From Sporomusaceae bacterium (GTDB lineage: Bacteria > Bacillota > Negativicutes > UBA1444): 55,365 bases of DNA. The notes under the pieces are model-generated. The model was not told the DNA's origin and did not search any database. It saw only the letters and a program-made list of their open reading frames with translations. A program made the position numbers and the translations under genes. Positions 1-55,365 of this stretch are shown here, one piece after another; the stretch's first letter is position 1, and the number at the start of each line of letters is the position of its first letter. The DNA is taken from NCBI GenBank assembly GCA_018434355.1, contig JAHDPL010000028.1:1-55365 (forward strand). The letters run 5' to 3'.

Positions 1-68
1 ATTTCATAGTTTTCGAAAATATGGGCGATAGCGGCTGCATTTGCAGGATTGCGTTTCTTTTTTGCCAT
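1..68 (-). CDS. Probable IS256-family transposase, N-terminal fragment (cut by window edge)
   Basis: Reading leftward from an ATG at 68-66, the frame encodes a basic start (MAKKKRNPANAAAIAHIFEN...) and runs off the left edge. A clear GGAGG ribosome site lies at 77-81, eight bases before the ATG. The short sequence resembles from memory the N-terminus of IS256/mutator-family transposases, which open with a lysine-rich stretch and an NPxN-like motif before a helical segment. Only 22 residues are visible, so the family call is tentative. The flanking sequence at 82-136, a large inverted repeat with a TTTACACAAAAT core, fits the end of such an element. Catalytic residues lie outside the window. 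Confidence 0.5.
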   Translation of the reverse strand, partial: MAKKKRNPANAAAIAHIFENYE

Positions 69-70
69 GC

Positions 71-136
71 TGTAAGCCTCCATTTTGTATAAAGTGATTT
101 TACCAATTTTTCCACTTTACACAAAATATCTTACAG
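71..136. repeat. Inverted repeat, possible IS end or transposase-binding site
   Basis: ATTTTGTATAAAGTG at 82-96 is matched by its inverse complement at 113-127 with one mismatch and a 16-base spacer. The pairing continues outward as TGTAAG (71-76) against CTTACA (130-135). The arrangement sits directly upstream of the partial transposase gene. The outer arm reads, toward the element, TGTAAGATATTTTGTGTAAA, which looks like ends known from IS256-type elements. It would place the element boundary near 135-140. It could instead be an operator for the transposase promoter. The other end and any target duplication are not visible here. Confidence 0.45.
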
Positions 137-155
137 GCCCTCGCTCACGCTTGTT

Positions 156-575
156 TTATCCCTCCCCATTCACATGAAGAACAGCTTGTTGACGTAACCA
201 CGGCTGCAATGGCTCAGATTGCTCGGCATCAAAAAGCACTTCTAGATCGCCATTCGATATACAGCAGAGACCGACTCCCCGCAATGCAAACTCACCTAAA
301 TACTTTGAAGCGATTTTTGCGGATTCTGCAGGAAGTAACACATACGATAAATCAGCAAAACACCGATTTCGATATGCTTGCTGCAATGCAGTACGCCATT
401 TTTTCAATTTGGCTTCAAAGGCAATTACTTCTCCAGATTCAGAAATCGCAACTAAATCAGTTCTTCCCCTGTGATAAAAAAACTCAGTGGCATAATCAAC
501 TTGTCCCCATGGTGAAGGTGTAGCATTCAGGGTATTAATAAAGCAATCCACAAACATTTTTTCGTTAATAAAAAT
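156..575 (-). CDS. Small PD-(D/E)XK nuclease-like protein, probable ATT start
   Basis: This is a protein of about 139 residues. It contains TDLVA, a short acidic turn, then VIAFEAKLKKW. That Asp...Glu-x-Lys spacing in a beta-turn-beta context is the signature of the PD-(D/E)XK nuclease fold. The following segment (KWRTALQQAYRNRCFAD) looks like the basic helix that often follows the catalytic Lys. The first ATG in frame is at 557, but the only good ribosome site (GGAGGTGAGG, about 578-587) is roughly 25 bases upstream of it. An in-frame ATT at 575-573 lies about seven bases from this site and gives the residues IFINEKMFVD. I therefore prefer the ATT start; the frame is closed by a TAG at 600-602. 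No partner gene is recognised. It may be an accessory gene, because it sits beside a probable IS element in AT-rich DNA. Confidence 0.5.
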   Translation of the reverse strand: MFINEKMFVDCFINTLNATPSPWGQVDYATEFFYHRGRTDLVAISESGEVIAFEAKLKKWRTALQQAYRNRCFADLSYVLLPAESAKIASKYLGEFALRGVGLCCISNGDLEVLFDAEQSEPLQPWLRQQAVLHVNGEG

Positions 576-980
576 TTCCTCACCTCCATAATCAATAACC
601 TAAGCACAGCTTGAAGAAGTAAATAAACCCTCTCTACGCACATTATGGAAGTGAAACACATTTTCCTTTGTACTAGAGGGTTTCTTCTATAACATAGTAA
701 AGGAATCCTGCCAAAATATCTAGTAACTTGAACAAAATTTCGGGGATGATTTTCATGGCCGCAACACCACATTGAGAACCGCTTTTCATAACCTGGGACA
801 AACATGTTATTCAATTCAATCCTTGCGTGACTCATCATGTCACTAGGCAACATCTTATGCAAGTCAACATTGAGTATTTCTCCACAATACTCCACCCTTA
901 AATTCAACCCCCTGCATTCCAGTACCAAAACAAGTACCAAAACCACCAAAAAACACCGCATAACAGTAAAATACACCGCA
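576..980. other. AT-rich stretch without a convincing gene
   Basis: About 400 bases here are markedly richer in A and T than the core genes. An open minus-strand frame runs 985-527 but starts with TTG without a ribosome site. It encodes an odd Val/Leu/Cys-rich stretch and overlaps the nuclease gene, so I do not call it. Two short repeats are visible: a tandem AGTACCAAAAC unit near 920-945 and a repeated ACACCGCA near 953-980. This may be a decayed remnant left by the neighbouring mobile element. Confidence 0.4.
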
Positions 981-1025
981 AACAAAAAAAGACCGTCAAG
1001 CCTTGATAATAAAGGCTTAGACGGT
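981..1025 (-). terminator. Intrinsic terminator downstream of the response regulator gene
   Basis: ACCGTC plus AAGCCTT at 992-1005 pairs with AAGGCTT and GACGGT at 1012-1025, leaving one bulged base and a short loop. In minus-strand RNA the stem is followed directly by a run of seven U (984-990). It would end transcripts coming from the response regulator gene, or from a short promoter at about 1051-1082. Confidence 0.85.
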
Positions 1026-1050
1026 ACAGGGAATAACAGTAAATTACTGG

Positions 1051-1082
1051 TTTATAGCAACGGGTTGTTAAGGTTGTGTTAA
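1051..1082 (-). promoter_or_regulatory. Possible Pho-box with -10 element
   Basis: On the minus strand the hexamer TTAACA occurs twice, at 1082-1077 and 1071-1066, exactly 11 bases apart. TATAAA follows at 1056-1051, nine bases further on. Direct TTAACA-like repeats with an 11-base period are the known binding pattern of Firmicute PhoP-type regulators. They lie just after the stop codon of a PhoB-type regulator. Transcription from here would meet the terminator at 1025-981 after only about 60 bases. The motif is short and the region AT-rich, so chance is possible. Confidence 0.3.
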
Positions 1083-1102
1083 GTTTTTTGTCTTGCGTCC
1101 TG

Positions 1103-1795
1103 TTACTCCAGTTCGCGCAGCCTATAACCAAAACCGCGAATGGTCTCGAGTGCGTCAGCCGTTTCGGGATCGCCAGCCATCTTGGCCCGCAGGTGCCGGA
1201 CGTGCACATCCACCGTTCGGGTGTCGCCAAAATATTCATACCCCCAGACTTTCTCAAGCAGTTGTTCCCGGGTGAATACCTTGCCGAGGTTGGTCGCCAG
1301 CATTTTGAGCAATTCATATTCCTTAGGCGTCAACTCCAGTTTCGCATTGCCCATATGTACTTCGTAACGGGAAAAATTGAACCGCAACCGCCCGACTGCC
1401 AGTTCGCCCGGCAAGGATGCCTCCTTCTGGCTGCGCCTGAGCACCGCTTTGACCCGAGCCACAAGTTCGCGTGGACTAAATGGTTTGGTCATGTAATCGT
1501 CGGCGCCCAGTTCCAGTCCGATCACTTTATCAATTTCTTCACTCTTAGCTGTGAGCATGATGATCGGCAATGCGGCAGTCGCCTGGTTTCCCTTGAGAGA
1601 CCGGCATACCTCCAGCCCGTCCATTTGCGGCAACATCAAATCAAGCAGCACCAGGTCGGGTTTTTCCGCCTTGGCCAGCCTTAGACCCTGCAATCCATCC
1701 TCCGCCTCAAGCACTTGATAACTTTCCTTTTCCAGATTGTACTTCACCAGCTGGCGGATATTCGATTCATCTTCGACAATCAAAATTTTGCTCAT
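1103..1795 (-). CDS. PhoB/OmpR-family response regulator, no adjacent kinase
   Basis: This 230-residue DNA-binding response regulator has an N-terminal receiver domain (about 1-120) and a C-terminal winged-helix domain (about 130-228). The receiver shows the acidic pair (VEDES), the phosphoacceptor Asp in LVLLDLMLP, the switch Thr in MLTAKS and the Lys in DDYMTKPFSP. The effector domain ends with TVDVHVRHLRAKM and TIRGFGYRL, typical of PhoB-type trans-activation domains. The gene follows nifJ by 47 bases on the same strand. A strong terminator follows it, so no histidine kinase is co-transcribed downstream within the window. PhoB/PhoP is the most likely subgroup, but ResD- or WalR-like functions cannot be excluded from sequence alone. 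Confidence 0.85.
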   Translation of the reverse strand: MSKILIVEDESNIRQLVKYNLEKESYQVLEAEDGLQGLRLAKAEKPDLVLLDLMLPQMDGLEVCRSLKGNQATAALPIIMLTAKSEEIDKVIGLELGADDYMTKPFSPRELVARVKAVLRRSQKEASLPGELAVGRLRFNFSRYEVHMGNAKLELTPKEYELLKMLATNLGKVFTREQLLEKVWGYEYFGDTRTVDVHVRHLRAKMAGDPETADALETIRGFGYRLRELE

Positions 1796-1842
1796 CAGAA
1801 CCCTCCTGCATTTTTGCGCAACACTTTGTCTGTATCCGCGAT

Positions 1843-4800
1843 TTATCGCCCGGCTAGTTTCTGATAGACTGCCAGTCTCTCCTTTGCGTCCTGTTCCGCC
1901 TTGTCATACAAGGCCTGCGCCGCTTCCGGGAACTGACGACGCAGCCCGGAATAGCGAACCTCGCTGTCCAAAAACTCCTGAAAGTCGGCTGTTGGCTCGG
2001 CTGAATCCAAGCTGAACGGGTTCTTGCCCTGCTGCTTCCACTGCGGGTTAAACCGATACAACGACCAGTAGCCGGCCGCCACCGCCCGTTTGGCCTGTGC
2101 CTGGCTTTGTCCCATGCCGGCCTGAATGCCGTGATTGATGCAAGGAGAATAGGCGATGATCAGCGAGGGTCCTGGATAGGCCTCCGCTTCGCTGATTGCT
2201 TTTAAGGTCTGGTTCTTATCGGCGCCCATCGCGATTTGCGCCACATACACATAGCCATAGGACATTGCCATGACGCCGAGATCTTTCTTGCGGGTTTTCT
2301 TGCCGCTGGCCGCGAACTGGGCGATGGCGGCAGTCGGCGTAGATTTTGAAGACTGTCCGCCGGTATTGGAATAAACCTCGGTGTCAAAGACAAGTACGTT
2401 GATGTCTTCCCCGGCGGCCAGCACATGGTCCAGTCCGCCATAACCGATGTCATAAGCCCAGCCATCGCCGCCGAAAATCCAGTGGGAGCGCTTGACAAAG
2501 AAATCCTGTTGATCACGTATTTCGTCCAACAGTCGGTCTTGCCCCGGTTCCGCCGCCAGCGCCGCAATCAGCCGCTCGGCGCGTTGCCGCGTCCCCTCGC
2601 CCGCATCCTTGTGCTGCAGCCATTCCCGCATCGCAGCAGTCAGTTCAGGGCTATGCGGTTTGCGCAGCGACGCTTCGATCCTTCCGGCGAGCGCTTTTCG
2701 ATTCTGCGCCACCCCCAGGTGCATGCCGAATCCGTATTCGGCATTGTCCTCGAACAGTGAGAATCCCCAGGCCGGGCCTTTTCCCTGCCGGTTCGCCGCA
2801 TAAGAGATCGAGGGCGTGCAGCCGGCCCAGGCCGTGGAACAGCCGGCGGCATTGGAAATCATCATCCGGTCGCCGACCAGCTGGGTGATCAGTTTGGCGT
2901 ACGGTGTCTCGCCACAGCCTGCGCAGGCGCCGGAGAACTCCTGCAACGGCTCGGCAAACTGACTGCCTTTCACAGTCAGTTTTTGCTTGGCCGGAATTTC
3001 TTTGACCGTAATCGTGCGGGAATAATCCCAGAGTTTTTCCAGCGCCTCACGCTGCTCAGGCAGCGGCGTCATCACCAGCGCCTTTTGTTTGGCTGGGCAA
3101 GCATCGACGCAGTTGCCGCAACCGGTACAGTCGAGTGCAGAAATCGCCAGATGGAACTGCAGGTCCGGTAGGCCAATCGCCGGTTTGAGCGCAAAGCCGG
3201 CAGGCGACTGTTTTTGCTCCGCCGCATCGAGCAACATAGGACGGATCACGGCATGCGGACAGACAAACGCACATTGGTTGCACTGGATGCAGTGCTCAGG
3301 TTGCCAGCGGGGCGTTTCGATGCTGATGCCGCGTTTTTCCCAGGCAGTGACTCCCAGCGGATAGCTGCCGTCTTCGCAGCCGTTGAAAGTGCTTACAGGC
3401 AGTTTGTCGCCCTCTTGTCGGTTCATCGGAATCATCACTTTTTCAATGAACTCAGGCAGCGGCTTGGTTGCTACCGGCTCATCCGCAGCCGTTTTCCAGG
3501 ACTCTGGAATCTCAACCCGTCTGAGCTCCGAAATCCCCCGGTCGATCGAAGCAATGTTGCGTTCGATAACCGCTTGTCCCTGTTTGGCATATGTCTCCGC
3601 GACTGCTTCCTGCATGTATTTTACCGCGTCCGCCAGCGGAATGATCGCAGCCAGTTTGAAAAACGCCGCTTGCATAATGCTGTTGATGCGTCCGCTCAGG
3701 CCAAGTTCCTGTGCGATTGCGACCGCATTGATCCGATAGAATTCAATCTGCTTGGTTGACAGCATTCTTTTTACCGCCGCCGGCAGGCGTGTTTCCAGCT
3801 CGGCCGGGTCCCACTGGCAGTTAAGCAGAAATTTTCCGCCCGGCTTCAAATCGCTTAGCATATCATATTGCCGAATATAGGCCTGATTGTGACAGGCTAC
3901 GAAATCTGCCGTGTGGATCAGGTAGGATGACTGGATCGGTTGATGACCAAACCGCAGATGAGAAACAGTCAACCCGCCCGATTTTTTCGAGTCGTAGGCA
4001 AAATATGCCTGGGCATACAGGTCGGTATGATCACCGATGATTTTGATCGCATTCTTGTTGGCCCCGACCGTACCGTCTGAACCAAGCCCCCAGAATTTGC
4101 AGCAGGTCGTGCCAGGCGGCGAAGTGTCGAGTTGCTCGGGGTATTCCGGCAGCGAAGAAAAAGTCACATCATCCACGATACCGACCGTGAAAGAGTTTTT
4201 CGGCCGTTCCTGCTGCAGATTGCTAAACACCGCCGCCACCTGGGCCGGCGTAAAGTCTTTTGAGCCGAGTCCATAACGCCCGCCGACAATTAGCGGCGCG
4301 TTAGCCTGGTCAAAAAATGCGTTGCGTACATCCAGATACAGCGGTTCGGCAGCAGCCCCCGGCTCTTTGGTCCGGTCCAGCACGGCAATTTTGCGTACAG
4401 TAGTCGGTACTGCCTGCAGGAAATGCTCGATTGAAAATGGCCGATACAGGTGAACATCCACCAAACCGACCTTTTCGCCGCGTGCATTTAAATAGCCGAC
4501 CGTCTCGCGAATCGCGTCACAGGCCGATCCCATGGCGATAATGACCCGTTCGGCATCCGGAGCGCCGTAATAATTGAACAGTTTATAGTTGCGCCCGGTC
4601 AACTGGTTGATTGCATCCATGGATTGCTGAACGAGGCCGGGAATCGGCAGGTAAAATTTATTCACCGCTTCACGGGTCTGAAAATAGATGTCCGGATTCT
4701 GAGTTGTGCCGCGCAGTACCGGATGCTCAGGATTCAAAGCCCGGGCGCGAAACTCTTTGACGGCTTGCCAGTCAAGCAGCTTGGCCAGTTCCGCATATTC

Positions 4801-5361
4801 CAGCACTTCAATCTTTTGGATTTCATGCGATGTGCGAAATCCGTCAAAGAAATGCAAGAATGGAATCCGACCTTTAATGGCGGTCAGGTGGGCCACCGCC
4901 GCCAGATCCATCGCTTCCTGCACGCTGCCTGAGGCCAGCAGGGCAAAGCCGGTCTGCCGGGTGGCCATGACATCCTGATGGTCGCCGAAGATGCTCAGCG
5001 CATTGGCGGCCAGCGCTCTGGCGCTGACGTGAAACACCGCAGGCAATAATTCGCCGGCTATCTTGTACATATTGGGAATCATCAGCAGCAATCCCTGCGA
5101 AGCGGTATAGGTCGTCGTCAACGCCCCCGCCTGCAGCGAACCATGCAAGGCGCCGGCCGCGCCGCCTTCGGACTGCATCTCGACCACCCGTACGGGCTGA
5201 CCGAAAACATTCAGTTCGCCCTGCGCCGACCAGGCGTCAACCAGTTCGGCCATCTGGGACGAGGGCGTGATCGGGTAAATGGCCGCTACTTCGGTAAACG
5301 CATAGGATACATAGGCAGCGGCGGCATTGCCGTCCATTGTTTTCATGGTTCGTTTTGCCAC
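1843..5361 (-). CDS. nifJ: Pyruvate:ferredoxin (flavodoxin) oxidoreductase, single chain
   Basis: The enzyme of about 1172 residues oxidises pyruvate and CoA to acetyl-CoA and CO2, passing electrons to ferredoxin. All domains are fused in the usual order: the pyrimidine-binding domain (EVAAIYPITPSSQMAE near the start), the gamma domain, a two-cluster ferredoxin domain (CIQCNQCAFVCP and CTGCGNCVDACP) and the C-terminal TPP domain. The TPP domain carries CAGCGETPY for a further cluster and GDGWAYDIGYGG...SNTGGQSSKS for Mg-TPP. I choose the GTG at 5361 because AAAGGGGA lies seven bases upstream and homologues start with AKRTMKTMDGN. An ATG ten codons further out lacks such a site. The gene appears to be its own transcription unit after the mazG terminator. 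It supplies acetyl-CoA and reduced ferredoxin for anaerobic metabolism. Confidence 0.95.
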   Translation of the reverse strand: MAKRTMKTMDGNAAAAYVSYAFTEVAAIYPITPSSQMAELVDAWSAQGELNVFGQPVRVVEMQSEGGAAGALHGSLQAGALTTTYTASQGLLLMIPNMYKIAGELLPAVFHVSARALAANALSIFGDHQDVMATRQTGFALLASGSVQEAMDLAAVAHLTAIKGRIPFLHFFDGFRTSHEIQKIEVLEYAELAKLLDWQAVKEFRARALNPEHPVLRGTTQNPDIYFQTREAVNKFYLPIPGLVQQSMDAINQLTGRNYKLFNYYGAPDAERVIIAMGSACDAIRETVGYLNARGEKVGLVDVHLYRPFSIEHFLQAVPTTVRKIAVLDRTKEPGAAAEPLYLDVRNAFFDQANAPLIVGGRYGLGSKDFTPAQVAAVFSNLQQERPKNSFTVGIVDDVTFSSLPEYPEQLDTSPPGTTCCKFWGLGSDGTVGANKNAIKIIGDHTDLYAQAYFAYDSKKSGGLTVSHLRFGHQPIQSSYLIHTADFVACHNQAYIRQYDMLSDLKPGGKFLLNCQWDPAELETRLPAAVKRMLSTKQIEFYRINAVAIAQELGLSGRINSIMQAAFFKLAAIIPLADAVKYMQEAVAETYAKQGQAVIERNIASIDRGISELRRVEIPESWKTAADEPVATKPLPEFIEKVMIPMNRQEGDKLPVSTFNGCEDGSYPLGVTAWEKRGISIETPRWQPEHCIQCNQCAFVCPHAVIRPMLLDAAEQKQSPAGFALKPAIGLPDLQFHLAISALDCTGCGNCVDACPAKQKALVMTPLPEQREALEKLWDYSRTITVKEIPAKQKLTVKGSQFAEPLQEFSGACAGCGETPYAKLITQLVGDRMMISNAAGCSTAWAGCTPSISYAANRQGKGPAWGFSLFEDNAEYGFGMHLGVAQNRKALAGRIEASLRKPHSPELTAAMREWLQHKDAGEGTRQRAERLIAALAAEPGQDRLLDEIRDQQDFFVKRSHWIFGGDGWAYDIGYGGLDHVLAAGEDINVLVFDTEVYSNTGGQSSKSTPTAAIAQFAASGKKTRKKDLGVMAMSYGYVYVAQIAMGADKNQTLKAISEAEAYPGPSLIIAYSPCINHGIQAGMGQSQAQAKRAVAAGYWSLYRFNPQWKQQGKNPFSLDSAEPTADFQEFLDSEVRYSGLRRQFPEAAQALYDKAEQDAKERLAVYQKLAGR

Positions 5362-5391
5362 AGAAACATCCCCTTTCGTGTTCAAATTCAA

Positions 5392-5404
5392 TTTCGCTGC
5401 GAAA
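5392..5404. promoter_or_regulatory. Palindrome upstream of nifJ, possible operator
   Basis: TTTCGC-T-GCGAAA is a perfect 13-base palindrome about 30 bases before the nifJ start. It does not match operator patterns I know, such as Rex or LexA. No clear -10/-35 pair is visible around it. Confidence 0.25.
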
Positions 5405-5431
5405 GGCAGAACTCCTTTTTCTTTGCCTGCA

Positions 5432-5474
5432 ACAAAGAAAAAAGCACCGAAGCGGGCGGCGCTACCGGTGCTTT
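5432..5474 (-). terminator. Intrinsic terminator after mazG
   Basis: AAAGCACCG (5441-5449) pairs with CGGTGCTTT (5466-5474). In minus-strand RNA the stem runs into a U-rich tract. It lies five bases after the mazG stop codon. A second inverted repeat, CTTTTTCTTTG (5415-5425) against CAAAGAAAAAAG (5433-5444), follows in the nifJ leader and could act as a backup or an alternative fold. Confidence 0.8.
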
Positions 5475-5478
5475 GCTG

Positions 5479-6939
5479 TCAATTTTTCTTTTCCTCGGCC
5501 TTGACTGCAATCCAAAGTTCATCCATCTGGGTCAAATCCAGCTCCTGCCACTTGCGGCCCTGATGTCGCAGCATTTCCTCGACCTGGCGGAATCGCCGCG
5601 AGAATTTATTATTGGCCCGATTGAGCGCGACTTCAGTCTCCACACCGAGGAATCGGCCCAGATTGACCACGGCAAACGCCACATCGCCCAGCTCGTCCTC
5701 AATCTCCGATGGATTGCCGCTGGCCGCCGACTGCCGCAGTTCTGCCAGTTCTTCCGCAACCTTGTCCCACACCGGCGCGACATCGTCCCAGTCAAAACCG
5801 ACTTTTGCCGCTTTCATCTGCAGTTTGTTGGCCCGTAGCAAGGCCGGCAATCCTTGTGGCACCCCGTCCAGCGCCGATTTCGCTTTTTCTTTCTTCTCAC
5901 GGCGTTTGATCGCATCCCAGTTCACGATCACTTCCGCCGCATCCTGCACCGAGATATCGCCGAACACATGCGGGTGACGGCGAATCAGCTTTTCCGTCAC
6001 CGTATCCACAACATCCTGCATGCTGAAATCGCCGGCTTCTTCGGCCATACGGGCGTGAAACACGATCTGCAGCAACAAATCGCCCAGTTCTTCGCACAAA
6101 TGGGTCGGGTCCTGTTCGTCGATCGCTTCCAGAACTTCGTAAACTTCTTCGATGATATAGCGCCGCAGCGTCGCATGCGTCTGCTCGATATCCCACGGGC
6201 AGCCGTCCGGCGAACGCAACCGGGCCATCACCCGGACCAGAGGATCCAGTTCGAACCTGTCGCTGCCGACCGCAGCCGGCGGAGCATACACGCTGGTCAG
6301 ATGGTCGAACCCTGCCTGTCGGTCCAGTTCAAACAAAGGCACTCGAACAACCGATTCGTCCGGCAGTCCGAGATGCCGCGCCACGACGACCGGCGCTTCG
6401 TCCGGCAATCGGTCCATCAACGCCAGTTTCAGTTCGGAGGCGACAAGCGGACTGAATACCTGGGTAATCACCAGTCCGGTCGCCAAATCTTTCGGCAGGG
6501 CCTCCACTTCCAGCGCATCCACCAGCGTGATACCCTGCTGCGGGTCGATGCCCAGCCGGTTGCACAGCAGTTCAAAAAAGCTCATGCCCGGCAAAACGAC
6601 GATCGGTAGCCCAACTGCCACCGCAGCTTCGCGAATCAGACCGACCGCCTTCTCGGCAACCATCGGACTGCCGGGAACGGCAAAGACGATGTCCGCCGTA
6701 CGGGCCTGTTCCATCACATCATCGGCAATCGCCCGATACACCGAATCAAAATCTTCGCCCTGTTCATAAAAGGAATCATAGCTGGTGAAGTCTACGCCGC
6801 GAGAGCGCAGATCTTCCACCGTGGGATGGACCGCCGTTCGCAACAGCAATTTCGGCGCCTGCCGTATCACATCCCAGGTCTCCAGACTCAGGCAGCCGAA
6901 TGGCCCTGGCCCCAGCCCGACAATCGTAACGCTTCCCAT
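5479..6939 (-). CDS. mazG: YabN-type fusion: tetrapyrrole methylase-like domain plus MazG NTP pyrophosphohydrolase
   Basis: The 486-residue protein has two domains. Residues 1-215 form a tetrapyrrole (SAM-dependent) methylase fold, with VTIVGLGPG at the start and FAVPGSPMVAEKA inside. Residues 235-480 hold MazG helices, including RLRSPDGCPWD, the metal-binding EExxE-type pattern in YIIEEVYEVLEAI and EELGDLLLQIVFHA, and a second half with EIEDELGDVAFAVVNL. MazG enzymes hydrolyse NTPs to NMP and PPi as house-cleaning. The role of the methylase domain in these fusions is unclear. The start follows the upstream flippase stop by three bases, and its ribosome site AAGGCGG overlaps that stop, so the two genes are probably coupled. 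The same pair, yabM-yabN, follows mfd in Bacillus. Confidence 0.92.
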   Translation of the reverse strand: MGSVTIVGLGPGPFGCLSLETWDVIRQAPKLLLRTAVHPTVEDLRSRGVDFTSYDSFYEQGEDFDSVYRAIADDVMEQARTADIVFAVPGSPMVAEKAVGLIREAAVAVGLPIVVLPGMSFFELLCNRLGIDPQQGITLVDALEVEALPKDLATGLVITQVFSPLVASELKLALMDRLPDEAPVVVARHLGLPDESVVRVPLFELDRQAGFDHLTSVYAPPAAVGSDRFELDPLVRVMARLRSPDGCPWDIEQTHATLRRYIIEEVYEVLEAIDEQDPTHLCEELGDLLLQIVFHARMAEEAGDFSMQDVVDTVTEKLIRRHPHVFGDISVQDAAEVIVNWDAIKRREKKEKAKSALDGVPQGLPALLRANKLQMKAAKVGFDWDDVAPVWDKVAEELAELRQSAASGNPSEIEDELGDVAFAVVNLGRFLGVETEVALNRANNKFSRRFRQVEEMLRHQGRKWQELDLTQMDELWIAVKAEEKKN

Positions 6940-6942
6940 CGA

Positions 6943-8544
6943 CTACCGCCTTAACAGATGAATTTTTTTCAGCGCTGCCGCCACTGGCTGACCAACAACC
7001 GGCAGTTTCAATAATTCCCGCTCGCCGATGCTGCCCAAGAGCAACAACGCGACTGCGTAGATGCCGCCGCCAACCATGACGCCTGTCAATGTGGACAGCG
7101 TATTGCCGACTCCCTTGGCAAACAGCAGCTCATACGAACCGAGCGCCGCCAGTCCCATTACGGCAGCAGCCAGCGCCGTCTTCAGTGTGTCGCGCATATC
7201 CATGGCAAAACCGACATAGCGATAGATAAAAAACATATTCAACAGGGCTGCCACGCCAAAATCGGCGTTACTGGCCCAGGCGGCCCCCTTGATTCCCCAC
7301 TGCGGCATCGCGGTGAGGGTCCAGCCGAGAACGACTTTGACTCCGGCCGAGATCACCATGTTCACGACAGGAATTGCGGTTCGACCAAGTCCTTGCAACA
7401 CGCCGGTCGTCACTTGATGAATTCCCAGTAGAAAAATCCCCAGTGAGGAAATGGCGATCGAAACCCCGGCGTTGGGCGTGGCGTAAAGCATCTGCGAAAT
7501 CGGCGTCGCTAGCAGCCACATGCCGACAAAGGCCGGAATCGTAATCAGATTTGCAATGCGGATCGCGGTGGCGGTGCGGTCGAAAATCGCCGCCCGGTCA
7601 CCGAGCGTATTGGCCTCCGAGACCGAAGGAACCAGGCTAGCAGCCAATGATGCGGTCAGGATTGTCGCCATGTTGACCAGCGGAACAGCCATCCCGGTCA
7701 GATAACCGAACAGTTCGGTAGCCTGTTCCACGGTATAGCCTGCCACTTCCAACCGTGGCGGCACAATCAGCAGATCGATGTTGGAAACCACCGGCAGCAT
7801 GATGTTGGCCAGCGACACCGGAAGCGCCAGTCGGACCATCCGGGTAATGATCGAAGCCCCTGACTCCTGGATCATTGCCGGCTGATTATCCATCTTTTGC
7901 TGAAAGTCAGCCCGATATTTCCAGTAAAAATACAGCAGTACCAAGAGACCTGCCACAGCGCCGGGGCCAGCGCCGAAGCTCGCCCCTGCCGCAGCGTATT
8001 CCAGGCCACGCGGCAACAGATACCAGGCAAAAGCGACCATCGTCACGACCCGCACCAGTTGTTCGGCAATCTGCGAAAAGCCGGTCGGCAGCATCCGCTG
8101 CATCCCCTGGAAATAACCGCGATAGCTGGCCAAAATCGTCACAAAGAAAATTGCCGGCGCCAGCGCTGCAATCGCATAATAGGCCCGCGGGTCACGCACG
8201 TATTGGTGCTCGATCAACCAACCCGCGCCAAAATAAAGCAACGCGGAAAACATGGCGCCAGTGACGACCATCACCGACAGCGAGATGCGAAAAACCCGGT
8301 TGGCGCCTTTATAGTCCTGTAGCGCCGCCTTTTCCGAAACCATGATCGAAATGGCGACCGGAATACCGGCCGAGGAAATGCTGAGCGCCAACAAATAAAT
8401 CGGATAGGCCATCTGATAGAGGCCAATGCCTTCCCCGCCGAGCAGGCGCGACAACAAAATCCGGTTCACCGAACCGATCACCTTGACGATGATGCCGGCG
8501 ACCGTCAGAATTAATGCACCTTTAAGAAACTTGTCCTTACTCAA
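6943..8544 (-). CDS. YabM/SpoVB-family lipid flippase (MOP superfamily)
   Basis: The 533-residue polytopic membrane protein has about 14 predicted hydrophobic segments. It starts with KGALILTVAGIIVKVIGSVNRILLSRLLGGEGIGLYQMAYP, a pattern typical of the SpoVB/YabM/YtgP branch of the MATE/MurJ-like flippases. Members move lipid-linked peptidoglycan or polysaccharide precursors across the cytoplasmic membrane, and SpoVB acts in spore cortex synthesis. The start is a TTG at 8544-8542 with GAAAGGAA about nine bases upstream. It lies between mfd and yabN, the Bacillus order, except that spoVT is absent. Whether it serves vegetative wall, cortex or another polysaccharide cannot be told. Confidence 0.88.
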   Translation of the reverse strand: MSKDKFLKGALILTVAGIIVKVIGSVNRILLSRLLGGEGIGLYQMAYPIYLLALSISSAGIPVAISIMVSEKAALQDYKGANRVFRISLSVMVVTGAMFSALLYFGAGWLIEHQYVRDPRAYYAIAALAPAIFFVTILASYRGYFQGMQRMLPTGFSQIAEQLVRVVTMVAFAWYLLPRGLEYAAAGASFGAGPGAVAGLLVLLYFYWKYRADFQQKMDNQPAMIQESGASIITRMVRLALPVSLANIMLPVVSNIDLLIVPPRLEVAGYTVEQATELFGYLTGMAVPLVNMATILTASLAASLVPSVSEANTLGDRAAIFDRTATAIRIANLITIPAFVGMWLLATPISQMLYATPNAGVSIAISSLGIFLLGIHQVTTGVLQGLGRTAIPVVNMVISAGVKVVLGWTLTAMPQWGIKGAAWASNADFGVAALLNMFFIYRYVGFAMDMRDTLKTALAAAVMGLAALGSYELLFAKGVGNTLSTLTGVMVGGGIYAVALLLLGSIGERELLKLPVVGQPVAAALKKIHLLRR

Positions 8545-8656
8545 GCCTTACTATTCCTTTCAGCCCGAAACCGCAAACCGGCTCAAGCCTCCTGCTTAAT
8601 AAATCTACCTGCAGTTTGAAACGCAAACTTATAGTAACCCGTCCGGGCATTTTTCG

Positions 8657-11600
8657 TCAAGGCGATGCTGTCGGGGCAATCGCCTGAAACACTGATAACA
8701 GCCAAACGCCAAAGTTTTCTTTGCCGGCTGCCGCTTTTTTTGCGCTGATTGTCTGCGGTGGTCCTGCCAATACTTTTATCCGGTTCGGTAGACGAGAACG
8801 CAGTTCAAACAGACCCTGGACGTTCACATCAGGTCTGTCGGTAAAGCTGATCGTCACCCAGTCGCCGGTCTGAATGATCGACTTCACGCCCATGATCCGG
8901 GCGAAATTCTTGATCCGGGCCACAATCATCAAATTGTTCAGCGGCTCCGGCAGATCGCCGAACCGGTCGATCATCGCGTCAAGCAAGTCGGCGACCTGTT
9001 CTTCGCTACGCAAGGCGGCGATTTGCTGATACAGTTCGATTTTATGCATGGCGTCTTCCACGTAGTCGTTAGGGATGTAGGCGTCAAGCAGCAACTCGAT
9101 CACCGGGTCCGGCGCCGTCTCGGCCTGCGGTCCGTCTTTTAGCGTACGGATCGCCTCTTCCAGCAACCGACAGTACATTTCGAATCCGATGCCGACGATG
9201 TGGCCGTGCTGCTGGGCGCCCAGCAAATTGCCGGCGCCACGGATCTCCAGGTCGCGCATGGCAATCTTGAAACCTGCGCCCAGTTCGGTGAACTCCATGA
9301 TCGCCCGCAAACGCTTCTCAGCAATTTCACTGATCACCTTTTGCGGCCGGTAGGTAAGATAGGCATGGGCCAGCCGGTCGGAACGCCCGACGCGTCCCCG
9401 CATCTGATACAGCTGGGACAGCCCGAAATGATCGGCGTCATAAACGATGATCGTATTTGCGTTTGCCACATCCAGGCCATTCTCGATGATGCTGGTGCAT
9501 AACAGCAAGTTGTAATGACCTTCATAAAAGTCCAGCATCACATCTTCCAGGCTATCTTCATTCATCTTGCCGTGTCCCACGCCGATTTTCGCCTCCGGCA
9601 CCAGTTGCCGGAGGTCGAGATGGACTTTTTCAATCGTTTCCACCCGATTGTAGACAAAATAGACCTGGCCGCCGCGACGCAATTCCTGTCGGATCGCGTC
9701 GGCGATCAACGCCGGATGGTATTCCACCACATAGGTCTGCACCGGCAGTCGGTCTTCGGGCGCGCTTTCGATCGCGCTCATATCGCGCAGCCCTGCCAGC
9801 GACATATGCAAAGTACGCGGAATAGGCGTTGCGGTCAGCGTCAGCACATCTAGGCCAACGCTCCATTTTTTCAGCCGCTCCTTCTGCGCCACGCCGAACC
9901 GCTGTTCTTCATCGACCACCAAAAGTCCCAGATCTTTAAAGGTAACATCCGCCTGCAACAGCCGATGCGTACCGATCAGCAGGTCCACTTTGCCTTCAGC
10001 CGTCCGTTGCAATACATCGCGTTGTTCGGCCGGCGAACGGAAGCGGCTGACCACGTCCACAGCCAGGCCAAAGGCGGCAAATCGGCTGGAAAAGGTCTGA
10101 AAATGCTGCTGGGCCAACACCGTAGTCGGCACCAACACCGCAACCTGCTTGCCGCTCATGACGGCTTTGAACGCGGCCCTTAGCGCCACTTCGGTTTTTC
10201 CGAAACCCACGTCGCCGCATAACAGTCGGTCCATCGCCAGCGGTTTCTCCATATCCGCCTTGATTTCTGCAATCGCGTTCAATTGATCCGGCGTTTCTTC
10301 AAATGGAAACGCTTCTTCAAACTCCGCCTGCCACGGCGTATCCGGCAAAAAAGCAAACCCGGGGGTGATGCTGCGCCGGGCATAGAGATCGAGCAGTTCC
10401 CGCGCCAGATCGGCAATCGCCGCCTTGGCCTTTGACTTGGCTCTGGCCCAATCTGTCCCGCCCAGCTTGGACAACTTCGGCGCTTCCCCTTCGGCGCCGA
10501 TGTACTTCTGCAGCAACTGGACTTGATCAGTCGGTACATACAATTTGTCGTCCGCCGCATAACGGATGTGGAAGTAGTCGCGGTGCACCCCGTTCAGTTC
10601 GATCGTTTCAACGCCGACGTACTTGCCGATACCATGCGCAACATGCACGACATAGTCGCCGACCTTCAGTTCGGAATAGTCGGCGATCCGCCGCGCCGAT
10701 CCGGCCCGGCTGCGCCGTTGCAGCTTCATTCTCCCCTTGATCTCGCGCTCGGTAATGACAGCCAGCCGGTCTTCCGGCAATTCAAAGCCGCCTGACAAAT
10801 TTCCGGTCATGACAAAAACGCCCGGCCCCTCGATCAGATCTCCCTCCGTCGCCGCCTGAGCCGCCACGCCCTGTTTGAGCAAGCTTTCCCGCAGCACTGT
10901 AGCCGACTGCAGTCCGGACATCATCAACACAATCTGATACTGCCGCGCTTGCCAACTCTGGATGTCATTCAGCAAAAAATCGATTTTGCGGTGGTAGGGA
11001 GCAATCCCGCGCAGCATTACATTAATCGCACTTTGCGGCGCTACATTTTCCACGGCGTAACTCAGCAGTGTAAAAAAGCAGCTCTTGGTTTCAGTCAGCG
11101 CCTGTCGTTTAAGCTGGCTCCACTCCATGGTCCGGGTCGCAACATTTTCGTCTGATTGCCGCAGATTGTTCAAGGCTTCTTCCAAGCGAACCGGTTCATC
11201 AAAAATGACGCCGGTTGCCTTCGGCAAATAGGCGATTACGCTGACGTCGGCGGAAAACTCTTCGGAATCTACCGAAGGCAGCAGTGTCACCGACGGCAAT
11301 GTTTTGACAGAGCGCTGCGTCACCGGATGATATTCGCGGATAGAGTCGATCATATCGCCAAAAAACTCAATGCGGACCGGTGTGGCCAAGTTGACCGGAA
11401 ATACATCGACGATGCCGCCACGGTTGCTGAAATAACCAACCGAATCGACCCGCTCCGTTCGTTCATAACCATACTGAACCAGCCGTGACAGCAATTCATC
11501 CCGGTCTATGCTATCTCCCTGGCGCAATTGGCACCGATTGGCGTAAAACTGTTCGGGTTGCGGAACCTTCATCGCAAAGGCCTCGATAGTCGCCAGCACT

Positions 11601-11953
11601 ACGACCGGTTCTCCCGCTGCAAGCCGAGACAGCGTTTCGGTCCGTTGCCGGGCCAGTTCCTGGCTGCGCGCCATCGCATGCACCGACGCCGAGTCGCTGA
11701 TCGGCAGTTCCAGCACCGACCTGTCAGGACACAACAGCGACAAGTCATGCCGATAAAGCTCCAGCGTTTCCCTGGAAGCAACGACCAAAAGCAGCGGCGG
11801 CGCCTGTCCGGCGGCAAACGCCGCCGCCAGCACGGTTCTCGCCGAACCGGACAGCCCGGTGACCACCATGTTGCGACGGCCAGCGTCGCCATATTGTTTG
11901 ATGATACTGCGTATACTGCTGCATTGCCCGAAACTGTTCAATAAACTGTGCAT
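8657..11953 (-). CDS. mfd: Transcription-repair coupling factor Mfd
   Basis: The 1098-residue SF2 translocase removes RNA polymerase stalled at DNA lesions and recruits UvrA. Visible parts are the UvrB-like N-terminal domain (through about residue 350), the RNA polymerase-interaction domain beginning at KVGDYVVHVAHGIGKYVG, and the helicase motor with GDVGFGKTEVALRAAF (Walker A), VDEEQRFGV (motif II), TLTATPIPRTL (motif III) and MRGRVGRSDRLAHAYL (motif VI). The C-terminal TRCF domain follows. The ATG at 11953 has AAAGGG four bases upstream. Length and motifs are those of a complete gene. A hairpin at 11975-11999 lies between this gene and the upstream lipoprotein gene. Confidence 0.97.
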   Translation of the reverse strand: MHSLLNSFGQCSSIRSIIKQYGDAGRRNMVVTGLSGSARTVLAAAFAAGQAPPLLLVVASRETLELYRHDLSLLCPDRSVLELPISDSASVHAMARSQELARQRTETLSRLAAGEPVVVLATIEAFAMKVPQPEQFYANRCQLRQGDSIDRDELLSRLVQYGYERTERVDSVGYFSNRGGIVDVFPVNLATPVRIEFFGDMIDSIREYHPVTQRSVKTLPSVTLLPSVDSEEFSADVSVIAYLPKATGVIFDEPVRLEEALNNLRQSDENVATRTMEWSQLKRQALTETKSCFFTLLSYAVENVAPQSAINVMLRGIAPYHRKIDFLLNDIQSWQARQYQIVLMMSGLQSATVLRESLLKQGVAAQAATEGDLIEGPGVFVMTGNLSGGFELPEDRLAVITEREIKGRMKLQRRSRAGSARRIADYSELKVGDYVVHVAHGIGKYVGVETIELNGVHRDYFHIRYAADDKLYVPTDQVQLLQKYIGAEGEAPKLSKLGGTDWARAKSKAKAAIADLARELLDLYARRSITPGFAFLPDTPWQAEFEEAFPFEETPDQLNAIAEIKADMEKPLAMDRLLCGDVGFGKTEVALRAAFKAVMSGKQVAVLVPTTVLAQQHFQTFSSRFAAFGLAVDVVSRFRSPAEQRDVLQRTAEGKVDLLIGTHRLLQADVTFKDLGLLVVDEEQRFGVAQKERLKKWSVGLDVLTLTATPIPRTLHMSLAGLRDMSAIESAPEDRLPVQTYVVEYHPALIADAIRQELRRGGQVYFVYNRVETIEKVHLDLRQLVPEAKIGVGHGKMNEDSLEDVMLDFYEGHYNLLLCTSIIENGLDVANANTIIVYDADHFGLSQLYQMRGRVGRSDRLAHAYLTYRPQKVISEIAEKRLRAIMEFTELGAGFKIAMRDLEIRGAGNLLGAQQHGHIVGIGFEMYCRLLEEAIRTLKDGPQAETAPDPVIELLLDAYIPNDYVEDAMHKIELYQQIAALRSEEQVADLLDAMIDRFGDLPEPLNNLMIVARIKNFARIMGVKSIIQTGDWVTISFTDRPDVNVQGLFELRSRLPNRIKVLAGPPQTISAKKAAAGKENFGVWLLSVFQAIAPTASP

Positions 11954-11974
11954 ATTACCCTTTCCACGCCGACA

Positions 11975-11999
11975 AGGGCCTCGGCGCCGCCGAAGCCCT
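11975..11999 (-). other. Intergenic hairpin between lipoprotein gene and mfd
   Basis: In minus-strand RNA an 11-pair stem (AGGGCUUCGGC against GCCGAGGCCCU, one G-U pair) closes a three-base loop. No U-run follows. It ends about 20 bases before the mfd start, so it may be a weak terminator, an RNA processing site or a translation modulator. A TATAAT-like element (TTTATAATTG on the minus strand) lies just upstream near 12005-12015, without a convincing -35. Confidence 0.4.
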
Positions 12000-12036
12000 C
12001 TGGCAATTATAAATCAACTAAATTCCCGGATACTGT

Positions 12037-14502
12037 TTAACGCAAATTTTGCCGGATATTCGGTTTGAACAAGGTTTCCGGCTGTTTCGGCAAAGCCGGC
12101 GGTTTGCCTGCAGGCATTTCACGTTGTTCGAACAGCCGCTGCGTCGGTGCAGTCGGTTTATCCGAAACACGCTGCCCGATCACCAGACGATATTCGTCGC
12201 CGCGATTGTCCCAGATAAATTTGATTTCATGCCGATTACCACTCAGCACCATTTCCTGAACCGGTTTGCCGTTCTTCAGCAAAGTGGCTCTTAGTCCACT
12301 ATCCCAGAATCGCAGGGGGATCTTCAGTGTCAACGAGTGTTTGTGGGCAGCATCTACCGGAATTTGACGACCGATAAAATCAAGCGCGAATTCCAGTCCG
12401 AGTGCAGTCGCCTGTTGCAGCGACCCCAGCAACACCAAAGGTTCCGGCCAGTAATAGTCCAGATAGGCCCGGGTCAGATCGCTCGCCGTACCGAATTGCA
12501 GCAGGCCTTTTTGCACATATTCCTGTTTCAGGAAGGCGAGATGATCGTCCAACGCCTGGTAATGACCGCCAGTCGTACTTTTCCAGCCGCCGGTTCCCAT
12601 AATGAACATGGCATGGGAAAACCCGGTGATTCCTTTTACCCCGGGCCGCACTTTGCCGCCGTCGAGGAACAGGTTCATGCCCTGGCGGACTTTTTCGTTC
12701 ATTACTGCAGCGCTGTCGACATCGTACATGATCAGTTGGCGCGGTGTGGGGCGGAATTGCACAATACCGAGTTTTTTCAGATCGGTCGCCGGCGCGTTGA
12801 TGTCATCCGGCGGCGTCAAATAAACCGCCTGTAAAAAATCACCGGAAGTGATGCCGCCGGCATTGCCGTCCGCATCGCTGTTTCCCCACAAGTTCGCCGC
12901 TTTATAGGCGCGCATGCTCATTGCTTCCGACTCCGGGCCATTGCCGAAATCAAAGGAACCGGTCCGCGCCGTGAGCACTTCGCCGCTGGGGAAATCGACG
13001 GTGAGTTTGGTCAGTTGCCGCAAATAATGAAACAGGATGCCGGTTCGGGTCGCCCGCTGGCTGGGGTCGCCTTCGACCGGAAACGAATGGGCCCAGCCGT
13101 GCCGCAGATGATTGGCCCAAAATCCGTCGGTGGCCGGGTTATAGGACAAGACATTACCTGGCACTTCCGGATCATAGTCGGAATGCAAATGCAACGCATA
13201 TTCATGGCCGCGTTTTGCTTCCGCCCGGATCGAAGCGCGCACCGCCTCCAGCGTCTTGCGCCACTGCTGCGTCTTGGACTGTGCAGCCGCCCACTCGCCG
13301 GCTTCCAGCACCGGCATGGCAATATAATGCGTCCAGAATGCACCATGTTTTTCGGCGATTCGATTTAGCGCCTGCGCTTTATCAATCAACTGAACTCGAA
13401 ACTCTTCCGCATCCAACCAGCCATTCTGATTGCCCCAAGCGGTTGGATAACCGGCGGCGTCAATCGGTTCCAAATCCTCGGTCATCACATAAAAAACTTT
13501 GCCTGGCGCCGGGTCGGTCACATCGATTCTCGCCATCGCCGGGGCTTGCGTTTTGTTGACCATGAGCCGCAGATCCCAGGGCGAGCCCAAATTTACGGCG
13601 GAAGCCCGCTGCGCCCGAACTTTCCAGTCCAGCGTCACCGTCTCGCCGACGGCCAGACGACCGATCTTCTGCTGGTCCGAACCTTCGACCACCAAACCGT
13701 AAGCATACGGTTCCACCAGTTTTAGCGTCAGGTTCTCCAGCACCCGGTCGGTTGCATTGCTAACTTCCGTGCGCAGGGAAATGGACTGGCCGATGGTGGC
13801 CTGTCCGGGAACCGAACGCCAAACGACGCGAACCCCTTCCACCTGCGACCCGGCCGATTTCAGGTCAGTAATCAGCACATGCTGTCCATTGCCTGCTTCG
13901 ATGCTGACTCGATAGCGAGCCACCTGATCAGCCGAATATGCAGGTACATGAAAGGCAAATAGTTCACTGGGCCGAATCTGTTCCTGAACCCAGTCGCCCT
14001 GATAGTTGTTTGCAAGCCGACGATCCAGCCATACCGACCGATCGGTCCGTTGCGGCAGAACGCCGGTAAAGACAAAACCGACGCTGGCAACAGTCTGGCC
14101 GTCTTTGCCCAAAGCGGCAATCTTCATCCGGCCGGTCCCCTGGGTGGAGCGGAACTGAAACCGATAGGAAAGTTCCGGTTCGGCGCTATCCATATCAAGG
14201 AAATACTCACTGCGTGAACCGGCGGTCGTGCCCAGTTCCAGCGCTTGCGGCGCCGACAGGCTGCGCCCGGTGACCACGCGCGAAAAATTGCCGGCGCCTT
14301 CCGAAACCAGGTTTTGCGGTAACCGCCAGTCGCTTTTTTCGCCGGCCGGCAACTCATTCAGACCTGCCACAGCAAGTTTCGCCTGAGTGGCAGGCCCTGG
14401 CGCCGCAACCGGCGCGGTATTCGATTGTAAGCCCATATCGCTGCAGCCGGTTACCGCAAAAACCGCAGCAAACAATATACAAAACCCTGACTTGCGCATC
14501 AT
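12037..14502 (-). CDS. Large lipoprotein with deacetylase/GH-barrel-like domain, function unknown
   Basis: This 821-residue exported protein has a lipobox (VTGC, Cys20), so it is probably anchored to a membrane. Residues about 30-340 look beta-rich, with a stretch resembling surface-protein repeats of the CARDB type (SNATDRVLENLTLKLVEPYAYGL). From about 345 (KVFYVMTEDLEPIDA) the sequence resembles the barrel of the polysaccharide deacetylase/GH superfamily, with an Asp-rich first strand and HEYALHLHSDYDPEV carrying His and Asp residues that could bind metal. The gene starts nine bases after sppA; the ribosome site GGAG spans the junction, so the two are probably co-transcribed. A role in trimming or sensing an exported polysaccharide is a guess. 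No named family is recognised. Confidence 0.55.
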   Translation of the reverse strand: MMRKSGFCILFAAVFAVTGCSDMGLQSNTAPVAAPGPATQAKLAVAGLNELPAGEKSDWRLPQNLVSEGAGNFSRVVTGRSLSAPQALELGTTAGSRSEYFLDMDSAEPELSYRFQFRSTQGTGRMKIAALGKDGQTVASVGFVFTGVLPQRTDRSVWLDRRLANNYQGDWVQEQIRPSELFAFHVPAYSADQVARYRVSIEAGNGQHVLITDLKSAGSQVEGVRVVWRSVPGQATIGQSISLRTEVSNATDRVLENLTLKLVEPYAYGLVVEGSDQQKIGRLAVGETVTLDWKVRAQRASAVNLGSPWDLRLMVNKTQAPAMARIDVTDPAPGKVFYVMTEDLEPIDAAGYPTAWGNQNGWLDAEEFRVQLIDKAQALNRIAEKHGAFWTHYIAMPVLEAGEWAAAQSKTQQWRKTLEAVRASIRAEAKRGHEYALHLHSDYDPEVPGNVLSYNPATDGFWANHLRHGWAHSFPVEGDPSQRATRTGILFHYLRQLTKLTVDFPSGEVLTARTGSFDFGNGPESEAMSMRAYKAANLWGNSDADGNAGGITSGDFLQAVYLTPPDDINAPATDLKKLGIVQFRPTPRQLIMYDVDSAAVMNEKVRQGMNLFLDGGKVRPGVKGITGFSHAMFIMGTGGWKSTTGGHYQALDDHLAFLKQEYVQKGLLQFGTASDLTRAYLDYYWPEPLVLLGSLQQATALGLEFALDFIGRQIPVDAAHKHSLTLKIPLRFWDSGLRATLLKNGKPVQEMVLSGNRHEIKFIWDNRGDEYRLVIGQRVSDKPTAPTQRLFEQREMPAGKPPALPKQPETLFKPNIRQNLR

Positions 14503-14511
14503 GTCTCCGTA

Positions 14512-15441
14512 TCAGCGAAGCTGTGGCAGGCTGGTCGGATAGTGCAAACCCGGATTTGCGCCCTCTATCCCCTGCAGGAATTGACCAAGGAACATCCGCA
14601 ATAGCGATTGCCCGCTAGGGCCAAATATCGCTTCCCAAAACCCGGCGCGACCGTACTCTTTGAGAACCGGCTTGCCGGATATCCCTGCCGTCTTAGCGGC
14701 AGCGCGCACCGCTTCTTCCATGGCCCCCATCTCATCGACCAGGCCCAACGCTTTGGCCTGACGTCCGGTATAAATCCGCCCGTCCGCCAGTTGACGGACT
14801 CGGACCGGATCCATTTTGCGACCTTCCGCCACCACGGCGACAAATTGTTCATAGAGGTCATCGACCATTTCCTGCACGATGGCCCGTTCTTTTTCCGTCA
14901 TCGGCCGTTCCGGCGACAACATGTCTTTGTGCGGTCCGCTCTTGATTTTTTCGCCGGAAACACCGATTTTCTTCAACAATTCCTGCCAGTTTGCATAGGG
15001 GATATACACGCCGATACTGCCGGTAATCGTTCCCGGATTGGCGTATATCCTGTCGCACAGCGCGGCGATCCAGTAACCGCCGGATGCAGCGACATCCCCC
15101 ATCGAAGCGATCACCACTTTGCCGGACGCGCGCAGTTTTTTCAGTTCCTCGCCGACTTCCTGCGAAGCAGGCGCACTGCCGCCGGGGCTGTTGATTCGGA
15201 TCACCACCGCCCGGACGTCCGCGTCATCGCGAGCCGCTTGGATCTGACGAATGATCGAGTCGGTTCCGCCGCCTTCGCCCCACAGACCTCCCTGGCCACG
15301 ACCACCGACGATTACGCCCTCGACATGAATCACCGCCACTTGTTCGACACGGTCATGCGAACGCAGGAAAAGCCAGCCGCCAATCAACAGCAAAGCTCCG
15401 AACACAAGAAACAGGAAAATTATTTTGTGTTTACGCTGCAC
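14512..15441 (-). CDS. sppA: Signal peptide peptidase SppA (S49)
   Basis: The short 309-residue form of SppA has one N-terminal membrane segment (about 7-27) and one S49 domain, as in Bacillus. The nucleophile Ser lies in GDVAASGGYWIA, and the general base Lys in SGPHKDMLSPERP. The motif INSPGGSAPASQE matches the oligomer/oxyanion region. The protease cleaves signal peptide remnants in the membrane. The start is a GTG at 15441 with GGGGG seven bases upstream. It begins 17 bases beyond the pyrG terminator, so it may depend on read-through or on a promoter I cannot see. It is coupled downstream to the 821-residue lipoprotein gene. Confidence 0.93.
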   Translation of the reverse strand: MQRKHKIIFLFLVFGALLLIGGWLFLRSHDRVEQVAVIHVEGVIVGGRGQGGLWGEGGGTDSIIRQIQAARDDADVRAVVIRINSPGGSAPASQEVGEELKKLRASGKVVIASMGDVAASGGYWIAALCDRIYANPGTITGSIGVYIPYANWQELLKKIGVSGEKIKSGPHKDMLSPERPMTEKERAIVQEMVDDLYEQFVAVVAEGRKMDPVRVRQLADGRIYTGRQAKALGLVDEMGAMEEAVRAAAKTAGISGKPVLKEYGRAGFWEAIFGPSGQSLLRMFLGQFLQGIEGANPGLHYPTSLPQLR

Positions 15442-15457
15442 ACTGCCGCCCCCTGCG

Positions 15458-15492
15458 AAAAACTGTTGGGATATGACAATCCCAACAGTTTT
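15458..15492 (-). terminator. Strong terminator after pyrG
   Basis: AAAACTGTTGGGAT pairs with ATCCCAACAGTTTT, a 14-pair stem with a six-base loop, followed in minus-strand RNA by UUUUU. It separates pyrG (stop at 15511) from sppA (start at 15441). Confidence 0.88.
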
Positions 15493-15510
15493 ATAATCTG
15501 TTTCTCTCAG

Positions 15511-17536
<2,026 letters not shown>

Positions 17537-17615
17537 TCATTAACCCTCCACTTTTTATTGTTCTATCCCCAACAGCACATAACCTGCCTGATGCTGTTGT
17601 TTTCAGCAAAAAACA

Positions 17616-19280
17616 TCACATTTTTTCCGGTGCATCCACACCGAGGATCGACAGTGCATGCTTCAACACTCTCTGCGTAGCCGCCACCAGCGCCAGTCGG
17701 GCCATCGTCAGCTCCGGCTCGACGCCGAGAACCCGGCAGCCATTGTAAAACGAATGGAACAAGCCAGCCAGTTCGTGGGCAAAGCGGGCAATCCGGTGCG
17801 GCGCCCGGTCGCGAGCCGCAGCAAAGACTTCTTCCGGATAATCACCGAGTTTGCGGATCAAATCCTGCTCAAACGGCGTCGACAACCGGCACAGTTCAGC
17901 CTTTGCGCCACTGTCAAAAACGATGCCGGCCTCCGCCATCTGACGGAAGATGCTGGCAATCCGGGCATGAGCATATTGCACATAATACACCGGATTGTCG
18001 TTGGAATGCGATTTAGCCAAGTCAAGATCAAAATCAAGCTGACTGTCAAGCGACCGCATAATAAAGAAATAACGCGCCGCATCACGCCCGACTTCTTCGA
18101 TCAGCTCGGTCAACGTGACCCCCTGGCCGGTCCGTTTCGACATTTTGACCAGTTCGCCGCCCTGATACAGCGATACCATCTGTAGAACGAGGACTTCCAG
18201 CCGGGCCGGATCATAGCCGAGCGCAGCCACCGCCGCCTTCATCCGGGGGATATAACCATGATGGTCGGCGCCCCAGATATTGATAACGGTTTCAAAACCG
18301 CGGCGAAATTTATTGTCATGGTAGGCAATATCCGAGGCAAAATAAGTCGGGATCCCGTTGTCGCGAATAATCACCCGATCCTTGTCATCGCCAAAATCGG
18401 TGCTGCGCAGCCAGAACGCGCCATCCTTGTCATAGGCGTGGCCTTTTTCCCGTAGCTGCCGGCAGGCCGCCGCCACCGCATCATCTTCGAACAGAGACCG
18501 TTCACTGAACCATTCATCAAACGTTACGCCGAACGATTCGAGATCTTCCCGCAACGCCAACAGTTTTTCATCCAGCGCAATCTGTTTGAACACTTCACGT
18601 CGGTCGGCCGGACTCATCATCAGATAGCGGCTGCCGGCATTATCAATGATACGCTGCGCGGTTTCCACGATATCTTTGCCATGATAGCCGTCTTCCGGAA
18701 ATGTTACTGCCTGCCCCAGCAGTTCGAGATAGCGTGCTTCCACGGAAGCGGCCAGGTTATCGATCTGGTTGCCGGCGTCATTGATGTAAAATTCTTTCTG
18801 CACATCGTAGCCGGCTGCCTGCATCAAATTGGCCAGTGCACTGCCGAATGCCGCGCCGCGGCCATGACCCACATGCAGCGGACCGGTCGGATTGGCGCTG
18901 ACAAACTCGACCTGGACCTTTTGTCGCTGTCCGGCGGTTGTATTGCCATACACCTCGCCCTGATCAAGGATTTCCTGCAACAAAGCATACAACCATTCCT
19001 GTTTTAGATAAAAGTTGATGAAACCGGGGCCGGCAATTTGCGCCCTATCAAGCCAGGGCATTTCCAGCCTTGCAATCACCGCTTCGGCAATTTTTCGCGG
19101 ATTTGCCTTAAGTGACCGTGCTGCTTGCATGGCAAAGTTGGTGGCATAATCACCAAAACTCTTTTCCGGCGGAGTCTCCAGCAATACTTCCGGCAACTCG
19201 GCCTTAGGCAATATTCCTTCATCCATGGCAGCCGCAGCAGCCCGCACCACTGCCGCCGCCAGTAGTTCCTTTATATCCAT
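17616..19280 (-). CDS. argS: Arginyl-tRNA synthetase
   Basis: The 554-residue class I synthetase charges tRNA-Arg. The N-terminal arginyl-specific additional domain covers about 1-85. The HIGH motif appears as HVGHGRGAAFG after VEFVSANPTGPL. The KMSKS-like motif is KMSKRTGQGVTL. The C-terminal DALR anticodon-binding domain covers about 435-554 and ends near the usual terminal Met. AGGAGG lies upstream of the ATG at 19280. A near-consensus promoter lies 50-80 bases upstream and gives a leader of only about 45 bases, which is too short for a T-box. Confidence 0.96.
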   Translation of the reverse strand: MDIKELLAAAVVRAAAAAMDEGILPKAELPEVLLETPPEKSFGDYATNFAMQAARSLKANPRKIAEAVIARLEMPWLDRAQIAGPGFINFYLKQEWLYALLQEILDQGEVYGNTTAGQRQKVQVEFVSANPTGPLHVGHGRGAAFGSALANLMQAAGYDVQKEFYINDAGNQIDNLAASVEARYLELLGQAVTFPEDGYHGKDIVETAQRIIDNAGSRYLMMSPADRREVFKQIALDEKLLALREDLESFGVTFDEWFSERSLFEDDAVAAACRQLREKGHAYDKDGAFWLRSTDFGDDKDRVIIRDNGIPTYFASDIAYHDNKFRRGFETVINIWGADHHGYIPRMKAAVAALGYDPARLEVLVLQMVSLYQGGELVKMSKRTGQGVTLTELIEEVGRDAARYFFIMRSLDSQLDFDLDLAKSHSNDNPVYYVQYAHARIASIFRQMAEAGIVFDSGAKAELCRLSTPFEQDLIRKLGDYPEEVFAAARDRAPHRIARFAHELAGLFHSFYNGCRVLGVEPELTMARLALVAATQRVLKHALSILGVDAPEKM

Positions 19281-19330
19281 TCTCGTTCCTCCTGTGATTC
19301 GGCCAACCTTATTTATGCAAATACGTGTCT

Positions 19331-19359
19331 ATTATAGCAGCAGTTGCGTCACTTGCCAA
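19331..19359 (-). promoter_or_regulatory. Sigma-A type promoter for argS
   Basis: On the minus strand TTGGCA (19359-19354) is separated by exactly 17 bases from TATAAT (19336-19331). This is the best -35/-10 pair I see in the window. Transcription would start near 19324 and probably covers argS, rpoE and pyrG. Confidence 0.8.
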
Positions 19360-19376
19360 TTCAGCGAATAATCAGC

Positions 19377-20858
19377 TCACAACGCTGAATCTATTGCCTC
19401 GGTGACCGTTTTCAGCACCAACCAGCGCGCATATTCTTTTGAATTGGCGGCAACAACCGTCCAGGGCGCTTTGCGGGTCGACGTACGGAATAGCATTTCA
19501 TCAACCGCCACTTTATATGCATCCCATTTTTCCCGGTTGCGCCAATCTTCGTCAGTAATCTTCCAGCGTTTTTCCGGCGTATCCTCCCGCTCGCGGAATC
19601 GCCGCAACTGCTCATCCTTGTCGATATGCAGCCAAAACTTGACCACCACCGCCCCGTAATTGGTCAGTTGCTGTTCAAACTCATTGATTTCCCGGTAAGC
19701 CCGTCGCCACTCCGTTTCTTTGCAGAACCCCTCGACCCGTTCCACCAGCACCCTGCCATACCAGGTGCGGTCAAAAATGCTGATTCGACCGGCAGCCGGA
19801 ACCGCCTGCCAAAACCGCCACAGGTAGTGGTGGGATTTTTCGGTGTCGTTTGGCGCGGCGACCGGAACCACCTCGTAACCACGCGGATCGAGATGCTGCA
19901 CAAGACGTTTGATCGCGCCGCCCTTGCCGGCGGCATCCCAGCCCTCAAACAAAATCAGTACCGGAATTTTTTTCTTGTATGCTTCATAATGCATTTCATG
20001 CAATTTTTTGCCGAACCGGTCCATCGCTTTCTCGTAGTCATCCGGTTTCCATTCCTTGAGCATCGTTACCCGGTCCAAAATCGATGCACTGTTTTCTTGT
20101 CGGTTTTCCGTCAGCTCTGTCGATGGTTTGAGGATCGGTTGTTGTTCCAGCCTGGCCAGTTGCTGCTCGAACGATTGAGCAATGGTTTCACAGATTTTTA
20201 CGGCGGCAAATCGCCGGTCCATCGCCGCTACCGGAATCCAGGGACTGCAATCCCGGTCGGTCCTGCTGAGAGTCTCTTCGATGATTTCAACATATTCATC
20301 ATATTTGCGGTGCCGCCGCCACTCCACTTCGCCGACGCGCCAGCGGGTGGCCGGGTCCTGCTCCAGTTTTTCCATCCGTTTTTTCTGTTCTTTGCGGGTG
20401 ATATGCAGAAAAAATTTGATCAAAATGCAACCAGAATCACTTAGCTGTCGTTCAAACGAGACGATTTCATCATAAGTCGCAGCAAGTTTTTCCGGCACGG
20501 ACAATCCATCGATCCGCTCCGACAGTACCCGCTCATACCAGCTTTTGTCATAGATCATCACTTTGCCGGCCGCCGGAATCGTATTCCAGAACTGCCAGAG
20601 AAACGGATGGGCCGTAGTGTCGGCGTGACAGGTATTATTGGCAAACACTTTGAATCCGCGCGGATCAAGCCGCAGAATCAATTCATTGATCAACGTGCCG
20701 CGCCCGGCGGCATCCCAGCCTTCAAACACAATGATCGCCGGAATCTTTTGTTCATGCAGCTTGCGATGCAGCTCTCCCAGTTGATTTCCCAACAATTCCA
20801 TTCGCGTCTTGTAATCGGCTTTGTCCAGTTTTTGGCTGAGATCTACCTGTTCAAGCAT
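19377..20858 (-). CDS. Two-domain polyphosphate kinase 2 (polyphosphate:AMP phosphotransferase type)
   Basis: The protein of about 493 residues consists of two tandem PPK2 domains, each with a Walker A motif: FEGWDAAGRGT near residue 47 and FEGWDAAGKGGAI near 305. Each also has a lid/Walker B-like segment (IYDKSWYERVLSERIDG and IFDRTWYGRVLVERVEG). Fused two-domain PPK2 proteins (class II) typically use polyphosphate to phosphorylate AMP to ADP. The ATG at 20858 has GAGGGGG upstream; the frame opens 18 codons earlier, but without a ribosome site. The two domains differ in the P-loop (Arg versus Lys). In characterised fused enzymes the C-terminal domain is usually the active one, and here it keeps the canonical Lys. 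Confidence 0.92.
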   Translation of the reverse strand: MLEQVDLSQKLDKADYKTRMELLGNQLGELHRKLHEQKIPAIIVFEGWDAAGRGTLINELILRLDPRGFKVFANNTCHADTTAHPFLWQFWNTIPAAGKVMIYDKSWYERVLSERIDGLSVPEKLAATYDEIVSFERQLSDSGCILIKFFLHITRKEQKKRMEKLEQDPATRWRVGEVEWRRHRKYDEYVEIIEETLSRTDRDCSPWIPVAAMDRRFAAVKICETIAQSFEQQLARLEQQPILKPSTELTENRQENSASILDRVTMLKEWKPDDYEKAMDRFGKKLHEMHYEAYKKKIPVLILFEGWDAAGKGGAIKRLVQHLDPRGYEVVPVAAPNDTEKSHHYLWRFWQAVPAAGRISIFDRTWYGRVLVERVEGFCKETEWRRAYREINEFEQQLTNYGAVVVKFWLHIDKDEQLRRFREREDTPEKRWKITDEDWRNREKWDAYKVAVDEMLFRTSTRKAPWTVVAANSKEYARWLVLKTVTEAIDSAL

Positions 20859-20962
20859 GGTCCGTCCCCCTCTGAAAGGTTTCTTTACGCCGCAAGGTGT
20901 ATCCTGCACCAATCCATGATAAAATAACGATAGAATCCGATACTATATAATGAGGTGAAACG

Positions 20963-21469
20963 ATGAAATCAACCCGCCGCCAATTGTTGACCGTATTGTT
21001 ACTGGCAGGCCTGTTGCTGTTTGGCATGCAGACTGAGGCATTCGCCGCCAAAGCGCCTGCTCCGGCGCCCGTAGCCCCGCCTGCCGCTCCGGCGCCGACC
21101 ACGGTCGTGCCGATCGAAATCCGCGCCCATGCCTATGATGCCATCGGAACCGCCCTGATTCAGCGCACCACCGATATCTTTGCCAATGACAAGCGGTTTC
21201 GGTTGGTCAACAGCAGCGAACCATCCCGCGTCATCATCAACGTATCGACCCAGGCCAGCAAGAGCAACAAGGAGCCTGTCACCGCCTATGGTCTGGCCGT
21301 CACATTCAAGCTCCCCAGCAGCGCCGATCGCATTTTTGCCGGCAACACCGTCGGGGTCTGCAGCATGAAAGAAGTTCCAGCCGATGCGCAGGGCATTGTC
21401 GACATGACCTGGAGCCTGGTGGAAAACTTCCCGGATTTGCTGGCCAAAGTCAGTAAACCAGCCAAGTAA
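20963..21469 (+). CDS. Small secreted protein, function unknown
   Basis: The 168-residue protein starts with a signal peptide (KSTRRQLLTVLLLAGLLLFGMQTEAFA), followed by an Ala/Pro-rich linker (about 30-50) and a compact domain of about 115 residues (IEIRAHAYDAIGTALIQRTTDIF...). The domain has alternating beta and alpha character. It faintly recalls small domains of lipoproteins that bind other envelope parts, but I recognise no family. GAGGTG lies five bases before the ATG. It is the only plus-strand gene between 1 and 40 kb. It is divergent from the PPK2 gene and ends at its own terminator. Confidence 0.75.
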   Translation: MKSTRRQLLTVLLLAGLLLFGMQTEAFAAKAPAPAPVAPPAAPAPTTVVPIEIRAHAYDAIGTALIQRTTDIFANDKRFRLVNSSEPSRVIINVSTQASKSNKEPVTAYGLAVTFKLPSSADRIFAGNTVGVCSMKEVPADAQGIVDMTWSLVENFPDLLAKVSKPAK

Positions 21470-21492
21470 CTGCCCGTCAGTATCATTCGTCA

Positions 21493-21518
21493 AACTCCGG
21501 TTATGCCGGAGTTTTTTA
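21493..21518 (+). terminator. Terminator after the small secreted protein
   Basis: AACTCCGG (21493-21500) pairs with CCGGAGTT (21506-21513), then TTTTT. The tract touches the stop codon of the convergent kinase gene. In the other direction the stem lacks a good U-run. Confidence 0.85.
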
Positions 21519-22451
21519 TTTGCTGCGGAACTGCGCCAACTGCTCTGCCAACTGGACGCAATTGTTTTCCGGCGACTGGATCGTGCAGGCCGCCACAGCG
21601 GTTCCTGTAACAACCGCCATTGCCAGATTCTCGCCACGCGCCAGTCCTGCCAAAGCGCCGGAAAAAAATGCGTCGCCGGCACCGCAGGTATCGATGACTT
21701 TTACTGGCAGAGCCGGCTGAAAGCCACGTTCGCCAGTGGCCGCATCATAATATACGCTGCCGCGCGCCCCGAGCGTTACCACTAGCGCCTGTAGACCGAA
21801 TTTCCCGGTTATCTGCGGCAAATTCGCCAAGATTTTGTCTGCGTCGCTGTCGCCGAACTCCGCACCGCACAAACGGCCCAGTTCGATATGATTGCAGACA
21901 AACAACGCCAAGCCATCCAACACGTCCGGCGCTTTCATAACCACTTCCAGATTTCCCGGCAGGCCATATACAGGTTTATTTTTCTTCTTTGCCAGTTTCA
22001 GCACCTGGCGGGTAATCCGTTCATTCAAATCGAGTTCCAGCGCCACATGGGTCGCCTGTTCCATCATCGTCTCGCCCAGCAGCGACAGTGAGTTTTCCAT
22101 TCCCTGCAGATCCGGCATCTGCGATATCGAGCCAGCCAGTTCGCCGGTTTCATCCATCACTGCCAGCCACATCCCCATGCCGCCGCTATCGGTGCGGGCC
22201 AGATAAGAAGCGCCGACGCCAGAGGCCGTTAGGCGTTCCACCACATCGTTGCCGATCGACCCCTTGTCCACACTCGACACCAAACTGGCCGGCAAACCCA
22301 GCCGACCGATATTTTCGGCGACGTTGCGGCCAACACCGCCATGCACGAACTTTACCGAGCCGACATTCCGGCCATGCGGATCGTAACGCACCGCAGAAAA
22401 TCCCTTGCAATCGACAAAGACAGTACCCACTACAATAATATGCGCTGCCAT
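21516..22451 (-). CDS. PfkB-family sugar or nucleoside kinase
   Basis: The 311-residue ribokinase-fold protein has the N-terminal glycine pair motif in FVHGGVGRNVAENIGRLG and the C-terminal anion-hole/catalytic motif DTCGAGDAFFSGALAG, whose Asp is the catalytic base. Family members phosphorylate sugars or nucleosides such as ribose, fructose phosphate, adenosine or pseudouridine, and the sequence does not settle which. The start at 22451 follows a GGAGG sequence. It lies downstream of speD, with a terminator between them, so it is probably transcribed separately. No sugar transport or catabolic genes are adjacent. Confidence 0.85.
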   Translation of the reverse strand: MAAHIIVVGTVFVDCKGFSAVRYDPHGRNVGSVKFVHGGVGRNVAENIGRLGLPASLVSSVDKGSIGNDVVERLTASGVGASYLARTDSGGMGMWLAVMDETGELAGSISQMPDLQGMENSLSLLGETMMEQATHVALELDLNERITRQVLKLAKKKNKPVYGLPGNLEVVMKAPDVLDGLALFVCNHIELGRLCGAEFGDSDADKILANLPQITGKFGLQALVVTLGARGSVYYDAATGERGFQPALPVKVIDTCGAGDAFFSGALAGLARGENLAMAVVTGTAVAACTIQSPENNCVQLAEQLAQFRSK

Positions 22452-22484
22452 ATCGCATCCTCCTTCGCAAACCGGCTGGTCGCC

Positions 22485-22530
22485 GGCAAAAAGTGAAACG
22501 GGCCAGCCTTCGGGAGAACGCGACCCGTTT
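22485..22530 (-). terminator. Terminator after speD
   Basis: AAACGGG (22496-22502) and CCCGTTT (22524-22530) form the base of an imperfect stem, followed in minus-strand RNA by CACUUUUUG. It lies ten bases after the speD stop. Confidence 0.6.
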
Positions 22531-22539
22531 ATGTGTTAC

Positions 22540-23388
22540 TTATACCTTGGGGATGTTGCGACCGGAAAAGATCTCATTCATTTCTTTTTTTAGCCGTTGC
22601 TTAATTTTTTTCTTTTCCGAATTGATTAGTTCTTTTTTTGCAGTACCAAACAAGTAATTGTCCAGATCAAATTCCTTCAGAATCATCTTGGTGTGAAAGA
22701 TATTGTCCTGGTAAACGTTCACATCAACCATCTGGTATTCGTCGCGGGTTTCTTTCGAGATATAGTTTTGAATCGAATTGATCTTGTGGTCGATAAACAG
22801 TTTTTTGCCGTTGATGTCGCGGGTAAAACCACGAACCCGATAGTCGATGGCCACGATATCCGAACTGAAGCTGTTGATCAGGTAATTTAGCGCAGTCAGC
22901 GGTGAAATTCGGCCACAGGTCGACACATCGATATCGGCCCGGAAAGTGCTGATCCCCTGATCGGGATGGCTCTCCGGATAAGTGTGTACCGTGATGTGAC
23001 TTTTGTCCAGGTGCGCCACCACAGCATCGGTCTGCTTTTTTTTCTTCTTTTTCTTTTTCGGCTCATCCTCGTCGATATCCTGAAGGGTTTCAGCCACCAA
23101 CGCTTCCGAAGCTTCCTTGTCCTCAGCAACCAGCATCGTCACGCTCGAACCCTGCGGTTCATAGTCTTGCTGGGCAATATTCAAGATATTGGCGCCGATG
23201 ATCTTAGCCACTTCGGTCAAAATACCGGTCAGACGCTCGGCATTGTATTCTTCATCGATGTATTCAATGTATTCGCGGCGATGTTGGGGAGTTTTGGCGT
23301 AACAAATATCATACATGTTGAAGCTCAGGGTTTTGGTCAGGTTATTGAATCCGTAGAGCTTGATTTTTTTGATTTTTTTTACCTGCAT
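22540..23388 (-). CDS. speD: S-adenosylmethionine decarboxylase, proenzyme
   Basis: This 282-residue enzyme of the longer, E. coli-like class makes decarboxylated SAM for spermidine synthesis. The self-cleavage site that creates the pyruvoyl group is at [13 protein letters not shown] (Ser130), and the proton-donor Cys is in [10 protein letters not shown] (Cys158). Residues 105-119 form an Asp/Glu stretch followed by eight consecutive Lys (111-118), just before the cleavage region. This looks like an insertion. No spermidine synthase gene is in the window. A promoter with a 17-base spacer lies upstream, and a terminator follows. Confidence 0.93.
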
Positions 23389-23429
23389 TACGATCCTCTT
23401 TTCCCGCGCCGGCGTTATTTTCCAACCAA

Positions 23430-23458
23430 ATACTAACAGATTTTTTGTTTAGTTACAA
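23430..23458 (-). promoter_or_regulatory. Likely promoter for speD
   Basis: On the minus strand TTGTAA (23458-23453), a 17-base spacer and TAGTAT (23435-23430) are seen, with TGT just before the -10 (extended -10). Each hexamer matches the consensus in four of six positions. It lies about 45 bases before the speD start. Confidence 0.55.
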
Positions 23459-23479
23459 TGTAAAATTTAACGGAACATT

Positions 23480-24205
23480 TTATAGCCCGGTTTCCTGCCA
23501 GCAGCAATACACACCAAGGATTCCCGCCTGCAAACCGACCCGGATCCCCTGTGAGTTTTCCGCCAACCGGTTGCTGATTGCCGCCGGTTCATGCATCGAT
23601 AGGTTGACGCCGCTCAGCGGCCAATGCACTCCATCACTGACCACCTGTTCACAATCTGTTGTCAACGGAATCAGTGAGATGATCTTCGGTAATTGCACAA
23701 AGTCAAACGTCAGTCGTTGACCGCCTGATAACAAAAACAACGCTTCGGCCTGGTCGACCAGCGACGCTGGTCCCATTCCCCATTGCACCGCCTGAATCAG
23801 GCTGGCCACATTGGACCAGGCATGGTCGAACCGCCCGCCCCACCCACCAGTCAACAGCGCCGTCGCACCGGGGCGCTGTCTGGCCAATTCTTGCAGGGCC
23901 AGCTTAAGATCGCTGTCATCCTTGTCGGCTGGGTATCGCAGAGATGGGACCTGCAGCGCCGCCAACCATTTCCAAGAGACCGCATCACTACTATCAGCAT
24001 CACCGATAAAGATCTCCGGAATCACCGCTGCTGCCCGGCAGACGTCGGCTCCCCGGTCAACGGCCCATACCGGGAACGAACTGGCAAGTGCCTGCAACCA
24101 GGCAATCGCAGGCGCCCGCCCGCCGGCTACCAGAACGACAGGTTCCGTCCGCGCGACGGCAACCGGCTCAATTTTAAGCGAACCCTGCGGGATTGTTATC
24201 TTCAT
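23480..24205 (-). CDS. thiN: Thiamine pyrophosphokinase
   Basis: The 241-residue enzyme transfers pyrophosphate from ATP to thiamine to make TPP. The N-terminal catalytic fold has AVDRGADVCRAA, PEIFIGDADSS and PADKDDSDLKLALQ, which are the metal and substrate motifs of the family, with GGWGGRFDHAWSNV following. The C-terminal beta domain (from about 150) is the thiamine-binding part. It starts 15 bases after the ABC-F gene, with GGGAGGG before the ATG, so it is probably the last gene of that operon. TPP is the cofactor of NifJ in the same window. No TPP riboswitch is visible upstream. Confidence 0.9.
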   Translation of the reverse strand: MKITIPQGSLKIEPVAVARTEPVVLVAGGRAPAIAWLQALASSFPVWAVDRGADVCRAAAVIPEIFIGDADSSDAVSWKWLAALQVPSLRYPADKDDSDLKLALQELARQRPGATALLTGGWGGRFDHAWSNVASLIQAVQWGMGPASLVDQAEALFLLSGGQRLTFDFVQLPKIISLIPLTTDCEQVVSDGVHWPLSGVNLSMHEPAAISNRLAENSQGIRVGLQAGILGVYCCWQETGL

Positions 24206-24220
24206 CTGCCGCCCTCCCGT

Positions 24221-26164
24221 TCAGTTGCCGCCGCTTTCCGACGCTTCCAGGTCCGCCAGTTCAAGACCGGCCGCTTCCCAAGCTTGGTAAGCCTTATCCA
24301 AAGCAGTTTTTAGCTGTTCATAGTCCTCGCCCAGCTTGCGACTCGCCAGCGGATCGGCATGCGACGCAGGGTCGTTGATCCGTTTTTCCAGCTCCGACAG
24401 CATGATTTCCAGTTCGTTGATTTCTTTTTCCAGCCGGGTGAGTTGACGTTGACACTCCTGACGCCGTTTCAGCGGTGAAGTATTTCGCTTTTCCACTCGT
24501 TCGCCTTTGGGCGCTTGCGGGCGCGGTTCGCTCGCGATGTTCCGCGTCGGCTCGACCAGTGCGGCCTGAGCAATTTGGGCCGTTTTATACTCGCTATAGT
24601 TGCCGGGATATGATACCAGTTTGCCGGCTTCAAACGCCAGCAGCCGATCAGCAATCCGGTCGATCAGGTATCGGTCGTGTGAAACCAGCAATAGTGAGCC
24701 GGGAAAAGCCTCCAACGCTTCTTCAACCGCTTCCCGCGCCGGAATGTCCAAGTGGTTGGTCGGTTCATCCATCACCAGGAAGTTGGCGCCGGACAGCAAG
24801 ATTTTCAACAGCGCCAGCCGGGCCTTCTCACCGCCGGACAAATCGCCGACCAGTTTAAAAACATCATCGCCGCGAAACAAGAATCTGCCTAACACTTTCC
24901 GAGCACGGTCCTCGGTAAGTCCGCAGCGATAAACCACCTCATCCAGCACCCGCACCGCATCGTTCAATTCCTCAAATTCCTGCGAGTAATAGCCGACTCT
25001 GGCGCGCGGGCTATTACGCACGCGACCCTTCAGCGGTTGCATTTCCCCCAGCAGTAATCGCAGCAACGTTGTTTTGCCGACGCCGTTTGGCCCCATCAAC
25101 GCGACTTTTTCACCGCCGCGCAGCAAGAACGAAATGTCGCGGAACACCGGCTCACCGCCATAACCTGCCGCCACTTCGACAAACTCGCTCATTCGCTCCG
25201 GCACTTCATCGCAGTCGGGAAAGAAGAACTGCATCGCTTCACGGGTTTCCGGTCGCTCCAGTCGTTCCAGTCGGTTCAACTGCGACTGGCGACCGCGCGC
25301 CTGCTTTGATTTGATGCCCGCTTTATACCGCCGGATGTATTCTTCGGTTTCGGCGATCTTTTCCTGCTGCTGCTCGTAAGCCGCGAGCGCCGCCGTCAAG
25401 CGCATCGCCTTTTGCTCGACATAGCCGGAATAGCCGGCCGCATACTCGGTGAGCGAGCCATTGGCCAGTTCCAGTGTCCGGCTGGTCACGGCATCCAAAA
25501 AATAGCGGTCATGCGACACGACCAGGACCGCGCCGGGATAATCGCGCAGATAGGATTCCAGCCACTCGGACCGTTCCAGGTCCAGATGGTTGGTCGGTTC
25601 ATCCAGACAGAGAAAATCCGGTTGGCGGACTAATTCACGCGCCAGCGCGATGCGGGTTTTCTGGCCGCCGGAAAATTCGGCGGCATTGCGCGCCAAGTCC
25701 TGCTCGGAAAAGCCGAGCCCGATCGAAATCTGCCGAATCCGGTTGTCCATCGAATAGCCGTCGGCATGTTCAAACCGCGCCATCACATCGGCATACTCCG
25801 TCAGCAACGATTCCGGTGCGCGGTCGCCGAGCACGGCAAGCTGCGCTTCGATTTGTCGCATGTGCGCTTCCCAGGCCAGCACGTCCTGATAAGCCTGCTT
25901 CAGTTCCTCCAACACGGTCCGTCCGCCAAAATCCGCTTCCTGCCTCACATAACCCACTGCACAGGAATGAAACCAATTTACCTGTCCGCCATCAGCGCGT
26001 TCTTCGTCCAACAGGCAACGCAACAACGTCGTTTTACCCGCTCCGTTCGGACCGACTAACCCAACTTTTTCGCCCCGCCTGATTTCAAACCCGATTCCAG
26101 AATAAAGCACCCTCTCGCCAAAATATTTGGCCAGGTCGGTGACTTTTAACAGCAAATCCGCCAT
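24221..26164 (-). CDS. ABC-F family ATPase (ribosome-associated)
   Basis: The protein of about 647 residues has two ABC domains and no membrane segments. Walker A motifs are GPNGAGKTTLLRC and GPNGVGKTTLLRL, signatures are SGGQKTRIALA and SGGEKARLALL, and both Walker B motifs end in MDEPTNHLD or LDEPTNHLD. The linker between domains is helical and charged. A C-terminal coiled coil (about 545-645) is typical of the Uup/YdiF group. ABC-F proteins act on the ribosome, as translation factors or antibiotic-protection factors. The ATG at 26164 has AAGGA eight bases upstream and lies 11 bases after the acetyltransferase stop. The frame opens 14 codons earlier, overlapping that gene. Confidence 0.93.
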   Translation of the reverse strand: MADLLLKVTDLAKYFGERVLYSGIGFEIRRGEKVGLVGPNGAGKTTLLRCLLDEERADGGQVNWFHSCAVGYVRQEADFGGRTVLEELKQAYQDVLAWEAHMRQIEAQLAVLGDRAPESLLTEYADVMARFEHADGYSMDNRIRQISIGLGFSEQDLARNAAEFSGGQKTRIALARELVRQPDFLCLDEPTNHLDLERSEWLESYLRDYPGAVLVVSHDRYFLDAVTSRTLELANGSLTEYAAGYSGYVEQKAMRLTAALAAYEQQQEKIAETEEYIRRYKAGIKSKQARGRQSQLNRLERLERPETREAMQFFFPDCDEVPERMSEFVEVAAGYGGEPVFRDISFLLRGGEKVALMGPNGVGKTTLLRLLLGEMQPLKGRVRNSPRARVGYYSQEFEELNDAVRVLDEVVYRCGLTEDRARKVLGRFLFRGDDVFKLVGDLSGGEKARLALLKILLSGANFLVMDEPTNHLDIPAREAVEEALEAFPGSLLLVSHDRYLIDRIADRLLAFEAGKLVSYPGNYSEYKTAQIAQAALVEPTRNIASEPRPQAPKGERVEKRNTSPLKRRQECQRQLTRLEKEINELEIMLSELEKRINDPASHADPLASRKLGEDYEQLKTALDKAYQAWEAAGLELADLEASESGGN

Positions 26165-26175
26165 CGATTCCGTCC

Positions 26176-27348
26176 TTAAAAGTATTCGCTGATAAAATTC
26201 CGGCAAGCCGGAAAAATAGTTGCCAGCAGATTCCGTTCCCGTTCGCCGGCGCGAAACCCGTCAGCTGCCTTTAGCAACTCCGCCGCCGGTCGCTGACCAA
26301 AATAAAGCTGGCTAAGTAGCGCCACGCTAAGCGTAATATCCGGTTCAGCGCCAGACTCCGCCGCTGACCAGCTTGCTGCTCCTTGCCCGATCTGCCAGCG
26401 AAACCGACCGTGATTCCACGGCGCGATCGAATCGACGACTTCGACCGTCAGATTTTCCGTCAAACCCGCCGGATACTCCAGCGTGGTCAAGACCGCCTGA
26501 CAGTCGGTCAACCGACCCATCAGGAACGGTTCGCCATGCGATGCCGAGAACAGGGCTGACTCGGAATCTTCCGAGGGGTCTTCCCATTCCAGACGGTTTG
26601 CCCCGCTAGACCCAGCTTGCTCCAGCAACAACTGCCACATCGCGTCCAGTCCAGCTCGATCGCGCCAGACCATTTCGCGCACGCGCAGCAGTTCATCAGA
26701 CGATTTATATAGAACATAGCCTACAGGCTGCATCCCGTTCAGCAACAACCCCACCCTGCCGCCATCGCCCCGGTGATCGGCCAACATTCGCCGCCAGTCA
26801 CCCGGTCTGCGATCGACATAACCATGACGCGGCTGAACAAACTGCTGATAAAGCAGGGATAAAGCATCAAGGTCGTCGGCATCTGCAATCCATGTTCGTC
26901 CAAAAGCGGGCGGCATTTCCTGCAACGCTTCCGCCACCGCCAGCGGCAGATGGTAAAAGCGCCGAGAATAAGTATAATCCCAGCCCAGCGGACGATAAAA
27001 CTCCGGCCAGCGTGGCTGCAGAATGCTGATGTTGACGCCTCGTTTGCGCAGTTCTACCAGCGCCGTCGCCATGATGTCCCGGCCATAGCCGCTGCCGCGC
27101 AGTGACTCATCGACGCATACGCCGACGAAATACGCCGCATCCCGCCAAGCGCCACGCAGATACAACCGATGCGGCAACAGATGAGCCTGGGCGGCGACGG
27201 TTCCATCTTTTATGCCAACCCAGGTGTGTTCCGCTTTATAATGATGGGAAAAATACCAGCTAGTCCATGGTTCTTCCTCGCCAAAGCATTGTCCCCACAA
27301 TCGCCTGAGCGCCGGATAGTCCGCGTCCCGGCAAAACCGGTACTCCAT
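26176..27348 (-). CDS. Eis-like GNAT acetyltransferase with SCP2-like C-terminal domain
   Basis: The 390-residue protein has the Eis architecture: an N-terminal GNAT domain with the acetyl-CoA loop VDESLRGSGYGRDIM, a second GNAT-like domain (about 150-280) and a C-terminal domain of about 100 residues with an SCP2/sterol-carrier-like pattern (ITLSVALLSQLYFGQRPAAELLKAADGF). Eis proteins acetylate amines, including aminoglycosides and peptides. The natural substrate here is unknown. AAGGAG lies seven bases before the ATG. The gene is packed between DUF2156 and ABC-F genes. Confidence 0.85.
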   Translation of the reverse strand: MEYRFCRDADYPALRRLWGQCFGEEEPWTSWYFSHHYKAEHTWVGIKDGTVAAQAHLLPHRLYLRGAWRDAAYFVGVCVDESLRGSGYGRDIMATALVELRKRGVNISILQPRWPEFYRPLGWDYTYSRRFYHLPLAVAEALQEMPPAFGRTWIADADDLDALSLLYQQFVQPRHGYVDRRPGDWRRMLADHRGDGGRVGLLLNGMQPVGYVLYKSSDELLRVREMVWRDRAGLDAMWQLLLEQAGSSGANRLEWEDPSEDSESALFSASHGEPFLMGRLTDCQAVLTTLEYPAGLTENLTVEVVDSIAPWNHGRFRWQIGQGAASWSAAESGAEPDITLSVALLSQLYFGQRPAAELLKAADGFRAGERERNLLATIFPACRNFISEYF

Positions 27349-27369
27349 CTCGTTCTCCTTAGTTTGCAG

Positions 27370-28278
27370 TTATTCGGCGCTGGCCCGGTATTTTTCAACC
27401 ATCCGCACCGGTCGGTACGACTGTTTGGCAGCCCGCAAACCTTCGATTCCCATATCTTCCTCCCGGTTGACATAGCTCATCTGCGGCCAGGCATGCGCCA
27501 GATACTCACGGTTGATCATCTGATACAAGCCGGCAATCGATGGATCGGCCTTTTCGATGTGAATGACCGCCGTGTCTTCGCATAGTGCCTCGCCGACGGT
27601 GAATGATTTGACCAATCCGTCAATCCGAATCATGCCGCCGCTCAGACTCAAGGCATCAAACTGCGACAGCGCCTGTTCGACCGCAAACAACTCGGCCTGC
27701 ATGATCCGGTCTTCGCATCGCTGACGTTCCAGCCATTCTTTGGCCAGTGGGATGCACTCCAGGGCGTTCTGACCGTTCATCGGTTCATAGGCGTAATTAT
27801 AATTCTGTCGCAGAAAGGTCTTGATATGATGCCGCTTGGCCTCGAATTTACGTCCTTTGAGTTCAATCAGCTCTTTTACGCTGTATATATAGTCGTCTTC
27901 CGGCCGATCATGTTCGATTTTCCAGCTCGGGAACTCCTCGGCCAACATTTCGGCCAGCCCCAGCTCGAGACCCTTGATCAATAGCGGTTGTCCCTGTTGG
28001 TCAAACCATTCCGCCAGCAGGCGGGCGGCCTGCACGGATTGCTCGCGTTCGGGAGCGCAGGGATGCAGCGCATATACAGGGCCATCCTGCTGCACCACCA
28101 CACAGACGGCGTTGCCGATCCGGGTCCAGACAATATCCAGCGGTTCGCGCCAGATGAACAGATTGGTAAAACTGCTTTCCGACCCTTCATGGCGGCAACT
28201 GCGATATGCCGCGTCAAACAATGGCCGATCACTTAACTGTATCCGTTGAAACTGCAAACCATTCACTAACAAGAACAC
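27370..28278 (-). CDS. DUF2156 protein (lysyl-phosphatidylglycerol synthase C-terminal domain-like)
   Basis: The 302-residue soluble protein belongs to the DUF2156 family, a tandem GNAT-like fold related to the catalytic domain of MprF and FemX-type aminoacyl transferases. Recognisable parts are SFTNLFIWREP, DYIYSVKELIELKGRKFEAKRHHIKTFLRQ and IHIEKADPSIAGLYQMINREYL. No membrane flippase domain is attached. Members transfer amino acids from tRNA to lipids or other acceptors, but many are uncharacterised. The start is uncertain: GTG at 28278, TTG at 28272 or GTG at 28266, with GGGAA just upstream. It lies 13 bases after the metallophosphoesterase gene. Confidence 0.82.
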   Translation of the reverse strand: MFLLVNGLQFQRIQLSDRPLFDAAYRSCRHEGSESSFTNLFIWREPLDIVWTRIGNAVCVVVQQDGPVYALHPCAPEREQSVQAARLLAEWFDQQGQPLLIKGLELGLAEMLAEEFPSWKIEHDRPEDDYIYSVKELIELKGRKFEAKRHHIKTFLRQNYNYAYEPMNGQNALECIPLAKEWLERQRCEDRIMQAELFAVEQALSQFDALSLSGGMIRIDGLVKSFTVGEALCEDTAVIHIEKADPSIAGLYQMINREYLAHAWPQMSYVNREEDMGIEGLRAAKQSYRPVRMVEKYRASAE

Positions 28279-28291
28279 TTCCCACTAATCA

Positions 28292-29476
28292 TTATTTTAT
28301 ATTAACCTTCTGTTCCTTTTTGTTTTGGCGAAATTTCACTTTGATTTCGACGATTTCCGACTTTGCGCTGGTGCGGACCGGCGGGCCCCATGTGCCAAAA
28401 CCGGAGGAAACGATCGCATGCAGCGAACCTTTTTGCAGATGACCCCAGTCGATTTCATAAAGCCGTTGGGTCACCCAGTGATTGGGATATAGCTGACCGC
28501 GGTGCGTATGGCCCGATACCACAAGATCGGCGCCGATCGCCTGCGCCGCTGCAAGTTCACGCGGCTGATGGTCCATCAGAAGCAACGGCAATGCCGGATC
28601 GATCCCCTGCAGCCATTGCTTCAGCGGTTTGCGCGGAGTACCCAAAAACCGCTGACGATCCCAGTCATCACGACCGGCGACGACAAACCGGTTTCCGACA
28701 ACAACGTACGAATCCCGCAACACAGTGATGCCGCCGCTACGCATCAGTTCGATCGCTGCTTCGGTTTCCCGGCCGATATACTCATGGTTGCCGAGCACAG
28801 CAAATACTCCGAAACGAGTTTGCAGTTTGCGAAACGTGGATGCCATATCCTGATCGATAAAATGACCGATGTCCTCATCAATCACGTCGCCGGCCAGTAG
28901 CACCAAATCAGGCTGGCGGGAATTGATTTGGTCGACGAGAAACTGCAGTCTATGGTTGTCAACGACCTTGCCCAGATGAATATCGGAAACCATCACGATC
29001 CGTAGTTCCGGCAAATCGCCGGCTGATTTGTCCAGTTCGATTTCATAAGACCGCCAGACCGTATGGGTCGCGTTCCAGGCGCCATAGACCAAAATGCAGG
29101 CAACAATCAGGACTATGCCGCCACCGATCCCGGACGGTGAAAGGCGCCAGTTCGCCGGGACAAAACCGATCAGGCGGTTAGCCAGTCGCAGCAGGTCAAA
29201 CAGCAGACAAAAGAGCGTCAGATAATAGAGCGCTGCCATCCAGACCCCGCCGCCGATCGATAGCAAGGTATTTAGCGGACCCGGCAGGTAATCACCCAAT
29301 ATCCGCTCCAAAATATAGGCAAAGGCAACCAGGCTGAACAAGACGGAATAAAAACGGCCACCGGGAAAGGCAGGCAAGGAATGAAAAGCCTGCCAACCCC
29401 GGAGACCAACATAGAAATTCGCTAATGAATATACGCTGAGGAAGATGGTGAAAAAAACCAGAAACTGCGCGTTCAT
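28292..29476 (-). CDS. Membrane-anchored metallophosphoesterase (YkuE/YaeI-like)
   Basis: The protein of about 394 residues has four hydrophobic N-terminal segments (within about 1-130), then a calcineurin-like phosphoesterase domain with the full metal set: MVSDIHLG, LAGDVIDED, LGNHEYIG and SGHTHRGQLYP. Relatives such as YaeI act on lipid A precursors, and YkuE on unknown substrates near the membrane. The ATG at 29476 is chosen because the hydrophobic segment follows directly. An ATG three codons earlier is possible; neither has a strong ribosome site. It begins 34 bases after ppdK and leads a run of five close-packed genes. Confidence 0.85.
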   Translation of the reverse strand: MNAQFLVFFTIFLSVYSLANFYVGLRGWQAFHSLPAFPGGRFYSVLFSLVAFAYILERILGDYLPGPLNTLLSIGGGVWMAALYYLTLFCLLFDLLRLANRLIGFVPANWRLSPSGIGGGIVLIVACILVYGAWNATHTVWRSYEIELDKSAGDLPELRIVMVSDIHLGKVVDNHRLQFLVDQINSRQPDLVLLAGDVIDEDIGHFIDQDMASTFRKLQTRFGVFAVLGNHEYIGRETEAAIELMRSGGITVLRDSYVVVGNRFVVAGRDDWDRQRFLGTPRKPLKQWLQGIDPALPLLLMDHQPRELAAAQAIGADLVVSGHTHRGQLYPNHWVTQRLYEIDWGHLQKGSLHAIVSSGFGTWGPPVRTSAKSEIVEIKVKFRQNKKEQKVNIK

Positions 29477-29510
29477 GGGTATCATTGTACCACAGGAACG
29501 CAGCCTTCGG

Positions 29511-32189
29511 CTACTTGCTGCTGGTAGCTGCGTCCGCTCCGGCCACATTGGCTTGGGCGGCTGCCAGGCGGGCTACCGGCACCCGGAACGGCGAGCAACT
29601 GACAAAATCGAGACCGATCTGGTGGCAGAATTCTATCGAATGCGGTTCGCCGCCATGCTCGCCGCAAATGCCGATCAACAGGTCGGGTTTGGCAGTCCGA
29701 CCGGCTTCCACCGTCATCCTCATCAGTTGGCCTACGCCGCGACGGTCGAGAATGATGAACGGATTGTCTTTGAGAACCCGTTTTTCGAGGTAGGCATCCA
29801 TGAACTTGCCTTCGGCGTCATCGCGGCTAAAACCGAATGTCGTCTGGGTCAGGTCGTTGGTGCCAAAGCTGAAGAAATCGGAGATTTCGGCCAGTTCGCC
29901 GGCCAGCAGGGCGGCGCGTGGCATTTCGATCATTGAGCCGACGGAATACTCGAAATGGACATTTTCCTTGATCATCAGTTCTTTGGCCATCGCATCAATC
30001 CGGGTCTTGAAGAAATCCATCTCGTGGAAATCAATCGTCAGCGGAATCTCAATTTCCGGCAACACCTTGAAGCCTTCTTTGGTCAGACGGGCGCTGGCAT
30101 TGAGAATCGCCCGGACCTGCATATCATAAACATCGGGATGGGTGATACCCAAACGGCAACCGCGATGTCCGAGCATCGGGTTGAATTCATGCATTTCACG
30201 AATCTTGGCCAACAGAGTCTCCTGCTCGGCCAATCGCTGCGGATCTTTGCCGGTGATTCGCAGTTCAACCACTTCCACCAGCACCGATTCATAATTCGGC
30301 AGGAATTCATGCAGCGGCGGGTCAAGCAGACGGATCGTGACCGGGAACCCGTGCATCGCCTTGAGGATGCCATAAAAATCTTCTTCCTGCATCTTTTGGA
30401 TATGTGATAACGGCTCTTCACGCTGAGCCGGCGTTTCGGCCAGAATCATCCGTTGGACATGCGGCAGCCGGTCGGCGCCCATGAACATATGCTCGGTCCG
30501 GGTCAGGCCAATCCCCTGTGCGCCGAATTCGCGGGCCCTGGCGGCATCTTCCGGCGTATCGGCATTGGCGCGCACTTTCATCCGCGACAGGCTGTCAGCC
30601 CATTTGAGGATTTGGTCGTACTCTTTGGAGAATAGGGCATCAATCACCGGCACCGCACCCAAAATCACCCGACCGGTTGTACCGTCGATCGACAGGATGT
30701 CGCCGGCTTTGATGACATGTCCGGCAACGGTCGCCGTTTGTTTTTCATAATCGATCCGCAATGCATCGCAGCCGCAAACACAGGGTTTGCCCATTCCGCG
30801 CGCCACAACAGCCGCGTGGCTGGTCATGCCGCCCCGGCTGGTCAAAATTCCCTGAGCCGCCACCATGCCATGAATATCTTCCGGCGTGGTTTCCATCCGG
30901 ACCAGCAGCGTTTTTACTCCTTCAGCCGCCTTTTTCGCTGCCGAATTCGCATCAAACACCACCGCTCCAGAGGCGGCGCCCGGCGAAGCCGGCAGTCCTT
31001 TGGCAATCACGTCGAGTTTTGCCGACGGATCGATTCTGCGGTGCATCAGTTGCTCGATATGGGCCGGTTCCACTTTCATGATCGCTTCCGCCGGCGTGAG
31101 GATATTTTCCTGCACCAGGTCATAAGCGACCTGTACGGCAGCCTGACCGGTCCGCTTGCCGTTCCGGGTCTGCAGCATGTAAAGACGGCCGCGCTCGATC
31201 GTGAACTCGATGTCCTGCATGTCCTTATAATGATGCTCCAACGTATCGGCCGCTTTGACAAACTGCTGATACATTTCCGGCATCTGGTCCTTCAGTTCCG
31301 AAATCGGCCGCGGCGTGCGAATGCCTGCCACCACGTCCTCACCTTGCGCATTGGTCAGAAACTCGCCGTAAAGAACTTTTTCTCCGGTCGACGGATTGCG
31401 GGTAAACGCAACGCCGGTGCCGCAATCATCGCCCATGTTGCCGAAAACCATTGCCTGCACATTCACAGCGGTACCCAGATCGTGTGAAATCCGGTTCAGG
31501 TTGCGGTACACGATCGCCCGTTCATTATTCCAGGAACGGAATACCGCTTCTACCGACATGAACAGTTGTTCCGTCGGCTCTTGAGGAAAGGGTCGGCCCG
31601 AACGGTCAATCACCAGTTTTTTGTAGGCGGCGACCAACTCGACGAGCGCCTCGGCGGACAGTTCCTGATCGAACTTCACGCCCTGTTTTTCCTTGCAATG
31701 GGTCAGCAATTCTTCAAAGTCATGTTTGTGAATTTCCAGCACCACGTCACCAAACATCTGGATAAAACGGCGGTAAGCATCGAAGGCAAAGCGACGGTTT
31801 GAAGTGGCAGCGGCCATTCCTTCAACCGTGACATCGTTCAAGCCAAGGTTCAGAATCGTATCCATCATGCCCGGCATCGAAAAAATCGCGCCGGAACGTA
31901 CCGATAACAACAACGGATTGGTCGCATCACCGAATTTTTTATTGGTTTTCTGCTCAATCGCCGCCAAACCGGCTTTGATCTGGTCGGCTAGTCCAGGCGG
32001 AAACTGATTTCCCACCTTATAATACTGGCGACACACCTCGGTAGTGATCGTCATTCCCGGCGGCACCGGCAACCCGATGCGGGTCATTTCCGCCAAGCCC
32101 GAACCTTTTCCGCCGAGCAACGACTTCATGTTGGCCCGGCCTTCCTCAAACAGGTATACCATTTTCCCCTGATTTTCCGCTTTGTCCAT
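29511..32189 (-). CDS. ppdK: Pyruvate, phosphate dikinase
   Basis: The 892-residue enzyme interconverts pyruvate, ATP and phosphate with PEP, AMP and PPi. The N-terminal ATP-grasp domain starts at MVYLFEEGRANMKSLLGGKGSGLAEM. The phosphohistidine is in TSRGGMTSHAAVVARGMGKPCVCG. The C-terminal PEP-binding barrel ends with ICGEHGGEPHSIEFC, with the catalytic Cys-Gly-Glu-His. All key residues are present and the length is normal. The ATG at 32189 has GGGGGAAAA upstream. Together with NifJ it ties pyruvate to both acetyl-CoA and gluconeogenesis or PPi-based metabolism. Confidence 0.97.
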   Translation of the reverse strand: MDKAENQGKMVYLFEEGRANMKSLLGGKGSGLAEMTRIGLPVPPGMTITTEVCRQYYKVGNQFPPGLADQIKAGLAAIEQKTNKKFGDATNPLLLSVRSGAIFSMPGMMDTILNLGLNDVTVEGMAAATSNRRFAFDAYRRFIQMFGDVVLEIHKHDFEELLTHCKEKQGVKFDQELSAEALVELVAAYKKLVIDRSGRPFPQEPTEQLFMSVEAVFRSWNNERAIVYRNLNRISHDLGTAVNVQAMVFGNMGDDCGTGVAFTRNPSTGEKVLYGEFLTNAQGEDVVAGIRTPRPISELKDQMPEMYQQFVKAADTLEHHYKDMQDIEFTIERGRLYMLQTRNGKRTGQAAVQVAYDLVQENILTPAEAIMKVEPAHIEQLMHRRIDPSAKLDVIAKGLPASPGAASGAVVFDANSAAKKAAEGVKTLLVRMETTPEDIHGMVAAQGILTSRGGMTSHAAVVARGMGKPCVCGCDALRIDYEKQTATVAGHVIKAGDILSIDGTTGRVILGAVPVIDALFSKEYDQILKWADSLSRMKVRANADTPEDAARAREFGAQGIGLTRTEHMFMGADRLPHVQRMILAETPAQREEPLSHIQKMQEEDFYGILKAMHGFPVTIRLLDPPLHEFLPNYESVLVEVVELRITGKDPQRLAEQETLLAKIREMHEFNPMLGHRGCRLGITHPDVYDMQVRAILNASARLTKEGFKVLPEIEIPLTIDFHEMDFFKTRIDAMAKELMIKENVHFEYSVGSMIEMPRAALLAGELAEISDFFSFGTNDLTQTTFGFSRDDAEGKFMDAYLEKRVLKDNPFIILDRRGVGQLMRMTVEAGRTAKPDLLIGICGEHGGEPHSIEFCHQIGLDFVSCSPFRVPVARLAAAQANVAGADAATSSK

Positions 32190-32258
32190 GCCTTTTTCCC
32201 CCTGTAATCATATTGGTTGCGGAAGTTTCCACGTTACGCGTCAGACAAATTCCACCAC

Positions 32259-32308
32259 ATTGTAGTATCTATTTAGACTTGTCTGCTTTTTTCCGCCATA
32301 TTTAGACT
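32259..32308 (-). promoter_or_regulatory. ppdK upstream region with direct repeat and -10-like element
   Basis: The 10-mer AGTCTAAATA (minus strand) occurs twice, at 32308-32299 and 32279-32270, 29 bases apart. TACAAT at 32264-32259 could be a -10; no -35 is seen at the right distance, so an activator binding the repeats is conceivable. An inverted repeat CAGACAA/TTGTCTG also spans this leader. Confidence 0.3.
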
Positions 32309-32323
32309 AATTCGACTTCATAG

Positions 32324-32354
32324 CAAAAAAACCTGCCAATAATCGATCAACAGG
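32324..32354 (-). terminator. Terminator of the envelope operon
   Basis: CCUGUU pairs with GGCAGG (two G-U pairs) across about ten bases in minus-strand RNA, followed by seven U. It lies six bases after the stop of the last operon gene. Confidence 0.6.
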
Positions 32355-32359
32355 GAAAA

Positions 32360-33163
32360 TTATTTATCAGCCGGCTTGGTTTGCAGCGACAACAGCATAT
32401 CCCGCACCACCGGGTCCCAGAATGGTCGCTCGCCGTCAAAGCCGCCCAAAATCGCTAACGCCAACCGATTGTCTACACTGATTGCGTAAACCCTTCCAAA
32501 GAAAGCAAACGGAAGCCCGTCGACCGTCACCATCATTCTGGCGCCGGCAGTCCATGCCTTGTCGCCATTTTGCATTGTTAGCGGTTGCAACGCCAACATT
32601 TCAAGCAACTTGATACTGACTTTGTTTTTGGGGTCGGTGTATTGGGCTTTTTCAATATTGGCATCCACCCAGGTTTTAAACTCGGCCAGTTTTTCGGTCT
32701 GTGAGGCGTCAAGGTCCTTGGTGAAGAAATCAATATTGGGCGGCAACTTTTCGCCGTCACGGGCTGCCAATAGCCAGGCCATGTGAATCGCTTCGCCATC
32801 GTTCATCGTCAGGTGGTAAAAAGCAATGTCCGATTGGGCAAACCGCCGCATCGCAGCTTCTTCATCTTTCGGCAAAGCATCTTTGAGCAGGGTCGGCGCT
32901 CCCTCTGGCGCCAAATCAGGTTTTGTCGGCAATTGCGGTTTGGTTGCCGATTTTTTCGGTTCGTTCAGTTTCTTTTTTTCTTGCTCGATCAGCTTGCTGA
33001 ACTCTTTCACTTCAACCGGCGAAAACCCTTCCGGCGCTTTCATTGTCCCGAAAAACGGAATATTCCATTCCGGCGTCGACCAAACAAATGCCGCCTGAAC
33101 CGGAGATACGGCGCCAATGGTCATGACCAGGGCAAGGACGAGACCGCACGATAGTTTTTTCAT
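32360..33163 (-). CDS. Secreted protein of unknown function, end of envelope operon
   Basis: The protein of about 267 residues has a signal peptide (KKLSCGLVLALVMTIGAVSPVQA), then a Lys/Pro-rich stretch (about 55-85: EQEKKKLNEPKKSATKPQ) and a folded domain from about 95 to the end. That domain contains FAQSDIAFYHLTMNDGEAIHMAWLLAARDG and VDGLPFAFFGRVYAISVDNRLAL, which might be a small alpha/beta binding domain. I recognise no family. GGAGGG lies eight bases before the ATG at 33163. A longer frame overlaps the upstream gene and is not used. It starts 29 bases after the SH3-NlpC gene and is followed by a terminator. Confidence 0.75.
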   Translation of the reverse strand: MKKLSCGLVLALVMTIGAVSPVQAAFVWSTPEWNIPFFGTMKAPEGFSPVEVKEFSKLIEQEKKKLNEPKKSATKPQLPTKPDLAPEGAPTLLKDALPKDEEAAMRRFAQSDIAFYHLTMNDGEAIHMAWLLAARDGEKLPPNIDFFTKDLDASQTEKLAEFKTWVDANIEKAQYTDPKNKVSIKLLEMLALQPLTMQNGDKAWTAGARMMVTVDGLPFAFFGRVYAISVDNRLALAILGGFDGERPFWDPVVRDMLLSLQTKPADK

Positions 33164-33192
33164 TTCAACACCCTCCCGTTTTGCTGCGAATT

Positions 33193-34560
33193 TTAAGGTT
33201 GCCATTGGTTGACCGAAGTCAGAACTTCGATAAATCTTCGGCCGCTGCGAAGCGGCAGGTCCAAATCTCCCACCACGATCTGCATGACGCCGATTCGCGG
33301 CAAACTACCGTCGGAACGCGGCCGCGAAGCATCGCCGTAGCTGCCTAGACTATGGATTGCATAGTGTTTGCCGTTATGCTCGCCCAGGTACAACATGACA
33401 TGGTTGCGCATGTGCAGGGTCGCGCCAGACTCCGCCTGCGCCAGCAATGCATACCGGTCGGCTGCATCATTGACGCCCCGCAGCGATATGCGCCGGCCTG
33501 GCACCGCCTCCTGCTGGTCGGCGTTGCGCGGCGCCCGTATGCCGAACACATTATAGATGTCCATGATAAAGGAAGAACAGTCACGCCCCTCGTTCAGGCC
33601 GCCCCAGCCATAATGCTCGCCCAGCATCTTGAACGCCTGCCGCAGGATATTCGCCCGGGTATAAGGCAAATAACCGACCGATACGTCGGCTTTGCCGTGA
33701 ATCCAGGCTTTTTGCCAGATTACTCCGCCCTGAGCGTCGCGGCGGGGAATTTCAATTCGGTACCCTTCTTTTTCCATGCCGAAAAACGGCAGTTTTGCCC
33801 CCATGCCGGCCCGCCACTCGGCTACCGGTTTTCCCATGACTGTATCACGCGGCGCCACTTTCGTACCGGTAATCACCAGAAATGGCAGCGAGCGGCGAGC
33901 CTGCCAAGTCTGGCGGTCCACTGCCAACGCCACATCCTCTGTTCTCAGCCATCCCCGGTAGTTGACCAGTTGGACAAAAACCCATTTTCCGTCAGTGCTG
34001 CGATGCAGTACCGCCACCGGTTCGGCGATATTGACCGCGGTTTCCTGAAACAGGTCGAATTCATCAGATTCATCGTCTTCGCTTGCCGCCGCATCGGTCG
34101 GAAACGTCCGCAAATCGCTGCGGCGGACCACGAACCCCCAGGACACCGGATTCAGCTCGCGAATCGCGTGCAGATTCATATTTTGTTCCAGTTGATCATA
34201 GAAACCGGCCGTCAGCAACGTTCCGTCCGAATAACGCTCCTCGCCGCGAGGCAGACGATCGGCCGCCAGCCATTGCCGCAAGCCGGCACGGCTCATCGTG
34301 GCAGGGAACGCATCAAGGTCGACAACTGCCCGCGGCAATGCTTGGACGATTGCCTGATTAAACGAACCAATCCCTGCCGGATCAAGGATCAGCTGCCGAG
34401 GAGCAGGTAGTTTGGCCAGCCAGAAATCCGCTTTCAACATCGCATCCGTTACGCCCGGCAGACGACCGTCACCTAGCGGCGCCGCCATCGCTGATGGCAA
34501 CAGCAAAAACATCAAACACATAACCAGGCCGGCTGTCGCCGGCAACCATTTCATTTCCAT
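33193..34560 (-). CDS. SH3–NlpC/P60 peptidoglycan endopeptidase (YkfC-like)
   Basis: The protein of about 455 residues has a signal peptide or anchor (about 5-27). Residues about 120-280 hold two SH3-like segments (WGFVVRRSDLRTFP and VHHRS-type strands around NIAEPVAVLHRSTDGKWVFVQ, then ITGTKVAPRD). The NlpC/P60 domain has Cys328 in NEGRDCSSF and His387 in MRNHVMLYLG, with a further His near 400. The architecture is that of YkfC, which cleaves gamma-D-Glu to diaminopimelate bonds in free peptides with an N-terminal L-Ala. The ATG at 34560 lies just after the TGA of the upstream gene, with GGGGG nine bases before it. Confidence 0.85.
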   Translation of the reverse strand: MEMKWLPATAGLVMCLMFLLLPSAMAAPLGDGRLPGVTDAMLKADFWLAKLPAPRQLILDPAGIGSFNQAIVQALPRAVVDLDAFPATMSRAGLRQWLAADRLPRGEERYSDGTLLTAGFYDQLEQNMNLHAIRELNPVSWGFVVRRSDLRTFPTDAAASEDDESDEFDLFQETAVNIAEPVAVLHRSTDGKWVFVQLVNYRGWLRTEDVALAVDRQTWQARRSLPFLVITGTKVAPRDTVMGKPVAEWRAGMGAKLPFFGMEKEGYRIEIPRRDAQGGVIWQKAWIHGKADVSVGYLPYTRANILRQAFKMLGEHYGWGGLNEGRDCSSFIMDIYNVFGIRAPRNADQQEAVPGRRISLRGVNDAADRYALLAQAESGATLHMRNHVMLYLGEHNGKHYAIHSLGSYGDASRPRSDGSLPRIGVMQIVVGDLDLPLRSGRRFIEVLTSVNQWQP

Positions 34561-34561
34561 C

Positions 34562-35785
34562 TCAGCGCGCCCCCGCATGACCGAGGATGATCTGCGGCTT
34601 TTTGACCGGGTCTAGCCAGGCGACGATCCGCTCCAGATCGTTTTCGGCCATCGCCACGCAGCCGGCGGTCGGTTGCCCCGGCCCCTTCCAGATATGCAAA
34701 AAAATCGCACTGCCCAAGCCGGCGACAACAGGATCGGTATTGTAGCCGACCACCACGCCTAACCGGTATAAGTGGTCCTCACGCCGCATCTTTTCGTGCG
34801 ACTCCTTGGCCGGAATCCCGCGCACCCACTGGTTGTAACGCGGCGACGAAGGCTCATCGATCCAGGCGTCTGCCGCCGTCGCCTGCCGGTAAGGCATCCG
34901 GGTGTTAACCGTTTCCGCGTAACCAAACACCAGTTTCAACGGAAACACGCCACGCGGCGACATTCCGTCCCCTTCGCGTTTACGCTCAAAGGCGGCGATT
35001 CCCATGCGACCGACATTGACGGCAATCGGACCCAGCACCGGTTGCCAGCCTGCTGATGTGCGTTCAAAACCCCACAACACGCTTTCCACTGATCCGGTTG
35101 GCGGCTCGGCGACTGCCAGAACCTGGGCCGCACCGGTTGGAACCAAGCGGGGATCCACGTCAGCCGGCTCATATTCGCGCCATTCCGGCGCATCAAAATG
35201 CCACCACTCCGTCGTCACCGGCAAAAATCCCACCTGTTGCATCACCTCCTGCAAAATCCGTCGATTGTGCAGCGCCTCCGGCGATGCCGCCATATAATCC
35301 AGATGCGAACGTTCGGAGAATTCGTCAAAAGCCGACGGCATCGGCAATTCCCTGCCTGCAGCGTCAACCAGACCGACATCCACCGAAGCCCCCCGATTAT
35401 GCCGCGAACCGCCGGCAGCCGGATTTGCCACATAATTGGCATCAGGAAACACCGCCCACATTTTCCGCTGCACGGAAATAGGCCGGTAGCAGTCGAACAC
35501 TTTTAGTCCCAGTCCCTGCGACTTTAGCCGCCGCTGCGCCTGCAACAGCCGAAAGGCAACCGGTTCGCGCAAAACACAGCGGTTAGACGGATATAATACC
35601 TGGCCGGTAAAATTGTCTGCCGTCGCATAACGCATATCACTGATAATCGTTGGATCAAGCAGCTGCACGTCAGCCATCCCCAATCCCAGTTCCGTTAACG
35701 GTGATGCCGACGCCAGCGTAATCAGGCTCAACATCAGAACCAACAAAACACCAACCATTTTTTTATTTCCCGGGAAATAAGTCAC
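34562..35785 (-). CDS. Fusion of D-Ala-D-Ala dipeptidase (VanX/DdpX type) and L,D-transpeptidase (YkuD type)
   Basis: The 407-residue exported protein has a signal peptide (about 7-27). Residues 35-205 form a peptidase M15D domain with SRHNRGASVDVGL (His129, Asp136) and TTEWWHF (Glu193, His196), the zinc ligands and base of VanX. Residues 225-405 form a YkuD-like domain of the COG3786 kind, with FLHIW (His364) and TAGCVAM (Cys376). The first part would cleave D-Ala-D-Ala or related dipeptides, and the second would catalyse L,D-transfer or carboxypeptidase reactions on peptidoglycan stems. Joining both in one chain is unusual. It lies between DUF4127 and SH3-NlpC genes. Confidence 0.88.
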   Translation of the reverse strand: MTYFPGNKKMVGVLLVLMLSLITLASASPLTELGLGMADVQLLDPTIISDMRYATADNFTGQVLYPSNRCVLREPVAFRLLQAQRRLKSQGLGLKVFDCYRPISVQRKMWAVFPDANYVANPAAGGSRHNRGASVDVGLVDAAGRELPMPSAFDEFSERSHLDYMAASPEALHNRRILQEVMQQVGFLPVTTEWWHFDAPEWREYEPADVDPRLVPTGAAQVLAVAEPPTGSVESVLWGFERTSAGWQPVLGPIAVNVGRMGIAAFERKREGDGMSPRGVFPLKLVFGYAETVNTRMPYRQATAADAWIDEPSSPRYNQWVRGIPAKESHEKMRREDHLYRLGVVVGYNTDPVVAGLGSAIFLHIWKGPGQPTAGCVAMAENDLERIVAWLDPVKKPQIILGHAGAR

Positions 35786-35800
35786 CGCAACCCCTCCTGT

Positions 35801-37348
35801 CTACCGTAGTTGAACTCCCAATTCAAACATCCGGTTCCAGGGGAACTGGACAGTGATCGTGTCTGGCGGAATCGTCCACAGATACTTCCCGGCAAAACGA
35901 CGGATCCGGTCGCCTGCTTCCCGGGTCAGCCGCGGCTTCAGTTGGTTGAGCCACTGTCCGTCATTGCCGGCTGGATAAACAATCTGCTGTACCAGTTCTC
36001 CGCGGATGTTAGCCTGGTAAGCCCAATCATCAAGATAGCGCACCGCCAGCAATTTCAGCCGGTCCGCATCTGCCGTGCGCAAGGACAACATCCCCTGTCC
36101 AACGGCATAGCCCAGTGTATTGCCCGCCGTATTCCAGCCGGAATAAGCGTTTAAGCGATCCAGCAACCGCTGCCGCCATAGTTCCTGCATCAGCGCATTG
36201 TCAGCGCCATTGCCGTAAGCCACGTCGCCGACGGCTACCGGTCGTCCCATTGCCAGTTCGGCTTGCAAATGCCGGACAAACTCACGGGTTGCGCCAGTAG
36301 CGATTCCATTGTTTTCCGGCCCGTTCGCTTCGTGGGTCACGCCATTTTCCGGCGTGTTCACCGCCAGAATCAGATCCGGCCTTTCCGTCCAGTCCAGTTT
36401 CAAGCCGCCGGATAACTGGATATGCTGCGGAATTGTTTCCCCCAGCGGCCGATCTTCATAGGATGCGATAGTAGCGCCGCCGACGCCTGGGGCATAGAAC
36501 ACCTTGACAAACGGCATCTGAAAGGTAACCGCGTTGATCGCACGGACCACCATGCTCATGCCCAGGTTGTCGGCTCCCGGAATCGACAAATAACCGGACA
36601 CCCCAATATCGGCGCCCGCCTTGTTCAACCAACGGCCTTCCTGATTCGAAGCGGACAGCGGCGACGAATCATCGCGGCCGAGCAGCAAATAATCGATCAC
36701 GCCTTCGCGCACCAACTGCTGAAGGGCCAGGTTGACCTGATAATTTTTCTGACGGCGGCTTCGCCAGTCTTTTAAATGCTCTGCCGGCACCTGCGTCAGC
36801 AGTTGCTGCAACTGTCCTGTCTCTGCCGCCGACAACCCAGTGGTTTCACGCTTGTCTTCCAGCGCGGTGATTTGAAAAATCAATGGGCCGAACCGCTCGT
36901 AATAGCGAGGTTCCGTCGCGCCGGCGCTCATTTTCGGCGTACGCATGATCGTGCCGAAACCATACAGACGCAACGCAGGATGCGTCTGTTTCAGTTGCCG
37001 GAACATCGACAGCCGTTGCTGCAGCTCATCAAGGGGCAGACTATGGGTACGCGACGGAACCAAGCCGCCATAAATCAGTGAATCGGTCGATACCACCAAC
37101 GCATCGGCTGTCGTCGCCTGGGCAAAAACCCATTGCCAAAGTTTTGGTACGTCACCCGGCCGATCACGGCCGGCTATCAAGGATTCGGATGGCGTAGTGA
37201 TGCCGAGTCTTGCCGCTCGCACGCTGTCGACGACATATTCCAGGTTCACCGGGCGGTCATCCATTGGCAGATAACCGACCGATGCCGCCTCGACAGCCGG
37301 TGCGGCCAGCAGCAGCAACAAGCATAACAACCCGATCAGGGTTTTCAC
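35801..37348 (-). CDS. DUF4127 exported protein
   Basis: The 515-residue protein has a signal peptide (about 1-21) and then GYLPMDDRPVNLEYV, the hallmark opening of DUF4127. Other conserved stretches are STDSLIYGGLVPSR, LLLGRDDSSPLS, PGADNLGMSMVVRA and NTPENGVTHEAN. Its many Asp, Asn and His residues suggest a metal-dependent or sugar-binding enzyme, but no activity is established. The start is a GTG (37348) that overlaps the TGA of the GH18 gene as GTGA, so the two are coupled. It is embedded among peptidoglycan-active enzymes, which suggests a wall-linked role. Confidence 0.9.
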   Translation of the reverse strand: MKTLIGLLCLLLLLAAPAVEAASVGYLPMDDRPVNLEYVVDSVRAARLGITTPSESLIAGRDRPGDVPKLWQWVFAQATTADALVVSTDSLIYGGLVPSRTHSLPLDELQQRLSMFRQLKQTHPALRLYGFGTIMRTPKMSAGATEPRYYERFGPLIFQITALEDKRETTGLSAAETGQLQQLLTQVPAEHLKDWRSRRQKNYQVNLALQQLVREGVIDYLLLGRDDSSPLSASNQEGRWLNKAGADIGVSGYLSIPGADNLGMSMVVRAINAVTFQMPFVKVFYAPGVGGATIASYEDRPLGETIPQHIQLSGGLKLDWTERPDLILAVNTPENGVTHEANGPENNGIATGATREFVRHLQAELAMGRPVAVGDVAYGNGADNALMQELWRQRLLDRLNAYSGWNTAGNTLGYAVGQGMLSLRTADADRLKLLAVRYLDDWAYQANIRGELVQQIVYPAGNDGQWLNQLKPRLTREAGDRIRRFAGKYLWTIPPDTITVQFPWNRMFELGVQLR

Positions 37349-38937
37349 TCGGATGCCCCTTTCTTTTCCCGTTCTTTAGCCTTCTGAATCAGCGATTTAA
37401 GTGACCATTCGGCCAGTTCCGCTGCGAACGGATCGACCGGTTCCGTCGAAGCCGGTTGCCCCAGCGCCAGCTGGATCGTGCTCCAGATGCCTTCTTTTTC
37501 AAAGCCTTTGCGCCAGGCTGCCACGCCGGCCAATTGATATTTGTTGGCCAGTTCGACTTTCAACGCCAGCGACTTGGCGTCTTCGATCCAGACCTTGTAT
37601 CGGTAGCTTTCATCAGCATATTCGATGAAATGTTGTCCGGCGCTGTCGAGCCAGCGCGGCGTCAGACCATGTTGGGCAATCCGGTTTTCCACGTCGCTCA
37701 TCCACATCGTCGAAGCGCGAACCCTCACCCGACCATTGCCCAGGTCAGTCTCGCGCCATTCACGGGTGTAAAACGGTACTCCCATCAACAGTTTTTCCTT
37801 CGGCACATATTGCAGCGTGCTCTGGATACCCCGTTCGACCCAGCCGAGTGACGCGACCGATCCGGCCACCGGACTAGTCCGCCAATGTTCGTCATAGGTC
37901 ATTACCATGAAATAATCGACGATTTTCCCTAACGCCGCCCGATCATAGCAATTGGACCACATCGGCACGCCGGAAGGAACGGTCGCGTCAATCGACATGA
38001 CCATGCCCTGTTGCCGCAACTTATCGGTCATTCTGGCAACGAAGGACGTCAAGCGATCCTTGTCGTCATCATAAACATTTTCAAAGTCGATATTGATTCC
38101 GTCCAGGTCATATAGTGCCGTGAACAGCAGCAATTGCCGGATCGCCCGGTCCTGCGCCGCTTCGTCGGCCAGAAACGCCTTGGTCATGTCCGGATCGAAA
38201 CTGTTGGAAATCAGCGGCCAGACCTTGTATCCCTTATCGTGCGCATCCTGAACGTATTTCCATTCCGCCCGGCTGGCCACGGTCCCGCTGCTGTCAGTCA
38301 CCGCAAACCAGGTCGGCGAAATCACAGTTAGGCCGGGGATTTTTTCCTCACGGGCCAAATCGGCCTGCTCGGCCAGCACATGGTCCCAGACCAGACTGAT
38401 TTTCCCGTTCAGTTTGAACGGCGGACGTACCGTGTGCAACCGTCGGTCGGCTATTGACTTGCCGGCGGCAGGTTCAGGCAGTTTACGCACGATTAGCGTC
38501 TCTCCCGGCTGCGCTTTTTCAATTGCAATATGAAAGAACTTTTCCAGGCCTCTCAGGTTCAGCATCGGCGCCCCCATGACCGGTGTTGCGTTCAACTGGA
38601 ACTCGACTCCTGCCTGCAAAAAAGCGGTCAACTCCGTCTTTTCCAGTTCTAAAGCCGGTCGCTCCAGAGCTACCGACAATCCGGTCCGACCAGCAGACAA
38701 CATCATGTTGCTGTTTTTTTGCAGATAATCGGTCACCACCGCCAGCGGTACCAACGCCTCATGCTTGCTGACAAAGCCGGTATGCGTTGTTTTGACCAGC
38801 GAACCATCCGCTTGCCTTATTGCCACCGCCACATAAGGATCGGCGAAATCCTGCGCCGGCGAAGCCATCACCGCCGCCGAAACCGCACAAATCAGCATAA
38901 CCAGCAGCAAAACACCTCTTGAAAACAACTTTTTCAC
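37345..38937 (-). CDS. GH18 glycoside hydrolase with N-terminal copper-amine-oxidase-like stalk domain
   Basis: The protein of about 530 residues has a signal peptide (about 1-28). Residues about 30-155 form a stalk domain like those of the copper amine oxidase N-terminal type (LVPLAVVTDYLQ...MLNLRGLEKFF). The GH18 barrel (about 175-470) has DLDGINIDFE near 280-286, whose Glu is the catalytic acid. YDEHWR and WRKGFEKEGIW fit the YaaH/SleL group, which cleaves N-acetylglucosamine linkages in peptidoglycan or spore cortex. The start is a GTG at 38937, with AAAGGATG upstream. It is translationally coupled to the DUF4127 gene. Confidence 0.88.
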   Translation of the reverse strand: MKKLFSRGVLLLVMLICAVSAAVMASPAQDFADPYVAVAIRQADGSLVKTTHTGFVSKHEALVPLAVVTDYLQKNSNMMLSAGRTGLSVALERPALELEKTELTAFLQAGVEFQLNATPVMGAPMLNLRGLEKFFHIAIEKAQPGETLIVRKLPEPAAGKSIADRRLHTVRPPFKLNGKISLVWDHVLAEQADLAREEKIPGLTVISPTWFAVTDSSGTVASRAEWKYVQDAHDKGYKVWPLISNSFDPDMTKAFLADEAAQDRAIRQLLLFTALYDLDGINIDFENVYDDDKDRLTSFVARMTDKLRQQGMVMSIDATVPSGVPMWSNCYDRAALGKIVDYFMVMTYDEHWRTSPVAGSVASLGWVERGIQSTLQYVPKEKLLMGVPFYTREWRETDLGNGRVRVRASTMWMSDVENRIAQHGLTPRWLDSAGQHFIEYADESYRYKVWIEDAKSLALKVELANKYQLAGVAAWRKGFEKEGIWSTIQLALGQPASTEPVDPFAAELAEWSLKSLIQKAKEREKKGASE

Positions 38938-38969
38938 AATCTCATCCTTTCGTTTTGTCAAAGATTTTC

Positions 38970-39653
38970 TTAAAACAATCTTCTGGCGCCCAGATAACGA
39001 GCGCTCCAGTATGGCGAGGCCAGGGACGCCACCGCGACACCGGTGCCTGAGTTTGCGCCGATAAAGTTTCCGTCGCCAACGTAGATCCCATTGTGCGAAG
39101 CGCCAGGTTCATAGGTTTCAAAAAACACCAGATCGCCCGGCTGCAATTCCGACTGAAGCACCTTACGGCCCAGTTCATATTGTACATCGGCGGTACGCGG
39201 CAAATTAATCCCGATCTGGCGGAACACATACTGGACAAAGCCGGAACAGTCAAATCCGGCCGGTGTCTCGCCGCCCCAGACATAAGGTACGCCACCGAAC
39301 CGCATTGCAACATTCAGCAGGCGAGCGACATCCTTCTTGCCATAATTGCCGCCTTTGCCATAATCCATCAGAAAATGCCAGGTGATTTCATCGACCACTC
39401 CGGTCTGATTCAACCGGGCCTGTTTTTGATAGGTCATCACCGCCCGAGCGGTCCGTGCATCATACTCTCCCGTCGCCTTGGGCACATTGTAGCCGAGATC
39501 AATCAACCGCAGTTGCACTGCCAGCACCCGATCACCCTGGTCGCCCTCCCGCGCCGTCGCCGCCTGGGCAACCGTCGTCTGCATCAGCGCCACCGCCAAA
39601 CACAACCAAAATGCTAAAAAAACGGTGGTTCGCCTCGTCGTAATTTGTTTCAC
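38970..39653 (-). CDS. NlpC/P60 endopeptidase with peptidoglycan-binding domain
   Basis: The protein of about 227 residues has a signal peptide (about 8-32) and a PG_binding_1 domain (about 36-95: EGDQGDRVLAVQLRLIDLGY...). The NlpC/P60 domain has Cys136 in GFDCSGF, His187 in ASHNGIYVG and a third polar residue in FIGANS. It probably cleaves stem peptides at D-Glu to diaminopimelate. The GTG at 39653 overlaps the YbaK stop as GTGA, and GGAAGGAAAAG lies just before it. It starts the exported part of the envelope operon. Confidence 0.9.
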   Translation of the reverse strand: MKQITTRRTTVFLAFWLCLAVALMQTTVAQAATAREGDQGDRVLAVQLRLIDLGYNVPKATGEYDARTARAVMTYQKQARLNQTGVVDEITWHFLMDYGKGGNYGKKDVARLLNVAMRFGGVPYVWGGETPAGFDCSGFVQYVFRQIGINLPRTADVQYELGRKVLQSELQPGDLVFFETYEPGASHNGIYVGDGNFIGANSGTGVAVASLASPYWSARYLGARRLF

Positions 39654-40150
39654 TCTTTTCCTTCCCCAGTTTCGCCAACAACCCTGCCAATATCGCAAAC
39701 CGCCGCGCCCGCCGCCGTCACCAGATCAGCGGGACGCAGGAAAATCTGCATTCCCCGCAAGCCCGCACTGATCGAGATGATTGGCTGTGTGAGCGCAGAA
39801 CGGTCAAGATAGACTGGATAATTCTTCTTGGCGCCCAGTGGTGATACGCCACCCCGGATATACCCGGTCAATGGCAGCACTTCATTTAAGTGTACCATTT
39901 CAACTTTCTTATTGCCACTAGCCGACGCCAACGCTTTCAGGTCGATTTCCGCCTCCCCGGATACGATTCCCATAATGACGCCGGTTTTGTCGCCCTTGGC
40001 CACTAACGTCTTAAACACCTGCCCCGGCGGCAGACCCACTTTTTTCGCCACACTGGCGGCGCTCAAGTCGGTTTCATCCACCGGATATTCTCTGATTTCA
40101 TAGGCAATTTTCAGTTTATCGAGTAAACGGGCCGCATTTGTCTTTTTCAT
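39650..40150 (-). CDS. ybaK: YbaK/EbsC-type aminoacyl-tRNA deacylase
   Basis: The 166-residue cytoplasmic protein matches YbaK, which hydrolyses mischarged Cys-tRNA-Pro. Characteristic stretches are PPGQVFKTLVAKGD (with the conserved Lys), GIVSGEAEIDLKALA, GYIRGGVSPLGAKK and VYLDRSALTQPIISISAGLRG. The ATG at 40150 gives the expected length. The frame opens 27 codons earlier into a region with no family similarity. The ribosome site is weak. It is the only non-exported member of the envelope operon and the first gene in it; its link to the other genes is unclear. Confidence 0.88.
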   Translation of the reverse strand: MKKTNAARLLDKLKIAYEIREYPVDETDLSAASVAKKVGLPPGQVFKTLVAKGDKTGVIMGIVSGEAEIDLKALASASGNKKVEMVHLNEVLPLTGYIRGGVSPLGAKKNYPVYLDRSALTQPIISISAGLRGMQIFLRPADLVTAAGAAVCDIGRVVGETGEGKE

Positions 40151-40257
40151 AATGAATGATAATTCTTGCTCGCCTGGCCAAAGACCTGCTAGACAACCGC
40201 TGAAATAATCGAGATTGCCAGCAGGAAACAACGCTTTTTCCGTACAATATTAATAGT

Positions 40258-41214
40258 ATGGAAAACAGAAACAGCCCTGAAGTTTTAGCCATAGTTGAAT
40301 CGATGTTATCCGCCTGCATGTTGTGCCCACATCAATGCGGCGTCAACCGACTCACCGGCGAAACCGGACGCTGCCGCGCCGGACGGCTGACCCGTGTCGC
40401 GCTGGCTTCACTGCATCACTGGGAAGAGCCCTGCATTTCCGGCGAGCGTGGTTCTGGTACTGTATTTTTTGCCGGCTGCAACTTAACCTGTTGCTATTGC
40501 CAAAACCAACGAATCAGTCAACAAGATTTTGGCGCGTGCGTTTCAATCGAACGGTTGGCTGAGATTTTTCTGACCCAACAAACGCAGGGAGCCCACAATC
40601 TCAACCTGGTCACGCCCACCCCTTACGTCCCGCAGATCATCGCTGCGCTGGAACTAGCCCGGAAAACCGGATTAACGCTACCGGTTGTCTATAACAGCTC
40701 CGCCTACGAATCACCGGCAACGATTCAGGCACTGCGCGGCTGGGTCGACATCTACCTGCCGGATTACAAATACTTTTCCGATGCGCTGGCAATCAGCCTG
40801 TCCGGCGCAGCGGGCTATTTTGCGCATGCGACAGCCGCCATCCGCGAAATGCTTGACCAGGTCGGTGAATGCGAGTTCTGGCCTGACGGGCTGCTGAAAC
40901 GCGGCGTGTTGATCCGCCATCTGGCCTTACCGGGGCAGGCGGAAGATTCACGCCGGATCCTCGCGGCGATTCGCGACATTTTTGGCAAAGACAGTTGGTT
41001 TAGCCTGATGAATCAGTATACGCCGCCGGTCAATGCTGCGATGCCGCTAGAACTGGAACGCCGACTCACGGAGGAAGAGTATGAAAAGTTGATAGATTTT
41101 GCCCTGTCATTAGGAATGGAAAACGGCTTCATCCAGGAAGCCGGGACAGCCAGCGAAAAATTCATTCCCGATTTCAATCTTGACGGAATCACACATAGGG
41201 GAGCGTCGTCATGA
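40258..41214 (+). CDS. PflX-type radical SAM protein
   Basis: The 318-residue protein belongs to the PflX/COG1313 group of radical SAM proteins related to pyruvate formate-lyase activase. A Cys-rich N-terminus (CMLCPHQCGVNRLTGETGRC) precedes the radical SAM cluster motif CNLTCCYC (Cys74, 78, 81). YLPDYKYFSDALA and RGVLIRHLALPGQAEDS are typical. The target is unknown. The start codon has no clear ribosome site, and a TACAAT at 40243-40248 suggests a very short leader. It opens the plus-strand operon, and its stop overlaps the start of the next gene as ATGA. Confidence 0.85.
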   Translation: MENRNSPEVLAIVESMLSACMLCPHQCGVNRLTGETGRCRAGRLTRVALASLHHWEEPCISGERGSGTVFFAGCNLTCCYCQNQRISQQDFGACVSIERLAEIFLTQQTQGAHNLNLVTPTPYVPQIIAALELARKTGLTLPVVYNSSAYESPATIQALRGWVDIYLPDYKYFSDALAISLSGAAGYFAHATAAIREMLDQVGECEFWPDGLLKRGVLIRHLALPGQAEDSRRILAAIRDIFGKDSWFSLMNQYTPPVNAAMPLELERRLTEEEYEKLIDFALSLGMENGFIQEAGTASEKFIPDFNLDGITHRGASS

Positions 41215-41408
41215 ACCAGCAACCGCCACGAATTTCCTGCCAAAAGTGCAAGTTCTTTCATGTCACTTGGGACCGTTCCTTTCCTTATGGCTGCAAAGCC
41301 ATGGGTTTCAAAGGAAAAACGATGCCCTACCTGATGGTGTTCCAGGCCTCGGGAAAACCCTGCCTGGCTTATGAAGAAAGAGAGCCGACGTCGAAACAGG
41401 AAAACTGA
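41211..41408 (+). CDS. Small four-cysteine protein
   Basis: The 65-residue protein has Cys at positions 10, 13, 28 and 46 (SCQKCKFF, YGCKAM, KPCLAY), a spacing that could bind zinc or a cluster. Similar short proteins occur widely in anaerobes; I know no function. The start overlaps the radical SAM stop as ATGA, so it is coupled and might be its partner or substrate. Confidence 0.75.
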   Translation: MNQQPPRISCQKCKFFHVTWDRSFPYGCKAMGFKGKTMPYLMVFQASGKPCLAYEEREPTSKQEN

Positions 41409-41435
41409 CAAGTGAAATGAAAACGGAGGTTTCTT

Positions 41436-43046
41436 ATGCGACGAATTGTCATCACCCTGATCATCCTGGTTGCTCTAGCCGTCCCCGCCTTCGCCGCAGC
41501 GACAGCACCTGCCCCCTACTACATCAACGGGCAGCCAGCTCAAGGCGATTCCGCTGAACCGCTGAACGATGTCAAACAAATCTCCGCCTGCGATGGTCTG
41601 CAAGGCTTCCAGCGGTTCAGCGATCATCCACGCGGTTATTCCGTCTGTGTTCCTGCCGGGCTGAAGCCGGATTTTTCATTATCTGCAGTTCGCAGTGTTT
41701 TTGCCGACGGGCCGACCCAGATCGAGCTTTATTACGACGACTTCCGCGACTCCATCTCCCATCCCACCGCCTACATGGTTTACGCCAACCGCTTCTTGCC
41801 GGACAGTCGGCGTCACACGATCCAGCTACAGGAAACCTTCGGCTGGAACGGTTTCACCGTCAACCGGATCAAATGGCATCGTACACCTCTCGTTTCTTTG
41901 AAAGAAGACCGCAATCATTATGCCAGCCTGGAATTGCTGCGTTATCCGCATGAAGCCTATACGATCTTTATCAAATCGGCCCAGCCGATCGATAACGACC
42001 TGGATATCCTGCGCAGTTTCCGTTTGACTGAGCGGCGCGGCTCGCCCGGCGTGTTTCGCCGGATCGAGCCTTCTCGCACAAAGCTCAATAAGGAAACCCG
42101 CGAATTCCGCGACCAGTATTTCGGGCCGGACAGCCCACTAAGGTTCGGCCTGTTCGACTCGGACGCGCCGGAACGCCTGCGCGGCATCCGTGAACTGGAA
42201 GCGCGCCTGAACTATAAATTTTCCGTCGTGCTGCGCTACCAGACGCTCGATGAAGTCGCGGCCATTCCCGGCCTAAAGACGGCTTATGCGGACGGACGTT
42301 ATACCGAACTGACGCTGCACACCATCCACGCCGATGCGGTCAACGCGCTTTATGCCGGCGGAGTGCGGGGCAATCAGGACATCGTGTATAATATACTCGA
42401 CGGCAAATACGATGGTTACTTCCGTGAATATGCCAAGGCGCTGAAGGAGTTCGGCCACCCGGTGCTGTTCCGGCTGAACAATGAAATGAACGGCGACTGG
42501 TGCTGGTACTCGGCAATGTACGCCGGCAAGGACACCGATATCTACAAGGCGTTATGGCGGCACATACACCGCCTGTTCGACGAAGTCGGCGTCGACAACG
42601 TCCTGTGGGTCTGGAACCCGCATGACGTATCGCTGCCGGATTTCAAATGGAACCACCCGCTGATGTATTATCCCGGCGATGATGTCGTCGATATCATCGG
42701 CATCACCGGTTACAATACCGGCACTTATTTTCCCGGCGAAAAATGGCGCAGTTTCCATGAGATCTACAAGCCGGTCGATGTAGACTACAGCGAATGGTTT
42801 GACAAACCGTTCATGATCACCGAGTTCGGTTCCAATTCCGTCGGTGGCGACAAACCGGCCTGGATCCGGCAAATGTTCCAGGAACTACCCGCCTACCCAC
42901 GGATTAAAGTCGCCGTCTGGTGGAGCGGCATCGACCTAGACACAGCTGGTAATCCCGGGCGGATTTATCTGCTGGACCAGACCGCCGAAACCGTAGAAGC
43001 ATACCGCCAGGGACTGCAACAACTGCCGCAACCGAAAAAGAAATAG
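41436..43046 (+). CDS. Exported GH26-like glycoside hydrolase
   Basis: The 536-residue protein has a signal peptide (about 1-21). The first 210 residues form an uncharacterised beta-rich part. From about 235 it resembles GH26 barrels: RLNNEMNGDWCWYS (acid/base Glu350), WVWNPHD, and PFMITEFGSNS (nucleophile Glu463). GH26 enzymes cleave beta-mannans and related glucans, but the target here could be a cell's own polysaccharide. GGAGG lies six bases before the ATG. It sits between the small Cys protein and ftcD in one operon. Confidence 0.8.
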   Translation: MRRIVITLIILVALAVPAFAAATAPAPYYINGQPAQGDSAEPLNDVKQISACDGLQGFQRFSDHPRGYSVCVPAGLKPDFSLSAVRSVFADGPTQIELYYDDFRDSISHPTAYMVYANRFLPDSRRHTIQLQETFGWNGFTVNRIKWHRTPLVSLKEDRNHYASLELLRYPHEAYTIFIKSAQPIDNDLDILRSFRLTERRGSPGVFRRIEPSRTKLNKETREFRDQYFGPDSPLRFGLFDSDAPERLRGIRELEARLNYKFSVVLRYQTLDEVAAIPGLKTAYADGRYTELTLHTIHADAVNALYAGGVRGNQDIVYNILDGKYDGYFREYAKALKEFGHPVLFRLNNEMNGDWCWYSAMYAGKDTDIYKALWRHIHRLFDEVGVDNVLWVWNPHDVSLPDFKWNHPLMYYPGDDVVDIIGITGYNTGTYFPGEKWRSFHEIYKPVDVDYSEWFDKPFMITEFGSNSVGGDKPAWIRQMFQELPAYPRIKVAVWWSGIDLDTAGNPGRIYLLDQTAETVEAYRQGLQQLPQPKKK

Positions 43047-43060
43047 AGGAGGCTGACCTT

Positions 43061-43957
43061 ATGTCCAAACTCGTAGAATGCGTACCAAATTTTAGCGAAG
43101 GCCGTCGCCCGGAAGTCATCGAGGCGATTGCCGAAGCAGTCCGCCAAGTTGCCAATGTCAAACTGCTGGATGTGAAAGCCGATCCCAGCCATAATCGGGT
43201 GGTGGTGACGTTCGTCGGCGAACCGCAGGCAGTGAAGCAAGCCGCCTTTAACTGCTGCAAAAAAGCGGCTGAACTCATCGATATGGAAAAACATCATGGC
43301 GAACATCCCCGCATCGGCGCCACCGATGTCATCCCGTTCATTCCGGTCAAAAACGTCAGTATGGAAGAATGCGTGCAACTGGCCGATGAATTGGCTCAGG
43401 AAATCGCCACAAAACTGAACATCCCCGTCTACCTGTACGAAGAGGCAGCAAAGATTCCCGGTCGCAAAGCCTTGCCGGACATCCGCAAAGGTCAATATGA
43501 AGGGCTGAAAACCGAAATCAGCAAACCGGAGCGCCGCCCGGACTATGGCCCGGCCCAGCTGCATCCTACTGCCGGCGCAACCGTCGTCGGCGCACGACAA
43601 TTCCTGATCGCCTACAACATCAACCTTGATACCAGCGACGTCAATATCGCGAAAAAGATAGCCAACAGTATTCGCGAAGCAAAAGGCGGCTACAAATATG
43701 TACGGGCGATGGGCATTTCGGTTCGATTGGGCGACCGTGACATCGCCCAGGTCACGATCAACATGGTAAACTATCAAGGAACGCCTTTGTTCCGGGTGTT
43801 TGAAACAGTAAAATCGGAGGCGGCCCGTTACGGCGTCAATGTGCTGGGCAGTGAAATCATCGGACTGACCCCGATGCAGGCCTTGCTCAACGCCGCCGAG
43901 TTTTATCTGCGACTGGACGGCTTCGACCGCAAACAGGTATTGGAGGATAATCTATGA
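43061..43957 (+). CDS. ftcD: Glutamate formimidoyltransferase
   Basis: The 298-residue single-domain form moves the formimino group from N-formimino-L-glutamate to tetrahydrofolate. It starts KLVECVPNFSEGR and has the catalytic His82 in HHGEHPRIGATDVIPF. IRKGQYEGL and RPDYGP are typical of the family. GGAGG precedes the ATG at 43061. Its stop overlaps the start of fchA as ATGA, so formimino-THF is passed to a coupled enzyme. This is the last step but one of the histidine route that yields one-carbon folates. Confidence 0.94.
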   Translation: MSKLVECVPNFSEGRRPEVIEAIAEAVRQVANVKLLDVKADPSHNRVVVTFVGEPQAVKQAAFNCCKKAAELIDMEKHHGEHPRIGATDVIPFIPVKNVSMEECVQLADELAQEIATKLNIPVYLYEEAAKIPGRKALPDIRKGQYEGLKTEISKPERRPDYGPAQLHPTAGATVVGARQFLIAYNINLDTSDVNIAKKIANSIREAKGGYKYVRAMGISVRLGDRDIAQVTINMVNYQGTPLFRVFETVKSEAARYGVNVLGSEIIGLTPMQALLNAAEFYLRLDGFDRKQVLEDNL

Positions 43958-44583
43958 TGCTGATGAAAAAAACCGTTCGTTCGTTTGTCACTGAACTCGC
44001 TTCCGACTCTCCTGCTCCCGGCGGCGGAAGCGCAGCCGCTCTTGCCGGTTGTCTCGGCGCTGCCCTGACCAAGATGGTTTGCAGTCTATCGCTCGACGAA
44101 GAGAAATTCAAGCAGGTATTGCCGGAAATTCATGAAATTCAGGCGCAAACCAGCGCACTACTGGAAAAACTGATGCTGGCAGTCGATGAAGACGCCCAGG
44201 CGTTCAATGAAGTAATGAATGCCTACAAGTTGCCGAAAGCCGACGAAACGGAAAAAGCAATCCGGCTGGAAACAATCCAGCAAGCAATGAAAAAAGCCGC
44301 TTTGTTGCCGTTAGGAGTCGCCGGTGATTGTCTGGAGGCGCTGAAATTGGCGCACCGCATCCTGCCGATTGGCAACGCAAATGCCGCCAGCGATGCGGCA
44401 GTCGCTGGCCTGATGGCCTATGCGGCGATTCATGGAGCACTATTCAATGTTAAAATCAATCTTGGCTTTATCAAGGATGCCGAGTTTTGCACGGAAACCC
44501 GGGAACTAATCAGCGAGATCACCAGCGAGGCAAAAAAAGAAAACGCCGCTATGGAAGCGGCGGTGACGAAGATTTTTCCTTAA
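43954..44583 (+). CDS. fchA: Formiminotetrahydrofolate cyclodeaminase
   Basis: The 209-residue helical protein converts 5-formimino-THF to 5,10-methenyl-THF and ammonia. Recognisable motifs are SDSPAPGGGSAAALAGCLGAAL near the N-terminus and LPIGNANAASDAAVAGLMAYAA, with the Asp residues of the family. GGAGG lies seven bases before the first ATG at 43954; a second ATG follows directly. It is coupled to ftcD. In acetogens the product enters the Wood-Ljungdahl folate pool. Confidence 0.93.
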   Translation: MMLMKKTVRSFVTELASDSPAPGGGSAAALAGCLGAALTKMVCSLSLDEEKFKQVLPEIHEIQAQTSALLEKLMLAVDEDAQAFNEVMNAYKLPKADETEKAIRLETIQQAMKKAALLPLGVAGDCLEALKLAHRILPIGNANAASDAAVAGLMAYAAIHGALFNVKINLGFIKDAEFCTETRELISEITSEAKKENAAMEAAVTKIFP

Positions 44584-44587
44584 AATT

Positions 44588-44649
44588 AAAAAGCCGAATC
44601 TGTTCCGGCGACGCAATCTGCGGGTCGGAGACAGCTTCGGCTTTTTTTT
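44588..44649. terminator. Bidirectional terminator between fchA and the GGDEF-EAL gene
   Basis: AAAAAGCCGAA (44588-44598) pairs with TTCGGCTTTTT (44636-44646), with an inner helix CTGT..CCG/CGG..ACAG. U-runs follow on both strands. It closes the plus-strand operon and the convergent signalling gene. Confidence 0.9.
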
Positions 44650-44657
44650 GTGTTTTT

Positions 44658-47600
44658 TTATCCTGATTGTTGCGCCAACCATGCACTTAGTTTTGCCGCC
44701 GGCAACGGTCGACTGATCAAGTACCCCTGGATCATATCACAACGGCGTTCGGCCAAAACCTGCAATTGCGACTCGCTTTCCACGCCTTCGGCGACGACTT
44801 GCAAGCCAAGTTCATGCGCCAGATCGATCATGGTTCCTAAAATCGCCGTACTGCCGGATTCGGCGGTTGCATCATCGATAAAGGACTTGTCGATTTTTAC
44901 CACTTGAATCGGCAATCGCTTCAGATAAGTCAGCGATGAATAACCAGTACCAAAATCATCGAGCGCCACCCGGACGCCCAAATCCCGCAATTCTTGCAGC
45001 TTACGCGTACTCAGGGCAAACGATTCGACCAACGAAGTTTCCGTAATCTCCAATTCCAAGGCGCTAGGCGTCAGGCCGCTTTCGCGCAGTGCGTCGCGAA
45101 CTTGTTCGACAAAATCATCCCGAGTCAATTGGCGAGTCGAGATGTTCACGGAAACGAATAAATCGGGATAACCGGTCTGTCGGAGCGTTGCGCCAAACAT
45201 ACAAGCCGAACGCAATACCCAGTCGCCGATTGCCACGATCTGGCCGGTCTCCTCGGCAAGCGGAATGAAGTCGGCCGGTGACACCATGCCAAGTTCAGGG
45301 TTGCGCCAACGCAGCAACGCTTCCATCCCCAGTGCTTGCGTCCCGGAGCTATCGACGATCGGTTGGTAATGCAGGGAAAATTCTTCATTTTTCAAGGCAA
45401 ACCGCAGATGGTTTTCCATGCGGATTTTCGTCAGAGCTGCTTCGTGCATTGCAGTGTCATAATATTTCCAGGCATTTTTGCCGGCTCGCTTGACCGCGTG
45501 CATCGCCGTATCGGCGCAACGCAGCAAATCTCCAGCGACCAACCCGTTTTCCGGATAGCGTGAGATCCCGATGCTAGCCGAAAGCAAAAATTTATGTCCG
45601 CATTCTTCAAACGGTTTCGTGAAAATAGTGAGAATCATTTCGGCAAAGCTTTCTGCCTGCAACTCATTCTTGAGCAACACGACAAATTCGTCGCCACCCA
45701 AGCGGGCCAGCAGATTGGCGCCGCTAATCACCGCCGACAGACGCCGGGCCACTTCGCGCAGCAGATCATCGCCGCAGGAATGGCCAAACGAGTCATTAAT
45801 GTTCTTAAAGTTGTCAATGTTCACGAAGAGCACACAACCGCTTCGCGGCGTAGTCGCTTCGTCCTTCAGCTGATCCTGCAATTCTTCGAGAAAGCGGGTT
45901 CGGTTAGCCAGGCCGGTCAGAGCATCGCTGTAAGCCAGTTGGCGGATCTTGTTTTCACGCAGCTTCATCTCCGTCACATCTGTCAGGGATCCTAGAATTC
46001 GCACCGGTTGTTGCTGGGCATCCAACAGCGCCTTGCCGCGGCTGAGCACCCAAAAATAGCTTCCCTGCTTCGTTTTTAGTCGATATTCCACCGTATAATA
46101 CTCGGCCCGGCCCGAAAGATGCTCCTCCAGCGCCTTGAAACGGAGCTCGCGGTCTGCTGGATGCACCACTTCGTTGAAATTGGCGATGGTAATTCCTTCA
46201 CTGCCAAATGAAAACCCGAGTCGCTGCTCCCAGCGGTCAGACCATTCGACTTTACCTGTGCGCAAATCCCAGTCGTAGATCACGTCGTTGACGGCATCAA
46301 GAGCCAGGCGGAACCGTTCTTCGCTAATCGCAAGACTATGCTGGCTTTGTTCAAGTTCCGCGACTTTTTGCCGCAGCGCGGATTCCGAGACCGACAACTT
46401 CGAATATAGTAGCGACAGTTCTTCATTATGAGCCTGCAACTGCTCGTGCTGTTCCTGCAACCGGCGATGCGCTTCTTCCAGCGCCCGGGTCGTCGCTCTT
46501 TTTTCTGTCAAATCACGGACAATGATCATCACTTCGTCTTTGTTCATCGGAATGATCCGGCTCTCGCGAAACGCGATTTCGCCATTGATCAGCAAATCAT
46601 ATTCAATCGTTTGCATCGTTTGCTGCGTCAGGGCCGTTTCGATCAATTGCATAAACCGGTCGGCCAGTTCGGTCGGAATTGATTGGTAAATACTCTGGCC
46701 GGTCCGCATCGAATGAAGGTTGAATACTTCGGTCCCCTGTGGAATATATATTTCCCGGTAAACCCCTTCGCGGCTGAGCCGCACGATCATATCCGGCGTC
46801 GCCTGCAACAGGGCTTTGGACTTGGCTTCACTGGACATCAGTTCTTCACCCTGAGCGATCAGTTCTTCGTTTTGCGCTGTCAGTTGCTCGTAGGCCGCCT
46901 GAAGTTCGAGGTTCTGGTCGGAGATGGTCAGTGTCGCTGCGGCAATTTTTCTGCGTAGCCAATGAATGAACAACAACGCCGCTAACGCCAGTACGCCTGC
47001 CAATACGAGAACTGCCACGGTGTAATTGATTAGTTGTTGGCGTGACAGGCCCCAAAAGGTCGCAGTTTCGCCAAACCATTTATCTTTGATGCGTTGCAGT
47101 TCGCCGCTGGCTTCCAGCCGGGCCAGCGCGTTGTCCAGTCGGGCCATCAGTTCCGGATCGTCGGCGCGGACCGCTATCGCGAACGGATTGACAAACAAAC
47201 TTTCGCCATTGGTTTTGACCAGTTTTTCCAAGTCGGCCCGCCGTAGCCAGTACTTGCCGGCATAGTAATTGGCGGCCGCCGCATCGATTTTTCGTTCCGC
47301 CACCGCTTGCAGCAACTCGCGCTGACTATCATATTCATAATAGTTCAATCCCGGCCGCTGTTGTCTGAGCAACTGCCCGGCAACCTCGCCCTTCTGAATA
47401 CCAACCCGCCGGTCGCGCAAATCATCTAACCCAACGATATGATAACTGTCCTGGGCGACAAATAGAACCACCCGGTCCTCAAAATAAGGCCGGGTGAACA
47501 AAAATTCACGTTTGCGCTCTGCCGTCACATTCATGCCGGGAATGATTTCTACCTGGCGATTGCGCAATTTCTCGACTGCATCGGCCCAGCTTCCCAGTTG

Positions 47601-47825
47601 CCACTCCACCTGCAAGCCGGTTTCCCGCTCCAGGGCCCGGATCAGGTCGGCTTCCATCCCGTCGGCTTTACCATCTTCACGCAGCATAATCTGCGGTGGA
47701 TAGGCGGCATCGTCAGCGGCGCGGATTACCCGAGGCGCAGCCACGACCAAAGACTCTGCAAACACCAGCAGAGCCACCGCAACGCCAACGATTTTCAGCA
47801 AACGCAAACCGGTTTGTTGCAACAT
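44658..47825 (-). CDS. Periplasmic-sensor PAS-PAS-GGDEF-EAL protein
   Basis: The 1055-residue c-di-GMP protein starts with a signal segment (about 8-30). A solute-binding domain of the SBP_bac_3 type (about 32-265) is followed by a membrane segment (about 270-292), a coiled coil, PAS domains (about 340-455 and 495-620) joined by a second coiled coil, GGDEF (about 630-790) and EAL (about 800-1050). The GGDEF motif (ARLGGDEFVVLL) is intact. The EAL domain keeps MEALLRWRNP, LDDFGTGYSSL and EGVESESQ. Both synthesis and hydrolysis are thus possible. The solute-binding domain belongs to the amino-acid-binding family, so it may sense an amino acid. It lies between the ftcD-fchA and liv-hutI operons. 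Confidence 0.92.
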   Translation of the reverse strand: MLQQTGLRLLKIVGVAVALLVFAESLVVAAPRVIRAADDAAYPPQIMLREDGKADGMEADLIRALERETGLQVEWQLGSWADAVEKLRNRQVEIIPGMNVTAERKREFLFTRPYFEDRVVLFVAQDSYHIVGLDDLRDRRVGIQKGEVAGQLLRQQRPGLNYYEYDSQRELLQAVAERKIDAAAANYYAGKYWLRRADLEKLVKTNGESLFVNPFAIAVRADDPELMARLDNALARLEASGELQRIKDKWFGETATFWGLSRQQLINYTVAVLVLAGVLALAALLFIHWLRRKIAAATLTISDQNLELQAAYEQLTAQNEELIAQGEELMSSEAKSKALLQATPDMIVRLSREGVYREIYIPQGTEVFNLHSMRTGQSIYQSIPTELADRFMQLIETALTQQTMQTIEYDLLINGEIAFRESRIIPMNKDEVMIIVRDLTEKRATTRALEEAHRRLQEQHEQLQAHNEELSLLYSKLSVSESALRQKVAELEQSQHSLAISEERFRLALDAVNDVIYDWDLRTGKVEWSDRWEQRLGFSFGSEGITIANFNEVVHPADRELRFKALEEHLSGRAEYYTVEYRLKTKQGSYFWVLSRGKALLDAQQQPVRILGSLTDVTEMKLRENKIRQLAYSDALTGLANRTRFLEELQDQLKDEATTPRSGCVLFVNIDNFKNINDSFGHSCGDDLLREVARRLSAVISGANLLARLGGDEFVVLLKNELQAESFAEMILTIFTKPFEECGHKFLLSASIGISRYPENGLVAGDLLRCADTAMHAVKRAGKNAWKYYDTAMHEAALTKIRMENHLRFALKNEEFSLHYQPIVDSSGTQALGMEALLRWRNPELGMVSPADFIPLAEETGQIVAIGDWVLRSACMFGATLRQTGYPDLFVSVNISTRQLTRDDFVEQVRDALRESGLTPSALELEITETSLVESFALSTRKLQELRDLGVRVALDDFGTGYSSLTYLKRLPIQVVKIDKSFIDDATAESGSTAILGTMIDLAHELGLQVVAEGVESESQLQVLAERRCDMIQGYLISRPLPAAKLSAWLAQQSG

Positions 47826-47903
47826 GGTTATCCCTCGCCAGGTTAGCTGTTTAGCTAAATTCTTTCAATAACATCTTAGCAGTTTTTGTCTGTTTCTGCA
47901 AAG

Positions 47904-47948
47904 AAAAACAGCAGGCATTGCTTCAAAAGAGAAACGCCTGCTGTTTTT
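47904..47948. terminator. Bidirectional terminator
   Basis: AAAAACAGCAGGC (47904-47916) pairs with GCCTGCTGTTTTT (47936-47948). U-rich tracts follow on both strands. It lies after the oxidase-family gene stop at 47967. Confidence 0.85.
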
Positions 47949-47966
47949 GTCAGCGCCAAACCTGCG

Positions 47967-48455
47967 TCATTCTTCGAGCAAGCAGAATCCCCCCTGGCAA
48001 AGCGCCAGATCAATATCGGGGTTCTGTTCCATCGGCAGATTGACCCGTGTCACCAAGTTGCAGTCTTGACGCATATAGCGGATTTCGTGAATCACCAATC
48101 GATACAGCACCAACCCCGTCGTATCTTTTTCCGGGAAATACAACTTCATTTCCGGCGTCGACCCATACATCAGATCCAATGTTGCCCGGAACACCGGCGA
48201 CCCCGGCCGGGTTTCATCACGCAGTCTGCCGGAGATGGTCAGCACTTCCTGATCCTTGCCGACAACGCACAGTTCAACGCGCGGGTTTGCTTTGAATTCG
48301 GCAACCTTCTTCGTATCAAAACGACTGAACAACCAGACATGGCCTTCCGGATCGACCCATGGCTTCATCGGTCGGACCCGCGGCTGATTGCCATCGATAC
48401 TTGCGAGAAAAGCCGTTTCATTCTTTAGTAGCGATAGTACTTCTTGTTCATACAT
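47967..48455 (-). CDS. Pyridoxamine 5'-phosphate oxidase-family protein
   Basis: The 162-residue split-barrel protein of the PNPOx-like/FMN-binding superfamily contains LLKNETAFLASIDGNQPRVRPMKPWVDPEGHVWLFSRFDTKK, a typical first half. Members bind FMN or F420, or act as heme or small-molecule reductases, so true vitamin B6 synthesis is unlikely. The ATG at 48455 has an excellent AAGGAGGTG site seven bases upstream; a longer frame lacks one. The site forms a small palindrome (AGGTGTCACCT). The gene stands alone between a terminator and the ydbC hairpin. Confidence 0.8.
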   Translation of the reverse strand: MYEQEVLSLLKNETAFLASIDGNQPRVRPMKPWVDPEGHVWLFSRFDTKKVAEFKANPRVELCVVGKDQEVLTISGRLRDETRPGSPVFRATLDLMYGSTPEMKLYFPEKDTTGLVLYRLVIHEIRYMRQDCNLVTRVNLPMEQNPDIDLALCQGGFCLLEE

Positions 48456-48535
48456 AGGTGACACCTCCTTGTTATTAATAATAAAAATTCTCCATATCAT
48501 CTTGAATTCCTGCTTACAAGTTAGAAATCAATGGA

Positions 48536-48561
48536 AAGGCCGGGCAAAATCGCCCGGCCTT
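48536..48561 (-). terminator. Hairpin after the ydbC-like gene, no U-run
   Basis: A perfect ten-pair stem (AAGGCCGGGC with GCCCGGCCTT) and a six-base loop lie five bases after the gene. No long U-tract follows, so it may be a weak terminator or a 3' end stabiliser for the liv-hutI transcript. Confidence 0.5.
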
Positions 48562-48566
48562 GACTG

Positions 48567-48818
48567 CTATGCATGCGCCGCTGAAAACAATGCCTCGGGA
48601 TCGTCGATCAACTCCCGCAGCAAAGCCGCTTCTTCGGCGCTAAAAGTAACGCCTTTCGACATTTTGACATGCTGTTCATCCCATTCGCGGATGTCCAGTT
48701 TGGCTGGTCGGTCATTCCAGCTGACCAGGTTCACCTCCTTCTTCCAGCCCTTTGTTCCCTCCGCCAGTACGCCGATATGGCGCAGGATCGAGAATCGGAA
48801 CTCCTTGTTTTCTTCCAT
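48567..48818 (-). CDS. PC4/YdbC-like ssDNA-binding protein
   Basis: The 83-residue protein matches YdbC, a bacterial PC4-like single-strand binder: FRFSILRHIGVLAEGTKGWKKEVNLVSWNDRPAKLDIREWDEQHVKM, then KGVTFSAEEAALLRELI. PC4 proteins bind single-stranded DNA or RNA as dimers. The ATG at 48818 gives the family length, with AAGGGA about ten bases upstream. An ATG at 48890 adds 24 residues unlike the family. It lies 76 bases after hutI and is probably co-transcribed with it. A small hairpin (GCGGTG-TAC-CACCGC) lies in the gap. Confidence 0.8.
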   Translation of the reverse strand: MEENKEFRFSILRHIGVLAEGTKGWKKEVNLVSWNDRPAKLDIREWDEQHVKMSKGVTFSAEEAALLRELIDDPEALFSAAHA

Positions 48819-48894
48819 GGTGGTCGCTTCCCTTCTTCGCGGTGGTACACCGCATATATACGCCGCCGTTGGCGACGCAGGATCCATCATCAGG

Positions 48895-50154
48895 CTACCG
48901 CCTTTGCCGCTCGTATACGATTTCGCCGCGTTTCACCACTGTAGCGACGCAATTGACTCCGGCATGATACGGCAAATACAAATGGGATGGGTGATCCAAC
49001 AGGACAAAGTCGCCCTGTTTGCCGCGTTCCAGGCTACCGATCCGGTTGGCTCTACCCACCGCCGCCGCCGCGTTGATCGTCAGCGCGGTCACGATCTCCG
49101 CCGGCGTCATCTGCATGTAGAGCGCCGCCAACGCAATTACGAGAGGAATCGATTCGCTGAAGCAGCTGCCGGGATTAAAGTCGGTTGCCAGCGCAACCGG
49201 CACGCCGCTGTCGATCATGAACCGGGCCCGCGCATAAGGCTCGCGCAGACAGAACGCGGTCGCAGGCAATAAAACGGCAATCACGCCGGTTTCTGCCATA
49301 CGCCGGATTCCTGCATCGGAGGCGTGCAACAGATGTTCGGCCGACAGTGCGCCGAGTTCCGCCGCCAGTTCAGCGCCGCCCAGGGTAACGATCTCATCGG
49401 CATGAACTTTGGCCTGCAGTCCGAGCGACTGGGCCGCCGTCAGCAAACGCCGTGACTGCTCCACCGAAAAAACGCCTTTTTCACAGAACACATCGCAGAA
49501 CTCGGCCAAACGTTGTTCCGCCACCAGCGGCAACACATCCTGCAGCAAATAATCGACAAACTCATCAGTCCGGCCTTTATACTCGGCAGGAACGGCATGC
49601 GCCCCCATGAACGTGCGCACGACCTCGACAGGATGTTGCCGGTCCAGTTCCGCCATCACGGCCAGTTGTTTCAGTTCGGTCGCCGCATCCAGGCCGTAAC
49701 CGCTTTTGCCTTCGACCGTAGTCACGCCGAAACTGAGCATCGAGTCAAGCCGCCGCAGTCCAATCGCCAGCAATTCATCGGCGGAAGCCTGCCGGGTGGC
49801 GCGGACGCTGTTGATGATGCCGCCGCCCCGCTCCATGATGTCCATGTAAGTATCGCCGCGCAGCCGCCAGGAGAATTCTTCGGCCCGGTGTCCGGCAAAT
49901 AGGAAATGGGTGTGCGGATCGACAAACCCGGGCAGAACGCAGCGGCCTGTCGCGTCAATCACCGTATCGGGCGTCGCAGCGATGCCAGACAAAACTTCGT
50001 CCGTCGCCCCCACCTTGCGGATAATTCCATCCTCCAGCCACAATGCGCCATCTTCAATAATCCCGATGTCCTGCATCGCCGGTCCGCATTTCGGGGCATG
50101 GCCACGACAGGTCACCAGCTCGGACGCATTTTTAAGCAATAAGGTCTTTGCCAT
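48895..50154 (-). CDS. hutI: Imidazolonepropionase
   Basis: The 419-residue amidohydrolase opens imidazolone-5-propionate to N-formimino-L-glutamate, the substrate of FtcD in the same window. Metal ligands are visible in DPHTHFLFAG, LQAKVHADE and LATDFNPGSC. Other marks are GGGIINSVRATRQAS and GKSGYGLD. The ATG is two bases after the livF stop, with GGGGGATAG just upstream. HutH and HutU are not in the window. Placement as the last enzyme gene of an amino-acid transporter operon hints at imported histidine or a related compound. Confidence 0.94.
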   Translation of the reverse strand: MAKTLLLKNASELVTCRGHAPKCGPAMQDIGIIEDGALWLEDGIIRKVGATDEVLSGIAATPDTVIDATGRCVLPGFVDPHTHFLFAGHRAEEFSWRLRGDTYMDIMERGGGIINSVRATRQASADELLAIGLRRLDSMLSFGVTTVEGKSGYGLDAATELKQLAVMAELDRQHPVEVVRTFMGAHAVPAEYKGRTDEFVDYLLQDVLPLVAEQRLAEFCDVFCEKGVFSVEQSRRLLTAAQSLGLQAKVHADEIVTLGGAELAAELGALSAEHLLHASDAGIRRMAETGVIAVLLPATAFCLREPYARARFMIDSGVPVALATDFNPGSCFSESIPLVIALAALYMQMTPAEIVTALTINAAAAVGRANRIGSLERGKQGDFVLLDHPSHLYLPYHAGVNCVATVVKRGEIVYERQRR

Positions 50155-50156
50155 CG

Positions 50157-50861
50157 CTATCCCCCCAGATACGCCCGGCGTACCGCGTCATCGTCCCGTA
50201 GCCTGGTCGCCTCACCCTCAAGCACGATATGGCCGGTTTCCAAAACATAACCGCGATGGGAAACTCCAAGCGCCTTGCGGGCGTTCTGTTCCACCAACAG
50301 GATGGTCGTGCCCGCCTCGCTCAGCTGCTTTAGCACTTCAAAGCAGCGGTTGACCAGGATCGGCATCAATCCCATCGATATCTCATCCACCAACAGCAGT
50401 TCCGGCTCCAGCATCAAAGCCCGGCCGATCGCCAGCATCTGCTGCTCGCCGCCGGACATGGTCCGCGCCGCCTGGTTCATCCGTTCTCCCAACCGGGGAA
50501 AAATCGCTACCACTTTTTCCACCCGTCGCGGCAAATCCTGCGGCGGTTCGACCCAGCCGCCGATACGTAGATTTTCGGCAACCGTCAGTTCACCGAACAC
50601 CCGGCGTCCCTCCGGCACATAAGCGATCTTCATGCCGGCCCGTTGCCACGGTTCCAGCCGGCTGATCTCGTTTCCCTTAAACAGCAGTTTGCCTGAGGAT
50701 ACAGGCACCAGTCCCATGATCACCTTCATCAAGGTGCTTTTGCCGGCGCCGTTGGCGCCGATGATACTGACGAATTCCCCGGCTTTGACATCGATTGAAA
50801 TGTCGTACAGAACCTGTGAATGCCCGTAATGGGCGTTTAGGTTGCGAATCTCCAGCATCAT
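50157..50861 (-). CDS. livF: Branched-chain-type amino acid ABC transporter ATPase LivF
   Basis: The protein of about 234 residues is the ATPase of the HAAT family. Motifs are GANGAGKSTLMKVI (Walker A), MSGGEQQMLAIGRALM (signature) and LLLVDEISMGL (Walker B, Asp-Glu). It starts MMLEIRNLNAHYG. The first ATG (50861) overlaps the livG stop as ATGA; a second ATG is directly after. GGAGGG is just upstream. It is the second ATPase in the cassette. Confidence 0.93.
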   Translation of the reverse strand: MMLEIRNLNAHYGHSQVLYDISIDVKAGEFVSIIGANGAGKSTLMKVIMGLVPVSSGKLLFKGNEISRLEPWQRAGMKIAYVPEGRRVFGELTVAENLRIGGWVEPPQDLPRRVEKVVAIFPRLGERMNQAARTMSGGEQQMLAIGRALMLEPELLLVDEISMGLMPILVNRCFEVLKQLSEAGTTILLVEQNARKALGVSHRGYVLETGHIVLEGEATRLRDDDAVRRAYLGG

Positions 50862-51625
50862 TCGCCCTCCTCGGCTTCGCCCAGATAGGCGTCGATGACC
50901 GCCTGGTTGTTTTGCACTTGCTGCGGCGTTCCTTCGGCGATTTTCACCCCGTAGGACAGTACCGTCATCCGGTCGCACAAGGCAGTGGCCACCGCCATGT
51001 TATGCTCGACCAGCATGATTGTCGTACCGCTAGCGCGCAGTTTATGCACCAGCTCGATAAAGTCCAGCGTCGCATCCTTGGAAAGGCCGGCGCAGGGTTC
51101 GTCCAGCATCAGCAACACCGGCTCCAGCGCCAATGCCCGGGCGATCTCCAGCCGCCGCATATAGCCGAGACTAAGGTCGCCGGCTTTAACCTTGGCGAAT
51201 GCCGCGATATCGACCCGTTCCAGATAGGCCTGAACGTGTTCCAGATTCTGTCGGGTATGACTGCGCCGCAGGCTGGATAACAGAGTCGGGGCTTGCTTGA
51301 GGGCAAACGCGGCCAGCAGATTGTCCTGCACCGTCATGTCCTTGAACACTTTCGTGATCTGAAACGTGCGGGCAATCCCTTTGCGTGCCACGGCATGCGC
51401 CGGCAACCCTTGGATTTCTTCCCCCTTTAACCGGATCGTCCCTTCGGTCGGCGTATAAAAACCGCATACCATGTTGAAAAAAGTCGTCTTGCCGGCGCCA
51501 TTCGGACCGATCAGTCCCAGCGTCTCGCCTCGCTTCAGCGTCAGGTCGACGCCATCGACCGCCTTCAGGCCACCAAAATGCTTTTTCAAGCCGCGAACTT
51601 CCAGCAGAACTTCCGAATCAACCAA
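50858..51625 (-). CDS. livG: Branched-chain-type amino acid ABC transporter ATPase LivG
   Basis: The protein of about 255 residues carries GPNGAGKTTFFNMVCG, LSLGYMRRLEIARAL (an LSxGxxR signature form common in LivG) and LLMLDEPCAGL. The start is a TTG at 51625, with GGGGGG eight bases upstream. An ATG at 51694 would overlap livM by 68 bases and add a stretch unlike the family. It is tightly coupled to livM and livF. Confidence 0.93.
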   Translation of the reverse strand: MVDSEVLLEVRGLKKHFGGLKAVDGVDLTLKRGETLGLIGPNGAGKTTFFNMVCGFYTPTEGTIRLKGEEIQGLPAHAVARKGIARTFQITKVFKDMTVQDNLLAAFALKQAPTLLSSLRRSHTRQNLEHVQAYLERVDIAAFAKVKAGDLSLGYMRRLEIARALALEPVLLMLDEPCAGLSKDATLDFIELVHKLRASGTTIMLVEHNMAVATALCDRMTVLSYGVKIAEGTPQQVQNNQAVIDAYLGEAEEGE

Positions 51626-51626
51626 G

Positions 51627-52508
51627 CTACTCGCCCCCCTTGCCGCGACTGAAAAGCCCGATCCATTTTCGTCGCAAAAAGCTGTCGTCGCCAATCAGCC
51701 CCTGTGGTTGGAACCGCATCATCAGCACCAGCAGCCCACCGTATACCAGCATACGGTAATCGGAAACAAAACGGAACACTTCCGGCGAAAGGGTCAGAAT
51801 AACTGCTCCGAGCAGCGGCCCGCTGACCGTTCCCAAGCCGCCCAGCACCGCCATTGACAACACGCCGACCGAAACAGGAAACGCAAAGTCGCTCGAAGAG
51901 ATGAAACCCATGAAGTGGGCATATACGCTGCCGGTCATGCCGGCGATGAAAGTGCCGATACCAAAGGCAAACACTTTGTAATGATCGGGGTTCACGCCCA
52001 GCGATGCCGCCGCATCTTCCTCGTTGCGCACTCCGCCAAGCGCCAGTCCCAGCCAGGAAGTCGGCAAATGCCGTATAAACAGATAAACCAAGATATTCAG
52101 GATGACCAGCAGAATCAGGATCTCGGTATTGCCGAACCGCAAACCGAAAAGCACCGGTTTCGGCACAGCCAATCCCAAAGATGCGCCGAACAGCTCTACG
52201 TATTGAAATATCGCCACCACGACAAAGTTGATGCCGATCGTAGTGACAGCCAGAAAATCTTCGCGCACCCGCACGCTGAACAAACCCAGCAACACCCCGA
52301 CAACCGCCGCCACCAACCCGGCTGCCGGCAGCGCCAGCAAGAACGGCCAGCCGGCCTTGGCAGTAAGCAAAGCCGAAGTATAAGCGCCAATCCCGTAAAA
52401 GGCCGCATGGCCCAGGGTCGGCTGTCCGGCGAAGCCGGTGATTATGTTGAGACTCATGGCCAGCAGCATGGCCAGCCCGATATTGATCGCAACGACCTGT
52501 TCGTACAT
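51627..52508 (-). CDS. livM: Branched-chain-type amino acid ABC transporter permease LivM
   Basis: The 293-residue permease has about eight membrane segments. GFAGQPTLGHAAFYGIGAY and LGLALGGVRNEEDAAASLGVNPDHYKV (the coupling-helix EAA-like region) are typical of LivM. GGGGGCGCC lies upstream of the ATG. It lies ten bases after livH. Confidence 0.93.
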   Translation of the reverse strand: MYEQVVAINIGLAMLLAMSLNIITGFAGQPTLGHAAFYGIGAYTSALLTAKAGWPFLLALPAAGLVAAVVGVLLGLFSVRVREDFLAVTTIGINFVVVAIFQYVELFGASLGLAVPKPVLFGLRFGNTEILILLVILNILVYLFIRHLPTSWLGLALGGVRNEEDAAASLGVNPDHYKVFAFGIGTFIAGMTGSVYAHFMGFISSSDFAFPVSVGVLSMAVLGGLGTVSGPLLGAVILTLSPEVFRFVSDYRMLVYGGLLVLMMRFQPQGLIGDDSFLRRKWIGLFSRGKGGE

Positions 52509-52518
52509 AGGCGCCCCC

Positions 52519-53391
52519 TTATGAACTGCGGCGTCGGCCGAGTAGTCCCTGTGGCCGCCAGAGCAGGATCAGAATCAATACAACGAACGCAATCGCATCG
52601 CGAGGCAGGAAAAAGCCGACGTAGCCGCCGATCAGCGTCTCCGCCATGCCAATAACCAATGCCGCCAACACGGTGCCCAGCGGATTGCCCAGCCCTCCCA
52701 GCACGATCACCGCCAGCATCTTATATGCCGGTACATCGCCCATCGTCGGATAGACCGAGTTATAGAGGATGCCAACCAAGATTCCGGCGACTGCGGCGAA
52801 ACCGTAGCCAAGAATAAAGTTGAAGGCGACCACCCGGTTGGTATTGATCCCCATCGCTTTGGCTGTCTCCAAGTCCTGCGCCGTGGCCCGCCAGGCCAGC
52901 CCGATCGGAGAGCGGTTCAGGAGCAACCACAGGATCAGCAGCAAAAGGGCCGTTGCCGCCAGAATCAAAAACCAGGTCCCGTATAGCGTCAGTTGCAGCG
53001 ACGGGAACTGAATCGAGGGCAACAACGTGCCGAAATTGAGTTCTCTGGCCTGCGGACCGGCTACCAGCCGCAGAAAGTCCTGCAGGAAGATAAACAGGCC
53101 GATGCCGGCAATCAGCGATACATTGGGAGATTTGTTCATCAGCGGCGCATAAAGGAATTTTTGCACCAGAAAGCCAAACACCGCCGTCAACGCCACACCG
53201 GTCACCAATGCCACCAAAGGGCTACCGGTCTGCAGCAGGAAGAAAAAGGCCACATAGGCGCCGATCGCATAAGCGCCGGCATTGGAAATATCGAGAATCC
53301 GCATGATCCCGTAGACAAGGGTGGCGCCCATCGCCGTCAGGGCATAGACGCTGCCGACTACGATGCCGTTGATAATCTGCTGAACAAGCAT
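52519..53391 (-). CDS. livH: Branched-chain-type amino acid ABC transporter permease LivH
   Basis: The 290-residue permease has about eight membrane segments. GIVVGSVYALTAMGATLVYGIMRILDISNAGAYAIGAY is the classic LivH opening, and WRATAQDLETAKAMGINTNRV is the ATPase-contact loop. GGAGG precedes the ATG. A large hairpin separates it from livK. Confidence 0.94.
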   Translation of the reverse strand: MLVQQIINGIVVGSVYALTAMGATLVYGIMRILDISNAGAYAIGAYVAFFFLLQTGSPLVALVTGVALTAVFGFLVQKFLYAPLMNKSPNVSLIAGIGLFIFLQDFLRLVAGPQARELNFGTLLPSIQFPSLQLTLYGTWFLILAATALLLLILWLLLNRSPIGLAWRATAQDLETAKAMGINTNRVVAFNFILGYGFAAVAGILVGILYNSVYPTMGDVPAYKMLAVIVLGGLGNPLGTVLAALVIGMAETLIGGYVGFFLPRDAIAFVVLILILLWRPQGLLGRRRSS

Positions 53392-53412
53392 GCATTTCCT
53401 CCTGTCGCCAAG

Positions 53413-53465
53413 GCAAAAAGAATACGGAAGGACCGGACGCGCTCGAACGCGCCCGGCGCCTTCCG
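53413..53465 (-). terminator. Intercistronic hairpin between livK and livH
   Basis: CGGAAGG (53425-53431) pairs with CCTTCCG (53459-53465), with inner helices CCGG/CCGG-like and CGCG/CGCG. In minus-strand RNA a run UUCUUUUUG follows. It can partly stop transcription or protect the livK mRNA, so that more binding protein than permease is made. Confidence 0.7.
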
Positions 53466-53481
53466 CGCATGGAACCAGGTC

Positions 53482-54678
53482 TTATTTGTCAGGAGGCGTG
53501 ATGATTTCGGCGTCGGTGATTTCGCCATAGTAAGCGAATGCGCCGTTCTTGACGATCTGGACCTGGACATTCTTGGTCACTTCGCCCAGCTTGTTATAGC
53601 CTTTGATGATGCCGGTCGCCGCTTCAAAATCTTTTATCTTGTAAATGCCGTCCTTGATTTTTTCCGGCTCGGCGCCATTTTTGCGCATCGCTTCCGCCAG
53701 CACCATGAAGCAGTCGTACGTGGATGCCGCTACCATGTCCGGTGCATGCTTGGCCATTTCACTGTAGTCTTTGATGAATTCCTGCGTCGCTTTCAACTTC
53801 GATTCACGGTTCAGGTTGGTCGTGATGACGATGCCGTCCGCCGTCGCGCCAGCCACTTTCAGGAATTCCATCGTCGAGTCGATCCCTTCGGTGCCGAGCA
53901 TCTGGATGCCGAGGTTCAGTTCTTTGGCCTGCCGGGCGATCTGCGCGCCGGTGCCGGAATAGGTCGGCATATAGATCAGGTCCGGTTTCAGTTGTTTGAT
54001 TTTCGTCAGCACCGGATTGAATTCTTTTTCCACCATCGTGAACTTATCGCGCGAAACCACCTTGCCGCCTTTGGATTCGAAGTACTTGGTGAACGAATCG
54101 GCCAGGGTGGTGCCGAAATCATTGTCAACGTTCAGAATCGCAACGGTTTTCGCTTTTAACATGTTCACTGCAACAAATGCGCCGGCTTTGCCCTGGGCCG
54201 TACCGACGAACGATTGCCGGAACACATAGTCGCCGCCCTTAGTTATGTCGGGATGCAACGCATAGGCTGCGATCATCGGGATTTTTGCATTTTCAAAGAT
54301 CGGCGCCGCCGCCCGGGTGGTATGACTATAAGAACCGGATACCGCCGCCACCACGCCGTCCTTGGTGGTCAGCTTCTGAGCAATGCTTACCGCTTCCTGC
54401 GGTTTCAGGTTGTCATCATACGCAACCAGTTCGACCTGCCGCCCATTGATGCCGCCGGTCTTATTGATTTTTTCCACCGCCAGTTTGGCCGCCTTGGTGA
54501 CGCTATCGCCATCCGCCGCCGCCGGCCCGGTAACCGGAGCAAAAAAGCCTATTTTTATCGGGGTCTTGTTTTCGGCAGCCGGCTTCTTGTCGCCACCGCC
54601 TCCGCCGCCGCAACCGGCCAGCATTAAACCGAGCGAAAGAATGAGGATCAGCAATGACAGGGAAAATCGACTCTTCAT
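53482..54678 (-). CDS. livK: Amino acid-binding lipoprotein LivK-like
   Basis: The 398-residue periplasmic-binding protein has a lipobox (LAGC, Cys23) and a Gly-rich linker. The fold has IKIGFFAPVTGPAAADGDSVTKAAKLAVE, PIFENAKIPMIAAYALHP and YMPTYSGTGAQIARQAKEL, typical of the LivJ/LivK family that binds branched-chain amino acids, amides, urea or other solutes. AGGAGG precedes the ATG. It is the first gene of the transporter operon; no clear -35/-10 pair is seen in the 98 bases upstream. Confidence 0.93.
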   Translation of the reverse strand: MKSRFSLSLLILILSLGLMLAGCGGGGGGDKKPAAENKTPIKIGFFAPVTGPAAADGDSVTKAAKLAVEKINKTGGINGRQVELVAYDDNLKPQEAVSIAQKLTTKDGVVAAVSGSYSHTTRAAAPIFENAKIPMIAAYALHPDITKGGDYVFRQSFVGTAQGKAGAFVAVNMLKAKTVAILNVDNDFGTTLADSFTKYFESKGGKVVSRDKFTMVEKEFNPVLTKIKQLKPDLIYMPTYSGTGAQIARQAKELNLGIQMLGTEGIDSTMEFLKVAGATADGIVITTNLNRESKLKATQEFIKDYSEMAKHAPDMVAASTYDCFMVLAEAMRKNGAEPEKIKDGIYKIKDFEAATGIIKGYNKLGEVTKNVQVQIVKNGAFAYYGEITDAEIITPPDK

Positions 54679-54776
54679 AATACCCCTCCTAGAAATCGTT
54701 CGTTGTCAAATCCGAGATACATAAAAATATTCCCCAGTCATCCGACAAATCCTGCTGCCGAAAAAAATATTTTCTG

Positions 54777-55365
54777 CTACACCACCTGGCTGATATGAAG
54801 GGCCTTGAACTTGCCGCTCGCATTAGCCGCCTTGTTCAACTGGATCAGGCAACCCGGGCAGCCGGTCACCACGATGTCGGCTCCGGTGGCTTCGATGTTC
54901 TGCCGCTTCTTTTCAATCACCCGGTCGGAAATCTCAGGATAGTCGAGGAAGAAAGATCCTGCCCCACCGCAACAGACATCGGCGTCTTTCATCTCGCAGA
55001 AATCACCGGTCGCTGAGAGTAGCGCCCGCGGCTCCTTGGTAATCCCCTGCCCCCGCACCAGATGGCAGGGGTCATGGTAAGTGATTTTCGCTTTGTTTTG
55101 CGTCCGTGGTACGTAGCCTGCCTTCGCCAGATATTCGGTCAAATCCATCACTTTGGCGCTGAACGCCTGCGCCCGTTCTCGCCACTCGGCATCCTGTTCA
55201 AAGTAATGGGCCAGATGTTTCAGTGTGCCGCTGCAACTGGCGCAGTCGCTGACCACGATATCGACATCTTCGAACTGGCGGATGTTCTCCTTGGCCAGTT
55301 TGAAGAAGTCGCCTTCCATCGCATGGGCCAGATGCGGCAGGCCGCAACAGACGTTGTCCCGCGTC
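54777..55365 (-). CDS. glcF: GlcF-like iron-sulfur protein, C-terminal part (cut by window edge)
   Basis: The frame runs through the right edge, and about 195 residues are visible. There are two CCG domains: the first ends in VCCGLPHLAHAMEGD at the edge, and the second has DPCHLVRGQG and CCGGAGSFFLDYPEIS, with VTGCPGC near the C-terminus. Such domains occur in GlcF/LldF and heterodisulfide reductase-like subunits that pass electrons from glycolate, lactate or related 2-hydroxy acids. The ATG at 55319 is internal, not a start. The gene points toward livK but is separated from it by 98 bases. Confidence 0.85.
   Translation of the reverse strand, partial: TRDNVCCGLPHLAHAMEGDFFKLAKENIRQFEDVDIVVSDCASCSGTLKHLAHYFEQDAEWRERAQAFSAKVMDLTEYLAKAGYVPRTQNKAKITYHDPCHLVRGQGITKEPRALLSATGDFCEMKDADVCCGGAGSFFLDYPEISDRVIEKKRQNIEATGADIVVTGCPGCLIQLNKAANASGKFKALHISQVV

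Follow-up and report, generated by a model that had tools for sequence, protein, structure and literature searches.

A livKHMGF-hutI gene block of a Sporomusaceae bacterium and its hut-linked clade of HAAT transporters: probable import of histidine-pathway imidazole compounds, most likely urocanate

The closest described relatives of the transporter reported here are the LIV-I/LS systems of Escherichia coli (LivJ/LivK with LivHMGF), HAAT transporters which have the same five-part architecture and the same binding-protein fold. That fold is also shared by the HAAT binding proteins of Rhodopseudomonas palustris with coumarate and hydroxybenzoate as ligands (4eyo, 4f8j and 4evq), to which our LivK aligns with Z of about 41-46 and with 21-22% identity in the VIA alignment. 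These proteins demonstrate that HAAT binders may accept aryl acrylates, compounds which urocanate resembles; we know of no hut context for them.

Transporters encoded inside hut loci have been described as well. Pseudomonas hut loci encode HutTu (for urocanate), HutTh and HutXWV (PMC8871633), and HisXYZ has been predicted as a histidine ABC transporter of the HutC regulons in Comamonadaceae, Ralstonia and Rhizobiales (PMC5343134). The latter prediction is based on hut co-regulation, and its taxa overlap with the betaproteobacterial members of the clade presented below; compared by description, HisXYZ is named as three components, whereas the system studied here has five genes. Likened in the same way, the Pseudomonas transporters resemble ours in that uptake of histidine or urocanate is encoded within the hut locus, the HutT proteins presumably being single-protein permeases and HutXWV an ABC transporter of a different type. 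Both the HAAT type and the presence of transporters in hut loci are already known, but we found no description in the open-access literature of a HAAT system located in hut loci or dedicated to the histidine pathway. What seems to be new is a conserved hut-linked clade with a pocket that, judging by the alignments, is remodelled, and which family models would call branched-chain amino acid transport.

The DNA analysed (the window) is a complete contig of 55365 bases. Seven of its genes, from livK to a ydbC-like gene, form one tight block on the minus strand, running from 54678 to 48567. The features of the locus are as follows:

53482..54678, minus strand: livK, substrate-binding lipoprotein belonging to the hut-linked HAAT clade (Peripla_BP_6, 219.6 bits)
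52519..53391, minus strand: livH, permease (BPD_transp_2, 139 bits)
51627..52508, minus strand: livM, permease (BPD_transp_2, 128 bits)
50858..51625, minus strand: livG, ATPase with TTG start (ABC_tran and BCA_ABC_TP_C tail; Walker and signature motifs)
50157..50861, minus strand: livF, ATPase (ABC_tran; Walker and signature motifs)
48895..50154, minus strand: hutI, imidazolonepropionase (TIGR01224, 483 bits)
48567..48818, minus strand: ydbC-like PC4-domain gene, probable passenger (PC4, 41.7 bits)
48536..48561, minus strand: terminator-like hairpin 3' of ydbC (10-bp inverted repeat)
43061..43957, plus strand: ftcD, glutamate formimidoyltransferase, convergent to the block (TIGR02024, 445 bits, above the cut-off)
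43954..44583, plus strand: fchA-like cyclodeaminase/cyclohydrolase gene (FTCD_C, 215 bits)

The arrangement given in the original prediction, i.e. livKHMGF followed after 2 bp by hutI and then by a ydbC-like gene, was confirmed. The other distances are equally short: 90 bp (livK-livH), 10 bp (livH-livM), 1 bp (livM-livG), a 4-bp overlap (livG-livF) and 76 bp (hutI-ydbC). The starts of LivG and LivF needed trimming (to TTG 51625 and ATG 50861, respectively), and ATG 48818, not 48890, is the most likely start of YdbC. The hairpin after ydbC folds with -23.4 kcal/mol over 48525-48575 (z -4.3), and we infer that livKHMGF-hutI-ydbC is a single transcript. A promoter scan revealed no minus-strand site 5' of livK, and the hits were no more frequent than in shuffled sequences. 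Only one gene, cut by the contig end, is visible upstream of livK; this partial sequence (54777-55364) resembles the C-terminal part of the LdhH model (quinone-dependent L-lactate dehydrogenase large subunit), with a score under the cut-off.

The original prediction also placed FtcD and FchA close to the block. They are indeed nearby, but they are convergent to it and other genes lie between, which makes them neighbours and not members of the operon. The fchA-like gene scored 187 bits against NF045657, below the cut-off of 275. Located between this gene and the hutI block is a 1055-aa protein (44658-47825) of the binding-domain/PAS/GGDEF/EAL signalling type, its domains having been judged by eye; the matching interval in a congener (G001) is only about 1.6-2 kb long.

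Histidine breakdown ends in glutamate, ammonia and a tetrahydrofolate-bound one-carbon unit. We interpret the block as, in all probability, a transporter-plus-enzyme operon for imported imidazole compounds of this pathway, with urocanate (imidazole acrylate) as the most likely cargo. The LivK-type lipoprotein would capture this compound, and LivH, LivM, LivG and LivF would move it, in the predicted inward direction, at the expense of ATP. HutU, encoded elsewhere in the genome, would then hydrate urocanate to imidazolone propionate, HutI from the same block would open the ring to give formiminoglutamate, and FtcD together with the FchA-like enzyme would pass the formimino carbon to tetrahydrofolate (for the first steps of the pathway see PMC8871633).

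HutI exceeds the cut-off of the curated hutI model TIGR01224 (483 bits versus 298) and is the sole match in the genome to do so, its closest solved structure is the imidazolonepropionase 2bb0, aligned along the length of HutI, and the metal-site motifs HTH, HADE and TDFNPG are all retained. The hut genes of this genome are dispersed, since hutU and hutH are located on contigs other than that of hutI. On contig C46 (L065:5535-11064), hutH lies beside genes for pyroglutamyl-peptidase I, an arylsulfotransferase-like protein and a DASS-type anion symporter, and an amino acid permease gene next to it was not found.

The transporter has the composition of a HAAT system: the genes for one binding protein, two permeases and two ABC-type ATPases lie side by side, and all five products exceed the Pfam gathering scores. 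The AF2 model of LivK is confident (pLDDT 92.8) and displays the two-lobed LIV-type fold, matching 3td9 with Z 48.2 over 347 residues. Unlike the E. coli systems, the window system lies under all E. coli-type equivalog cut-offs (score/cut-off: LivK 161/477, LivH 150/379, LivM 181/366, LivG 260/362, LivF 259/441), although these are tuned to enterobacterial sequences and failing them alone tells little about the substrate. As the assignment is made at the Pfam level and the scores are under these cut-offs, livKHMGF is used here as the name of an architecture and not of a substrate. The proteins do not qualify as a urea (Urt) transporter either: LivK scores 74 versus the UrtA cut-off of 493, and the rest are likewise below the UrtA-E cut-offs.

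A search of the GTDB species genomes, based on an alignment of LivK, yielded 79 ortholog loci, with LivK proteins 40-89% identical, in Firmicutes, Methylomirabilota, Proteobacteria, archaea and others. The clade is present, among others, in Desulfovirgula, Desulfofundulus, Desulfotomaculum copahuensis, Symbiobacterium, Methylomirabilota, Pusillimonas, Ottowia, Polaromonas and Desulfurococcales archaea. At 52 of the 79 loci hutU, hutI or hutH was found within 10 kb, usually adjoining (12/15 loci with LivK identity of at least 55%, 19/32 at 45-55% and 21/32 at 40-45%). Many of the non-linked loci are short contigs; where the flanks were adequate (at least 5 kb upstream and at least 7 kb downstream), a hut gene was present at 32 of 41 loci and none was seen at the remaining nine. 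As a control, 20 LivK paralog loci with similar flanks were taken from hut-positive genomes, and no hut gene was found near any of them (32/41 versus 0/20, Fisher 1.6e-9, uncorrected for relatedness among genomes). Hut-linked loci occur in all major parts of the LivK clade tree, and the lineages in which this transporter accompanies hut genes are not related to each other. In a sample of 398 genomes of the phylum, hutI over the cut-off was present in all 12 clade-bearing genomes (our own included) versus 125/398 overall (Fisher 6e-7, relatedness again uncorrected, with one family giving 3 of the 12). Chance adjacency of the Liv block and hut genes was rejected on the grounds of the paralog control and of recurrence in many families.

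Gene order in relatives was compared at two levels. Within the class, LivK has one same-genus ortholog (90% identity) and four in other genera (63-66%), while the remaining homologs are at most 37% identical among the matches listed. Across the phylum, an ortholog at 45-65% identity was found in 11 of 397 further genomes. The order livKHMGF-hutI-ydbC is kept in the congener, and livKHMGF-hutI was found again in other families; this recurrence indicates that the order is not due to chance. The variants observed are livKHMGF-hutI-fchA-ftcD (G058, in which ftcD and fchA, unlike in the window, do sit inside the operon), hutU-ftcD-hutI-livKHMGF (G309), livKHMGF-hutI-ftcD (G485) and livKHMGF-hutI-hutU (G589). 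In the compared loci ydbC lies beside hutI only in the congener, and no link to the system was seen outside the genus. We rejected it as a system component on account of this lack of conservation; it looks like a genus-specific passenger.

The original prediction was staked in part on hutI staying with the transporter in relatives. A hutI placed elsewhere does occur, mostly in genomes without this LivK clade: in most sister genomes hutI lies beside hutU and the clade is missing. Two genomes are exceptions: Sporomusa malonica (G312) and G318 carry the clade, but their hutI is at another place. In one related locus (L071) an amino acid permease gene adjoins hutH, and a similar gene, judged by reading the sequence, is found in another (L073). 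It would seem from this that transporter modules are exchanged in hut loci: some sisters have the permease gene next to hutH, and here a HAAT system adjoins hutU or hutI.

The position of hutI as immediate neighbour of the transporter also needs to be qualified, as it is true locally, but family-wide the nearest hut gene is usually hutU. The median distance from the Liv block to the nearest hut gene is 124 bp. This distance is within 1 kb at 49 loci, and the gene concerned is hutU at 38 of them, hutH at 7 and hutI at 4.

For the ligand pocket, the LivJ contacts listed in PMC6983066 served as the reference. In the tree, 76 members of the family are split from 26 paralogs and three solved binders with SH-aLRT 99. 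The Tyr18/Trp18 position is Asp in all 76 clade members and Phe or Tyr in 24 of the 26 paralogs. Leu77-Cys78 is replaced by Ser-Tyr in 76/76 and Ala100/Gly100 by Tyr in 75/76, the remaining one being unread. At the position of Thr102 nearly all members of the clade have Val, Ile or Leu, whereas 25/26 paralogs have Thr or Ser; the Tyr150 position is Phe in 73 clade members. The combination of an aromatic residue at 18 and Thr at 102, typical of the LIV-I pocket, is absent from the clade. The clade retains the counterparts of Ser79 and Tyr202, and Glu264 (= Glu226 of LBP) is invariant, so that these three are shared with the E. coli system. Two further features were not relied upon: D314-M315-V316 is invariant in the clade but lies inside the pattern used to collect the loci and was not counted, and Arg291, which all clade members and no paralogs have, was given little weight because an Arg of E. 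coli LBP falls at this alignment position, next to a gap. By sequence, the hut-linked LivK clade has a pocket remodelled in comparison with leucine-type binders.

These data bear on the possibility that the transporter of the block is an ordinary one, for branched-chain or a broad range of amino acids, with hutI behind it by chance or through shared nitrogen regulation. LIV-type transporters are often broad in substrate, and the solved structures nearest to the LivK model are leucine-type binders, followed by binders of benzoates and coumarate-like acids. However, we consider such an explanation improbable in view of the hut linkage recurring across phyla and absent from the controls, the co-occurrence of the clade with hutI, the Asp found in every clade member in place of the aromatic pocket residue, and the eight further LivK homologs held by the window's genome. 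The cargo is very probably a compound of the histidine pathway. In this respect the original prediction, which proposed histidine, urocanate or imidazolone compounds, is strongly supported by the conserved order across phyla, the co-occurrence with hutI and the remodelled pocket.

Regarding urocanate in particular, we put the chances at about even. It is favoured since hutU or hutI, and not hutH, is the usual neighbour (42/49 loci), and since HAAT binders of the same fold take aryl acrylates. The alternative is that L-histidine is imported and then deaminated by HutH, encoded elsewhere in the genome, the linkage to hutU/hutI reflecting only the shared pathway. Among 14 further clade-bearing genomes, all encode hutU and hutI and 12 encode hutH; hutH is the nearest hut gene at 7/49 loci, and LivK keeps counterparts of Ser79, Tyr202 and Glu226, residues with which LIV proteins bind amino acids. 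For these reasons histidine stays under consideration, but as a rather less likely cargo, given that no more than 14 of the 52 hut-linked loci have hutH within reach and the Thr102 contact has been lost clade-wide. Also favouring urocanate is the 98%-complete draft assembly of G589, which contains the operon, hutU and hutI, and in which no histidase-family gene was found. In a second genome (G457), a short histidase-like fragment lies near a contig start, hence hutH may be missing from the assembly. HutH-free genomes were therefore rejected as decisive proof of urocanate, as only G589 stands.

A third candidate cargo is a modified imidazole, e.g. a methylated or sulfur-bearing urocanate, which would be the substrate of a second urocanase-like paralog (HutU2). 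Several thermophilic Firmicutes have such a HutU-type paralog between livF and an AraC-type regulator. It nevertheless fails to reach the cut-offs of the models for thiourocanate hydratase and S-methyl thiourocanate hydratase, and a second paralog of this kind is missing from the window's genome, which makes a modified imidazole an unlikely cargo in our opinion. The HutU2 genes score about 795-848 bits against TIGR01228 and adjoin the Liv block and the regulator gene in L111:4885-6537, L112:5355-7016 and L113:5140-6837; they are also present in L122, L125, L129, L132, L136 and L176.

The AraC-type regulator carries a GGDEF-like domain and is encoded just upstream of or within many Liv-hut operons (L063:4072-5370, L108:5439-6743, L109:6921-8186, L110:11194-12471 and L111-L113). 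It may be a dedicated regulator of these operons; none is visible within the window. A truncated hutU, comprising the C-terminal 240 model residues, was observed directly 3' of livF in L110 (G645 C1:218571-219290), in a genome with a full hut cluster elsewhere, and appears to be what is left of an earlier Liv-hutU operon.

Returning to urocanate as the preferred cargo, we tentatively propose, at slightly less than even confidence, that LivK represents a widespread unnamed HAAT clade of bacteria and archaea, dedicated to urocanate, annotated as branched-chain amino acid transport and carrying the pocket signature Asp56, Tyr117 and Tyr139. Should urocanate or histidine prove to be imported by the clade, the substrate call would improve for dozens of bacterial and archaeal genomes, and the pocket signature would provide a simple rule separating the clade from leucine-type systems. 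Anaerobes and thermophiles would, moreover, gain a route to external imidazole compounds.
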